64,000 nucleotides of DNA, taken from NCBI GenBank assembly GCA_945861895.1, contig CAMAWF010000005.1:32419-96418 (forward strand), given 5' to 3'. Below, piece by piece: positions 1 to 64,000 of the stretch; within the stretch, counting starts at the first letter, position 1; the number at the start of each line of letters is the position of its first letter. The notes under the pieces are model-generated. The model did not search any database and was not told the origin of the DNA. It was given only the letters and a program-made list of their open reading frames with translations. Made by a program: the position numbers and the translations under genes. This DNA comes from Rhizobium sp. Q54 (GTDB lineage: Bacteria > Pseudomonadota > Alphaproteobacteria > Rhizobiales > Xanthobacteraceae).

Positions 1-721
1 CGCGCTCGGCGGCGGCAAGCGCGGCTGCAAGCTCGCCCAGTTCGTCGTTGATGAAAATGCGCAGCGCCTGAAACGTGCGCGTCGCCGGATGAATGTCGCC
101 CGGCCGCGAGCGGACCACGCGCGCGACGATGTCGGCGAGCGCCCGCGTCGTGACGATCGGCGCGTCGGCGCGCGCCTTGACGATGGCGCGGGCAACCGCG
201 CGCGAATGCCGCTCTTCGCCGAGCGTGAAGATGATCGATGCAAGATCGCGCTCCGATGCCGTCGCGATCAAACCAGCCGCATCGACATCCGATTCGCCCA
301 TGCGCATGTCGAGCGGCCCGTCGAGGCGGAAGGAGAATCCACGCTCGGCCCGGTCGAGCTGCATCGAAGACACGCCGAGGTCGAGCACGACGCCATCGAC
401 GGCGGCGGCGCCGCACTCGCTCGCCGCGTTATCGAGATTGGAAAATCGATCCTCGATCAGCGTCAGCCGGCCTTGCGCGGCTTCCACCAGACCGGCGCCG
501 CGCGCGATGGCGCTCTGGTCGCGGTCGATGCCGATGACGTTTGCGTTCGCGGCATCGAGAATGCGCCGTGTATAGCCGCCGGCGCCGAATGTCGCGTCGA
601 TATAGATGCCGCCGTCTTTGACATCGAGGAAGTCGACCGCCGGGCGGCCGAGCACAGGAATATGTTGCGCCGGCCCACCAGCGACAGCCGCAAAGCCGTC
701 GCCGCCCGCCGTCATTCCCAT
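1..721 (-). CDS. rsmH: 16S rRNA (cytosine(1402)-N(4))-methyltransferase RsmH, C-terminus truncated by window edge
   Basis: Reverse-strand reading gives [55 protein letters not shown]...; start overlaps the 3' end of mraZ, the usual dcw order. Confidence 0.9.
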
Positions 722-1191
722 GCTCCATGCGCCGTTGGCGCCGCCGCCTGGGATTTCAATTGCTCCCGGAGCGCGCGCACCTTTTGGGTGGCCTGCGCGA
801 GCTCGGCTTGGAAGCGGCCGGGCTCCCAGAGCTGAAACTTGTGACCGAGCCAGACGAACAGAACCCGGTCGGCGATTCCGGCGTGGACCTTCAACGGCTC
901 GTTCAGCGTCACCCTGCCCTCGGCATCGAGCTTCAGGGTCGCGCTGGTGCCATAGAGAGCGGCCGAAAACTGCTCGCGTTCTTCCGAAAAGGGCGCAAAG
1001 CGCGCGATCACCGTTTCGATCTCCGACATCAGCGCGTTCCCCCCGGCATCGATCGCCGGGCGATCGAGCGCCGGATAGCAATAGAGGCCGTCGAAACCAT
1101 CGCGGCCGAGCACCGCACGAAAAGGAGCCGGTATCGATACGCGCCCCTTGGAGTCGAGCCGCAGCGTCGTGTTGGACACGAAGCGGTTCAT
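712..1191 (-). CDS. mraZ: Transcriptional regulator MraZ
   Basis: [32 protein letters not shown]...; likely start is the internal Met at 1191, not the ORF start at 1284; upstream of rsmH. Confidence 0.92.
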
Positions 1192-1291
1192 CTTTGGCAC
1201 CCGACTGGACGCAACCACCGCGGCCTCCGCGAGAGGCCTTGGCCCCCATCGCCCGGACGCCCCTGGGGTCAGGGAAATCAACAAAACGTGG

Positions 1292-1325
1292 TGGGTTATT
1301 TTGGGATATCATGGGCTAATATGGG
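1292..1325. promoter_or_regulatory. Putative MraZ operator: four TGGG boxes at exact 10-bp period
   Basis: tgggttatttTGGGatatcaTGGGctaataTGGG; TGGG at 1292, 1302, 1312, 1322, about 100 bp upstream of the mraZ start. Confidence 0.75.
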
Positions 1326-1497
1326 CGTCAACGGAAGCGCCGCCAGCCGCGCCCGGGGGCCCTCGGCCACGCTGGCAACACCTCATTAACGACCAGCCGG
1401 CTTAAGGATTGGTTGCCGCGAGGTCCGGCGGCGCCGCGCCATCGCCTTGTCGCAGAGACCGGACCGCAGAAACCGGTAACCCGTTCGGGTTGACTGG

Positions 1498-1521
1498 CTT
1501 GGCGTTATCCTTGGCGTTATC
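1498..1521. repeat. Tandem 12-bp repeat x2 (CTTGGCGTTATC)
   Basis: Two exact consecutive copies. Confidence 0.9.
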
Positions 1522-1585
1522 AATGAGTGAGTTAAGTTACGGCCCGGTCGGGGACAGTGTCGCGGGCCGGGTTATTATCTGGCGA

Positions 1586-1663
1586 GACTTGCGTTGAAGA
1601 CTTGCGTTAAAGACTTGCGTTAAAGACTTGCGTTAAAGACTTGCGTTGAAAACTTGCGTTAAA
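1586..1663. repeat. Tandem 13-bp repeat x6 (GACTTGCGTTAAA)
   Basis: Six contiguous units with only G/A variation (gacttgcgttgaa, gacttgcgttaaa x3, gacttgcgttgaa, aacttgcgttaaa). Confidence 0.95.
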
Positions 1664-1734
1664 CAGGTGCGGCGTTGGATACCGGTACGACGTTTCATTC
1701 CAGATTTCCCGCCATAGCGCTTATGCTTCGGGCC

Positions 1735-2508
1735 ATGCCGCCCTTCCAGCCGGATTCATTCATCGTCTCCGATATCGTTGCCTCGCCGAACCACGACGAG
1801 CGCAAAGACGGCATGCCGCCCGATATGGTCGTGCTGCATTACACCGGAATGCAGGACGATCAGGCCGCGCTCGACCGGTTATGCTCGGCGGAAAGCAAAG
1901 TCTCGTCCCACTATGTCGTGTTCGCCGACGGCCGCATCGTGCAATGCGTGCCGGAAACGCGCCGCGCCTGGCATGCCGGCGTCTCGTCATGGGCCGGCGC
2001 AACCGACATCAACTCCCATTCGATCGGCATCGAGATCGCCAATCCCGGCCACGATTTCGACTATCCGGATTTTCCGCGGCGGCAGATCGCCGCAGTGATT
2101 ACGCTTTGCCGCGGCATTCTCGCCCGCCGACGCCAGATCCGCCCCGACCGGGTGCTGGCGCATTCCGATGTGGCCCCGGCGCGCAAGCAGGACCCCGGCG
2201 AGAAATTCCCCTGGGGGCTGTTGAGCGAGTCCGGCATCGGCCATTGGGTGCGGCCGGCGCCGCTGACGCTTGCAGGTCCGCAGCTGGCGCCTGGCGACAT
2301 GGGCGACGCGGTCACGCAACTGCAACGCAACCTGGCGGGTTACGGCTACGGCCTGGAAGCGACCGGCACCTACGATGAAGATACGCGCATTGTGGTCGCC
2401 GCGTTCCAGCGCCATTTCCGTCCCGGGCGCGTCGACGGCATCGCCGACGATTCCACCACGACAACGCTGCGCGCGCTGATCGAAACCCGGCCCACGCCGC
2501 TGGAATGA
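1735..2508 (+). CDS. N-acetylmuramoyl-L-alanine amidase (AmpD/amidase_2 family) with C-terminal peptidoglycan-binding domain
   Basis: VVLHYTGMQDDQAALDRLCSAESKVSSHYVVFADGRIVQCVPETRRAWHAG..SIGIEIANPGHD; C-terminal VTQLQRNLAGYGYGLEATGTYDEDTRIVVAAFQ. Confidence 0.88.
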   Translation: MPPFQPDSFIVSDIVASPNHDERKDGMPPDMVVLHYTGMQDDQAALDRLCSAESKVSSHYVVFADGRIVQCVPETRRAWHAGVSSWAGATDINSHSIGIEIANPGHDFDYPDFPRRQIAAVITLCRGILARRRQIRPDRVLAHSDVAPARKQDPGEKFPWGLLSESGIGHWVRPAPLTLAGPQLAPGDMGDAVTQLQRNLAGYGYGLEATGTYDEDTRIVVAAFQRHFRPGRVDGIADDSTTTTLRALIETRPTPLE

Positions 2509-2562
2509 TTAACGCCGCGGCGCTTGACGCGGACGCTCGACCTCCCCATTGCTATCAGCGTC

Positions 2563-2962
2563 AGTCGGCTGGACGGCCGCTCCGGCATTTCACCGAAAGG
2601 TGGCCGGGGAGGAAAGTCCGGGCTCCAAGGACAAACGGTGCCGGATAACGTCCGGCGGGGGCAACCCCAGGGAAAGTGCCACAGAGAGCAGACCGCCCGT
2701 CTTCGCGAAAGCTTCGACGGGTAAGGGTGAAAAGGTGCGGTAAGAGCGCACCGCGCCGGCGGCAACGCAGGCGGCACGGCAAACCCCACCGGGAGCAAGA
2801 CCGAATAGGAGCGGCGCGGGACGCAAGTCTCAGGTCCTGTCCGGATCAGCCGTTCGGGTAGGTTGCTGGAGGCGGCGGGTAACCGGCGTCCCAGAGGAAT
2901 GGCCGTCACGCATGTGGCTCGCGCTACATGCCTTACAGAACCCGGCTTATAGGCCGGCTGAT
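2563..2962 (+). ncRNA. rnpB: RNase P RNA (bacterial class A)
   Basis: Conserved core gaggaaagtccgggctc ... cagggaaagtgccacagagagcagaccgcc ... 3' acagaacccggcttataggccggct. Confidence 0.93.
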
Positions 2963-2968
2963 ATGTTA

Positions 2969-3008
2969 AGGGGGCTCGGCGGAAAACCCGCCGGGCCCCC
3001 GCCATTTT
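2969..3008 (+). terminator. Rho-independent terminator downstream of rnpB
   Basis: GC-rich hairpin ggggctcggcggaaaacccgccgggccccc followed by gccatttttc. Confidence 0.75.
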
Positions 3009-3095
3009 TCAATCGATCGTTTCCGCTGATGCATTGATCGCGGGCTTTCGTTGGATGCGGCGCGTTGCAATTGCTAGCGTCGCGCATAGGCGTCC

Positions 3096-3995
3096 ATGAC
3101 CTTTTTTCGCCAAATATCTTTTTCCCACCAGAACCTCGGCCTCGCGCTTGGCATCGCCGGCATGGTGACCTTCGCCGCGACTCTTCCTGCCCGGCGGCTC
3201 GGGGTCACGGCGCTCGATCCCTTGTTCCTGAGCGCCGCCAGCGCGACGCTTGCCGGATGCACGGCGTTGATGGTGCTCATCGCCACGCGCCGTACGCTGC
3301 CGCCGCGAACACTGTGGCCCGCGCTCTTTAGCGCCGGATTTTGCAGCATCGTCGCCTTTCCGATTCTCACCGCGCTGGCGATGATGACGGTGCCCGCCGC
3401 GCACGGCGGCGTGGTGCTCGGCATCCAGCCGCTGGCGATCGCTGCCGGCGCTGCGCTGCTGGCGCACGAGCGGCCGAGCGGCGGCTTCTGGCTGGTGAGC
3501 GCCGCCGGCGCCATCGTCGTGGTGACTTTCGTGCTGCGCCGCGGCGGCGCCGATACGGTGAGCGCCGGCGACTTCTTTCTGATCGCCGCGGTGATCGCCG
3601 GTGCCGTCAACTACACGCTCTACGGCCGGCTCACATCGCTGATGCCCGGATGGGAAGTGATTTCCTGGTCAGTGACGATCTTCCTTCCGCTCGCCGCCGC
3701 CGCCACCTTCGCGCTGTGGCCGGCCGATCTCGCAAACGTGCCTTATCCGGTGTGGGCGGCGCTCGGCTATATCGGCTTGGTCAGCCAATATACCGGCTTC
3801 TTCCTCTTCAACGCGGCGCTGGCCATGGGCGGGATCGCCCGCGTCGGCCAGGTGCTGCTGCTACAGCCGTTCGTGACCCTGGCGCTCGCGGCGCCGGTGA
3901 ACGGCGAGCGCATCGATCTCGAAACCATCCTGTTCGCCGCCGCCGTGGTGACGACGGTGGTGATCGGCCAGCGCATGCGGGTGACGCGCGGCTGA
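3096..3995 (+). CDS. DMT superfamily (EamA) transporter
   Basis: Ten-TM-like hydrophobic protein; AHGGVVLGIQPLAIAAGAALLAHERPSGGFWLVS. Confidence 0.85.
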   Translation: MTFFRQISFSHQNLGLALGIAGMVTFAATLPARRLGVTALDPLFLSAASATLAGCTALMVLIATRRTLPPRTLWPALFSAGFCSIVAFPILTALAMMTVPAAHGGVVLGIQPLAIAAGAALLAHERPSGGFWLVSAAGAIVVVTFVLRRGGADTVSAGDFFLIAAVIAGAVNYTLYGRLTSLMPGWEVISWSVTIFLPLAAAATFALWPADLANVPYPVWAALGYIGLVSQYTGFFLFNAALAMGGIARVGQVLLLQPFVTLALAAPVNGERIDLETILFAAAVVTTVVIGQRMRVTRG

Positions 3996-4084
3996 TATGC
4001 AATTCAAATCATCGCTGCGACCGACATGACCCATTGTAGACTTTCACTGGTGAAGGCCAGAAGGGCGGGCTAGCGTCCGTCCGC

Positions 4085-4984
4085 ATGTCATCGCCCGCTT
4101 CCCGCAAAAAACTCGGCCTCCTGCTTGGCTGCATCGGCATGTGCATGTTCGCCGGCACGCTGCCGGCGACGCGGCTTGCGGTCACCGGCTTCGATCCGCT
4201 GTTCTTGACCGCCGCGCGCGTCACCATCGCAGGATGCTCGGCGGCGTTATTGCTGCTGCTCACGCGGCACAAGCTGCCGCCGCGAGGCCTGCGGCTCGAA
4301 CTGTTCGCCGCCGGATTTTGTATTGTCTTTGCGTTTCCGCTGTTCATCGCGCTCGCCATGATGAGCGTGGCCGCCGCGCACGGCGGCGTCGTGCTCGGCA
4401 TCATGCCGCTGGCGACGGCTGCGGCCGCCGCCGCGCTGGCACACGAGCGCCCAAGCGCCGGCTTCTGGCTTGTGAGCGTGGCAGGGACCTGCCTGGTGCT
4501 CACTTTCATTGTCCGCCGCGCGGGCATCGAAGCGGTGGACTACGGCGACGTCTTCCTGCTCGGCGGCGTCATCTCCGGCGCCATCGGCTACACATTGTCG
4601 GCGCGGTTGACGGCGAAGATGCCCGGCTGGGAAGTGATTTCGTGGTCGGTGGTGATTTTCCTGCCGCTTTCCGCCGCCGCCACCGCCGCGCTATGGCCGG
4701 CCGCCATCGCCAGCGTGCCCGCCGCGGCCTGGGCCGGGCTGGTCTATGTCAGCTTCGTCAGCCAATATTTTTCCTTTTTCGTATTCAACGTCGCGATGGC
4801 GATGGGCGGCGTCGCCCGCATGAGCCAGGTGTTGCTGTTGCAGCCGTTAGTGATCGTGGCGCTCGCATGGCCCGTGAACGGCGAGCGGATCGAATTGGAA
4901 ACCCTGCTGTTCGCCGCCGCCGTGGTGGCGACGGTGGTGATCGGCCAGCGCATGCGCGTCAAGCGCGGCGCGCAATCAAACTGA
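4085..4984 (+). CDS. DMT superfamily (EamA) transporter, tandem paralogue of upstream gene
   Basis: Extended similarity to the 3096-3995 product (AAHGGVVLGIMPLATAAAAAALAHERPSAGFWLVS; MPGWEVISWSVVIFLPLSAAAT). Confidence 0.85.
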   Translation: MSSPASRKKLGLLLGCIGMCMFAGTLPATRLAVTGFDPLFLTAARVTIAGCSAALLLLLTRHKLPPRGLRLELFAAGFCIVFAFPLFIALAMMSVAAAHGGVVLGIMPLATAAAAAALAHERPSAGFWLVSVAGTCLVLTFIVRRAGIEAVDYGDVFLLGGVISGAIGYTLSARLTAKMPGWEVISWSVVIFLPLSAAATAALWPAAIASVPAAAWAGLVYVSFVSQYFSFFVFNVAMAMGGVARMSQVLLLQPLVIVALAWPVNGERIELETLLFAAAVVATVVIGQRMRVKRGAQSN

Positions 4985-4989
4985 TAACG

Positions 4990-6297
4990 CTACTTCACGT
5001 CCAGCATGGTCGAGGGCAGCCACAGCGCGAGCCCGGGGAACATCACGATCAGCACGACCGCCAAGCACATCAGGAAAAACAGCGGCAGCGTGTAACGGCC
5101 GATGGTGAAGATGTCGCGGCCGGTCATGCCTTGCAGGACGTAGAGATTGAACCCGACCGGCGGCGTGATCTGCGCCATCTCCACCACCAATACGATGTAG
5201 ATGCCGAACCAGATCAGGTCGAAGCCGGCTTTCTGCACCAGCGGCATGATGACGGCGGTGGTGAGCACCACCATCGAGATGCCGTCGAGGAAGCAGCCGA
5301 GGATGATGTAGAAAATCGTCAGTACGGTGAGCAATTGCCAATGCGGCAGATTGTATTCGCCGATCCATTCCGCCAGCGCCCGCGGTATGCCGGTGAAGCC
5401 CATCGCGGCGGTGAGAAAGGCCGCGCCCGCGAGGATGAACGCGATCATGCAGCTGGTCTTGGCGGCGCCGAGCAGCGCATCGCTGAACGTCGTCCAGTTG
5501 AGCGTATCCATCCACCACGACAGCGCCAGCGAGAGGAACACGCCGACCACCGCGGCCTCGGTCGCGGACGCAAGCCCGCCATAGATCGATCCGATCACGC
5601 CGAGGATCAGCAGGATGATCGGGATGAGCCGGCGCGTCGCCACGACGCGGTTGATGAAGCTGGTCGGCGGGTCGGGCGGCGGCATGCGGTCTTTGTTGAA
5701 CAGCGCCCAGACCACAATGAAGCCTGAGAACAATCCGGCGAGCATGATGCCGGGGATGACGCCGGCGATGAACAGACGCGCGATCGACTGATCGGTCGCG
5801 CTCGCATAGACGATCATGATGATCGAGGGCGGGATCAGCAGGCCGAGCGTGCCGGAACCGGCCAGCGTGCCGATCGCCATCTTGATGTCGTAGCCGCGCT
5901 TGAGCAGTTCCGGCAACGAAATACGGCCGATGGTGGCGCAGGTGGCCGCCGAAGATCCCGACACCGCCGCGAAGATGGCGCAGCCGACCACGTTCACATG
6001 CAGCAAGCGGCCGGGAAGTTTCTGCAGCCAGGGCGCCAGCCCCTCGAACATGTCTTCGGACAATTTCGTGCGGTAGAGAATTTCGCCCATCCAGATGAAC
6101 ATCGGCAGCGCGGTGAGATCCCACGAATTCGACGCCGCCCACATCGAGGTGGCGAGCACCTGTCCGGCCGGCACCGACAATTTGGTCAGCACGGCGACGA
6201 GCCCGACCATCGCCAGCGCGAGCGCGATCCAGACGCCGGAGCCGAGGATGACGAACAGCAGCAGCATCAGCAGGACGGACAGAGGGAGAAGCTCCAT
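4990..6297 (-). CDS. TRAP transporter large permease (DctM family)
   Basis: ALPMFIWMGEILYRTKLSEDMFEGLAPWL...GTLGLLIPPSIIMIVYA...ITPPVGFNLYVLQGMTG. Confidence 0.93.
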   Translation of the reverse strand: MELLPLSVLLMLLLFVILGSGVWIALALAMVGLVAVLTKLSVPAGQVLATSMWAASNSWDLTALPMFIWMGEILYRTKLSEDMFEGLAPWLQKLPGRLLHVNVVGCAIFAAVSGSSAATCATIGRISLPELLKRGYDIKMAIGTLAGSGTLGLLIPPSIIMIVYASATDQSIARLFIAGVIPGIMLAGLFSGFIVVWALFNKDRMPPPDPPTSFINRVVATRRLIPIILLILGVIGSIYGGLASATEAAVVGVFLSLALSWWMDTLNWTTFSDALLGAAKTSCMIAFILAGAAFLTAAMGFTGIPRALAEWIGEYNLPHWQLLTVLTIFYIILGCFLDGISMVVLTTAVIMPLVQKAGFDLIWFGIYIVLVVEMAQITPPVGFNLYVLQGMTGRDIFTIGRYTLPLFFLMCLAVVLIVMFPGLALWLPSTMLDVK

Positions 6298-6855
6298 CTA
6301 CCCCTCCTTGCCGAGCGTGAGCGCTTCTTCGGCCTTGCGGAACGTCGGATGTCCGCGGCGAACGACGATGACAAGCTCATCCAGCAAGGCGACGGTGAGG
6401 ATGAAAATTCCCGCCGCCATTGCGGCTTGCGGCAACGCCAGCGGCACCGGGATCAAGCCGGACGACACTTCGTTGAAACGCCACGAATAATAGGTGAACG
6501 AGCCGACGTTCCAGGTGATGTAAGCGGAGAAGGTCGCCGACGCCGCGAACGCCCAGATTTCCAGCCAGCGCCGCATACTTTCGCTCAATCCCGAGAGCAG
6601 CATGGTGACGCGGATATGCGCGCCGGATTTCAGCGTCGGGGCAAGCGCGAAGAAACTCGCCGCCGCCAGCAGATAGCCGGCGATCTCGGCGAGCGAGAGA
6701 ATGATGATGCCCTCCGGCTGGCGGCCGATCAGCGCGAGCGTGCCATCGATGAGCCGGCCGGCAAGCTGCAAGCCGACCATCAGCGCTATGGCGACGAGGC
6801 AAAGCGCCGACAGCCAGAGCGCCGCGCCGTAGAGTGTGTCGAGTGCTTTGCGCAC
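6298..6855 (-). CDS. TRAP transporter small permease (DctQ family)
   Basis: Four-TM-like small membrane protein adjacent to the DctM-family gene. Confidence 0.85.
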   Translation of the reverse strand: MRKALDTLYGAALWLSALCLVAIALMVGLQLAGRLIDGTLALIGRQPEGIIILSLAEIAGYLLAAASFFALAPTLKSGAHIRVTMLLSGLSESMRRWLEIWAFAASATFSAYITWNVGSFTYYSWRFNEVSSGLIPVPLALPQAAMAAGIFILTVALLDELVIVVRRGHPTFRKAEEALTLGKEG

Positions 6856-6858
6856 TAA

Positions 6859-7069
6859 CCCTCTCCCCTTGTGGGAGAGGGTGGCGCCGAGCGCAGTGAG
6901 GCGCCGGGTGAGGGGTCGGCGTCGTCAAAGTTGAGTCGCGAAAGCAAGTGCCGCGCATTCGCTCGAAGGCGGTCAGAAACAGATCTGTGATGTTGTGCTG
7001 CCGACAAGGACCCCTCACCCGGCTCGGGCTTGCAGCCCGAGCCACCCTCTCCCACAAGGGGAGAGGGTA
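6859..7069. repeat. Paired inverted REP-like element (family A: ctctccccttgtgggagaggg ... ccctctcccacaaggggagag)
   Basis: Outer arms are inverted complements with internal ggtgaggggtc/gacccctcacc; second copy at 38013-38150. Confidence 0.85.
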
Positions 7070-7096
7070 AACTGCGCTCGCGGCTCCGTTACGAGC

Positions 7097-8071
7097 TTAC
7101 TTGCGAAAAGCAGCAAGCATCGCCTTGCCGTCGTCGCCGGCGGCGGTAGCCCATTCGGCTGCGATGGTTTCGCCGATCTTGGCAAGTCCGGCCTTGAGCG
7201 CCGGGCTTGGCGGCTGCACCTTGATTTTCGCAGCCTTCAAGGCGTCGGTTTTTATCGTCATTTCATCCAGCGAAGCTTTCCAGCCGCGCTCCTCGGCGAC
7301 CTTGGCCGCGTCCATCACGGCCTTTTTTTCCGCCGCCGTCAGCTTGCCGAAAGCTTCCTTGTTCACGAGCACCATGTTGCGCGGCAGCCAGGCCTGCGTG
7401 TCGTAGTAATGCGTGAGGTAATCCTCCGACTTGGTATCGACGCCGGTCGAAGCCGAGGTGATCATCACTTCGACGCGGCCGGTGGCGAAGGCGGTCGGCA
7501 GATCGGGCACCTCGATCTGGGTCGGGATCGAACCGGCGAGCGCCGCGAGGCGGCCGATCATGGCATTGTAGGTGCGGAATTTTAGTCCCTTGAGATCATC
7601 AACCGAATTGATATCGCGCTTGGCATACAGGCCCTGCGGCGGCCACGGCACCGAGAACAGCAGCATCAGGCCTTCCTTATCGATCTGCTTTTCGAGGAAA
7701 GGCCGCTGCGCGGCATAGAGCTTTTTGGAAGAGTCATAGCCGGTGGCGAGGAACGGCACGGAATCGAGGCCGAAGACCGGCGCTTCGTTGGCGGCGAGCG
7801 AAACGAGGACTTCGCCGATCGGCGCCGTGCCCTGCCGCACCGAGCGTTTGATGTCCGCATGCTTGATCAAGGAGCCGGCCGGATGCACGGTGATTTTCAG
7901 CGACCCGTTGGTGGCCTTGTCCACGTCTTGCGTAAATTGCACGACGTTTTTGGTATGGAAGTTGCCGGCGGGATAGGGCGTCGGCAGATCCCACTTGTTC
8001 TGCGCAGAGGCGGCGGTAGACAGGGTGGCCGCGAATATGGCGGCCACACACGCACGTAACATCACAGTCAT
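7097..8071 (-). CDS. TRAP transporter substrate-binding protein (DctP family)
   Basis: Signal peptide MTVMLRACVAAIFAATLSTAASAQ; KFRTYNAMIGRLAALAGSIPTQIEVPDLPTAFATGRVEVMITSASTG. Confidence 0.92.
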   Translation of the reverse strand: MTVMLRACVAAIFAATLSTAASAQNKWDLPTPYPAGNFHTKNVVQFTQDVDKATNGSLKITVHPAGSLIKHADIKRSVRQGTAPIGEVLVSLAANEAPVFGLDSVPFLATGYDSSKKLYAAQRPFLEKQIDKEGLMLLFSVPWPPQGLYAKRDINSVDDLKGLKFRTYNAMIGRLAALAGSIPTQIEVPDLPTAFATGRVEVMITSASTGVDTKSEDYLTHYYDTQAWLPRNMVLVNKEAFGKLTAAEKKAVMDAAKVAEERGWKASLDEMTIKTDALKAAKIKVQPPSPALKAGLAKIGETIAAEWATAAGDDGKAMLAAFRK

Positions 8072-8192
8072 TGTCTCCTCCTGGGGGACCGGGGCATTGT
8101 CGGGGCCGCGGCCGGGAAAGCGAAGCGCAAGCATCGCGCCTTCGGCCGGTAGGTTGCAAGGCCGTCATTGGGCCAATGGGTGGAGTTAAGAC

Positions 8193-11840
<3,648 letters not shown>

Positions 11841-11937
11841 ATTTGAAGCGCTTTATCCGCGCAGCGTTAATCATTCGCACGGGCGTGATTTGATTTTGGC
11901 CGGCCGTGTGCCAAATTCCATGCCGAGAGCAATCATC

Positions 11938-12303
11938 ATGAAGCGCATTGTACCCACGCTCATCTTTTTCGGCCTCCTCGCCGCGCCCGCGCACGCCGCG
12001 AACTATCCAGCGTCCGGTAAATGGGGGCAAAGCAACAGCACGGAAAAAGGCGCGATCGATTGCGCCAAGCTGCGCGTCATCGATTTTCGGGGCGAGCGGC
12101 GGTTCGACAGCAAAGGCGGCGTGCCGGACTTTCGCGCGCTGACGGTAAACCCGCAGGGCACGGGCACCTACCGCGTCACCGAAGAATTCCGCACCGGCCA
12201 GGTCAACGGGCGCAACACCGTCACCCTGCGCCAGATCGACGCCGACCATCTCGAGCTGCAGATGCAGCCCGGCGGGACGCTCAAGCTGCGGCGGTGTAAG
12301 TAA
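11938..12303 (+). CDS. Hypothetical secreted protein
   Basis: Signal-peptide-like MKRIVPTLIFFGLLAAPAHAANYPASGKWGQ; no confident family. Confidence 0.6.
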   Translation: MKRIVPTLIFFGLLAAPAHAANYPASGKWGQSNSTEKGAIDCAKLRVIDFRGERRFDSKGGVPDFRALTVNPQGTGTYRVTEEFRTGQVNGRNTVTLRQIDADHLELQMQPGGTLKLRRCK

Positions 12304-12306
12304 TTT

Positions 12307-12891
12307 CTAGTTGCGTGCGATGATCTCGCGCTCGCCGCGACGCACCGGCGTTGTCTCGGTGATCCGGCCCGGCCGGCGGCGCAGCAAAATCGACGGGCGG
12401 CGGCGCTTGAGCGGACCGCGGCGGCGGCGGCGCTGCCGCGGGGCGTGAATCCGGATCTGACCCAGACGCGCGAACGGCTCGCGCAGATCGCCGTCGGCTT
12501 CGGCCACCAGCAGCGGCAACCCCAGCACGCGCGACCATGACTGCCATTGCGCCATCACGTCGTCGCTTTCCGGCGACATGAACAATGGCAAGGCAAGCGA
12601 AGGGTCCTTGTGTTCGAGCATGACCGCGACGGCGGCCTGCGTCTCGCCTTCCGGCGGCAGCATGCTGATCGCGACACCGAGAAATGCCGAGACCGGCAGG
12701 TTGAGCGCCATGCGCATGCCGCGCACCGCCCGGCGCACGACCACGCGCTCGCGGTGCAGTTCGACATCGCGCACCCGCTCGTCCGCGGCAGCATCGGCCG
12801 CCGAGAAACGCACGGGCAGGGCGAACGGGTCGAGCCGCAATGCACGGCTCGACCCGGCGGGCGATCCGCCAACTCGCATTTGACGCCTCAA
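12307..12891 (-). CDS. DUF6101-like conserved protein
   Basis: MRVGGSPAGSSRALRLDPFALPVRFSAADAAADERVRDVELHRERVVVRRAVRGMRMALNLPVSAFLGVAI; family recalled, not searched. Confidence 0.6.
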   Translation of the reverse strand: MRRQMRVGGSPAGSSRALRLDPFALPVRFSAADAAADERVRDVELHRERVVVRRAVRGMRMALNLPVSAFLGVAISMLPPEGETQAAVAVMLEHKDPSLALPLFMSPESDDVMAQWQSWSRVLGLPLLVAEADGDLREPFARLGQIRIHAPRQRRRRRGPLKRRRPSILLRRRPGRITETTPVRRGEREIIARN

Positions 12892-13120
12892 ACTCTCCCA
12901 CGCCGGGCTTTTTCGCCCGATCGTTGCGCGCAGAATGTCAGAAACACCTCGGAATCCGCTTAAAGTTTGCGGTTAACCGATTCTGCCGCCGCCGCCATCG
13001 CGATGCATGATTGACGCGGCGTTGCAAAGCATGATTGACGAGGTGTTGCGGCGGGTCCGCAAAATGTCGCTACCGGCGCTTGCGGTCCTGCTTTTCCTGC
13101 GCCATTTGAAAGCCATCGTG

Positions 13121-14485
13121 ATGCGAGCTCCCTCCTCCTCCCTGCTCGACCAAACCGCCTTGAGCGAACTGGCCGAGCGGCTGATCGCCGCCGCCCGCCG
13201 CGCCGGCGCCGATGCCGCCGATGCGGTCGCAGTGCGCTCGATGTCGTTGTCGATCGAGGTGCGCGACGGCGCGGTGGAGGAATCCGAGCGCGCGGAAGGC
13301 GACGATGTGGGCCTGCGCGTGCTGGTCGGCAAACGCCAGGCGGTGGTGTCCACCAACGATCTGTCCGCCGACGGCACCGCCGGCCTCGCCGAGCGTGCGG
13401 TGGCGATGGCGCGTGCGGCGCCGGAGGACCGGTTTGCCGGTCTCGCCGACGCCAGCCTGCTGGCGCGGGAGTTTCCCGATCTCGATTTGATCGATCCAAA
13501 TCTGCCGACCGTCGCGCAGCTCGAACGCATGGCGCGCGATGCCGAGCAGGCCGGTCTTGGTGTCCGCGGAGTTGCCAAATCCGGCGGCGCGTCCGCGTCG
13601 GCCGGAATCGGCGGCATGGTGCTCGCGACCAGCCACGGATTTCACGGCGCTTATCTGGGCTCGCGCCATTCGCTCTCCATGACCGCGATTGCCGGGCAAG
13701 GCACCGGCATGGAACGCGATTACGATTTCTCCTCGACGCTGCACGCGGCGGACCTGGAAAGCGCCGAGAAGGTCGGCCGCACCGCCGGCCTGCGCGCCGT
13801 CGAGCGGCTCAATCCGCGCAAGGTTTCGACGCGCAAGGTGCCGGTGGTGTTCGATCCGCGCGTCGCCGGCTCGCTGGTGAGCCATCTCGCGGGCGCCATC
13901 AACGGCGCTGCGGTTGCGCGCAAGACCAGTTTTCTCAAGAACAAGTTGGGTGAAAAACTATTCGCCGGCGGCATCCGCATCCTCGACGATCCGTTCCGGC
14001 GGCGCGGTTTGCGCTCGCGGCCGTTCGATGCCGAGGGCGTTGCCGGAAAACCGCTGGCCTTGATCGATGACGGCGTGCTGCAATCCTGGCTGCTCGATTG
14101 CGCCACTGCGCGCGAGCTTGGCCTCGCCACCACCGGGCATGCCCAGCGCGGCGTCTCCTCGACGCCATCGCCGGGCGCAACCAATCTGCATCTGGCAGCC
14201 GGCAGCATGACCCCCGAAGCGCTGATCGCCGACATTGCCGCCGGCTTTTATGTCAGCGACCTGATCGGATCCGGCGTCAATGGCGTGACCGGCGACTACA
14301 GCCGCGGCGCCGCCGGATTCTGGATCGAGAACGGCAAGCGCAGCTATGCGGTGAGCGAGGTCACCATCGCCGGGCACTTGCTGGAAATATTCCGCACGCT
14401 GACGCCGGCGAACGATCTTGAATTTCGCTACGGCACCAATGCGCCGACCGTGCGGGTCGAAGGCCTGACCGTTGCCGGGCAGTGA
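13121..14485 (+). CDS. pmbA: TldD/PmbA family metallopeptidase
   Basis: GTGMERDYDFSSTLHAADLESAEKVG...VPVVFDPRVAGSLVSHLAGAINGAAVARKTSFLKNKLGEKLF; likely start at Met 13121. Confidence 0.88.
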   Translation: MRAPSSSLLDQTALSELAERLIAAARRAGADAADAVAVRSMSLSIEVRDGAVEESERAEGDDVGLRVLVGKRQAVVSTNDLSADGTAGLAERAVAMARAAPEDRFAGLADASLLAREFPDLDLIDPNLPTVAQLERMARDAEQAGLGVRGVAKSGGASASAGIGGMVLATSHGFHGAYLGSRHSLSMTAIAGQGTGMERDYDFSSTLHAADLESAEKVGRTAGLRAVERLNPRKVSTRKVPVVFDPRVAGSLVSHLAGAINGAAVARKTSFLKNKLGEKLFAGGIRILDDPFRRRGLRSRPFDAEGVAGKPLALIDDGVLQSWLLDCATARELGLATTGHAQRGVSSTPSPGATNLHLAAGSMTPEALIADIAAGFYVSDLIGSGVNGVTGDYSRGAAGFWIENGKRSYAVSEVTIAGHLLEIFRTLTPANDLEFRYGTNAPTVRVEGLTVAGQ

Positions 14486-15293
14486 CCGCACAATTCTGCG
14501 CGAACGCCTCGCCGACATCATGCGCGAGGCGGGCAGCCTGGCGCTGACCACTTTTCAGGGCGCCTCGCTCAAGAGCTGGGCCAAGGGTCAATCATCGGTG
14601 GTGACCGAGGCCGACATTGCCGTCAACGATCTGCTGCGCGAGCGGCTTACCGCCGCGGCGCCGGGCGCCGCCTGGCTGTCGGAGGAAACCGAGGACGCGC
14701 CGGCGCGCATGGCGGCATCGGCGCTCTGGATCGTCGATCCGATCGACGGCACGCGCGCCTATATCGCCGGCCGCGCCGACTGGTCGATTTCGGTGGCGCT
14801 GGCCGAGCAAGGCCGCCCCTCGCTCGCCGCGATTTACGTGCCGGCGAGCGGCGAATTGTTTCTGGCCGCCGCCGGCGAAGGCGCAACGCTTAACGGCGTT
14901 CCGATCGCGGCGACGCCGCAAGGCCATCTCGACGGCGCGACAATCGCCGGGCCGCAACGCTATCTACAGTGGATAACGCGCGCGAACCCGAAGACCGTTG
15001 CAGTGCCGAAGGTGCATTCTCTTGCCTTGCGGCTTGCGCGCGTTGCACAAGGCGCGATCGATGCCGCATTCACGGCAGGCAACAGTCATGACTGGGACCT
15101 TGCGGCAGCCGATCTTTTGGTGCACGAAGCCGGCGGCACGCTGACCGATTTCATGGGACGGGCACTGAATTACAACCGGGCGGACCCCGTGCATGGCGCG
15201 CTCCTCGCCGCGGGACAAGCCCGTCATGCGACGCTGATCGGGCTGCTGCGCGACCGGCAAGACGAACAAGACGAAATTGCAAAACAAGTTTGA
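14472..15293 (+). CDS. Inositol monophosphatase family protein (3'(2'),5'-bisphosphate nucleotidase/CysQ-like)
   Basis: WLSEETEDAPARM..WIVDPIDGTRAYIAGRADWSISVAL; SHDWDLAAADLLVHEAGG. Confidence 0.88.
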   Translation: MPGSDRTILRERLADIMREAGSLALTTFQGASLKSWAKGQSSVVTEADIAVNDLLRERLTAAAPGAAWLSEETEDAPARMAASALWIVDPIDGTRAYIAGRADWSISVALAEQGRPSLAAIYVPASGELFLAAAGEGATLNGVPIAATPQGHLDGATIAGPQRYLQWITRANPKTVAVPKVHSLALRLARVAQGAIDAAFTAGNSHDWDLAAADLLVHEAGGTLTDFMGRALNYNRADPVHGALLAAGQARHATLIGLLRDRQDEQDEIAKQV

Positions 15294-15362
15294 TTGGCTG
15301 CACGCCGGTCAATCGCCGGAAAGTCTCGAAGGACCGAACCCCAGGAACCCATGGACCGCGCC

Positions 15363-15614
15363 ATGTCCGAAAATATCCCGGCAAAGCAGTTGCTGCATCT
15401 CGTGCTCGGCGGCGAGCTGACAAATATCGGCGACACGGAATTCAAGGATATCGACAAGATCGATATCGTCGGCGTCTATCCGAATTACGCCAGCGCCTAC
15501 AGCGCCTGGAAGGCGCAAGCGCAGAAGACCGTCGATAATGCGCAGATGCGCTATTTCATCGTCCACCTGCACCGGCTGCTCGATCCGGACAGCAGCGCAC
15601 GGCCGGCGCGTTAG
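15363..15614 (+). CDS. DUF4170 family protein
   Basis: KQLLHLVLGGELTNIGDTEFKDIDKIDIVGVYPNYASAYSAWKAQAQKTVDNAQMRYFIVHLHRLLDP. Confidence 0.75.
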   Translation: MSENIPAKQLLHLVLGGELTNIGDTEFKDIDKIDIVGVYPNYASAYSAWKAQAQKTVDNAQMRYFIVHLHRLLDPDSSARPAR

Positions 15615-15626
15615 GCGATTTTTCCG

Positions 15627-16331
15627 ATGCCGTCGTTCAAGCGATTTGCGAGCAGGCCCGCGGTACAGAAGGCGGCCGGGACGGCGGCATCGTGGTATCT
15701 TCGCCTGGTATGGCACACGAGCCGGTTCACCATCGAACCGGCGGACATCTATCAAAGCATCGATACCCACCAGCCGATTATCTTTGCCATATGGCATGGC
15801 CAGCATTTCATGATGCCGTTCGTGCGGCGCCAACATCGCGTCAAGGTTCTCATTTCGCGCCATCGCGACGGCGAGATGTACGCGATCGCCGCCGAAAAAC
15901 TCGGGATCGGGACGATCCGCGGCTCCGGCGACCACGGCCGCGATTTCCACCGCAAGGCCGGAGCGGTCGCCTTCAGGGGCATGCTGCAAGCGCTCACGCA
16001 AGGATACAATGTCGCGCTCACCGCAGACGTGCCGAAAGTTTCGCGCGTCGCCGGTCTCGGCATCGTCAAACTGGCGCAGCACTCGGGGCGTCCGATCTTT
16101 GCCGTCGCGCCCGCAACCAGCCGCCGCAAAGAGCTGAAAAATTGGGATCGCAGCGCGATCAATCTTCCGTTCAGCCGCGGCGCGATCGTCGTCGGAGCCC
16201 CGATTTTCGTGCCGCCAGACGCCGACGATGCGACACTGGAGGCGGCGCGGCGCGCGGTTGAGGATGCACTCAACGCCGTAACCGCGCGCGCCTATGCGAT
16301 CGTCGACCGGCGCGGAGACGGCGAGCCGTGA
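15627..16331 (+). CDS. DUF374 lysophospholipid acyltransferase-like protein
   Basis: IFAIWHGQHFMMPFV...VLISRHRDGEMYAIAAEKLGIGTIRGSGDHGRDFHRKAGAVAFRGMLQ. Confidence 0.85.
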   Translation: MPSFKRFASRPAVQKAAGTAASWYLRLVWHTSRFTIEPADIYQSIDTHQPIIFAIWHGQHFMMPFVRRQHRVKVLISRHRDGEMYAIAAEKLGIGTIRGSGDHGRDFHRKAGAVAFRGMLQALTQGYNVALTADVPKVSRVAGLGIVKLAQHSGRPIFAVAPATSRRKELKNWDRSAINLPFSRGAIVVGAPIFVPPDADDATLEAARRAVEDALNAVTARAYAIVDRRGDGEP

Positions 16332-17626
16332 CCGACAACGTGCCGGCATTGCTGCGCGCCTACCGTCTGCTCAGCGCGGCGGCGGCTCCGCTGGCGCCGC
16401 TGCTGCTGGCGCGGCGCAAAATGCTCGGCAAAGAGCATCCGGCGCGGATGAGTGAGCGCTACGGGTTGAGCCGGATTGCGCGTCCGCGCGGGCCGCTGGT
16501 GTGGGTGCATGGCGCAAGCGTCGGCGAACTGATGGCGGTGTTTCCGCTGATCGAGCGGATTTGCGCGCGCGAAATTTTCGTGCTGGTGACATCCGGCACG
16601 GTCACCTCGGCCGGACTTGCGCAACAAAGGCTGCCGCGCGGCGCCATCCATCAATTCGTTCCGCTCGATGCGCCGCGTTTCGTGGCGCAATTTCTCGATC
16701 ATTGGCGTCCTGACCTGTCGCTGTTCGTGGAATCCGATCTGTGGCCAAATCTCATTTTGCAGACCGCGGAGCGCCGCGTGCCGCTGATCCTGGTCAACGG
16801 CCGGCTGTCGGAATCATCCTTCCGCCGCTGGCGGCGTTTGCGTGCAACCATCGGCGGGCTGCTGCGGCGGTTCGATCTGTGCCTGGCGCGCACGCCCGCC
16901 GACGCCGAACGCTTGCGTGAATTGGGCGCGCCGCGCATCGTCATCACCGGCAATCTCAAGCTCGACGTTCCCGCGCCGCCCGCCAACGATGCCGTGCTGC
17001 AAGCGGCGAAGGCGGCCATCGGGTCGCGCCCGGCGTTCGCCGCCGCCTCGACCCATCCGGGCGAGGAAGTCATGGTCATCGACGCGCACCGGCGGCTGCG
17101 GCAGAGCTTTCCCGGCCTGTTGACCCTGCTTGCGCCGCGCCATCCCGAACGCGGCAGCGGTATCGCGGAAATCGCCGCCGCCGCCGGGCTCAAGGCGGCG
17201 CTGCGTTCGCGCGGGCAGATGCTGGAGCCCGGCACCGACATCTACATCGCCGACACCATGGGCGAACTGGGGCTGCTCTATCGGCTGGCGCCGATCGTCT
17301 TCATCGGCGGCTCGCTGGTGCGCCACGGCGGGCAGAATCCAATCGAGGCGGCCAAGCTCGGCGCGGCCATCCTGCACGGGCCGCATGTCTGGAATTTTGC
17401 CGACATCTATGTTGCGCTCGATAAGGCGCGCGGCGCCGAGCAGGTGAGCGATGCCGAAATGCTCGCCGCAAAAATCGGCGCCTGGCTGGGCGATCCCGCG
17501 AAACGCAAAAGCGTTGCCGCGACGGCGCGCGACACGGTGGAGGCGCTGGGTGGCGCGCTAGAGCGCACCGTTGGCGCGCTCGATCCCTATCTGATGCAAC
17601 TTCGGCTCGGGCGCGGCGATGCGTGA
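16328..17626 (+). CDS. waaA: 3-deoxy-D-manno-octulosonic acid transferase
   Basis: GPLVWVHGASVGELMAVFPLIERI...LVTSGTVTSAGLAQQRLPRGAIHQFVPLDAPRFVAQFLDHWRPDLSLFVESDLWPNLI. Confidence 0.94.
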   Translation: MTDNVPALLRAYRLLSAAAAPLAPLLLARRKMLGKEHPARMSERYGLSRIARPRGPLVWVHGASVGELMAVFPLIERICAREIFVLVTSGTVTSAGLAQQRLPRGAIHQFVPLDAPRFVAQFLDHWRPDLSLFVESDLWPNLILQTAERRVPLILVNGRLSESSFRRWRRLRATIGGLLRRFDLCLARTPADAERLRELGAPRIVITGNLKLDVPAPPANDAVLQAAKAAIGSRPAFAAASTHPGEEVMVIDAHRRLRQSFPGLLTLLAPRHPERGSGIAEIAAAAGLKAALRSRGQMLEPGTDIYIADTMGELGLLYRLAPIVFIGGSLVRHGGQNPIEAAKLGAAILHGPHVWNFADIYVALDKARGAEQVSDAEMLAAKIGAWLGDPAKRKSVAATARDTVEALGGALERTVGALDPYLMQLRLGRGDA

Positions 17627-18623
17627 ACCGTCTTTTTGGTGGCGCGAAGGCTCCGGCGCCGCCGGTGCGCTGGCGCCGCTCGCCGCGCTCTATGGCGCCA
17701 TCGCGGCATGGCGCATGGCGCGGCCCGGCGCGCGCGCTAAAATTCCCGTGCTGTGCGCCGGAAATCTCACCCTCGGCGGCAGTGGAAAAACACCCGCCGC
17801 TATCGCGATTGCAAAACTGCTCACGGCGGCGGGCGAACGGCCGTTTTTTCTCAGCCGCGGCTATGGCGGACATCTTGCGGGGCCGCTGCGGGTCGATCCG
17901 CAGACCCACCGCGCCGCCGATGTGGGCGACGAACCGCTGCTGCTGGCCGCCGTTGCGCCGACGATCGTTGCGCGCGATCGCGTGGCCGGCGCGAAAATGG
18001 CGCAAGCGGCGGGCGCCAGCGTCATTGTCATGGACGACGGGTTGCAGAACCCTTCCTTGTACAAAGACCTCGCGCTGGTCGTGATCGACGGCCGGCGCGG
18101 CATCGGCAATGCAAGAGTGTTTCCCGCCGGGCCGTTGCGCGCGCCGCTTGCCGCCCAACTCGACCGCGCCCATGCGCTGCTGGTAATCGGCCCGGTATCG
18201 GGCGCAGGGAATGTCGTTGCCGCCGTCACCGCGCGCAAACTGCCGGTGTTTCATGGCGCGCTCGCGCCCGACCGCGCAACCATATCTGCGCTCGGCAAAA
18301 ACAAAGTGCTGGCCTTTGCCGGTATCGGCGATCCGGAGAAATTCTTCCAGACGCTGGCGGCGGCCGGCATAGAAGTCGCATTGCGCAAGTCCTTCCCCGA
18401 CCATCACCGCTATAGCCGCAACGAAGCAGCCGCGCTCATGGCGCAGGCGGAACGCGACGGTCTGACGCTGTTGACCACCGAGAAAGACATCGCCCGCATG
18501 GCGGGGGACCCATCGCTTGCAGCACTGGCAGCCGCCACCCGCGCCTTGCCGGTGACGCTCTTGCTCGGCGACGAGAACGGCTTCCGGCAATTCCTGCGTG
18601 AACGGATGACGCCAAGCCCCTGA
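17619..18623 (+). CDS. lpxK: Tetraacyldisaccharide 4'-kinase
   Basis: VLCAGNLTLGGSGKTPAAIAIAKLL...FFLSRGYGGHLAGPLRVDP...VIVMDDGLQNPSLYKDLALVVIDG. Confidence 0.95.
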   Translation: MREPSFWWREGSGAAGALAPLAALYGAIAAWRMARPGARAKIPVLCAGNLTLGGSGKTPAAIAIAKLLTAAGERPFFLSRGYGGHLAGPLRVDPQTHRAADVGDEPLLLAAVAPTIVARDRVAGAKMAQAAGASVIVMDDGLQNPSLYKDLALVVIDGRRGIGNARVFPAGPLRAPLAAQLDRAHALLVIGPVSGAGNVVAAVTARKLPVFHGALAPDRATISALGKNKVLAFAGIGDPEKFFQTLAAAGIEVALRKSFPDHHRYSRNEAAALMAQAERDGLTLLTTEKDIARMAGDPSLAALAAATRALPVTLLLGDENGFRQFLRERMTPSP

Positions 18624-18650
18624 GGAGTTCGCGTCAGAAGGCGCGTCCGG

Positions 18651-18932
18651 TTATTTGGCGCGCCGTTCCTGCTGCCGCTGCAGCACCGCCTCCGGCGTGG
18701 CGTAGGGCTCCTGCAATTCCACGTTCCAGTATTTGAGCTCTTCGAGCGGGATCGGCACGCCGGTCACGGCGCAGCGCACGAAGGCGCCGGGGCGCACCAC
18801 GCGAAAGTCGCCGTCGAGATATTTGATCTCCGCTTCGCCGTTCACCGGCGAAGAGCGGTCGTAGCGGTTGAGCACGCTATCCTCCGTCGAGGCGAGGCCG
18901 CCCGATTTGACCCGAGGCTTCAAGATAATCAT
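18651..18932 (-). CDS. DUF2093 family protein
   Basis: EAEIKYLDGDFRVVRPGAFVRCAVTGVPIPLEELKYWNVELQEPYATPEAVLQ. Confidence 0.75.
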   Translation of the reverse strand: MIILKPRVKSGGLASTEDSVLNRYDRSSPVNGEAEIKYLDGDFRVVRPGAFVRCAVTGVPIPLEELKYWNVELQEPYATPEAVLQRQQERRAK

Positions 18933-19049
18933 TTGCCGGCCGGCTTGAAACCACTATTGCCGCCCCCTCCCGCGATACCCGGAGTTGACGCCCCGTTTAC
19001 GCACACCCGTGCTAGCCTTGAGCGGTCCTCATCACGCCGGATCGCCCCG

Positions 19050-19877
19050 ATGCGTTGGATATCCATTCTCGTCGCTTGCGGTACGGCCCTGATCGCCTTG
19101 CCGGCCGGCGCCGCCGAGCAGATCGCGATACCGGCCGGCGACCTGCAATTGCGGGCAACGCTGTATCGCCCGGCCAGTGCCGGGCCGTTCCCAGCCGTTG
19201 TGGCGCTGCATACCTGCGACGGGCTGGCGGACGCCTCCGGGCCGATCGCGCCACGTTACCAGGACTGGGGCGAGGCGTTGCTCGCCGCAGGCTTCGCGGT
19301 GGTTTTCCCCGACAGCTTCGGCTCGCGTGGGCTGGCATCGCAATGCCGCATGCGCGACCGCCCGGTGCGCGCCTCCCGCGGCCGCATCGCCGACGCCAAT
19401 GCCGCACGCCATTGGCTGCAGGCACAGCCTTGGGCGATCGGCGACCGGGTCTCGCTCCTCGGCTGGTCGCATGGCGCGACCACGGCGCTATGGACCGTGC
19501 GGCCGCGCCGCGCCGCGCCGCGCGACGCCGGCCCGGATTTCCGTTCGGCGATTGCGTTCTACCCGAACTGCCGCCGGCTTGGCGTCACCGCCTGGAGCGC
19601 GCGCATCCCGACGCTGATCCTGATCGGCAAGGCGGACGACTGGACGCCGGCAAGCGCCTGCGAGCAGATGGTGGCAGGCGCCCGTGGACGCAGCGCGCGC
19701 GCATCGATCGTCACCTATGCGGGCGCCTATCACGATTTCGACCGGGCAAATTTCGCGTTCGAGGAACGCGTCGGCCTCGCCAATACGCCCAACGCGGCCG
19801 GCCGCGTGCATGTCGGCCCCAATCCCGCCGCGCGCGCGGATGCCTTCAAGCGCGTGCCGGAATGGCTGGCGCGCTAA
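19050..19877 (+). CDS. Dienelactone hydrolase-like secreted alpha/beta hydrolase
   Basis: GPFPAVVALHTCDGL...VSLLGWSHGATTALW...TYAGAYHDFDRAN. Confidence 0.78.
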   Translation: MRWISILVACGTALIALPAGAAEQIAIPAGDLQLRATLYRPASAGPFPAVVALHTCDGLADASGPIAPRYQDWGEALLAAGFAVVFPDSFGSRGLASQCRMRDRPVRASRGRIADANAARHWLQAQPWAIGDRVSLLGWSHGATTALWTVRPRRAAPRDAGPDFRSAIAFYPNCRRLGVTAWSARIPTLILIGKADDWTPASACEQMVAGARGRSARASIVTYAGAYHDFDRANFAFEERVGLANTPNAAGRVHVGPNPAARADAFKRVPEWLAR

Positions 19878-19928
19878 ATCGAGCGGGGCCTTCCCCACCC
19901 GCCCATTGACAGCGCGGCCGGCATCCAT

Positions 19929-19947
19929 AATGTTACATTGTAACATT
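19929..19947. promoter_or_regulatory. Putative Zur (Fur-family) box
   Basis: Perfect 9-1-9 inverted repeat AATGTTACA-T-TGTAACATT upstream of a small membrane-protein gene and a ZnuD-like TonB receptor. Confidence 0.6.
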
Positions 19948-19970
19948 TGGTCGGATGGGTGACGGCGGTG

Positions 19971-20336
19971 ATGCGCTGGTTTCGCGTGAACAGGCGGTGG
20001 GGCGGTCAACTGGCGCTGATGGCGCTGGCGTTGCAGCTCACATTGTCGTTTGCGCATATCCATGCCGAAGACTTTGTCCCCGCGAACCCTGCGGCCACGC
20101 AGCTCCAGGCGGACGCGGCCGGCGCCGCAACCAGCCACCAGGATGGCGACGGCGAAGATCGCGACCGTTGCGCCGTCTGCGCCATCCTGCATCTCGCCGG
20201 TTCGCTGGTTCTCACTCCTCCACCGGCAATCGCGCTGCCGGTTGCCGCCGAACCGGTCTGGCTCACGCCGGCCGCGCGATATTCGTTGCCAGTCCAGCAC
20301 CACCTCCCGCAAGCCCGCGCCCCTCCGCAAGCCTGA
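19971..20336 (+). CDS. DUF2946-like small membrane/secreted protein
   Basis: Hydrophobic N-terminus ALMALALQLTLSFAHIHAED, CAVC motif, Pro-rich C-terminus; ATG at 19971 preferred over the TTG at 19947, which overlaps the palindrome. Confidence 0.6.
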   Translation: MRWFRVNRRWGGQLALMALALQLTLSFAHIHAEDFVPANPAATQLQADAAGAATSHQDGDGEDRDRCAVCAILHLAGSLVLTPPPAIALPVAAEPVWLTPAARYSLPVQHHLPQARAPPQA

Positions 20337-20420
20337 CCTCGAACATCCGCTGGTCGCAACCGCCGCATCCGCGGCGCGATGCGATTGCCGTTGTGACGAT
20401 ACAGGGTTTGGGAGTCTGCA

Positions 20421-22604
20421 ATGTCAATTCATTCGGTCCGCGGCCTGTTTCTGGCCGGCGCGGCATTCATTCCGCTGGCCGGCGCAACGGCGCAAGCGCA
20501 ACAAGCCCCGGTGGCGCTGCCGGAGGTCGTCGTCAACGCGCCGAGCCCGATTGTGCGGCGGGCGCCGGCCACGGAATCGTCCGGCGAATCCGCGCAGCCT
20601 GGAATTCTCCCAATCGTCATTGACCAGTTCGCGACGGTGACCGTGGTGCCGAGCGAGGAATTGCAGCGCAGCACCGGCTCAACGCTGGGCGACGTGTTGT
20701 TCTCCAAGCCGGGCATCACCGGCTCGTCGTTTGCGCCCGGCGCGGCAAGCCGCCCGATCGTGCGCGGTCTCGACAATTATCGCGTCCGCATCCAGGAAAA
20801 CGGCCTCGCCACCAACGACGTCTCGGAAATGGGCGAGGATCACGGCGCGCCGGTCGATCCGCTCGCCGCCAAACGGATCGAGGTGATCCGCGGCCCGGCG
20901 ACATTGCGTTACGGCTCGCAAGCCATCGGCGGCGTCGTCAACGTCGACAACAACCGCATCCCGACGGCCATCCCGCTGCGCGGCTTTGCCGCCGAGATGA
21001 AAAGCGCCGCGACTTCGGTCGACAACGGCCTGGAGGGAGGGGTGCTGCTCGACGCCGGCAAGGGCAATTTCGCCTTGCATGCCGACGCCTATGGCCGCCG
21101 CGCCGGCGATTACCGCATTCCCGGCTATCCTTATCTTCCCAACACACTCGACGACCCCGCCGATCCGCCGCCGGTCGGAAAGCGGCAGCCGAATTCGGCG
21201 CTGCATGCGAACGGGCAGGCCGTCGGCGGCTCATATTTGTTTGACGGCGGCTTTGTCGGCGTCGCGGTTTCGCAGTTCAACAGTCTCTATCGCGTGCCGG
21301 GCATGGAAGCGACGCAAACCAATACGCGCATCGACATGAAGCAAACCAAACTCACCGGCAAGGGCGAGTTCCGGCCGCAATCCTCCGCCGTCGACGCCGT
21401 CCGCTTCTGGGCCAGCGCCACCGATTACAAGCACGACGAGCTTGCCAACGAAGGCGGCTTTGACGGCGTGCAGCAGACCTTCACCAACAGGGCGCAGGAA
21501 GGCCGCGCCGAAGTCCAGCTCATGCCGTTCGACGTGCGGTTCGCGATGCTCACCACCGCGTTTGGCGTGCAGGTCGCAAATGCGAAGCTGGATGCCCCCG
21601 GCCGCGAAGGAGGGCTGTTTGATCCCAACCGGACGACGAGCGTCGCCGGCTATCTGTTCAATGAGTTCACGCTCAACCGAACGCAGCGGATGCAACTCGC
21701 CGGCCGCGTCGAACAGGTCAAGGTGACCGGCTCGACGCCCGATCTGTTTGTCGATCCCGATGTCAGCATCGCGCGCAATCTCAACTTCACGCCCAAGAGC
21801 GGCGCGATCGGGTTCCTTCAGGACCTGCCGTGGGGACTGGTGGCAAGCCTCACAGGGCAATATGTCGAGCGCGCGCCGCGCGGTCCCGAGCTGTTATCGC
21901 GCGGCGTGCATGAGGCGACCGGAACGTTCGACATCGGCAATCCTAATCTCAACATCGAAGTGGCGCAGTCAATCGAAGCCGGCCTGCGCCGCGCCAACGG
22001 TCCGCTGCGCTTCGAGGCCACCGCCTATTACACCAAATTCAAGGACTTCATCTTCAGGCGGCTGACCGGAGAAAAATGCGACGGCGACTTCGCCAGTTGC
22101 ACGCCCGCCGGCGCCGGCACTGAATTGAACCAGGCGGTCTATTCGCAGCGCGACGCCACCTTCCGCGGCGGCGAGTTGCAGGCGCAATTTGACGTTGCGC
22201 CGCTGTCGAGCGGCATGTTCGGCGTCGATGGGCAATACGACATCGTGCGCGCGACCTTCACCGACGGCAGCAACGTGCCGCGCATTCCCCCGCAGCGCCT
22301 GGGCGGCGGCATGTTCTGGCGCGCGCCCGTCTGGTTCGTCCGTGTCGGCCTGCTGCACGCCTACGCGCAGAATAATATCACCGCGGTCGAAACGCCGACC
22401 GCCGGCTACAATCTGCTGAAGGCAGAAATCAGCCACACCCGCAAATTCAAGAATGCGAAAATGGGCGAGCCACAGGAAGTGACGCTCGGCGTGGCCGGCA
22501 ACAACCTTCTCAACGAGGACATCCGCAATTCCGTCTCGTTCAAGAAGGACGAGGTGCTGATGCCTGGACGCAATGTGCGGGTGTTCGCGACGGTAAGATT
22601 TTAG
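20421..22604 (+). CDS. TonB-dependent outer-membrane receptor (ZnuD-like)
   Basis: Plug domain DVLFSKPGITGSSFAPGAASRPIVRGLDNYRVRIQENGLATNDVSEMGEDHGAPVDPLAAKRIEVIRGPATLRYGSQAIGGVVN; C-terminal RNVRVFATVRF. Confidence 0.88.
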   Translation: MSIHSVRGLFLAGAAFIPLAGATAQAQQAPVALPEVVVNAPSPIVRRAPATESSGESAQPGILPIVIDQFATVTVVPSEELQRSTGSTLGDVLFSKPGITGSSFAPGAASRPIVRGLDNYRVRIQENGLATNDVSEMGEDHGAPVDPLAAKRIEVIRGPATLRYGSQAIGGVVNVDNNRIPTAIPLRGFAAEMKSAATSVDNGLEGGVLLDAGKGNFALHADAYGRRAGDYRIPGYPYLPNTLDDPADPPPVGKRQPNSALHANGQAVGGSYLFDGGFVGVAVSQFNSLYRVPGMEATQTNTRIDMKQTKLTGKGEFRPQSSAVDAVRFWASATDYKHDELANEGGFDGVQQTFTNRAQEGRAEVQLMPFDVRFAMLTTAFGVQVANAKLDAPGREGGLFDPNRTTSVAGYLFNEFTLNRTQRMQLAGRVEQVKVTGSTPDLFVDPDVSIARNLNFTPKSGAIGFLQDLPWGLVASLTGQYVERAPRGPELLSRGVHEATGTFDIGNPNLNIEVAQSIEAGLRRANGPLRFEATAYYTKFKDFIFRRLTGEKCDGDFASCTPAGAGTELNQAVYSQRDATFRGGELQAQFDVAPLSSGMFGVDGQYDIVRATFTDGSNVPRIPPQRLGGGMFWRAPVWFVRVGLLHAYAQNNITAVETPTAGYNLLKAEISHTRKFKNAKMGEPQEVTLGVAGNNLLNEDIRNSVSFKKDEVLMPGRNVRVFATVRF

Positions 22605-22619
22605 AACCAAAATCAGCCG

Positions 22620-24089
22620 TTATGCGCCGAACAAGCTGCCCTGCCCGGACGAACCGCCGCCGCGCGGGCGCGGCTTTCCCGGTGCAGACGGCGGCGCGCC
22701 GGAGCCCCGCTCGTCGGCGACCGCGCCGACGCGGCCGTCGGCGAATTCGATGTCCAGCCGCATTCGACCGGTGACGGCGGAGGCCGCGCGCAACGGCTTG
22801 CCTTCGCCGTCGCGCACCAGCGCGAAGCCACGCTCAAGCACGCCGCGATAGGAAAACGCGGCGAGCAGCTTGAACGCGCTTTCGGCCGCCGCCCGGCGGT
22901 GGCGGATGAGGACATGCATCGCGCGCCCATTGCGCTCGGAAATGCCGCCGAGCCGGTCGCGCGCACGCGCCAGGCGCACGCGCAGAGTTTCCGGCGACAA
23001 CCGCGCCGCGATGCGCGAATAGCGCCGGTCATGCCCATGCGCATTGGCGCGCAAGGCCTGCGGCAGCCGATCGGCAAGCGCATCGAGCCGCTGGCGCCTG
23101 GCCTCGAACAGGCGCTCGGCTGTCGGCAGCGCGCGCATCAGCGAGCGCAGTTCCTTGCGCCGCTGTTCGATGCCGCGCTGCCAGCCGGCGAAACGGCGCG
23201 CGCCCAGCGCGGAAAGCTGCCCGAGCAGCTCGCTGCGCACCGGCACCGCCATCTCGGCCGCGGCCGTCGGCGTCGGCGCGCGCCGGTCGGCGGCAAAATC
23301 GATCAGCGTGATGTCGGTCTCGTGTCCGACCGCGGAAATGAGCGGGATCATGCTCGCGGCCGTGGCGCGCACCACGATTTCCTCGTTGAACGACCAGAGA
23401 TCTTCGAGCGAGCCGCCGCCGCGCGCGACGATGATCAAATCCGGGCGCGGGATGCGTCCCTTCGCCGGCAGCGCATTGAAGCCGCGAATGGCGGCGGCGA
23501 CTTCCGCCGCGGACGTCTCGCCCTGCACCCGCACCGGCCACACCAGCACATGGCGCGGAAAGCGATCCGCCAGCCGATGCAAAATATCGCGGATGACGGC
23601 GCCGGTCGGCGAGGTAATAACGCCGATCACCTCGGGAAGGAACGGCAGCAACTGCTTGCGCGCCTCGTCGAACAGCCCTTCGGCGGCGAGCTTTTTCTTG
23701 CGCTCTTCCAGCAGCGCCATCAGCGCGCCCAAGCCCGCCGGCTCCAGCGTCTCGATCACGATCTGATAATTGGAGCGGCCGGGATAGGTCGTCAGCCGGC
23801 CGGTCACCACCACCTCAAGCCCTTCCTCCGGCTTGATCCGCATGCGGCCGAACACGCCCTTCCACACCACCGCGTCGATGCGCGCGCTTTCGTCCTTGAG
23901 CGCAAAATAGCAATGACCGGAGGAGTGCGGCCCCTTGTAGCCGGATATTTCCCCGCGCACGCGCACATAGCCGTAGGCGTCTTCCACGGTTTTCTTCAGC
24001 GCCGCCGAAAGCTCGGAGACGGTCTGTTCGGCGATGTTGGCGCGTTCGGGCTCGGCCATGTGTATGCGAATCTCTTGCAGGGCGGACAC
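22620..24089 (-). CDS. xseA: Exodeoxyribonuclease VII large subunit
   Basis: [44 protein letters not shown]...[23 protein letters not shown]...[15 protein letters not shown]. Confidence 0.95.
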
Positions 24090-24147
24090 GTCATGCTACA
24101 CCAACGCAGTCGTCATTGCCGGGCATGACAAGGAGAAAAATAAATCT

Positions 24148-25449
24148 ATGAACATCCTTCTCCTCGGCGCCGGCGGGCGCGAGCACGCGCTGGCCTGGAA
24201 GCTTGCGGCAAGCCCGCTGGTGGACCGGCTCTATTGCGCGCCGGGCAACGCCGGCATCGCGCAGGAGGCCGAATGCGTCGCGCTCGATATCGCCGACCAT
24301 GCCGCAGTGATTGCGTTCTGCAAGAACAACGCCGTGGACTTCGTGGTGGTCGGGCCGGAAGCTCCGCTCTGCGCCGGCATCGTCGACGATCTGGAAGCAG
24401 CTCACATCAAGGCATTCGGTCCCGGCAAATTGGCAGCGCGGCTCGAAGGCTCGAAAGGCTTCACCAAGGACCTTTGCAAGGCCAACAACATTCCGACCGC
24501 CGCCTACGAACGCTTCAAGGCCGCCGCACCGGCTAAGGACTATGTGCGGCGCCTCGGCGCACCGATCCTCGTGAAGGCCGACGGGCTTGCCGCCGGCAAG
24601 GGCGTCGTCGTCGCCGAAACGCTGGACGAGGCGCTCGCCGCGGTCGATATGATTTTCGCAGGCAACCTGGGCAGCGCCGGCAGCGAAGTCGTGATCGAGG
24701 AATTCATGCGCGGCGAGGAAGCCTCGTTCTTCGCGCTTTGCGACGGCACAACGGCGATTGCGCTCGCCTCGGCGCAGGACCACAAGCGCGCCTTCGACGG
24801 CGACAAGGGTCCGAACACCGGCGGCATGGGCGCCTATTCGCCGGCGGCGGTGATGACGCCGGAGATGACTAGGCGCACGATGGACGAGATCGTACTTCCC
24901 ACCGTGCGCGCGATGAGCGCGATGGGTGCGCCCTACAAGGGCGTGCTGTTCGCCGGACTGATGATCACCGCCGATGGACCGAAGCTGATCGAATACAATG
25001 CGCGCTTCGGCGATCCGGAAACGCAGGTGCTGATGCTGCGGCTGATGTCCGATCTGGTGCCGGCGCTGATCGCCGCGCGCGACGGCCAATTGAAAACTTT
25101 CGATCTGCGCTGGTATCCCGACGCGGCGCTCACCGTGGTGATGGCGGCGAAGGGCTATCCCGGCAATTACGCCAAGGGCAGCGCGATCGAAGGGCTGCGG
25201 GAGGCCGCCGCGCTCGACGGCGTGGAGATTTTTCACGCCGGCACCAAGGCAGAAGGCGGCAAGATCGTCGCCAATGGCGGGCGCGTGCTGAATATTTGCG
25301 CGCGCGGCAAGACCGTCGGCGAGGCGCAGACGCGCACCTATGCCGCGGTCGACAAAATCCGCTGGCCCGGCGGCTTCTGCCGCCGCGACATCGGCTGGCA
25401 GGCGGTTGCGCGGGAAAAAGCAAGCGGCGGCGGGAGAGCGTTTTCATGA
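24148..25449 (+). CDS. purD: Phosphoribosylamine--glycine ligase
   Basis: [23 protein letters not shown]...[41 protein letters not shown]; start at internal Met 24148. Confidence 0.95.
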
Positions 25450-26111
25450 TTGCGGTGCTCCGGCTTTACGAAGATGTCCTCTCCAGCGACAGGGGGCTGA
25501 ATTTTCGCCTGCTGCCATTGCCGCGGATGATTTTCGTCGTGCAGGGCGCGGCCAGTATCGCCGGCCGCGCGTATTCCGAAGGCGAGGCCTGGCACGGCGA
25601 AGACAGCGTGACGCTTAACCCCGGCAAGCACGGCGTCACCATTTGGCGCTGGGAACTTTCGCATGGCGATTCCGGCGGCAGCGTCGCCTGCGGCCCTGGA
25701 ATCTCGTCACACGAAAAACTTTCCGCGTTTCTCGAAACGTTGCCGAAGGGCGAACTGCTGCTGCGCGGCGACAGCGTCGGCTTCCCGCCCGGCGGCTGCG
25801 CCTATCTGCACACGCATCAAGGCCCCGGCATCCGCTGCCTGATCGAAGGCGGCATCCGCATCGATACCCACGGCCGCTCGACGTCCTATGGGCCGGGCGG
25901 CGCATGGTACGAAAGCGGGCCGCTGCCGGTGTTCGCACAGACCGCCGCCGACCGGCCGAGCCGCTTCATCCGCGTGATGATCCTGCCGCGCGCGCTCGCA
26001 GGCAAAAGCTCGATCCAATACGTCAACGAGGACGACAAAGCCAAGCCGCGTTCGCAGCAGTACAAGATTTTCGTCGATGCACCGATTGCCTTCGACGCGG
26101 CGGGCAAATGA
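25446..26111 (+). CDS. Cupin-like conserved protein
   Basis: [47 protein letters not shown] overlaps the purD stop. Confidence 0.7.
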
Positions 26112-27190
26112 ATCTCGACCGGCAGGCGGCGTTTTCCGGCACCAAGGAGGTGGCGGAAGCGCTGCGCTTCGATGCCGCGCGGCTCGAATCCTATCTGCTC
26201 AAACAGGTGCCGGAATTTTCCGGCCCGCTTGACGTCAAGCAGTTCAAGGGCGGGCAATCCAACCCGACCTATTTGCTGCGGACGCCGGCGCGAAGTTATG
26301 TCTTGCGGCGCAAGCCGCCGGGAAAACTTTTGCCGTCCGCCCATGCGGTCGAGCGCGAATACCGTGTGACCCGCGCGCTGTACGCGCAAGGCTTTCCGGT
26401 CGCCGAACCGGTGCTGTTGTGCGAGGACGTAAATGTTGCCGGAACGCCGTTTTACCTGATGGCGTTTGTCGAAGGTCGCGTGTTCTGGGAGCCGCAGATG
26501 GCGGGCTCGAATGCGGCCGAACGCGCCGCCGTCTACGACGACATGAACGCCACGCTGGCGCGGCTGCATTCGTTCGATCCGGCAAAAATGGGCTTAAGCG
26601 ATTTCGGCAAAAGCGAGAACTATGTCGCGCGCCAGGTCGAGCGCTGGTCGAAGCAATATCGCGCCTCGCAGACCGAAACGATCGAGGAAATGGAGCGGCT
26701 GATCGCCTGGCTGCCGGCGCATATTCCGCCCGCCGGGCCGGCGCGGCTGGTGCATGGCGACTACCGGCTCGACAATATGATCCTCGCCAACGATGCGCCG
26801 AAAATTCTCGCGGTGCTCGACTGGGAATTATCGACGCTGGGCGATCCGCTGGCGGATTTTTCCTATCACCTGATGGCCTGGCACATGCCGCATTCCGAAA
26901 GCGCCGCCGGCACCGCCACGCTCACCGGCCACGATCTTGCCGCGCTCGGAATTCCATCGGCGGCAAACTATGTGGATGCTTATGTCGCGCGCACCGGGCT
27001 AGACCCGCGCCCGCATCTGCCGGTCTATCTCGCCTATAATTTTTTCCGCATCGCCGCGATTTTGCAGGGCATCATCGGGCGCGTGCGCGACGGCACCGCC
27101 ACCGGCGAATTCGCCCCCGCCAAGGCCGAGATGATCCGGCCGCTGGCGGCGAAGGCGTGGGAGTTCGCGAAGGTGGCGGGGGCGCGCTGA
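26108..27190 (+). CDS. Phosphotransferase family protein (aminoglycoside phosphotransferase/ACAD10-11 kinase-like)
   Basis: FKGGQSNPTYLLRTPARSYVLRRKPPGKLLPSAHAVEREYRV...LVHGDYRLDNMILANDAPKILAVLDWELSTLGDPLADFSYHLM. Confidence 0.9.
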   Translation: MNLDRQAAFSGTKEVAEALRFDAARLESYLLKQVPEFSGPLDVKQFKGGQSNPTYLLRTPARSYVLRRKPPGKLLPSAHAVEREYRVTRALYAQGFPVAEPVLLCEDVNVAGTPFYLMAFVEGRVFWEPQMAGSNAAERAAVYDDMNATLARLHSFDPAKMGLSDFGKSENYVARQVERWSKQYRASQTETIEEMERLIAWLPAHIPPAGPARLVHGDYRLDNMILANDAPKILAVLDWELSTLGDPLADFSYHLMAWHMPHSESAAGTATLTGHDLAALGIPSAANYVDAYVARTGLDPRPHLPVYLAYNFFRIAAILQGIIGRVRDGTATGEFAPAKAEMIRPLAAKAWEFAKVAGAR

Positions 27191-27456
27191 CTTCTCAGGG
27201 TCAACAATGACGTTCGGCGTTCGCTACACTTGTCGCGAATTCCGGCGCGTTTTTTTGAGACTCGCCGCCTATCGTGACGTTCATGTTGATTTCCAGCATC
27301 GGCATCCGGATAGTCCAGCCGCGCACCGCCACCAAAAAGCGGCCTTCCACGCTGGAACAGACCACCGATCATGATAGCGCGTGCGATGACGCACACGCCT
27401 TGCTTGCCCGGCCCAGTGCGCCCCCCGGCACCGGACAGCACATCAACCGAACCATT

Positions 27457-27560
27457 TAGAGTCTGATCCGCTCCGATTGAATCAGAGCTTGGCTCTATCT
27501 TTTTGTTTGAGCATGATCTTTCCCGAAAACCGGTTCCCACTTTTCGGGATCATGCTCTAG
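27457..27560. repeat. Palindromic repeat family B (gagcatgatc...ccggttcccacttttcgggatcatgctc), copy 1
   Basis: Long inverted repeat plus flank agagtctgatccgctccgattgaatcagag; copies at 51319-51369 and 60523-60665. Confidence 0.85.
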
Positions 27561-27985
27561 CGCCGCGCGGCGAAAAAATCCTTCAGCAGCGCGCCGCATT
27601 CGCTTTCGCTCATGCCGCCGTAGACCTCCGGGCGATGGTGGCAGCTGGCCGAGGAAAAAAACCGCACGCCGTTGTCGACCGCGCCGCCCTTCGGGTCGGC
27701 GGCGCCGTAATACAGCCGGCGGATGCGCGCAAACGACATCGCCGCCGCGCACATGGCGCACGGCTCCAGCGTCACATACAGATCGCAACCGGTAAGCCGC
27801 TCCGAGCCGAGCGCCGCGGCGGCGGCGCGGATCGCCAGCAGCTCCGCATGCGCGGTCGGATCGCGCAGTTCAAGCGTGCGGTTGCCGGCGCGCGCGAGGA
27901 TGTCGCCCGCGCGCACGATTACCGCCCCCACGGGCACTTCGCCGCGCACCGCGGCGGCGCGGGCTTCGTCGAGGGCGATTTGCAT
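27557..27985 (-). CDS. tadA: tRNA-specific adenosine deaminase TadA
   Basis: MQIALDEARAAAVRGEVPVGAVIVRAGDILARAGNRTLELRDPTAHAELLAIRAAA...GCDLYVTLEPCAMCAAAMSFARIRRLYYGA. Confidence 0.93.
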   Translation of the reverse strand: MQIALDEARAAAVRGEVPVGAVIVRAGDILARAGNRTLELRDPTAHAELLAIRAAAAALGSERLTGCDLYVTLEPCAMCAAAMSFARIRRLYYGAADPKGGAVDNGVRFFSSASCHHRPEVYGGMSESECGALLKDFFAARR

Positions 27986-28014
27986 CGGGGAAGCGGCCAC
28001 AGCGGCTCTCTCGG

Positions 28015-28103
28015 CGTCATGCCAGGCCTTGTGCCGGGCATCCACGCCTTTATACACACCCGCAGCAAAGACGTGGATGCCCGGCACAAGCCCGGCCATG
28101 ACG
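28015..28103. repeat. Palindromic repeat family C (cgtcatgccaggccttgtgccgggcatccacg...cgtggatgcccggcacaagcccggccatgacg)
   Basis: Inverted arms; related element with different interior at 46678-46843. Confidence 0.85.
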
Positions 28104-28116
28104 AAAAGAACACTTC

Positions 28117-29133
28117 ATGCCCGCGAAGAACCCAGACGAGAAATCCGGCGAACGCATCGCCAAGGTGATCGCGCGCGCCGGGCTGGCCTCGCGCCGCGAG
28201 GCCGAGGCCTGGATCGCCGCCGGGCGCGTCGCCGTCAATGGCGCGGTCATCGCCTCGCCCGCCCTCAATGTCGGCGCCGCCGACCGCATCGCGGTGGACG
28301 GCAAGCCGCTGCCGGGGCGCGAGCGCACGCGGCTGTTTCTCCACAACAAGCCGCCCGGGCTGGTGACCACGCATTCCGACCCGCAAGGCCGCCCAACCAT
28401 TTTCGGCGGACTGCCCCGGCACCTGCCGCGGCTCATCAGCATCGGCCGGCTCGATCTCAACACCGAGGGCCTGCTGCTGCTCACCAATGACGGCGGGCTG
28501 GCGCGCGTGCTGGAGTTGCCGGCAACCGGCTGGCAGCGGCGTTACCGCGTGCGCGCACACGGCCGCGTCACGCAAGCAGCGCTCGACGGATTGCGCCGCG
28601 GCATCACCATCGACGGCATCCGCTATGGGCCGATCGAGGCCACGCTCGACCGCGAGCAGGGCGCGAATGTCTGGCTCACCTTTGCCATCCGCGAGGGAAA
28701 AAACCGCGAAGTGCGCAACGTGCTGCGCTCGCTCGATTTGCAGGTGAACCGGCTCATCCGCGTATCGTTCGGGCCATTCCAGCTCGGCGACCTGCGCGAC
28801 GGCGGCGTCGAGGAGGTGCCGACGAAGACCTTGCGCGAGCAACTCGGCGAGCGGCTTTCGGCGCTGGCGCAAGCGGACTTCGACGCGCCGGTGGTGGAAC
28901 GCGCGGCACCCTCTCCTTCGCGTCATCCTGAGGGGCGAGCGCGCGAAACGCGCGAGCCTCGAAGGATGGCGGGCAAGGCTCCGGGCCGTGCATCCTTCGA
29001 GGGCCGCCCGCGGCGGCCGCCTCAGGATGACGGGTCAACGCAAAAGCGCGATCACACAGCCAAGAAAAAAGTCCGCCGTGACCGCAAATCCGGCCCGCGC
29101 CCCAAATATCCGCGCGACAAGAGGCCGCGCTGA
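28117..29133 (+). CDS. rluB: Pseudouridine synthase (RluB-type) with repeat-derived C-terminal tail
   Basis: RLDLNTEGLLLLTNDGGLARVLELPATGWQRRYRVRAHG...EGKNREVRNVLRSLDLQVNRLIRVSFGPFQLGDL. Confidence 0.9.
   Translation: MPAKNPDEKSGERIAKVIARAGLASRREAEAWIAAGRVAVNGAVIASPALNVGAADRIAVDGKPLPGRERTRLFLHNKPPGLVTTHSDPQGRPTIFGGLPRHLPRLISIGRLDLNTEGLLLLTNDGGLARVLELPATGWQRRYRVRAHGRVTQAALDGLRRGITIDGIRYGPIEATLDREQGANVWLTFAIREGKNREVRNVLRSLDLQVNRLIRVSFGPFQLGDLRDGGVEEVPTKTLREQLGERLSALAQADFDAPVVERAAPSPSRHPEGRARETREPRRMAGKAPGRASFEGRPRRPPQDDGSTQKRDHTAKKKVRRDRKSGPRPKYPRDKRPR
28921..29032. repeat. Palindromic repeat family D (cgtcatcctgagg...cctcaggatgacg) inside the rluB ORF
   Basis: Terminal arms cgtcatcctgag and ctcaggatgacg are exact inverted complements; inner arms include ccttcga/tcgaagg. 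Confidence 0.85.
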
Positions 29134-29687
29134 TGCGCGTCGTCGGCGGACGCCTGGGCGGGCGCATCCTGGCCGCGCCGAAATCGCAGGCGATCCGGCC
29201 AACCGCCGACCGGCTGCGCGAGGCCTTGTTCAATATCCTCATACACGGCCACGGCGATCCGGTCACCGGCGCCCGCGTGCTCGACCTGGTCGCCGGCACC
29301 GGCGCGCTCGGCATCGAGGCGATATCGCGCGGGGCTGCTTACGCGCTGTTCGTGGACGAGGGCGTCGAGGCGCGCGCCTTGTTGCGCAACAACGTCGAGA
29401 CGCTGGGGCTGGGCGGCAGCAGCCGCATCTTTCGCCGCGACGCCACGCGGCTCGGCGCCGCGCATCCGGTCGAGCCATTTTCGCTTGCGTTTCTCGATCC
29501 GCCCTACGGCAAGGGCCTCGCTGAAAAGGCGCTGGTGTCCGCGTTGCAGGGCGGCTGGCTGACGCCCGGCGCGCTGGCGGTGGTGGAAGAGGCAACAAGC
29601 GCGGTTTTCGCCACGCCCGCCGGATTTCAGGAACTGGAACGGCGCGAATACGACGACACGGAATTCGTCGTCATGCGACGCGCGTAA
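29133..29687 (+). CDS. rsmD: 16S rRNA (guanine(966)-N(2))-methyltransferase RsmD
   Basis: MRVVGGRLGGRILAAPKSQAIRPTADRLREALFNIL...VLDLVAGTGALGIEAISRGA...FLDPPYGKGL. Confidence 0.94.
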   Translation: MRVVGGRLGGRILAAPKSQAIRPTADRLREALFNILIHGHGDPVTGARVLDLVAGTGALGIEAISRGAAYALFVDEGVEARALLRNNVETLGLGGSSRIFRRDATRLGAAHPVEPFSLAFLDPPYGKGLAEKALVSALQGGWLTPGALAVVEEATSAVFATPAGFQELERREYDDTEFVVMRRA

Positions 29688-30062
29688 TTATTTTTTCTTC
29701 CAGACCTCGGTGCCCTTGGTGCCCGCGTCGGTGCGGCGCCACCATTTTCCTTCCAGCGAACCGTCGGGCTTGATCTCCATGATCATGATGACGGCCTTGC
29801 CGTCGGCGACGCCGCCGACGAATAGCTGGTTGCCGAAAACCTGTCCGATACCGACATATTTCCCGCCGTCCCATTTCAATTCGAGCGCGCCGGATTTGTC
29901 CATGGTGATGGCGAGCGGGCCGGGCCCGTCATAGGACTTGCCGCTGGTTTCCGTGCCGGTGACCACATAGTCGCCAAGTAGCCCGGCGTTATTGGCCTGA
30001 GCGAACGACGGCGCCGACCAGCCGAGGACGGCGAGTAGCGCAAGCGCGAATATCTGTTTCAT
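29688..30062 (-). CDS. Hypothetical secreted protein
   Basis: Signal peptide MKQIFALALLAVLGWSAPSFAQA; compact beta-rich-looking sequence. Confidence 0.6.
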   Translation of the reverse strand: MKQIFALALLAVLGWSAPSFAQANNAGLLGDYVVTGTETSGKSYDGPGPLAITMDKSGALELKWDGGKYVGIGQVFGNQLFVGGVADGKAVIMIMEIKPDGSLEGKWWRRTDAGTKGTEVWKKK

Positions 30063-30113
30063 CGATAAACTCCTGACTGACTATGTGGTTTCAGGCCGCC
30101 ATCCTAGCGCAGA

Positions 30114-31922
30114 TCACCGCCGCCCGAACAGCCGTTCGATATCGGTGAGCTTGAGTTCCACATAGGTCGGGCGACCGTGGTTACATTGGCCGGAATTCGG
30201 CGTCGCTTCCATTTCGCGCAACAGCGCGTTCATCTCCTCCGGCTTGAGCCGGCGGCCCGCCCGCACCGAGCCGTAGCAGGCCATCGTCGCCGATACATGC
30301 AACAGCCGGCGCTCAAGCGGCAGCGCCTCGTCCCATTCCGCCATGTGTTCCGCGAGGTCACAAACTAACCCCCGCACATTGACCTCGCCCAGCAAGGACG
30401 GCGTCTCGCGCACCGCCACCGCGCCCGGACCGAACGCCTCGATCAGCAGACCGAAACGCGCAAGTTCATCCGCGCGCTCCACCAGCCGCCCGACATCGGC
30501 GGCGTCGAGTTCGACAATCTCCGGGATCAGCAAAATTTGCCGCGCGACTCCTGATTTATCGATCGCCGCCTTGAGCCGCTCATACACCAGCCGCTCATGC
30601 GCGGCGTGCTGATCGACGATGACCAGCCCGTCTTTGGTCTGCGACACGATGTAAGTCTCATGCACCTGCGCCCGCGCGGCGCCAAGCGGGCGCGCGATGA
30701 GTTCGGCGGCGGGCTCGAAGCTCTCCACGCGCGCATCGGCGGAAGGCTCGCCGACCTCGAAGGCGGCCTGCGCGGCTTCGGCAAACCCGCCGCCACGCGC
30801 CGGCATGTAACCGCGCGACGCCGGACGCGACGGCGAACGCCGCCAATCCCAATTCGCCCGCCCCGGCAGCGTCACCGGGCGAAACGCGGCGATGGTCGCC
30901 GTGCCGCCGGTGGTCGATGCGCGATGGCCCTCGCGCGCCAGCGCCTCTTTCAGCGAACGCACCAGCAGGCTACGCACCAAACCCGGATCGCGGAAACGCA
31001 CTTCGGTTTTCGCCGGATGCACGTTGACGTCCACTTCGCGCGGATCGAGCGTCACGAACAGCGCGACCAGCGGATGCCGGTCGCGCGGCAGATAATCGGC
31101 ATAGGCGCCGCGCACCGCGCCGACCAGCAGCTTGTCGCGCACCGGCCGCCCGTTGACGAAAAGATATTGCCCAAGCGCATTGGCGCGTGTGAGCGTCGGC
31201 AGCGCGGCATAACCTTCGAGCGCGACGCCGTGCACCTCGCCGCGGATTTCAACCGCATTCTCGCGAAACTCCAGGCCAAGCACATCCGCCAGCCGCGCCA
31301 GCCGCCCCGGTCCGCCCGGCAGCGCCGCCGCCCAGGTGACGGGGGCGCGCTCCTCGCCGGCCAGCGTGAAAGCGACATCCGGCCGGCTCATCGCCAGGCG
31401 ACGGACGACGTCGCGTACTGCCTCGGCCTCGCTGCGGTCGGTCTTGAGGAATTTCAGCCGCGCCGGCGTGGCGTAAAAAAGATCGAGCACTTCGACCCGC
31501 GTGCCTTCGTTCAGCGCGGCGGGCTTCGCCTCGGATTTCTCGCCGCCGTCGACCGTCAGCGTCCAGGCATGCGGCTCGGACGCATGACGCGTGACGATCG
31601 TGAGCCTTGCCACCGATCCAATCGAGGGCAGCGCTTCGCCGCGGAATCCGAGCGTGCGGATAGCCAAAAGATCGTCGCCGTCGAGCTTCGAAGTAGCATG
31701 GCGCTCAACCGCGAGCGCGAGGTCGCCGCGCGTCATGCCCTCGCCGTCGTCGGTGACGCGGATGAGCCGGCGGCCGCCGCCATCGGTCATCACGTCGATC
31801 TTGCGCGCGCCGGCGTCGAGCGCGTTCTCGACCAGCTCCTTCACCACGCTTGCCGGGCGCTCGACCACTTCGCCGGCGGCGATGCGGTTGACCGTGGCCT
31901 CGGACAATTGGCGGATGGGCAT
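30114..31922 (-). CDS. mutL: DNA mismatch repair protein MutL
   Basis: [45 protein letters not shown]-terminal [30 protein letters not shown]. Confidence 0.96.
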
Positions 31923-32008
31923 GGGCGGGCCTGATTCGGAAAAACAGGACTTTATCGGCGGGATAAGACACCCGCGAGGCCGGGGGCCAAGCTTCCCCCG
32001 CTATTCAG

Positions 32009-32431
32009 CTAGTCAAACGACGGTCTGCCGGTGCGCAGGCTCTTGATCTTCGAGCGCCGCTTCTTGCCCTCGATGCGGCGTTTCTTCGAAGCCTTGGTCG
32101 GCTTGGTCGCCCGCCGCGGCACCGGGCGCACCGCCGCCGTGCGGATGAGGTCCAGCAGCCGCTCGCGCGCATCGGCCCGGTTGCGCTCCTGGGTGCGGTG
32201 GCGCTGCGCGAGGATGACGATGACGCCGTCCTTGGTCAGCCGCTGGCCGGCCAGCCGCATCAGGCGAACGGCGACGTCGTTCGGCAGCGAGGGCGATCCG
32301 CGCACGTCGAAGCGAAGCTGCACAGCGGAGGACACCTTGTTGACGTTCTGCCCGCCCGGACCGGAGGCGCGCACGAAGGTTTCCGAGAGTTCGGATTCGC
32401 CGATGGCTATGCTGTCGGTGACGCGGATCAT
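32009..32431 (-). CDS. arfB: Alternative ribosome-rescue peptidyl-tRNA hydrolase ArfB
   Basis: MIRVTDSIAIGESELSETFVRASGPGGQNVNKVSSAVQLRFDV with GGQ motif and basic C-terminus; upstream ATG at 32443 lies in a repeat. Confidence 0.9.
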   Translation of the reverse strand: MIRVTDSIAIGESELSETFVRASGPGGQNVNKVSSAVQLRFDVRGSPSLPNDVAVRLMRLAGQRLTKDGVIVILAQRHRTQERNRADARERLLDLIRTAAVRPVPRRATKPTKASKKRRIEGKKRRSKIKSLRTGRPSFD

Positions 32432-32438
32432 CGTTTCC

Positions 32439-32579
32439 GTCATTCCGGGGCGCGCCGAAAGGCGCGAACCCGGAATCCATAATCACAGACTCGCCTGTAA
32501 AGTGAAAGCCGTGCCGCACCGATCCGCTGCGGTGTATGGATTCCGGGTTCGCGGGCTTCGCCCGCGCCCCGGAATGACG
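32439..32579. repeat. Palindromic repeat family E (gtcattccggggcgcg...cccggaatccat ... atggattccggg...ccccggaatgac), intergenic copy
   Basis: Outer and inner inverted arms; same family as the in-ileS element at 39732-39832. Confidence 0.88.
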
Positions 32580-32580
32580 A

Positions 32581-33894
32581 TCAGGATGAGGCCAAATACT
32601 TCTTCGCCAGCGCCTTGCCCGCTTCCACCGCCGGCTGATCGAAGGCGTCCACCCCGAGAAGATGCGCGGCGACGATCGTCTCCAGCATGAAATGCATCAG
32701 CAATTCGCCGAGCGCTTCCTCGTCGAGCTTCGGCAAATGGATGCTGCGCACCGGGCAGCCGTTCTTCGCCAGCGTCTCGGCGGTGGCGCGGCCCTGCGCG
32801 GCAACCAGATCGCCGATGGTCTTGCCGCCAAGGCCGGGCTCGCCCGCGAGCTTCGCCAGCTCGGCATCGATGCGCGGACCGCCGCCGTTGCCGGTTGTGA
32901 CAACGGTGAACAGCTTGTCGCGCGGACCGCCGATGAACAGCTGCAACTGACTGTGCTGATCGAGCGGACCCAACGCGGCAATCGGCGTCGTGCCCTTGCC
33001 GTCCTTGCCGAGACTTTCCGCCCACAATTGCACATACCAGCGCGTGAAGCGCTCAAGCCGGTCGGCGTAAGCCATCATCACCGCGATGCGCTTGCCTTTT
33101 TCCGCCAGCGCGACCGCGAGCGCCGCGCCGACGGCAGCGGGCACCTCCGCCGCGGGCTTTTTCGCCAGCACCGGCGCCAGCGCCGACGCGGCGCCGCGGC
33201 GCACCGCCGCAATATCGAGGCCGAGCAACGCCGCCGGCAGCAGGCCGACATTCGTCAGCACGGAAAAACGCCCGCCGACACCGGCATCGTGGTCGAAAAT
33301 CGGGACATTATGCTTGGCGAGCAAATCGCGCAGGCCGTTTTTATGCGAACCGTTGGCAGGCTCGGTCAGGCCGAAAAATATTTCCGGGATCTGCGCCGCC
33401 AACCCGGCTGCCTTGACCGCGGAGAGCGCGGCAATGGTCTGCATCAGCGTCTCGGCGGTGCCGCCGGATTTCGAAACGGCGACAAAGCGCGTGGTCTTGC
33501 GCGGCAGTTGCTTGAGCAGCGCGCCATAAGTATCCGCATCGAGATTGTCCATGAAATGCACGCGCGGCGGCGCGCGCAACACGCCGACGCCCGGCAATGC
33601 GTAGCCGGCAAGCTGCGCCAGCGTTTGCCCGCCCAGGCTCGACCCGCCGGTGCCGAGGAACACGATGTCGCTGGCGCCCGCGGCCAGGCGGCGGCCCACC
33701 TCCATGATCGCCTTGAGATCGTCCTGCCTGGCGGGAAGCCGCAACAGCGGCAGGCCGCCGCCGGCATGACGGGATCGCAGCCAGTCCAGCGCCGCGCCGG
33801 TACGCTCAAGCATGCGATCGAGAGCCGATGCGGCAACGCCGCCCGCGCCGACGCTTTCCTCGCGCGCATTCTCGATCGATTGCTGGAAGGGCAT
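32581..33894 (-). CDS. pgi: Glucose-6-phosphate isomerase
   Basis: DIVFLGTGGSSLGGQTLAQLAGYAL...FVAVSKSGGTAETLMQT...GRFSVLTNVGLLPAALLGLDI. Confidence 0.9.
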   Translation of the reverse strand: MPFQQSIENAREESVGAGGVAASALDRMLERTGAALDWLRSRHAGGGLPLLRLPARQDDLKAIMEVGRRLAAGASDIVFLGTGGSSLGGQTLAQLAGYALPGVGVLRAPPRVHFMDNLDADTYGALLKQLPRKTTRFVAVSKSGGTAETLMQTIAALSAVKAAGLAAQIPEIFFGLTEPANGSHKNGLRDLLAKHNVPIFDHDAGVGGRFSVLTNVGLLPAALLGLDIAAVRRGAASALAPVLAKKPAAEVPAAVGAALAVALAEKGKRIAVMMAYADRLERFTRWYVQLWAESLGKDGKGTTPIAALGPLDQHSQLQLFIGGPRDKLFTVVTTGNGGGPRIDAELAKLAGEPGLGGKTIGDLVAAQGRATAETLAKNGCPVRSIHLPKLDEEALGELLMHFMLETIVAAHLLGVDAFDQPAVEAGKALAKKYLASS

Positions 33895-33960
33895 CGGCTG
33901 TTCCCGAATCTTCGGGGGAGTCTAGTGGCGGCGGGGCGCGCGCGAAAGGCGTCCGCGCCG

Positions 33961-35286
33961 CTACTCGCCCTGCGAAGCGAGCCCCTTGGGCCGGCCCGCC
34001 ACCGTGACCAGCAGACCGCCGGAGTAGAGCCGCTTGGCGACCCGCTTGGCGTCTTCGAGCGTGACGGCGTCGATCATCGCGCTGCGGCGCTGGATATAGT
34101 CGATGCCGAGATTGTCGAGCTGCATCTGCACGAGCTGGGAGGCGATCTTGCCGGAGGTGTCGAGCCCGAGCGCGTAGGAGCTTTTGAGATACGACTTCGC
34201 CTTGGCGACTTCTTCCGCGGTCGGGCCGTTCTCGGCCATGCGCTTGATTTCCTGCTCGATGATGGCCAGCGCCTCGCCGGTGCGGTCGGCGCGCGTGGCG
34301 GTGCCGCCGATGAACACCGCGGCCTGCTTGAACCAGACCAGGCTGTCGGAGACGCCATAGGCCAAGCCGCGCTTCTCGCGCACTTCGCGGTACAGCCGCG
34401 AGGAGAACGAGCCGCCGCCGAGAATGTGATTGACGATATAGGCCGCCATGAAATCCGGATCGCTGCGCGCGATCCCCGCGCCGCCGAAGGTGACGACCGC
34501 CTGCGGCACATCGATGTCGATGACGATGCGGCGGCCGAGGCCGCGCGGCGTTACCGGAGACAGCCGCGGCTGCTCGATCTTGGCGGGCAACGATGCGAAG
34601 GCGTGATCGATCAGTTCGCCGGCGGTCTTGGCGTCGATGTCGCCGACGATGGCGATCTTGAGCCCGGCGCGCGCGAACACGCGCTTGGGATAGGACTTGA
34701 GATCGTCGACGGTGATGTTCGGCACGCTATCGAGGCTACCCTTGGTCTCGCGGCCGTAAGGGTGCCCGGGAAATGCCGTCGCCCACCAGCGCCGGCTGGC
34801 GATCGAGTTGGGGTTGGAGGTGTCGCGCCGCAGCCCGGAGAGCACCTGGCTGCGCACGCGCTCGACATCGGCGGCATCGAAGCGCGGCGCGGTCAACGCC
34901 AGCCGCAGCAGATCGAACGCTTCCGCGCGATGCTCGTTGAGCGCGCGCAATGAGCCATGCATGTAATCGCGCCCGGACGAAAATCCGAGTTCGATGGCAT
35001 GGTTCTCCAGCCGCTCGTGGAACGTCTTGGAATCAAGATTGCCGGCGCCTTCGTCGAGCAGATGGGTGGCAAGGCTGGCGAGCCCGGCTTTGTCCGCCGG
35101 GTCTTCGCTCGATCCTCCGGCGAAAGCATAATTGAGCACGACCAGCGGCACCGCGGATTCCCGCACCAGCCAGGCTTCGATCCCCGCCGGGCTGACCAGC
35201 CGTTCGATTGTCATGGCCCGCGCGGCGGGCGCCATCAACGTCAGGCCCAAAGCCGCCATCGCCGCCAGCAGCGTGCGAAATTTCAT
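33961..35286 (-). CDS. M16 family peptidase-like protein (probable non-catalytic partner)
   Basis: MKFRTLLAAMAALG signal; GGSSEDPADKAGLASLATHLLDEGAGN in place of the HxxEH region; ILGGGSFSSRLYREVREKRGLAYGV. Confidence 0.88.
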   Translation of the reverse strand: MKFRTLLAAMAALGLTLMAPAARAMTIERLVSPAGIEAWLVRESAVPLVVLNYAFAGGSSEDPADKAGLASLATHLLDEGAGNLDSKTFHERLENHAIELGFSSGRDYMHGSLRALNEHRAEAFDLLRLALTAPRFDAADVERVRSQVLSGLRRDTSNPNSIASRRWWATAFPGHPYGRETKGSLDSVPNITVDDLKSYPKRVFARAGLKIAIVGDIDAKTAGELIDHAFASLPAKIEQPRLSPVTPRGLGRRIVIDIDVPQAVVTFGGAGIARSDPDFMAAYIVNHILGGGSFSSRLYREVREKRGLAYGVSDSLVWFKQAAVFIGGTATRADRTGEALAIIEQEIKRMAENGPTAEEVAKAKSYLKSSYALGLDTSGKIASQLVQMQLDNLGIDYIQRRSAMIDAVTLEDAKRVAKRLYSGGLLVTVAGRPKGLASQGE

Positions 35287-36668
35287 GATCGCTTCTCCGT
35301 CGGCGGCGCGGTGTCCTTGACCAGATAGCCGGTGACCGAGCGGCGCTTGTCGAGCCATTGGCGGGCGGCGTCCTGCACCGCGCCCGCCGTCACGGCGCGA
35401 ATGCGCTCGGGCCAGCTGCGGACATCCTCCACGCTAGAGCCGGTGGTGAGCGCCACGCCATACCAGCGCGCCAGCGATGCCTGGCTGTCCTGCGCGTAGA
35501 TAGAATCCGCGATCAATCTGGTTTTCGAGCGTGCAAGCTCTTCCGGCGTCACGCCCTTCTCGATCAACGCGGCGATGACGGCTTCGATTTCACTTTCGAG
35601 CTGCGGCAGCGACACGCCCGGCTTGGGCGAACCGTAAAATCCGAACCTGGTCGAATCCAGCGCCGAGGCGCTGTACCAGGCGCCCGCGCTGACGGCGATG
35701 CTCTTCTCCACCACCAGCGCACGATTGAGCCGGCTGTTGGAGCCGCTGCCGAGGATGTGGGCGAGCACGTCGAGCGCTTCGGATTCGCCGCGTTTGGCGG
35801 TAGCGAACGAAGGAACCAGATAACTGCGCTGCACGCTCGGCTGCTCGACGCGCGGATCGGCCAGCGTGAGCGAACGCGGCGAGACCGGCGGCGGTTCCTG
35901 CGGACGAACGCGCGCACGAATGTCGGTGCGGCGGGCGACCTTGCCGTAGGTCTGCTCCGCCAGCGCGCGGACGGCATTGGCCTCGACGTCGCCGGCAACG
36001 ACCAGCACCGCATTGTTCGGGCCGTAAAAACGTTTGTAGAAGGCGATGGCGTCCGCGCGGTCGAGTTTTTCCATCTCGTGCCGCCAGCCTATCACCGGCT
36101 TGCCGTAAGGGTGATTGAGATAGAGCGCCGCCTCGATCTGCTCGCCGAGCCGTGCGCCCGGATTATTGGCGACGCGCTGGTTCTGCTCTTCGAGAATGAC
36201 ATTCCGCTCCGGCAGCACCACCGCATCGGTGAGCACGAGCCCGGTCATGCGGTCGGATTCGAATTCCATCAGCGACTTGAGATGCTCGCGGGTGACGCGC
36301 TGGTAGTAGCCGGTGTAGTCCGACGAAGTGAAGGCATTTTCCTGGCCGCCGATGGTGGCGACGACTTGCGAGAATTTGCCGGCGGGATTTTTCGCCGTGC
36401 CCTTGAACATCAGATGTTCGAGAAAATGCGCCAGTCCGGATTTTCCCGGCGTCTCGTCGGCGGCGCCGACCTTGTACCAGATCATATGCGTCACCACCGG
36501 CGCGCGGCGGTCGGGGATGACGACGACTTCCAATCCGTTGGCGAGCGTGAAATGCGTAACCGTAGGCCCTTTGCCGCTCTCGGCGGCGGCGGGCGGCGAC
36601 GCGAAGATTGCGGCGGCGGCCAGCGCGAGAAATGTCGTTATGAGCCTGTGCCGCACCGGGACGTCCAC
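35283..36668 (-). CDS. M16 family zinc peptidase
   Basis: GLAHFLEHLMFKGT (HxxEH motif), VILEEQNQRVANNPGARLGEQIEAALYLNHPYGKPVIGW. Confidence 0.93.
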   Translation of the reverse strand: MDVPVRHRLITTFLALAAAAIFASPPAAAESGKGPTVTHFTLANGLEVVVIPDRRAPVVTHMIWYKVGAADETPGKSGLAHFLEHLMFKGTAKNPAGKFSQVVATIGGQENAFTSSDYTGYYQRVTREHLKSLMEFESDRMTGLVLTDAVVLPERNVILEEQNQRVANNPGARLGEQIEAALYLNHPYGKPVIGWRHEMEKLDRADAIAFYKRFYGPNNAVLVVAGDVEANAVRALAEQTYGKVARRTDIRARVRPQEPPPVSPRSLTLADPRVEQPSVQRSYLVPSFATAKRGESEALDVLAHILGSGSNSRLNRALVVEKSIAVSAGAWYSASALDSTRFGFYGSPKPGVSLPQLESEIEAVIAALIEKGVTPEELARSKTRLIADSIYAQDSQASLARWYGVALTTGSSVEDVRSWPERIRAVTAGAVQDAARQWLDKRRSVTGYLVKDTAPPTEKRS

Positions 36669-36705
36669 CTGAGGCTGTTATTTGTTGCGGTAACGCGGCG
36701 AGCAA

Positions 36706-37434
36706 TCAGCGACCGAGACCCTTGTCCTTGGGGTCGAGCGGCTTTGCTTCCTGCTTCTTACTGCCGAGGCCGTAAGGCTGGTTCGGCGAGGGCGTCTGAT
36801 AGCCGGCCGGCGGTTCGGTCAGGTTGGTGCGCGGCGGCTCTCCGGCGAACACCCCGGTCTCTTCGCTCTTGCTGCGGTCGAACAGGTTACTGAAGATGCC
36901 GCCCTTGTAGCCGAGCTCCGAAGGCATCAGCTTTCGCTGGCTTTCGTATTCAGTGGTTGAGCGGTTTGCCGGCCTGTTCCCGGTCCCGCGCGCGACCTTG
37001 CCGCGCTCAAGCTCGTCCGGCCGCAGCGGGCGTGAGTTGTCATGCAGCAACTCCGCGGTGCTGCGGGCATCCCTTTTGTCGGCCGCGGTCGCATCCTTGC
37101 GCCGCTTCACGTCGGGATCGACCGGCCAGGCCGGATTGTTTTCGGCCGCGGTCGCTTTATCCGGCGCAGGAAGAGCGCGGCTCGGCGGCACCACAAGCGG
37201 CGAACGCTCGCGGTATTCGATGCCCGCGCTATCCCGACTGAGGCCGATACTTTCCATGAAGTTGCGGAAAATTTTGGTGTCGAGTGCTTCTTCTTCGTCA
37301 TCGGCGGCGCGCGCCGGCGCTCCCGCAAAGGCCAGCAGGAACGCCACGGCAAGCACACCGGCCAACGCGAGGGTCAGCCCGGACTTCGCCTGCAAACGTG
37401 ATCGCGACTTTTTCGCCATACGCTTTCGCACCAC
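36706..37434 (-). CDS. Conserved hypothetical secreted/membrane-anchored protein
   Basis: N-terminal TM segment LTLALAGVLAVAFLLAFAGAPARA, low-complexity polar C-terminus. Confidence 0.6.
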   Translation of the reverse strand: MVRKRMAKKSRSRLQAKSGLTLALAGVLAVAFLLAFAGAPARAADDEEEALDTKIFRNFMESIGLSRDSAGIEYRERSPLVVPPSRALPAPDKATAAENNPAWPVDPDVKRRKDATAADKRDARSTAELLHDNSRPLRPDELERGKVARGTGNRPANRSTTEYESQRKLMPSELGYKGGIFSNLFDRSKSEETGVFAGEPPRTNLTEPPAGYQTPSPNQPYGLGSKKQEAKPLDPKDKGLGR

Positions 37435-37481
37435 CCTCGGACCGCAAATCCCACTTCAACGTTGCGAATTTTGGCCTCAGA

Positions 37482-38006
37482 TCAGGGCGCTTTTGCGGCG
37501 CGCTCCCCGGCCAGAGATTCATACAGCAGGCCGATAACCCCGGCAACGATGGCTACATCAGCGAGGTTAAAAACGTACCAACTAAAGCGCCAAGTGGCCG
37601 TGGTCACATGAAAATGAACGAAATCGGCCACCGCCCCATAGGCCAGCCGGTCGATCCCGTTGCCGATGGCGCCGCCGATGATAAGCCCGAGCGACAACGC
37701 GGCAAGCCGGTTGGCGACCCGCGCCAGCCATATCCACAGCAGCACCACCGCCAGCAGCTTGAGCGCGAGCAGCACCCATTGGCCGAGTGGGCCCTCCTGC
37801 TGAAACCAGCCATAGCTGATGCCTTTGTTCCAGGTCAGCGCCAGGTCGAGAAACGGCGTCACGGCGACGGCGCCCCTGGCCGCAAGCTCGAAGCCGAACA
37901 GCAGCCAAAGCTTCAATGCCTGATCGAGCGCGCAGACGACGGCCGCCACGACCAAGCCGAGGCGGGTGAAGGGGCCGAGAAGATTGAGTGAGCGCATCAT
38001 CGACAT
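37482..38006 (-). CDS. lspA: Lipoprotein signal peptidase
   Basis: MSMMRSLNLLGPFTRLGLVVAAVVCALDQALKLWLLF...GGAIGNGIDRLAYGAVADFVHFHV...WYVFNLADVAIVAG. Confidence 0.93.
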   Translation of the reverse strand: MSMMRSLNLLGPFTRLGLVVAAVVCALDQALKLWLLFGFELAARGAVAVTPFLDLALTWNKGISYGWFQQEGPLGQWVLLALKLLAVVLLWIWLARVANRLAALSLGLIIGGAIGNGIDRLAYGAVADFVHFHVTTATWRFSWYVFNLADVAIVAGVIGLLYESLAGERAAKAP

Positions 38007-38012
38007 CGCTTC

Positions 38013-38150
38013 CCCTCTCCCCTTGTGGGAGAGGGTGGTTCCGAGCGAAGCGAGGAACCGGGTGAGGGGTCCTGCATCGCGTGAATTACGACCCCTCACC
38101 CGGTTCGCACCTTCGGTGCTCACCACCCTCTCCCACAAGGGGAGAGGGTT
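38013..38150. repeat. Family A paired REP-like element between ileS and lspA
   Basis: ctctccccttgtgggagagggtgg...ccaccctctcccacaaggggagaggg, fills almost the whole intergenic gap. Confidence 0.88.
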
Positions 38151-38157
38151 CATTTTT

Positions 38158-41100
38158 CTACTCCGCCGCCTTGCGCGTGGTTTTCCATTCGCGCAGCGCC
38201 CTGGCGTCGCGCGGGGAAACGTCGGGGTAATCCTTGTCGGCGCCGATGGTGGTGAGAATTTTCCACGAGCGCGCGCATTTGGTCCCTTGCGCGAGATTGA
38301 TCGCCACCGCGACGCCGCGCACATCGTCGAGGCGGAAGGCATCCTTCGGCCCCTCGCCTTCCACCAGCGTCGCCGCCGAGGTGATGCAGATTTCGGCGAG
38401 ATCGACGTCCACCAGCGCGGCGAACAAATCCATGTCCGAGACATAGATCGCCGGATGCGCCTCCAGCGACGCGCCGATCTTCTTGTTGGCGCGCTCGATC
38501 TCCAGCGCGCCGGTGACGACGCGGCGCAGGTGACGCACCTGTTTCCACTTTTCGGCCAGCTTGTCGTCGCGCCAGGCTGCCGGCACTTCGGGAAATAGCT
38601 GCAAGTGGACCGACGGCGCGCCCTCGCCGTAGCGCGAGGCCCAGCTCTCTTCCGCCGTGAAGCACAGCATCGGCGCCAGCCACGTCACCGTGGCGCGGAA
38701 CAGATGATCGAGCACAGTGAGCGATGCCTTGCGCGTCGCCGACGAGATCGGGTCGCAATACAGCGCGTCCTTGCGGATGTCGAAATAGAACGCCGAGAGA
38801 TCGGATGTCATGAAAGCCGAGAGCGCGGCGAAGATGCGCTTGTAGTCGAAGTCGCGGTAGGCCTGCTTCACCAGCACATCGAGTTCGGCAAGCCGGTGCA
38901 GCATCAGCCGCTCCAGTTCGGGCATCGTGTCCTTCTTGACGCGGTCGTCGTCGTGGAAATGCGCCAGCGAACCGAGCATCCAGCGCAACGTATTGCGCAG
39001 CTTGCGGTAGGTCTCCACCGTGGTCTTGAGAATTTCCGGGCCGATGCGCAGGTCGTCGGCGTAGTCCGACGCGCACACCCACATGCGCAAAATATCCGCG
39101 CCGGATTGCTTGATGACATCCTGCGGCGCGGTGACGTTGCCAAACGACTTCGACATTTTGCGGCCCTGCTCGTCGAGCACGAAGCCGTGCGTGAGCACCA
39201 CGTCGTAGGGCGCGCGGCCGCGCGTGCCGCAGCTCTCCAAGAGCGAAGAATGAAACCAGCCGCGATGCTGGTCGGAGCCTTCGAGATACATCACCGTATC
39301 CGCGCCACCGTCCATTTTGCGCTTGATGCCGGCGAGCGAGGGGAAATGCTCCGGGTCTTCCAGCACAAAAGCATGCGTCGAGCCGGAATCGAACCAGACG
39401 TCGCAGATGTCGTCGACTTTTTTCCACGCCTCGCTGGCGCGCGATCCAAGAAAGCGCTCGCGCGCGTCTTGCTTGTACCAGGCGTCGGCGCCCTCCTGTT
39501 CGAAGGCGCCGGCGATGCGCTTGTTCACTTGCTCGTCTTGCAGAATCGTCGCGGTGCCGTCCGCGTTTTCCTTCACGAACACCGCGATGGGAACGCCCCA
39601 GGCGCGCTGGCGCGAGATCACCCAGTCGGGGCGGCTCTCGATCATGCCGGTGATGCGGTTCTCGCCCGCGGCCGGCACCCAGCGGGTGACCTTGATGGCG
39701 TCGAGCGCGCGAGCACGCAACGTATTTCCACCGTCATTCCGGGGCGCGCCATTTGGCGCGAGCCCGGAATCCATACTCCCGGCGGTGGTTATGGATTCCG
39801 GGCCCGCCGCTGCGCGGCGCCCCGGAATGACAGAAGAAGCGATGTCCTTGTCCATCGCGATGAACCACTGCGGCGTGTTGCGATAGATGATCGGAGCTTT
39901 TGATCGCCACGAGTGAGGGTAATCGTGCTTGAATGGTTTTCGCGCAACGAGAGCGCCAGCCTCTTCCAACGCACCGATTACTTTCTTGTTAGCATCACCA
40001 AATTTTCCTTTGTCGTCGATGACGCGGGCTCCAGCGAAGAGCTGGACGTGATCGAAATAAACACCGTCAGGGCCGACGGTATTGGGCAATTGCTCTGTCC
40101 CGGCATCCGCAAAAATAGCGCGATGGGTAAGAAAGGCTCCGTAGTCGTCTGTGCCGTGGCCAGGCGCAGTGTGAACGAAGCCGGTGCCCGTATCATCGGT
40201 GACGTAGTCAGCCCAAACTAATGGCACGTCGAAGTCATAACCCTGGCCTCGCAATGGATGAGCGCATGCCTTGATCATAAACGAACGAATGTCTCTCACT
40301 CGCTCGAACACTTCAATGCGCGCAGCTTTTCTAACCTCCTCAGCCAATTTGTCTGAGACAATATAAAGATCACCAACTTTTGCCCAATTCTCTGCGGGAG
40401 CTGCACCAACTCGATAGAGGCCGTATCTAGTCTCCGGTGAAGAGGCGTAAGCGATCGCACGGTTTGCAGGAATGGTCCACGGCGTCGTTGTCCAGATCAA
40501 TACAGAGGCGCGTTCGATCTGAGAGATATGTTCTGGAAAATTTTTAACCCCGTATTCGCGAAATTGTGCATCCAAGCGAAGAACCGGAAACTTCACCCAG
40601 ATCGCTGGTGAAGTGATCTCGTGATACTCCACTTCCGCCTCGGCCAGCGCCGTCTTCTCCACTACGCTCCACATCACCGGCTTCGAGCCACGATACAAAG
40701 TGCCGTTCGCCGCGAACTTCATCAGCTCGCGCGCGATCTGCGCCTCGGCCGCGTTCGCCATGGTCGAATAATAATTCTCCCAGTCGCCCTCGACGCCGAG
40801 CCGCTTGAACTCCTCGCGCTGCACGCCGATCCATTTTTCGGCGAAGGCGCGGCATTCTTTGCGGAATTCCACCACCGGCACCGCGTCCTTGTTCTTGCCC
40901 TTGGCGCGGTATTCCTCCTCGATCTTCCATTCGATCGGCAGGCCATGGCAGTCCCAGCCCGGCACATAATTGCTGTCGAAACCGAGCATCTGCTGGCTGC
41001 GCGTCACCACGTCCTTGAGGATTTTATTGAGCGCGTGGCCGATGTGGATGTTGCCGTTGGCGTAAGGCGGGCCATCATGCAGGACGAACTTGGCGCGGCC

Positions 41101-41250
41101 CTTCGCCGCTTCGCGCAGCTTGCCGTAGAGCCCGTCCTTCTCCCAGCGCGCGAGGACTTCCGGCTCCTTCTGCGGGAGGCCTGCGCGCATCGGAAAATCC
41201 GTCTGCGGCAGAAACAGCGTTTCGGAATAATCGCGTTCGGGCTTCGACAT
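38158..41250 (-). CDS. ileS: Isoleucyl-tRNA synthetase
   Basis: [64 protein letters not shown]; contains in-frame repeat-derived [36 protein letters not shown]. Confidence 0.96.
39732..39832. repeat. Family E palindromic repeat inside the ileS coding region
   Basis: gtcattccggggcgcgccatttggcgcgagcccggaatccata...tatggattccgggcccgccgctgcgcggcgccccggaatgac. Confidence 0.9.
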
Positions 41251-41302
41251 GGCGCGCTATGTAGCAGGCGGATTCCGCAACGGAAAGGCTGCCGTCGAGG
41301 GA

Positions 41303-42307
41303 CTAGACCTCCCCCAGCGCCGGAAACGCATCGCCGGCGCGCGCGAGCGCGGCGCGGGCCAATGCGCTGTCCTCGCCCATGTGGCGCTTGAGCTCGCCGA
41401 CGGTCTCGAAGCGCATCTCGTGGCGGATCCAGCCGATGAAGGCGACGTCGATGCTCTGCCCGTAGAGATCGCCGTCGAAGCCGAACAGGAACACTTCCAA
41501 AAGCGGCGCGCCGTCGTCGAACATCGGCCGCCGGCCGAAGCTCGCCACGCCGTCGTAGCGCCCGCCCCGCGCGCCGACGCGCACCGCATAGATGCCGTGC
41601 TTGAGGCCGCAGGCCGGATCGAGCTTGAGATTGGCGGTGGGAAATCCCAGCTCGCGGCCGCGCTTCTCGCCGTGGATCACCGTGCCGGAGACGAACCAGG
41701 GCGCGCCGAGCAGCTCGGCCGCCTCCACCACCTGCCCGGCGGCGAGCGCCGCGCGGATGGTGCCGGAAGAGACCGGCCGGCCTTCGTCCTCCAGCGGCGC
41801 CACCGCATCGACGGCAAAGCCCGCCCGCGCGCCCTCGGCGGCGAGAAAGGCGGGCGAGCCCAGGCGGTCCTTGCCGAAATGAAAATCGAAGCCGATGGCC
41901 GCGCCGCTTATCTTGAAGCGCCCGGCCAGGACGCGCGCCACGAAGCCTTCCGCCGAGGTGCCGGCGAGGGCGGCGTCGAAGTGCATGACAATGACGCCGT
42001 CGAGTTCGGTACCCGCCAGCAGGCGGAGCTTGGCGCGCTCGTCGGTGAGCCGGAACAGCGCATCGTTCGGCCGCAGAAAGGCGCGCGGGTGCGGCTCGAA
42101 GGTGAGCGCCACCGCCGGCCGGCCGAGCGAGCGGGCGCGGGCGAGCGCTGCCGCGATCACGGCGCGGTGGCCGCGATGCACCCCGTCGAAATTGCCGATG
42201 GCGACCACCGCCCCGGCCATGGCGCGGATTTGGGCATCGGGGGCCGTCCCGCGCGCGTCGTTGCGCACGACGGCAAACGTTCGCGTCGGTTTTTGGCTGT
42301 CGGTCAT
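41303..42307 (-). CDS. ribF: Bifunctional riboflavin kinase/FAD synthetase
   Basis: GAVVAIGNFDGVHRGHRAVIAAAL...SSGTIRAALAAGQVVEAAELLGAPWFVSGTVIHGEKRGRELGFPTANL. Confidence 0.95.
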   Translation of the reverse strand: MTDSQKPTRTFAVVRNDARGTAPDAQIRAMAGAVVAIGNFDGVHRGHRAVIAAALARARSLGRPAVALTFEPHPRAFLRPNDALFRLTDERAKLRLLAGTELDGVIVMHFDAALAGTSAEGFVARVLAGRFKISGAAIGFDFHFGKDRLGSPAFLAAEGARAGFAVDAVAPLEDEGRPVSSGTIRAALAAGQVVEAAELLGAPWFVSGTVIHGEKRGRELGFPTANLKLDPACGLKHGIYAVRVGARGGRYDGVASFGRRPMFDDGAPLLEVFLFGFDGDLYGQSIDVAFIGWIRHEMRFETVGELKRHMGEDSALARAALARAGDAFPALGEV

Positions 42308-42482
42308 GGCCGGATAAGCATTGCGATTGGCCCGAAACTGCGTCCTGGCATGGCTCAGGTCAAGCGGCGCCGATGCTGGTTAAGGACCGGTAAACGCAAG
42401 TTCCCGGTTAACCGGATGTTCAACCGCCACTGCTAGTTTTTGCGCCAATCTGGAGGCCCGTATACCGTGCGGGCAATGGGTC

Positions 42483-42896
42483 ATGGCTGTCGATGTCTCG
42501 ATGCCGGTTCTCGTGGTTGACGACTACAACACGATGATTCGCATCATCCGCAATCTTCTCAAGCAGCTCGGCTTCGAGCATATCGACGACGCCGCCGACG
42601 GCTCGGCCGCGCTGGAAAAAATGCGCGAGAGAAAATACGGCCTGGTCATCTCCGACTGGAACATGGAGCCGATGACCGGCTACGACCTGCTCAAGGAAAT
42701 TCGCGCCGATCCCAATCTGTCCGAAGTGCCGTTCATCATGATCACGGCGGAATCCAAAACCGAGAACGTGATCGCGGCCAAGAAGGCGGGCGTCTCGAAT
42801 TATATCGTCAAGCCGTTCAACGCGCAGACGCTGCAAAGCAAGATCGAAGCGGTATTCGGCGAGCCGGTCGCGGTCACCACGCCAGCCGACGCGTAA
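42483..42896 (+). CDS. CheY-like single-domain response regulator
   Basis: PVLVVDDYNTMIRIIRNLLKQLGFEHIDDAADGSAALEKM...VISDWNMEPMTGYDLLKEIR...FIMITAESKTENVIAAKKAGVSNYIVKPF. Confidence 0.92.
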   Translation: MAVDVSMPVLVVDDYNTMIRIIRNLLKQLGFEHIDDAADGSAALEKMRERKYGLVISDWNMEPMTGYDLLKEIRADPNLSEVPFIMITAESKTENVIAAKKAGVSNYIVKPFNAQTLQSKIEAVFGEPVAVTTPADA

Positions 42897-43764
42897 TCCC
42901 TTTCGGCGATTGACCGGCGGCAGAGAATATTTCGCGCAGCGCCGCGGCGTCCGGATTGTCGCGCGCGCCCAGCTCCTCGGCGTGGATGCCCGAGGTCACG
43001 AACAGAAAATCGATTCCCAGCTCGCGCGCGCCGGTAAAGTCGGTGCGCAGCGAATCTCCGATCGCCAGAACGCGGCGGTGTGCAACCGCGGCGCCGCGCG
43101 CCTGCGCGGCCTTGGCCAGCGCGCGGTCGTAGATCGGCCGATACGGCTTGCCGGCATAGAGCACCTTGCCGCCGAGCGTGCCGTAGAGGTCAGCGATGGC
43201 GCCGGCGCAATAGATGCGCTTGTCGCCGCGCTCGACCACCACGTCGGGATTGCCGCAGATCATGAACAAATTCCGCTGGCGCATCACACCGAGCAGCGCG
43301 CGGTAGTCCTCCGGCGTTTCCGTCTCGTCGTCGGCAAGCCCCGAACACACCGCATAGTCGGCGCTCTCCACCGGCGCGAAACGAAGACCGAGGCCGTCGA
43401 AAATCGACCGGTCGCGCTCGGGCCCCAAGTGAAACACGCTCTCGCCCGGCCGGCCGCCGATTGCTTCACGCGTGACATCGCCGGACGAGACGATGCCGTC
43501 ATAGGCCTCGCGCGCAACCCCGTAACGGTCGAGCAAGGGAACCACCGCCTCGCCCGGGCGCGGCGCATTGGTGATGAGGATCACGCTGCCGCCACCGGCG
43601 CGAAAGCGCTTGAGCGCATCGCAGGCCTCGGGATAGGCCGCCACGCCGTTGTGCACCACGCCCCAGACATCGCACAGCAGCAGATCGTAATTTGGCGCCA
43701 GCACGGAAAAGCGGTCGGTGAATGCGGGCATGGATGACGGCATGGATGGAGAAAGACCTTGCAC
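42874..43764 (-). CDS. HAD-superfamily hydrolase (class IIA, TIGR01459-type)
   Basis: YDLLLCDVWGVVHNGVAAYPEACDALKRFRAGGGSVILITNAPRPGEAV...VLAIGDSLRTDFTGARELGIDFLFVTSGIH. Confidence 0.88.
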   Translation of the reverse strand: MQGLSPSMPSSMPAFTDRFSVLAPNYDLLLCDVWGVVHNGVAAYPEACDALKRFRAGGGSVILITNAPRPGEAVVPLLDRYGVAREAYDGIVSSGDVTREAIGGRPGESVFHLGPERDRSIFDGLGLRFAPVESADYAVCSGLADDETETPEDYRALLGVMRQRNLFMICGNPDVVVERGDKRIYCAGAIADLYGTLGGKVLYAGKPYRPIYDRALAKAAQARGAAVAHRRVLAIGDSLRTDFTGARELGIDFLFVTSGIHAEELGARDNPDAAALREIFSAAGQSPKGITRRLAW

Positions 43765-43806
43765 CTATAGCCGCCGCCGGGCGGGGCAAAAAGCGGCGGG
43801 CGGGCG

Positions 43807-45210
43807 TTACTCGGCCGGGGTCGCTTCGGCGAGGAATTCGCGGTGCGCCGCGCCGTTATCGGGCTTGATCTTTTCCGCCGCGCCGGCCTCGTCGCGCTCG
43901 CCGCCGCTTTGCAGCGCCTCCACCCGCACCGGCCGCGGCGGCGAGAACAGGAAGCCCTGGCCGAATTTCACGTCGTAGTCGAGCAGATCGACCACCGCGC
44001 TTTCGCTCTCAATGCGCTCGGCGACGAGATCGATATTGCTGCGCGCCAGCAGGTCGGCAAGGTCGGCCGGATGGATGTCGCTCTGCGCGCCGGCGCCGCG
44101 GTCGAGCAGCAGCTTCGCCGGCACCTTGATGAAGCGGAAGCCCCGCCCGTTGAGGTCCTTCGGCTCCATCTGTAAATCGCCGACGTGATCCATGGAGAAA
44201 CGGAAGCCGAGCCCCGCCAGCGCCGCCAGACACTCGTTCTCGATCGGCCCGAAGGCGCGGAAGGCGCTCTGCTTGAACTCGAACACCATCGCCGGCGCCA
44301 GCGCGCGGTTGGCGTCCATGAACTCCAGAAACTGCTGGAAGAAGCCGGGATCGGACAGCGTCATCGCGCTGATGTTGCAGAACAGGCCGACATCGCGATT
44401 TTTCAGCAACAGCCGCCGCACCACCTGCACGCAGCGGAACAGCAGAAGATTGTCGATCTTCGGCATGATGCCGCCGCTCTCGGCATAGCTGAGGAAATCG
44501 TCCGCCGGCACCACGTCGCCCTCGGCGGTGCGCAGCCGCGACATCGCTTCGTAATAGCGCACCTTGCGCTGCGGCAGCGTCACGATCGGTTGCAGATAAA
44601 GATCGATGCGGTTTGCCTCCACCGCGCTGCTGATGGTGGCGATGATGCTGTCGCGGCTCTTGCCGCGGAAACGCCCGGTGCCGGCGATGAAAAATTTCGG
44701 GTCCGGCTCGCCGATATCGCCGCGGTCGGCGGTCAGCGGAGCGTCGGCCGGCGGCGGGCTCGCGGCCGCTGCGCGCGGCGCGCGCAATTCATGTTCGTGC
44801 GCGGCGACGGTCTCGGCCAACTGCCGGACCAGTTCGCCAAGCTCGCTCATCTCGGCCGTGAGCGGATCGACCGGCGGGCGCGCTTTATTCGCGCTGCCTT
44901 CGAGCTTGCCTTCCGCCGCCGCCAGCCGCCGGGCGATTTCGGCCACCTGGCGGGCAAGATCGGCGGTGCCGCGCGACAGATCGGCAATCTGGTCGCCCAA
45001 ATCGGAGCGGTCGCTCACCCGGCTGGTGACCATGTTGTAGAGAATGAGCCCGCTCAGCGTGGCGAGCGCGACAATCGCGGAAGTCGCGCCGTTGACCCCG
45101 AAGGCAAGATAAAGCACGGCGCCGAACGAGCACGCGATGAGCAGCATGCAGAAGGCGATGAAGATGGCACTGATGCGTCGCATCGAGGGTTCCCTGCCCG
45201 CCGGCCGCAC
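43807..45210 (-). CDS. Membrane-anchored EAL-domain protein with degenerate loop motif
   Basis: Two N-terminal TM segments, coiled coil, then YLQPIVTLPQRKVRYYEAMSRL...GLFCNISAMTLSD...AERIESESAVVDLLDYDVKFGQGFLFSPPRPVR. Confidence 0.85.
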   Translation of the reverse strand: MRPAGREPSMRRISAIFIAFCMLLIACSFGAVLYLAFGVNGATSAIVALATLSGLILYNMVTSRVSDRSDLGDQIADLSRGTADLARQVAEIARRLAAAEGKLEGSANKARPPVDPLTAEMSELGELVRQLAETVAAHEHELRAPRAAAASPPPADAPLTADRGDIGEPDPKFFIAGTGRFRGKSRDSIIATISSAVEANRIDLYLQPIVTLPQRKVRYYEAMSRLRTAEGDVVPADDFLSYAESGGIMPKIDNLLLFRCVQVVRRLLLKNRDVGLFCNISAMTLSDPGFFQQFLEFMDANRALAPAMVFEFKQSAFRAFGPIENECLAALAGLGFRFSMDHVGDLQMEPKDLNGRGFRFIKVPAKLLLDRGAGAQSDIHPADLADLLARSNIDLVAERIESESAVVDLLDYDVKFGQGFLFSPPRPVRVEALQSGGERDEAGAAEKIKPDNGAAHREFLAEATPAE

Positions 45211-45334
45211 CCGCAGGTGACGGTGATTCGCGGTGCCGGGCTACAATGTTCATGAGCCGGCGCGCCCATGCAACCTCCAACTCCCGGTATGGTAACAGCT
45301 CTTGCACAGGCTTGCGGCCGCCGCGGCAAGGCGC

Positions 45335-46675
45335 TCAGGCCACCGCGCGGATGATATTGGCAAGCTTTTGGAATATCTCGTCGATCTGCGCCTGACTGAC
45401 GATCAGCGGCGGGCTCACCGCCAGCGTGTCGCCGACCGCGCGGATCATTATTCCATCCTCGTGGAAGGCCCGGACCATGGCGTCATAGCCCCGCCTGCCG
45501 GCGGCGTCCGGCCGGGAGGCGAGATCGATGCCGGCGGTTAAGCCCACAGTGCGGATGTCGAGCACATTGGGCAGCCCTTTCAGGCTCATCGCCGCGTCCG
45601 ACCACTTAGGCTCGATCTGCTTGGCGCGCGCGAACAGATTTTCCTCACGATAAAGATCGAGCGTCGCAAGGCCGGCCGCGCAGGCGAGCGGATGCGCCGA
45701 ATAGGTGTAACCATGAAAGAGTTCGACCACGTGTTCGGGCCCGGTCATGAAGGCATCGTAGATGCCCTTGCGCGCGATCACGCCGCCCATCGGCACGCTG
45801 CCGGAGGTGATGCCCTTGGCGAAGCAGATCATGTCGGGGATGACGCCGTAGCGCTCGGCGGCAAACGCATGCCCGAGCCGGCCGAAGCCGGTGATGACCT
45901 CGTCGAAGATCAGCAGGATGCCGTGCTTGTCGCAGATCGCGCGCAGCCGCGGCAGATAGCCCTTCGGCGCCGGCAGCACGCCGGTGGAGCCCGCCATCGG
46001 CTCGACGATGACGGCGGCAACGGTCGAGGCATCGTGCAGCGCGACGATGCGCTCGAGTTCGTCGGCCAGATGCGCGCCCCATTCCGGCTCGCCCTTGGTG
46101 AAGGCCTGCTGCTCGCGATTATAGGTCGAGGGCAGATGATCGACGCCGGCCAGCAGCGCGCCGAAATGCTTGCGGTTGTTGACGATACCGCCGACCGAAA
46201 TGCCACCGAAGCCGACGCCGTGGTAACCGCGCTCGCGACCGATCAGCCGCGTACGCGCAGCCTGCCCGCGCACATTGTGATAGGCGAGCGCGATTTTCAG
46301 CGCGGTGTCGACCGCTTCCGAGCCGGAATTGCAGAAGAACACATGATCGAGATCGCCGGGCGCCAGCGCAGCGACGCGCGCCGCCAGTTCGAACGCCTTG
46401 GGATGGGAAAACTGAAACGCCGGCGCGTAATCGAGCTCGGCCGCCTGGGCCTGGATCGCCGCCACGATCGGCTCGCGGTTGTGCCCGGCATTGGTGCACC
46501 ACAGGCCGGCGGCGGCGTCGAGCAGCGCGCGGCCTTCCGGCGTGTAGTAGTGCATGTCCTTGGCGCGCGCGATCAGCCGCGGCGCCTTCTTGAAGGCGCG
46601 GTTCGCCGTGAACGGAATCCAGAACGGCTCCAGGTCGTTGGGGACCGTTTGCGTTGCTGCAGCGCGCTTGATCAT
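45335..46675 (-). CDS. Class III aminotransferase (aspartate aminotransferase/omega-transaminase family)
   Basis: FWIPFTANRAFKKAPRLIARAKDMHYYTPEGRALLDAAAGLWCTNAGHNR...GILLIFDEVITGFGRLGHAFAAERYGVIPDMICFAKGITSG. Confidence 0.92.
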   Translation of the reverse strand: MIKRAAATQTVPNDLEPFWIPFTANRAFKKAPRLIARAKDMHYYTPEGRALLDAAAGLWCTNAGHNREPIVAAIQAQAAELDYAPAFQFSHPKAFELAARVAALAPGDLDHVFFCNSGSEAVDTALKIALAYHNVRGQAARTRLIGRERGYHGVGFGGISVGGIVNNRKHFGALLAGVDHLPSTYNREQQAFTKGEPEWGAHLADELERIVALHDASTVAAVIVEPMAGSTGVLPAPKGYLPRLRAICDKHGILLIFDEVITGFGRLGHAFAAERYGVIPDMICFAKGITSGSVPMGGVIARKGIYDAFMTGPEHVVELFHGYTYSAHPLACAAGLATLDLYREENLFARAKQIEPKWSDAAMSLKGLPNVLDIRTVGLTAGIDLASRPDAAGRRGYDAMVRAFHEDGIMIRAVGDTLAVSPPLIVSQAQIDEIFQKLANIIRAVA

Positions 46676-46677
46676 GA

Positions 46678-46843
46678 CATTCCGCCTTCCCGCGTCATGT
46701 CCGGCCTTGTGCCGGGCATCCCCGTCTTTGAGAGATAGTCATAAAGGCGTGTATGGCATCGTTACTCGGGTATACCCGAGTAACGCAATCAGTTGTAGCC
46801 GCAAGTCGGGTAAACCCGACTTGCGGTGACAAGCCCGGCCATG
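46678..46843. repeat. Family C-type repeat carrying two internal perfect palindromes
   Basis: Outer arms gtcatgtccggccttgtgccggg / acaagcccggccatgac; inside are CGTTACTCGGGTATACCCGAGTAACG (46760-46785) and CCGCAAGTCGGGTAAACCCGACTTGCGG (46799-46826). Confidence 0.85.
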
Positions 46844-46915
46844 ACGATTTTAAGCTGCCTTGCCGCATCGGACTTTCCACTGTAGGACGCTCGCGAATCC
46901 GGTACCGTCCGACAC

Positions 46916-48418
46916 ATGGCCGACAAACCCAGCAAACTCAAAGCCCGCCTGCCGCGCGGCCTCGCCGACCGCGGACCGGCCGAGATCGCGGCCACGCGGC
47001 GCATGATCGCGACCATCAGCAAGCAATTCGAGCTTTATGGTTTTGAGCCGGTGGAGACGCCGGCAATCGAATACACCGACGCGCTGGGGAAATTCCTTCC
47101 CGACCAGGACCGGCCGAACGAGGGCGTGTTCTCGTTCCAGGACGACGACGAGCAGTGGTTGAGCCTGCGCTATGACTTGACCGCGCCGCTGGCGCGCTAC
47201 GTCGCCGAGAATTTCGACGCACTGCCGAAGCCCTATCGCAGCTATCGCTACGGCTGGGTGTTCCGCAACGAAAAGCCGGGACCGGGACGCTATCGCCAGT
47301 TCATGCAGTTCGATGCCGACACGGTGGGCAGCGCCTCGCCCGCCGCCGATGCCGAGATGTGCATGCTGGCGGCGGATACGATGGAAGCGCTTGGCATTAA
47401 GCGCGGCCAGTATGTGGTGAAGGTGAATAACCGGAAGGTGCTGGATGGCGTACTAGAGTCCATCGGGCTTGCAGGTGATGCGAATGCGGGCAGGCGCCTC
47501 ACCGTGCTGCGCGCGATCGACAAGCTAGATCGGCTTGGCGTTGAAGGCGTCCGGTATTTGTTGGGGCCAGGACGCAAGGACGAAAGCGGAGATTTTACCA
47601 AGGGAGCCGGACTGAGCGACAAGCAGGCAGCTTTGGTTATGGCTCTGTTTGAATCGCACACGCTCGGCGATAGCGACGAAGAGACGCTTAATAGCATACG
47701 CGGTCCCGCCGACGCACCGGCCATCCGACAAGCAGGAGTTGATGAGCTTGACAAAATTTCCAAGGTCATCAAAGCGGCAGGCTATGGAGAAGATCGCATC
47801 CGCATCGATCCCTCCGTCGTCCGCGGCCTCGAATATTACACCGGCCCGGTCTACGAAGTTGAACTCCTGCTCGACACCAAAGACGAGAAAGGCCGCCCGG
47901 TGCGTTTCGGCTCGGTTGGCGGCGGCGGGCGTTATGACGGATTGGTGTCGCGCTTCCGCGGCGAGCCGGTGCCGGCGACCGGATTTTCCATCGGCGTCTC
48001 GCGGCTGATGGCTGCGCTCACGCTGCTCGGCAAGATCGATGTCAAAGCCGACGCAGGCCCGGTGGTCGTCACCGTCTTCGACAGGGACCGGATCGCCGAC
48101 TATCAAGGCATGGTGGCGCAGTTGCGTGCAGCCAACATCCGCGCCGAACTTTACCTCGGCAATCCGAAGAACAATTTAGGCGTCCAGCTCAAATACGCCG
48201 ACAAGCGCAACGCGCCCTGCGCCATCATCCAGGGCGGCGACGAGAAGGCTTTAGCGCAAGTCCAGATCAAGGACCTCATCCTCGGCGCGGAATTGTCAAA
48301 GCTGGAAAAGGGCCGCGACGAATATCTGCAAAAGCAGGCGCAGGTGCAGCAGACCGTGCCGGAAAGCAAACTGGTCGAAGCCGTACGCGCGGTGCTGGCG
48401 CGGCACGGACTGATATAA
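46916..48418 (+). CDS. hisS: Histidyl-tRNA synthetase
   Basis: [45 protein letters not shown]...[15 protein letters not shown]...[15 protein letters not shown]. Confidence 0.94.
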
Positions 48419-48441
48419 GCGTCAGCCGTTTGGTTAAAACG

Positions 48442-48936
48442 TCAAACCGCGACGAGATCGCCGCTGAGCACCGGTGAGGCGACATCCTGCGACAGATCGA
48501 TGCGGTGTCCGATCAGCTGCTCGACCGCGTCGAAGCTGTCGATCACCGCCCGGCATTCGATGACTTTCTGGTCGCGGAAGCGGGCGAACTGCGCTAGGCG
48601 ATAGCTGACGACACGGCCGTCGTCGCGCTTGGTCGCGGTCAGCTTGCTCAGAATCGCCGCCCGGTCGCCGTCGATCAGCATCGCCTCCGAATCGAAGCGC
48701 CGCTTGTCGAAGACTTGCGGCATCAGCCGGTTGAAGAGATCGAACACGGCGGCCTTGCCGCAGCGCCGGCCGCAGTAGCGCAGCGCTTCCACCGGCCCGG
48801 TAATCGTCCACTCGACGTCGTCGTGGAGGAACGGTTCGATCTTGGCGGCGTCGTGCGTGACAAAGGCCGCGTAGAACGCTTCCGCCACCTCGCGCGGTAC
48901 GGCACGGATTACTTCGAGCGGCGCGGCACTGCCCAT
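48442..48936 (-). CDS. SnoaL/NTF2-like protein
   Basis: EAFYAAFVTHDAAKIEPFLHDDVEWTITGPVEALRYCGRRCGKAAVFDLFNRL. Confidence 0.8.
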   Translation of the reverse strand: MGSAAPLEVIRAVPREVAEAFYAAFVTHDAAKIEPFLHDDVEWTITGPVEALRYCGRRCGKAAVFDLFNRLMPQVFDKRRFDSEAMLIDGDRAAILSKLTATKRDDGRVVSYRLAQFARFRDQKVIECRAVIDSFDAVEQLIGHRIDLSQDVASPVLSGDLVAV

Positions 48937-49179
48937 GAAATTCCCCCGATCCTCCCCCAGTCAACGCCGATTGGGTTGAAATAGTCTTACCATCAAGGGG
49001 TTATGGGCCATCGACGTGGCGAATGGCCGCGCGGGGGCGATATCCCACGCACGGAATTTATTAATGACCACAGGCCTTTGACGTGCGCGCGCGTTAAGCC
49101 CACCGGGCATTCGGCGTCGAAACCTTAAGGCCGCCATGCTAAAGGGCGCACCAAAATCATCGATCTTCGTGGGACGGCG

Positions 49180-50346
49180 ATGGACGCGGCGGAAAACAAC
49201 ACGCAGGGCAAGCCCGATGCGCGGGCGGAGGCGCAAGCTCAGGCGCTTGTCGCCTCCTATGAGCGCGCCGGCTATCGCCGCATAGCGCCCGCGATCCTGC
49301 AACCGGCCGAGCCATTCCTCGACCTCTCCGGCGAAGACATCCGCAAGCGCATGTATCTGACCGCCGCACCCGGCGGCGGCGGCGACTATTGCCTGCGTCC
49401 CGACCTCACCATTCCCGTGTCCTGCGACTACCTCGCGTCACCGTTCGCAGGAAAGGCGGCAGGCTTTTGCTATCTCGGGCCGGTGTTCCGGCATCGCACC
49501 GATGCGCCGGCGGAATTTCTCCAGGCCGGCATCGAATCCTTCGGACGTCCCGACAAGGCGGCGGCCGACGCCGAGATGCTGGCGCTCGGGCTGGAGGCTA
49601 CCGCGCATTACGGCTGCGGCGCGCCCGATATCCAGGTCGGCGACGTGGCGCTGTTTTCCGCGCTGATCGCCGCGCTCGATCTCGCCCCGGCGTGGAAGCG
49701 TCGCCTGATCAAGGATTTCAACCGCAAGAGCAATCTCGCGCAGGACCTCGACCGCCTGGTGCTCGGCACCAGCAACGGCCAGCCGGAATACCAGGGCGTG
49801 CTCGCGGCACTCGCCGGCTCCGACCCGAAGGGCGCGCATGCGCTGGTCACGGATTTGCTTTCGATCGCCGGCATCAATGCCGTCGGCGGGCGTTCGGTCG
49901 GAGAGATCGCCGACCGCTTTCTGGAACAGGCGGCGCTCGGCGCCGGCTCGAAGCTGCCGCGCGAGCAGCGCGCCTTGATCGAGCGGTTTCTGGCGATCGG
50001 CGGCGACCCCGATCAGGCGGCCGCCGAACTGCGCGCGCTCGCCAGCGAAGGCAACATGGCGCTCGCGCCGGTGCTCGACCTGTTCGAGAGCCGCACGGGA
50101 TTTCTCGCCGCGCGCGGCGTCGATGTGCGCCGCATTCGTTTTTCCACCGCGTTCGGACGCGGCTTCGATTATTACACCGGATTTGTGTTCGAACTCACCG
50201 ACCCAGCCGCGCGCGAGGCCGGCCCGCTGGTCGCCGGCGGCCGCTATGACGGGCTGCTGACGCGGCTCGGGGCCGACAAGCCTACTCCCGCCGTCGGCTT
50301 TGCGGTGTGGATCGAGCGGCTGGCGGCGCTGGGAGGCGCAAAGTGA
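49180..50346 (+). CDS. hisZ: ATP phosphoribosyltransferase regulatory subunit HisZ
   Basis: HisS-like fold without full synthetase motifs: [15 protein letters not shown]...[25 protein letters not shown]; overlaps hisG. Confidence 0.92.
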
Positions 50347-51314
50347 GCGCGCCCCTGGTTCTCGCGGTGCCCGCAAAAGGCCGGCTGCAGGACAACGCCG
50401 AGGAATTTTTCGCCCGCGCCGGCCTGGCGCTGATCAAGCCGCGCGGAGCGCGCGATTATCGCGGCGCCATCAGCGGGCTCGACGGCGTCGAGGTTGCGTA
50501 TCTTTCCGCCGCCGAGATCACTCAGCAGCTGGCGCAGGGCGCGGTGCATCTCGGCGTCACCGGCGAAGATCTGGTGCGCGAGATGATCCCCGATGCCGAC
50601 AAGCGCGTGGTGCTGATCGACGGCCTCGGCTTCGGTCACGCCAATGTCGTGGTCGCGGTGCCGCAGGCCTGGATCGACGTGCGCAATATGGCCGATCTCG
50701 ACGACGTCGCCACCGCCTTCCGCCACCACCACAACCGCAAGCCGCGGGTGGCGACGAAATACGTCAATCTCACGCGCATGTTTTTCTCCGATCACGGCAT
50801 CGTCGACTACCGCATCGTCGAAAGCTCCGGCGCGACCGAAGGCGCGCCCGCCGCCGGCACCGCCGAATTGATCGTCGACATCACCACCACCGGCGCGACG
50901 CTCGCCGCCAATGGGCTCAAGATCGTGGAGGACGGCACGATTTTGCGCTCGCAGGCAAATCTTGTCGCCGCGCGCGGGGCGCAATGGGGCAAGGCCGAGC
51001 GCGAGATCGCCCGCGTGATCCTCGACCGCATCGCCGCGCAGGCGCGCGCGCGCGCGTTCCGCGAGGTGCGCTGCCGTTTCCCCGCCTGCAACGACGCGCT
51101 GCTGGAAAACATCAAGCAGCGCTTCGGCGTGCAGACGCCGTTCGGCGGGCCGACCTCCTCCGGCATGCTGACGCTGCACTGCCCGCCGGATCAGGTCTAT
51201 GCGCTGACAAGTTTCCTGCGCGAGAGCGGCGCGCAAGCTGTTTCGGTGGCGGAACTCGGCTATGTGTTCTCGCGCGACAATCCGCTCTACGCCAAGTTGG
51301 AGGCCGGGCTCTAG
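50343..51314 (+). CDS. hisG: ATP phosphoribosyltransferase catalytic subunit HisG
   Basis: GTG start overlapping the hisZ stop; [26 protein letters not shown]...[14 protein letters not shown]...[27 protein letters not shown]. Confidence 0.94.
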
Positions 51315-51318
51315 TCTT

Positions 51319-51369
51319 TTGAGCATGATCTTTTCGAAAACCGGTTCCCACTTTTCGGGATCATGCTCC
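51319..51369. repeat. Palindromic repeat family B, short copy 2
   Basis: gagcatgatcttttcgaaaaccggttcccacttttcgggatcatgctc. Confidence 0.88.
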
Positions 51370-51391
51370 AGCGCAGCGCCGATAATCCGTT

Positions 51392-51853
51392 TCAACGCAC
51401 GTCGTCGCGCGGCCCGCGCCGGCGGAACACGACGAAATGCGAGAGCGAAAAATTCACCAGGAAGCTCACAACAATAGAGAGCAGCTTGGCCGCCAGCACC
51501 GGCAGGAAATAAGACAAGATCACCAGCGTCGTGGTGGCGGCGATCACGCCCGCGATGCCCGAAACCACGAAGCTGCCATAGTCGCGCCAGCGCAACGCAT
51601 GTCCGGACTCCGGTCCGAAGGTCGTGAACGAGTTCATGGCATAGGAGAACGACACCGCCACCAGCCAGGCCAATACGTTGCACGGCACCAGCGCGAGCTT
51701 GAGCACATTATAGGCGAACAGGAATGCGCCGAGGTCGATCAGCGTATTGACCAGCCCGACCAGCGCAAAGCTCGCCGCCTTAAGCGCAACCGCGCGCTCG
51801 TGCCAGGCGACTGTGAGGCGGTCGATTATTTTCTTCATTGCGGCGGGCAACAT
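51392..51853 (-). CDS. GtrA family membrane protein
   Basis: FALVGLVNTLIDLGAFLFAYNVL...LAWLVAVSFSYAMNSFTTF. Confidence 0.88.
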   Translation of the reverse strand: MLPAAMKKIIDRLTVAWHERAVALKAASFALVGLVNTLIDLGAFLFAYNVLKLALVPCNVLAWLVAVSFSYAMNSFTTFGPESGHALRWRDYGSFVVSGIAGVIAATTTLVILSYFLPVLAAKLLSIVVSFLVNFSLSHFVVFRRRGPRDDVR

Positions 51854-51979
51854 TTCCGGGCGGATTTAGCACGTCCGCCGCGCCGCGCCGAGGCCTTGGC
51901 CGTTATCCCTTCGGTGGGCGCGCGCGGGCGCGACAGGGAGCGGCGGGTGCGCTATAGATCGCCTCGCAAGCAAGGATAG

Positions 51980-53035
51980 ATGGCTCCGATGCCGGCGAAA
52001 GCTGCCAAACCAGGCCGTGCCAGCTCGCCCGCCGCGCGGGCCGAGGCCGGGCTGTCGATCGTCGTCCCGCTCTGGAACGAGGCCAAGGGCCTTGCCGACC
52101 TGCACCGCCATATTGCCGAGATCGCCCAACGCCTGAGCGCCAATCGCCGCCTGAGCGTGGAAGCCGTCTATGTCGACGACGGCTCGACCGACGCGACGCA
52201 GGACATCGCCCAGGCGCTGCCGGCGGATGCGCTCGACGTGCAGGTGGTCACGCTGTCGCGCAATTTCGGCAAGGAGGCGGCCCTGCTCGCCGGCCTCGAC
52301 CATGCCCGCCTCGGCGCCGTGCTGTTCATGGACGGCGACGGCCAGCATCCGCCATCGCTGATCGAAAATCTGGTCGGGCGCTGGCTCGATGACGGCTACG
52401 ACGTGGTCTACACCGCCAAAGCCAGCCGCGAGAACGAATCGTGGCTGCGCCGCACCGGCGTCAAATGGTTTTACTCGCTGATCAATTGGGGCGCGCGGCA
52501 GAAAATCCCGGCCGATGCCGGCGACTTCCGCCTGCTCTCGCCGCGCGCGGCGGCGGCGCTGCGCCAGATGCCGGAGCGCAACCGTTTCTTCAAGGGACTG
52601 GCGAGCTGGATCGGTTTTCGCCAGGTCCGCGTCGATTACGAACCGGCCGAACGGGTGCATGGCGACACGACCTGGAATGTTTGGTCGCTGATCGGACTGT
52701 CGATCGAGGGACTGACCTCGTTTTCGGTTGCGCCGCTACGGATGGCAAGCCTGCTCGGCGTGTTGCTCGCAGCAAGCGCCATGATATTCGGCCTCGCGAT
52801 CCTGATCGAGACGGTAATCTACGGCAAGGACGTGCCCGGCTATCCCTCGGTGGTGGTCGGATTGATGGTGATCGGCGGCGTGCAACTGACCATGATCGGA
52901 ATTCTCGGTGAATATATCGGCAAGCTGTTGTCCGAAATCAAAGCCCGGCCGGTCTATTTCGTCGCCGAGCACAGCGTGAAATCGGCAAGCGAATCCACGC
53001 CAGCGAGGGCGCCGGCCTCGCGCGCGGCGGAGTGA
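51980..53035 (+). CDS. Glycosyltransferase family 2 (polyprenyl-phosphate glycosyltransferase type)
   Basis: LSIVVPLWNEAKGLADLHRHIAEI..VYVDDGSTDATQDIAQAL..VTLSRNFGKEAALLAGLDHARLGAVLFMDGDGQHPP; two C-terminal TM segments. Confidence 0.93.
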   Translation: MAPMPAKAAKPGRASSPAARAEAGLSIVVPLWNEAKGLADLHRHIAEIAQRLSANRRLSVEAVYVDDGSTDATQDIAQALPADALDVQVVTLSRNFGKEAALLAGLDHARLGAVLFMDGDGQHPPSLIENLVGRWLDDGYDVVYTAKASRENESWLRRTGVKWFYSLINWGARQKIPADAGDFRLLSPRAAAALRQMPERNRFFKGLASWIGFRQVRVDYEPAERVHGDTTWNVWSLIGLSIEGLTSFSVAPLRMASLLGVLLAASAMIFGLAILIETVIYGKDVPGYPSVVVGLMVIGGVQLTMIGILGEYIGKLLSEIKARPVYFVAEHSVKSASESTPARAPASRAAE

Positions 53036-53883
53036 GCGCCCCGGACGTGGCGGGCCCGCACCGGCATATCTGGCTGTGCGCCGATGACTACGGCATTTCG
53101 CATTCGGTCAACACCGCGATCCGCGACCTCATCATGCGCGGCCGGATCAACGCCACCTCGGTGATGGTGACCGCGCCGCATTTCGACCGCGCGGACGCCG
53201 CTTCGCTCAAAGTGCTCAACGCCGACATGCCGCGCGTCGCCATTGGGCTGCACCTGACGCTCACCGCGCCGTTCCGGCCGCTGAGCCAGGGCTTCCAGCC
53301 GCAGCGCGACGACGCCTTCCTGCCGCTCAATCTCACAATGCGCGCGGCCATGTGGCGGCGTTTCCGGCATGAAAAGCTCGCGATCGAAATCGCAACGCAA
53401 CTACACAGCTTCGTCACCGCGTTTGGCCGGCCGCCCGATTTCGTCGATGGACATCAGCACGTTCATCTGTTTCCGCAGATACGCGACGCGGTGCTCAATG
53501 TGGTGTCGGAAGTTGCACCGAATGCCTGGGTGCGCCAGTGCGGGCGCATCTCGCGTTGGGGCGGCCTGCTCGACCGCAAGGGGCTGTTGCTCGACCTGTT
53601 GAGCCACCGGTTTCGCCACCACGCCCGCAAACTCGGCGTGCGCACCAACCCGGCCTTTGCCGGCACTTATGACTTCAAGCCGGATGCCGACATCGCCCGG
53701 CTATTCCCGGCCTTTCTCAAGCGCCTGCCCGAAAGCAGCGTGGTCATGTGCCACCCGGGATTTGTCGATGCCGAACTCAAGCGCCTCGATCCGCTCACCA
53801 CGCTGCGCGAGCGGGAATATGCCTATTTCAACAGCGAGGCGTTCCCGGCCGTGCTCGCCGCGCATGGCCTGACATTGGCTTAA
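53032..53883 (+). CDS. ChbG/HpnK (YdjC) family deacetylase
   Basis: IWLCADDYGISHSVNTAIRDLIMRGRINATSVMVTAPHF...VDGHQHVHLFPQIRDAV...VVMCHPGFVD; start overlaps the GT2 gene. Confidence 0.92.
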   Translation: MSAPDVAGPHRHIWLCADDYGISHSVNTAIRDLIMRGRINATSVMVTAPHFDRADAASLKVLNADMPRVAIGLHLTLTAPFRPLSQGFQPQRDDAFLPLNLTMRAAMWRRFRHEKLAIEIATQLHSFVTAFGRPPDFVDGHQHVHLFPQIRDAVLNVVSEVAPNAWVRQCGRISRWGGLLDRKGLLLDLLSHRFRHHARKLGVRTNPAFAGTYDFKPDADIARLFPAFLKRLPESSVVMCHPGFVDAELKRLDPLTTLREREYAYFNSEAFPAVLAAHGLTLA

Positions 53884-53981
53884 AAGCCCCGGCGCGATGC
53901 CTGTGGAAATATTTTGTCGCAGCCATTCCCTGGCCATTGCGCGCTCCCCACATGACCCGACGGCATCACAGGGAGAGCCTC

Positions 53982-54701
53982 ATGACGCCTCAGGAACGCC
54001 AGCTCGTTGCCGACTTATTCGAGCGGCTTGCCGCTCTGGAGAACACGCCGCGCGACCCGGCCGCCGCACGCGCCATCGCCGAGGGTTTGGCAGGCGCGCC
54101 CAACGCCGTCTATCCGCTGGTGCAGACCGTGCTGGTGCAGGACGAGGCGCTCAAGCGCGCCGATAGCCGCATCCGCGCGCTGGAAGGCGGCGAAGCGCCG
54201 CGCGAAGGCGGGTTCCTCGAAAACATGCGCGACGCGATTGCCGGCGGGCGCGAGGCGAAGCGCGGCTCGGTACCGACGGTGCGGCCCGCCGTGGCGGGCG
54301 AGCCCGACCCGCGCTGGAACAGCGGCGCGCAAGCGCCGGCCGGCCAAACTGTCGGCCAGGGAAGCTCATTCCTCGGCACCGCCGCTGCGGCTGCCGCCGG
54401 CGTGATCGGCGGCGCGCTGCTGCTCGGCGGAATTCGCTCCATGTTCGGCGAAGCCAACGCACATACGGCTTACGATTCTGGCGTTGGCGGACAATCGCCG
54501 TTGGGCGGCGGCGCAGCGGGAAGCGATCTCGCGCGTGAAGCGGGGCTCGATGACATCGGGCGCGGCGGCGCGCATGGGCCTGGCCACGGCCGCAGCGCCG
54601 GATTGCTCGATGCAGGCGACGGCGGCGATATCGCCGGCGCCGATGACGGCGGCTTCGACGTCAGCGGAGATATTGGCGGCGATGCCGGCGGCGGCGACTG
54701 A
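53982..54701 (+). CDS. DUF2076 family protein
   Basis: MTPQERQLVADLFERLAALENTPRDPAAARAIAEGLAGAPNAVYPLVQTVLVQDEALKRAD; Gly/Asp-rich C-terminus. Confidence 0.82.
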   Translation: MTPQERQLVADLFERLAALENTPRDPAAARAIAEGLAGAPNAVYPLVQTVLVQDEALKRADSRIRALEGGEAPREGGFLENMRDAIAGGREAKRGSVPTVRPAVAGEPDPRWNSGAQAPAGQTVGQGSSFLGTAAAAAAGVIGGALLLGGIRSMFGEANAHTAYDSGVGGQSPLGGGAAGSDLAREAGLDDIGRGGAHGPGHGRSAGLLDAGDGGDIAGADDGGFDVSGDIGGDAGGGD

Positions 54702-54716
54702 CGCTGCGGTCCGGCG

Positions 54717-55517
54717 TCAGATCACCACGACCTTGGTGCCGATCTTGACGCGTTGGTAGAGATCGATGACGTCCTCGTTGCGCATACGGATGCAACCGGA
54801 CGACACCATCTGGCCGATCGTCCACGGCTCGTTCGAGCCGTGAATGCGATAGAGCGTCGAGCCGAGATACAACGCGCGCGCGCCGAGCGGATTGTTGGGG
54901 CCGCCGGCCATGAACGGCGGCAAATGCGGCTGGCGCTTGAGCATCTCGTCCGGCGGGCGCCAATCCGGCCACTCTTTTTTCAGTGAAACACTGTGGGTGC
55001 CGGCCCAGGTGAAACCCGGACGGCCGACGCCGATGCCGTAGCGGATCGCCTTGCCATCGGGCTCCACAAGAATAAGAAACCGTTTCGGCGTGTCGATGAT
55101 GATCGTGCCCGGCGCTTCCGGCCCGACATATTGCACTTCCTGGCGCAGATAGCGCGGATCCTGCGCAACTTGCAGCGGCGGTTGTTCGAGATATTGCTGA
55201 CCTGCCGGCGCCGTATTGACGTAAAGCGGCGGCGTGCGTTGCGGATCGGGATAGGGATTGTAGCCTGGCGGGGGCGGCAACGAGGACGGCTCGGACTGAC
55301 CGCCGCCAAACAAAAATTCGATGAAGCCGCCGCCAAGGTGAGACCGCTCCGGGCGTGCATTCGGCTGCGCGACCACGACCACGAGACGCTGCGCATAGGC
55401 GCTGGGCGCGATCTGCAGCGGCTGCGAGCGCGCCGGCACGATGCCAAGCGCGGCAAATACAAGAGCGGAAAAAATACAACGCGGCATCGACATACTCTGC
55501 AACTCGTTCGTCGTCAC
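54717..55517 (-). CDS. L,D-transpeptidase (ErfK/YbiS family)
   Basis: GTIIIDTPKRFLILVEPDGKAIRYGIGVGRPGFTW...YRIHGSNEPWTIGQMVSSGCIRMRNEDVIDLYQRVKIGTKVVVI. Confidence 0.93.
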   Translation of the reverse strand: MTTNELQSMSMPRCIFSALVFAALGIVPARSQPLQIAPSAYAQRLVVVVAQPNARPERSHLGGGFIEFLFGGGQSEPSSLPPPPGYNPYPDPQRTPPLYVNTAPAGQQYLEQPPLQVAQDPRYLRQEVQYVGPEAPGTIIIDTPKRFLILVEPDGKAIRYGIGVGRPGFTWAGTHSVSLKKEWPDWRPPDEMLKRQPHLPPFMAGGPNNPLGARALYLGSTLYRIHGSNEPWTIGQMVSSGCIRMRNEDVIDLYQRVKIGTKVVVI

Positions 55518-55789
55518 GGAGGCGGGCTCGCTTCCGTTGCGGCCGCAGTATCATGGTGAACAAACCACTGATTGGTAAATCGCGCGGCGGCACACCCGCC
55601 GATCCCGCCGCTTGCGCGCAGATCGTCGAGTTACAGTTTATTTTGTGTGAATGGCGGAGCGTCATGGTAAACGCGCGGTTTATCCAATCGGCCGCGCGCG
55701 CCATGCGGCATGCGTTCAAGGCTCGCCCTGAAACGCAGCGTTAAGCGGGCCCGGCATACAACAACTGAAATTTCGAGTTCCGCAGTTGG

Positions 55790-56479
55790 GTGGGGGCAGC
55801 GGTGCAGCGCAAGATTTTCCGTATCGAGAAAATGCATATGTCCGGCCAAAGGCCGGCGTCCGCCGAGGCGGACGACGCCGAGTTGCGCCATTGCGAGCTT
55901 TTGAACGAGATCAAGTCGCTGCGTGCGCTGGCCGAGCGCGGCGGCGAAGGGGGCAATGCCGACTTGGCCGGGCTGCGGGAGGAGCTTGCGTTGATCCATG
56001 ACGCGGTCGGCCGCACCAAGCGCGAGCTTGCCGCGCTCACCGGCGCCGGGCATGCAGGGCCGCACGTGTCGCGCGCCACCGGCGAACTCAACGCCGTTGC
56101 CGGCGCGACGGAAAAGGCCACGCAGAAAATCCTGCGCGCGGCGGAGGAAATCGACGAGAACGCCAAGACGCTGGCCGCCGCGGTGAAGAACGAGCAGGGG
56201 CTCGCCCAGGACATCCAGGACCAGGTGGTACAGATCTACGAGGCGTGCAACTTTCAGGACCTCGCCGGCCAGCGCATCGGCAAGGTGATGGTGACGCTGA
56301 AAGTCGTCGAGGAGCACGTGGCGCGCATGCTGGAAATCTGGAACGGCATCGAGCAGGGCAAGATGCACAATGCCGCGGCGTCTAGACAACGTCCCGAAGG
56401 ACGGCTGGTCAATGGCCCCAAGCTCAATGGCGATCCCGGCCACGCATCGCAGCGCGACATCGACAAGATGTTCAACTAG
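55790..56479 (+). CDS. CheZ-like protein phosphatase
   Basis: Helical protein with IYEACNFQDLAGQRIGKVMVTLKVVEEHVARML (DxxxQ motif). Confidence 0.82.
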   Translation: MGAAVQRKIFRIEKMHMSGQRPASAEADDAELRHCELLNEIKSLRALAERGGEGGNADLAGLREELALIHDAVGRTKRELAALTGAGHAGPHVSRATGELNAVAGATEKATQKILRAAEEIDENAKTLAAAVKNEQGLAQDIQDQVVQIYEACNFQDLAGQRIGKVMVTLKVVEEHVARMLEIWNGIEQGKMHNAAASRQRPEGRLVNGPKLNGDPGHASQRDIDKMFN

Positions 56480-57671
56480 AGCCGCCCGGCCGCCGGATCG
56501 CCGCAAAACAGACAAGCGCAACGAGCGCGCATACGGCGGCGAGCGCCAGCGCGGCTGGATCGGACACGCGTTCCACCACGAACGCCATCACCAATGGCGC
56601 GACCGCCTGCACCAGCAGGAACGGAGCGGCCAGCCGTCCGACCAGGCGGCCGTAACCGGCGGCGCCGAATAAAGCGAGCGGCAGCGCGCCGCGCGTGATG
56701 GTGATCAGTCCGTTGGCGGCGCCGAACATGACGACGAAGGCGACCGCGACCGGCGCCGAAAATCCGAGCCACGCCAGCATCGTAAATCCCGCGAGCAATA
56801 GCGCGAGCGCGAAACGCGCCACCCAAATGGGGTGCAGATTGCGCGCGAAAATAAATTCGATCAGCCGCGCGCCGACTTGCGCCGGCCCGAACAACGCGCC
56901 GATGGCGACCGCCGTGCCGGCATCGATCCCGGAGCGGGCGAATATCGCCAGCAGATGCGCCGACAGTCCGGACGGGACGAAGGCGTAGATCGCGAAGGCC
57001 GACGCCACCAGGAGAAACGGCAATCCGGCCGACGGCAGCACGGCGGCGGGCGCCTGCCCTGCCGCCATTTCCGGCGTGTGAGCATCGGCGCGTTCTCGCG
57101 GCAGCGCAAAGGCGTGCAACGGCGCGGCAACCAGAGCGAACAGCCCGGCGTAGACCAGATAAGTCCCGCGCCAGCCTACGGCTTCGATCAGCAGATGCGT
57201 CACCGGCCAGCTCACCGTCGAGGCGAAGCCGCCGATCAGCGTCAGCGAGGTAATCGGCCGGCGCGCCGCGCTGCCGAAAATGCGGCCGAGCGTGGCGAAG
57301 GCGGGATCGTAAAGGTTCGACGCCATCGCTGCGCCAAGCACAACCCATACCGCGAGATAGGCAACCGGGTGTTGCACGTGGACGATGAGGACAAGTCCGA
57401 GAGCGGCGATCAATGATCCGGCCGACATCGTCAGATGACCGCCGAACTGATCGATGGTGCGGCCGACCACGGGGGCGACCAGACCCGCCGTGAGCAGACC
57501 AACGGATAATCCGGCCATCACAAATGCGATCGACCAGCCGCGTTCGGCCGCAATCAGCGGCAGGATCAGCACCGGCGTATAGAAAATCGCGCCCCAGGAG
57601 AGGATTTGCGTAATTCCGAGCACCGGCACAGCGCGCCAGGGGCCGAGGATAAAGTCGCGTGCGGTTGGCAT
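56472..57671 (-). CDS. MFS transporter
   Basis: ILSWGAIFYTPVLILPLIAAERGWSIAFVMAGLSVGLLTAGLVAPVVGRTIDQFGG; about 12 hydrophobic segments; likely start Met 57671. Confidence 0.88.
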   Translation of the reverse strand: MPTARDFILGPWRAVPVLGITQILSWGAIFYTPVLILPLIAAERGWSIAFVMAGLSVGLLTAGLVAPVVGRTIDQFGGHLTMSAGSLIAALGLVLIVHVQHPVAYLAVWVVLGAAMASNLYDPAFATLGRIFGSAARRPITSLTLIGGFASTVSWPVTHLLIEAVGWRGTYLVYAGLFALVAAPLHAFALPRERADAHTPEMAAGQAPAAVLPSAGLPFLLVASAFAIYAFVPSGLSAHLLAIFARSGIDAGTAVAIGALFGPAQVGARLIEFIFARNLHPIWVARFALALLLAGFTMLAWLGFSAPVAVAFVVMFGAANGLITITRGALPLALFGAAGYGRLVGRLAAPFLLVQAVAPLVMAFVVERVSDPAALALAAVCALVALVCFAAIRRPGGSS

Positions 57672-57729
57672 GGGAAAATAATGGGTGCGGAGGCGTTTTG
57701 CCTTCACCCTATCATGCTTGCGGCTGCGT

Positions 57730-58284
57730 TCACGCCGGCTGCGGTTTCGGTTTGGGCTTCGGTTTGGGTTTCGCGACCGGTTTGCGCTTCTCGCCCTCCG
57801 GGGCGCAGCGGACATAGACCATGTTGCCGTAGCGTCCCTGCACTTCCGAGTCGATCCAGCGTACCACCAGCACCCGCCCGTCGAACGTCACCACCTCGCG
57901 GTCCTGCATGCCGCCGGCCTCGCCGGTCGGGCCGACATAGGTCTTGCCGCCGGGCCCGCCCTTGAGGCGTAATTCCTCCGCCTTGGGCTGATCGGAAAGA
58001 TGCATCATCACCCCGCCCGTGGGCCCCAGGGCAATGACATAGGGCTGTTTGCACTGGCCGCGGGCGGCCACCTCGGTGCGCTCGCGGTCTTCGGGCTTGT
58101 GATAGGCCGCAAGACCCCAGCGGCCGACAATCTCCGCCGGACCGAAGGCCGGCGGCAGAACCGGCGCAGGCAGCGGCGCCGGCTCGGGCGCATCCGGCCC
58201 GCCGGTCGTGGCGCAGCCCGCCAGCGCCAACGCCGACAGGGCCAAAAGGGCAGCCAGCGACGGTTGAGAGCGGAAACGGGGCAT
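57730..58284 (-). CDS. Putative lipoprotein with Lys-Pro repeat tail
   Basis: MPRFRSQPSLAALLALSALALAGCATTG lipobox; C-terminal KPVAKPKPKPKPKPQPA. Confidence 0.7.
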   Translation of the reverse strand: MPRFRSQPSLAALLALSALALAGCATTGGPDAPEPAPLPAPVLPPAFGPAEIVGRWGLAAYHKPEDRERTEVAARGQCKQPYVIALGPTGGVMMHLSDQPKAEELRLKGGPGGKTYVGPTGEAGGMQDREVVTFDGRVLVVRWIDSEVQGRYGNMVYVRCAPEGEKRKPVAKPKPKPKPKPQPA

Positions 58285-58448
58285 AATCGGTTCCTTGGGC
58301 GCGGCTCTTTGCGGCCGACGGGCTGACATTGAGGGCCTGCGGCGGCGAGCGCAAGCGCCCCCGGCGCCTGGCGTTAACCCTGACCGGGGCCGGCCGGGTC
58401 CACCGCGCTTGACAGCCCAGCCGCAAGGCCATATTTCCCCGTGAGCTG

Positions 58449-58475
58449 TTGGCACTCGCCGTAATGGAGTGCTAA
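58449..58475 (+). promoter_or_regulatory. CIRCE element (HrcA operator)
   Basis: TTGGCACTC-N9-GAGTGCTAA; one mismatch to TTAGCACTC-N9-GAGTGCTAA, about 60 bp upstream of groES. Confidence 0.95.
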
Positions 58476-58535
58476 CCGCCTCTCAGATCGAGGCTTTCGG
58501 TCAAAACCCAGCGCAAACGCGCCGACGAGGAAGAC

Positions 58536-58832
58536 ATGGCCAAGACCAAGTTCCGTCCCCTGCATGACCGTGTGGTTGTGCGCCGTATCGATGCCGACGC
58601 CAAAACCAAGGGCGGCATCATCATTCCCGACACCGTCAAGGAGAAGCCGCAGGAAGGCGAAGTGATCGCCATAGGTCCCGGCGGCCGCGACGAGGCCGGC
58701 AAGCTGATCAAGCTCGACGTAAAAACCGGCGACCGGGTGCTGTTCGGCAAGTGGTCGGGCACCGAGGTCAAGCTCGACGGCGAGGATCTTTTGATCATGA
58801 AGGAATCCGACATCATGGGCGTCGTCGGCTGA
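58536..58832 (+). CDS. groES: Co-chaperonin GroES
   Basis: [45 protein letters not shown]. Confidence 0.97.
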
Positions 58833-58874
58833 GACGCCGGGCGTTCGCACAAGCCAATCCGATAGATGGAGTAA

Positions 58875-60522
<1,648 letters not shown>

Positions 60523-60524
<2 letters not shown>

Positions 60525-60665
60525 AGCATGATCCCGAAAAGTGGGAACCGGTTTCCCGCCTTCGCGAAGCCCGCTTCGGCGGGCGAAGGACGGTCGGAAA
60601 AGATCATGCTCAAACAAAAAGATGGAGCCAGGCTCTGATTCAATCTGAGCGGATCAGACTCTGAT
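60523..60665. repeat. Palindromic repeat family B, inverted copy 3 with a nested palindrome
   Basis: gagcatgatcccgaaaagtgggaaccggttt[cccgccttcgcgaagcccgcttcggcgggcgaaggacggtc]ggaaaagatcatgctc plus flank ctctgattcaatctgagcggatcagactct. Confidence 0.88.
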
Positions 60666-60751
60666 TAAGCCTTGATCGCATCTGAACTTGCGCGAAGGGC
60701 GCGGCGAAAGTCGCGCCCTTTTCGTTTGCGCCGCGCCGCGCGACTGGCGAA

Positions 60752-62077
60752 CTACCAGCCAATCGCCCGCGGCAGCCAGAGCGCAAGCTGCGGGAAAAGA
60801 AAGCAGAGCACCAGCGCAACCATCTGCATCGCCACGAACGGAACGATGCCGCGGTAGATGTCGCCGGTCGTTATTTCCGGCGGCGCCACCCCGCGCAGGA
60901 AAAATAGCGCCCACCCGAAAGGGGGCGTCAGGAACGACGTCTGCAAGTTCACGCAAATCAGCGTCGCCAGCCAAACCATGTCCACGTTCGCCGCAATGAA
61001 GATCGGCAGGAACAGCGGCACCGCGATATAGGAAATTTCGATCCATTCGATGAAGAAACCAAGAATGAAGATGATGAACATCAAGAACCAGATCGCGCCA
61101 GAAGTCCCGCCCGGCACGAACATGAATAAATCCTGCACCAGCTTCTCGCCCTGCAATCCACGGAAAGCGAGCGAAAATGCCTGCGCGCAGATCAGGATGA
61201 ACATCATCATCGCGGTGATGCGGGTTGTCGTGTAGGTCGTGTCGCGCAGCACGGCCCAGGACATGCGGCCTCCGAACGCGGTGACCACGATGGCGCCGAG
61301 CGCGCCCATGGAGGCGGCTTCCGTCGGCGCCGCCACTCCGCCGATGATCGAGCCGAGTACCGCGCCGACCAGCGCGATCGGCGGCAGCACGACGCGAAAG
61401 AGCTTGCCGGTAAGTTCGCTGCGCGTGAGCAGATCGCGCTCCGCCTGCGGAACTGCCGGCACCAATTCCGGACGAAAGATTCCAAGTCCGAGAATGTAAA
61501 CAACGTAGATGCCGGCCAGCATCAGGCCGGGGATCATGGCGGCGGCAAACAGTGTGCCCACCGATTCATTCAAAATGTCGGCGAGCAAAATGAGGATCAG
61601 GCTCGGCGGGATGATTTGACCGAGCGTGCCGGAGGCGCAGATCACGCCGCAGGCGAGGCCCTTGTCGTAGCCGCGGCGCAGCAGCGTCGGCAGCGTGAGC
61701 AGACCGAGCGTCACCACGGTGGCCCCGACGATGCCGGTGGTTGCACCCATCAACACCCCGACGATGATGATGCCGATGCCGAGCCCGCCGCGCAGACTTC
61801 CCGCCGCGTGCGCGATCACCTCCATCAAGTCCTCGGCGAGCCGGGATTTTTCCAGCATCACGCCCATGAACACGAACAGGGGCATGGCGATGAGCGTGTA
61901 ATTCGTCACCACGCCGAAGATTCGGCTGGGAAGCAGATTGAACAGCAACGGCCCGAAACCGATATAGCCGAACACCAGGCCCGCGGTTGCAAGCGTCAGG
62001 GCAACCGGAATTCCCGCCAGCAGCAGGACGAAAAACGACGCCAGCATCAACAGGGCGAGAACTTCGTTCATCGGCAT
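60752..62077 (-). CDS. TRAP transporter large permease (DctM family)
   Basis: LIAMPLFVFMGVMLEKSRLAEDLMEVIAHAAGSLRGGLGIG...GTLGQIIPPSLILILLADI...FLTPPFGWALFFLRGVAP. Confidence 0.93.
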   Translation of the reverse strand: MPMNEVLALLMLASFFVLLLAGIPVALTLATAGLVFGYIGFGPLLFNLLPSRIFGVVTNYTLIAMPLFVFMGVMLEKSRLAEDLMEVIAHAAGSLRGGLGIGIIIVGVLMGATTGIVGATVVTLGLLTLPTLLRRGYDKGLACGVICASGTLGQIIPPSLILILLADILNESVGTLFAAAMIPGLMLAGIYVVYILGLGIFRPELVPAVPQAERDLLTRSELTGKLFRVVLPPIALVGAVLGSIIGGVAAPTEAASMGALGAIVVTAFGGRMSWAVLRDTTYTTTRITAMMMFILICAQAFSLAFRGLQGEKLVQDLFMFVPGGTSGAIWFLMFIIFILGFFIEWIEISYIAVPLFLPIFIAANVDMVWLATLICVNLQTSFLTPPFGWALFFLRGVAPPEITTGDIYRGIVPFVAMQMVALVLCFLFPQLALWLPRAIGW

Positions 62078-62583
62078 CAGCCGGCCCTCCGCCAGGCGAG
62101 AAAGCTCTGAATCGCCTGGGCGAGCGCTTGCAGGAACAGCAATGCGAAGCCGAGCGGGATCAGACCTTTCAGCAAATAGCGTGCGGAAATTCCGCCTGGA
62201 TTTGCGGTGCCCTCACCGATGACCCAGGATTGCATGACATAAGCCCAGGACAGCTTGATGATGATGATCGAGATCGCGATCAAGAGCAGCGCCGAGATGA
62301 AGTTGACCAGTTCTTTGGTTGCCTGAGTGAACGTTGCGTAAAGCACGTCAACCCGGACATGCTCGCCGTGCCGCAGCGCATACGACATGCCGAACAGGCA
62401 AATCGGCGACATCAGGTGCCATTCGAGCTCCTGCGACCAGACCGATCCGGTGTTGAAGCCGTAGCGCAGCAGCACGTTGCCGCCCATGACGAGCGCCAGC
62501 GCAAACGACGACCAAGCTGTGATACGGCCGACGGCGTCGATTAAACGATCGATGCCGTCGGCCAGCTTCTCTGCGGGATTCAC
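62077..62583 (-). CDS. TRAP transporter small permease
   Basis: Four-TM-like; GGNVLLRYGFNTGSVWSQELEWHLMSPICLFGMSYALRHGEHVRVDVLY. Confidence 0.9.
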   Translation of the reverse strand: MNPAEKLADGIDRLIDAVGRITAWSSFALALVMGGNVLLRYGFNTGSVWSQELEWHLMSPICLFGMSYALRHGEHVRVDVLYATFTQATKELVNFISALLLIAISIIIIKLSWAYVMQSWVIGEGTANPGGISARYLLKGLIPLGFALLFLQALAQAIQSFLAWRRAG

Positions 62584-62590
62584 GTCGGTT

Positions 62591-63673
62591 TTATTTCAGA
62601 ATTTTGTCGTGATAGACGGCCTCGCTGTAGGCCGCCCACTGTTTGTATTTACCCATATACGCCATGTAGGACTCGTGCACCTTCTTGGTCACCGCATCCT
62701 TGGCAACCGCCTCGGCGAGAATTTTGTCGTTCGCGCTGCGTAGCGCGGCGACGATGGCGTCGGGCAATGGCGCCGCAATGACGCCCTGGTTCTTGATCAG
62801 GTCTTCCATCGCCTCGGCATTGTTCTTCTGGCACCACGCTTCGCTGATTGCGTTGCACGCGGCGCAAGCATTTTCGACAATGGCCTTGAGATCGGCCGGC
62901 AGGCTCGCCCATTTCGCCTTATTGACGATGAGTTCGCTCGCGGTCGCTGTCTCGTGCCAGCCGGTCGTGTAGTAATATTTGGCGGCGCGCTGGAGACCGA
63001 GTTGACGATCCAGAAATGGGCCGACGAATTCCGCAGCATCGATCACACCGCGCTCAAGCGCCGGAAAAATTTCGCCCGGCGGTAGAAGACGCGCATCGAC
63101 GCCCAGGGATTGATAGACGCGTCCGGCCAAGCCCGGAATGCGCATCTTGAGGCCCTTGAGGTCTTCGACTTTTTCAACCGGCTTCTTGAACCAGCCGGTC
63201 ATCTGCACGCCGGTATTGCCGCACAGGAACGGCACCAGATTGAAGCGGTCGTAGACCTCGCGCCACAACTGGAGGCCGCCGCCGTCATACATCCAGCCGT
63301 TGAGGCCCTGGAAATTCAATCCGAAGGGCACGGCGGTGAAATATTGCGCGGCGAAGCTCTTGCCGGTCCAGAAATAGGAGTTGGCGTAGTTCATCTCCAC
63401 CGTGCCGGCGGACACCGCATCGAAACCTTCCGCCGCCGGAATCAATTCGCCGGCGCCGTAGAATTGAATCTTGAGACGCCCGCCCGACATATCCTCGATG
63501 CGCTTGGCAAGATCCTTGGCGCCGCCAGGACCGGTCGAATAGAACGCGGCATTCGGCCCGTAGAAACTGGTCATCTTCCAGTTGAAAGTGGTTTGGGCGC
63601 GCGCAACCGCCGGCGCGGCAATAGTGCCGGCCGCGCCTGCCAATGCCAATTTGGTGAAATCGCGACGACGCAT
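62591..63673 (-). CDS. TRAP transporter substrate-binding protein (DctP family, Tat-like signal)
   Basis: MRRRDFTKLALAGAAGTIAAPAVARAQ; LKGLKMRIPGLAGRVYQSLGVDARLLPPGEIFPALERGVIDAAEFVGPFLD. Confidence 0.93.
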   Translation of the reverse strand: MRRRDFTKLALAGAAGTIAAPAVARAQTTFNWKMTSFYGPNAAFYSTGPGGAKDLAKRIEDMSGGRLKIQFYGAGELIPAAEGFDAVSAGTVEMNYANSYFWTGKSFAAQYFTAVPFGLNFQGLNGWMYDGGGLQLWREVYDRFNLVPFLCGNTGVQMTGWFKKPVEKVEDLKGLKMRIPGLAGRVYQSLGVDARLLPPGEIFPALERGVIDAAEFVGPFLDRQLGLQRAAKYYYTTGWHETATASELIVNKAKWASLPADLKAIVENACAACNAISEAWCQKNNAEAMEDLIKNQGVIAAPLPDAIVAALRSANDKILAEAVAKDAVTKKVHESYMAYMGKYKQWAAYSEAVYHDKILK

Positions 63674-63873
63674 GACTACCCTCCCGATCTGTCAGCCGGC
63701 CTATCCGGAGAATGCAAGCGGCAGGCCATTTAGCAGAACCCCGGCATGGCCATTGTCTTCCGTCTGCGCACCGGTTCAAGACAAAACTGCACGATTTGCA
63801 GGCAGTCTGCCGCAAAAACATCCATGACCCATGGAACATGGGCCGTATTTACGGCGACCCGGTCTGGCTGGCG

Positions 63874-64000
63874 CTAATTGCTGGCAGGACGAAAGCGCAG
63901 CGGCTTTGCGCCCGTGAGCACGATGGAAGCGCCTTCACGCCGCCAGGCGGTGACCTGCGAGAGTGCGGCAAGCATCGCCTCGTCCGCTTGCATGCGCGCA
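63874..64000 (-). CDS. C-terminal fragment of a META/HslJ-like domain protein (truncated by window edge)
   Basis: Reverse-strand reading ...RMQADEAMLAALSQVTAWRREGASIVLTGAKPLRFRPASN*. Confidence 0.5.
   Translation of the reverse strand, partial: ARMQADEAMLAALSQVTAWRREGASIVLTGAKPLRFRPASN

Follow-up and report, generated by a model that had tools for sequence, protein, structure and literature searches.

The spacer between mraZ and an AmpD-type amidase gene in the window (the whole stretch of 64,000 nucleotides analyzed) carries six units of 13 bp at positions 1586 to 1663. The near-identical units lie head to tail well above chance expectation, and the array is real. We regard it as probably a lineage-private bacterial minisatellite and a candidate VNTR, neutral or weakly modulating in its effect and not a dedicated binding array. 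The features to which we refer throughout are as follows.

712 to 1191, minus strand: mraZ (Pfam MraZ, 5.1e-12; congener homologues 72 to 82% identical)
1473 to 1494, plus strand: remnant of a lost PRC-barrel gene, namely its 3' end (...CCGGTAACCCG.TCGGGTTGAC), from the comparison with the nearest relative, G021
1498 to 1521, plus strand: 12-bp pair, CTTGGCGTTATC twice, exact (TRF score 48)
1541 to 1573, plus strand: stem-loop, which probably served the lost PRC-barrel gene as terminator and has since decayed (fold; G021 alignment)
1551 to 1578, plus strand: weak sigma-70-like site GGGACA-16-TATTAT, a candidate amidase promoter by consensus match only
1585 to 1663, plus strand: 13-bp tandem array (TRF, 6.1 copies, 93% matches, score 137; consensus GACTTGCGTTAAA)
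1586 to 1598, plus strand: 13-bp unit 1, GACTTGCGTTGAA (pattern search)
1599 to 1611, 1612 to 1624 and 1625 to 1637, plus strand: 13-bp units 2, 3 and 4, GACTTGCGTTAAA (pattern search)
1638 to 1650, plus strand: 13-bp unit 5, GACTTGCGTTGAA (pattern search)
1651 to 1663, plus strand: 13-bp unit 6, AACTTGCGTTAAA (pattern search)
1735 to 2508, plus strand: AmpD-type N-acetylmuramoyl-L-alanine amidase with a PG_binding_1 domain (Pfam Amidase_2, 6.5e-37; PG_binding_1, 3.6e-13)

Structure and setting of the 13-bp array

The gene order is rsmH (minus strand), mraZ (minus strand), the array region, the amidase gene, and the RNase P RNA gene (rnpB). The TRF score of the array, 137, compares with 69 for the second-highest in the window, and 60 sequences of 64 kb simulated with a first-order Markov model likewise reached 69 at most. 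An earlier note on this DNA had described six 13-bp units in the same orientation about 70 bp before the amidase start; we found them in one orientation throughout, with the amidase ATG (1735) 71 bp downstream of the array end. The TTAA end that it had attributed to most units is present in four of the six, as TTAA(A), while the other two end in TTGA(A).

The array is noncoding, since its period is not divisible by 3 and every unit contains a stop on the plus strand, which rules out a coding repeat, and the units are contiguous, without unique spacers, which rules out a CRISPR; on both points we agree with the earlier note. A role as RNA structure was also ruled out because the array RNA was less structured than shuffles (z = +2.0). 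A small ORF (MSELSYGPVGDSVAGRVIIWRDLR and a stop, read by eye) terminates inside the first 13-bp unit, and the reverse complement of the unit, CGCAAGTCT, matches the rnpB gene of the window over 9 bp, which we judged to be a coincidence.

The two exact 12-bp units reported some 65 bp before the array are indeed there (1498 to 1521), with a gap of 64 bp. By itself this pair is not unusual and lies within chance, with about 1.7 arrays of TRF score 48 or more per simulated 64 kb. The core CTTG(G)CGTTA, claimed to be shared by the pair and the array, is present in both, but a match was obtained in 96 of 5,000 shuffles (P of ca. 0.02), so that the kinship would amount to a weak and weakly significant similarity.

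The array had also been called iteron-like. Regular-period direct repeats in one orientation are what replication or partition iterons would look like. Typical plasmid iterons, however, have a period longer than 13 bp, there was no conservation across the genus (43 other genomes), and no rep or par gene was found among the flanking genes examined. Since the array lies on the chromosome among rsmH, mraZ, amidase, and rnpB, with no replication gene identified beside it, this reading is not supported, and we consider it extremely improbable.

Two known binding sites were discarded as the identity of the array. The MraZ operator consists of TGGG repeats at 10-bp spacing, and the array contains no TGGG. 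Four TGGG boxes with this exact spacing lie upstream of mraZ (1292 to 1325), which we take to be the textbook MraZ operator; they are direct repeats in the same intergenic region as the array but differ from it in motif and spacing. Of the congener loci, all 10 with an identified mraZ had at least two linked boxes, and those in which mraZ was not identified had none or no more than a single linked pair; this association suggests operator decay after mraZ loss. The CtrA binding site is TTAA-N7-TTAA, while the spacing in the array is TTAA-N9-TTAA. Elsewhere in the spacer, the window has TTAA-N12-TTAA at 1386 to 1405, and many congeners have TTAA-N7-TTAA (CtrA type) between mraZ and the amidase gene; a CtrA-type site, to judge from this comparison, seems to have decayed here.

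History of the spacer within the genus

For the comparison within the genus, we searched 43 other genomes, one per species, and the unit doublet had no match in them when up to 3 mismatches were allowed. G021 is the nearest relative (82% identity in the amidase). Its homologous spacer contains a PRC-barrel gene, whose PRC domain was confirmed, with its own hairpin terminator ahead of the amidase gene, and it has neither a counterpart of the 13-bp array nor an apparent one of the small ORF. The window matches the region around the stop codon of this PRC-barrel gene at positions 1473 to 1494 (22 bp, 95% identity). The stem-loop at 1541 to 1573 (−22.4 kcal/mol in a 51-nucleotide fold; z = −3.0) aligns with the G021 terminator hairpin, has a degenerate T tail, and was not called by the terminator scanner. 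A PRC-barrel gene flanking the amidase gene has been lost in the window, and the array lies downstream of its remnant.

The congener loci that we examined vary, with the order mraZ-PRC-amidase in some and no PRC or no mraZ in others; the mraZ-amidase spacer is otherwise unconserved. Unrelated repeats occur in the same spacer at two loci, L024 (14 bp, 3.3 copies) and L042 (13 bp, 1.9 copies), and most congeners have none. The absence of the doublet from the genus genomes, the G021 spacer without an array, and the presence of other repeats at these two loci are as expected of rapid turnover, and they support the earlier suggestion of a tandem repeat.

We picture the origin of the minisatellite as follows. 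A 13-bp noncoding stretch between the lost PRC-barrel gene and the amidase gene would have been duplicated, and the duplicate would have grown by replication slippage to six copies, in the spacer DNA remaining after the gene loss. The GAA/AAA unit variants and the degenerate last copy fit slippage inside the array, and the copy number may be variable among strains. In favor of a minisatellite, tandem repeats with a non-triplet period do occur in congeners: stretches sampled from our genome (400 kb) and congeners (ca. 2 Mb), 2.4 Mb in all, gave about 25 of them, mostly with two copies. What counts against it is that six copies are long for the genus, since among the unselected non-triplet arrays of this sample none reached four copies.

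The sigma-70-like site (9 of 12 matches; 0.2 expected in shuffles) is the only promoter-like site between 1200 and 1800. It ends at 1578, seven bases ahead of the array, and since it does so, the array may sit in the amidase 5' untranslated region (UTR), if the candidate promoter is used. In that case, copy number could modestly tune amidase expression via leader length or transcript stability.

A second doublet and the possible recurrence of the core

The earlier note had proposed a search of the genome for other arrays of the unit, and this search returned a second 13-bp doublet, GACTTGCGCTAAA twice, at C124:1716-1740 of the same genome (G000; L014). Its unit is near identical to that of the array. 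The doublet lies between an HPt-domain gene, directly after whose stop codon it starts, and a 2Fe-2S ferredoxin gene; the congeners inspected, G021 among them, did not show it at the orthologous site. In 400 kb of the genome, we encountered no further exact non-triplet tandem repeat of at least 11 bases; therefore, chance would seldom produce two arrays whose units agree so closely. We estimate this chance to be of the order of 1e-4, assuming about ten such arrays per genome.

Alternatively, the array could be a cis-regulatory operator for a DNA-binding protein that recognizes CTTGCGTTA, binds along the direct repeats cooperatively, in the manner of BldC, and thereby regulates the amidase gene. 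The single orientation, the conserved core, and the location 71 bp upstream of the amidase ATG are consistent with an operator, as is the fact that the unit occurs again in an unrelated intergenic region. BldC provides the precedent, since it binds cooperatively, head to tail, to variable numbers of direct repeats (PMC6428758). Its operators resemble our array in the variable number of same-orientation direct repeats but have an AT-rich consensus, AATT(N3-4)(C/G) (PMC6428758). On the other hand, single units were not enriched, with 13 matches genome-wide at up to one mismatch, arrays included, versus 14 for the reversed pattern; no such repeats were found at congener amidase promoters; the second doublet is private too; and a 13-bp period does not hold sites on one helical face. 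The multisite protein-binding array put forward earlier has thus found no positive evidence, although the doublet at the second locus keeps it alive, and we consider an operator of this kind unlikely.

Extending the search beyond our genome, AGACTTGCG occurred twice at 12- to 14-bp spacing in 8 other genomes of the family, out of 398, versus 1 for the reversed control. The sites inspected were mostly intergenic and often shortly behind a stop codon. In the wider order, outside the family, the figures were 3 versus 2, and in viral contigs, they were 9 versus 9. Within the genus, the loci matching the 7-mer core were about equal to the control. Five units (GACTTGCGTTTAA/GACTTGCGCATAA) are present in G125, which belongs to a different genus of the family; this array begins at a stop codon, and its unit consists in part of the end of the gene itself. 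G019 has an exact eight-copy 13-bp array, GACTTGCGCCGAG/GAGGACTTGCGCC, at C1:1412367 onward (L241 from 12367), apparently between divergent genes and upstream of a gene resembling a flavin-dependent oxidoreductase.

The arrays might then belong to a dispersed family of short tandem repeats with a GACTTGCG core, spread or favored in this bacterial family and STRR-like in kind. The second doublet, the rarity of other repeats in the same genome, the G125 and G019 arrays, and the excess of tandem AGACTTGCG in family genomes all point that way. Against it, the spacer letters and the period (12 to 15) vary among loci, which together with the gene end contained in the G125 unit argues for a separate local origin each time. 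Moreover, the counts outside the family, in viral contigs, and for the 7-mer core were close to the control level, and 8 versus 1 gives a P of ca. 0.02 for a pattern chosen after seeing the data. We find a dispersed family rather unlikely. With same-unit arrays at two loci in the genome, 8 versus 1 in the family, and 3 versus 2 in the order, the recurrence of the core in the family is suggestive and does not establish an element. Still, the second doublet and the family recurrence of AGACTTGCG arrays are not predicted by pure random slippage.

Two contig ends of a Hymenobacter MAG (L057 and L058) carry tandem CGACTTGCGTTGAA arrays whose GC-rich flanks are alike, which hints at a dispersed repeat there. 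Doublets of CTTGCGYTRAA gave 21 matches across many phyla, with a roughly estimated tandem-duplication background of about 10, and a universal motif, considered at first, was set aside.

Known systems and biological meaning

As a minisatellite, the array has its nearest parallel in the clbR-clbB VNTR of Escherichia coli, an 8-bp unit (ACAGATAC) in 2 to 20 copies (PMC7364221). Both are short noncoding intergenic tandem arrays just upstream of a gene. The clbR array follows the start site and belongs to the 5' UTR (PMC7364221), as the 13-bp array may be too, judging from the candidate promoter. They differ in unit length and sequence, and the clbR VNTR has known copy-number variation and a roughly two-fold expression change, the reporter signal being about twice as high with 20 copies as with 5 (PMC7364221), while the 13-bp array is known from one genome. 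By analogy, a modest effect on expression, similar to that of clbR, is possible. The cyanobacterial STRR (short tandemly repeated repetitive) sequences, mentioned in PMC2670836, are likewise short-period intergenic tandem arrays, and a further parallel may be that similar units recur at several loci. Their units, however, are usually 7 bp long and able to form hairpins; the 13-bp array differs in its period, its lack of structure, and its recurrence at just two loci in the genome.

As an ordinary minisatellite, the array would carry little weight beyond possible use in strain typing and a possible part in fine-tuning a peptidoglycan amidase. A broader claim, which we hold to be quite improbable, is that this family of Alphaproteobacteria carries a recurrent, self-expanding intergenic tandem element with the core (A)GACTTGCG and a period of 12 to 15, often directly behind stop codons, kept by a core-binding protein or a core-specific duplication mechanism. 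If the family-wide recurrence of GACTTGCG is true, why independent arrays converge on one 8- to 9-bp core would become a testable question about how bacterial short tandem repeats arise or are selected.
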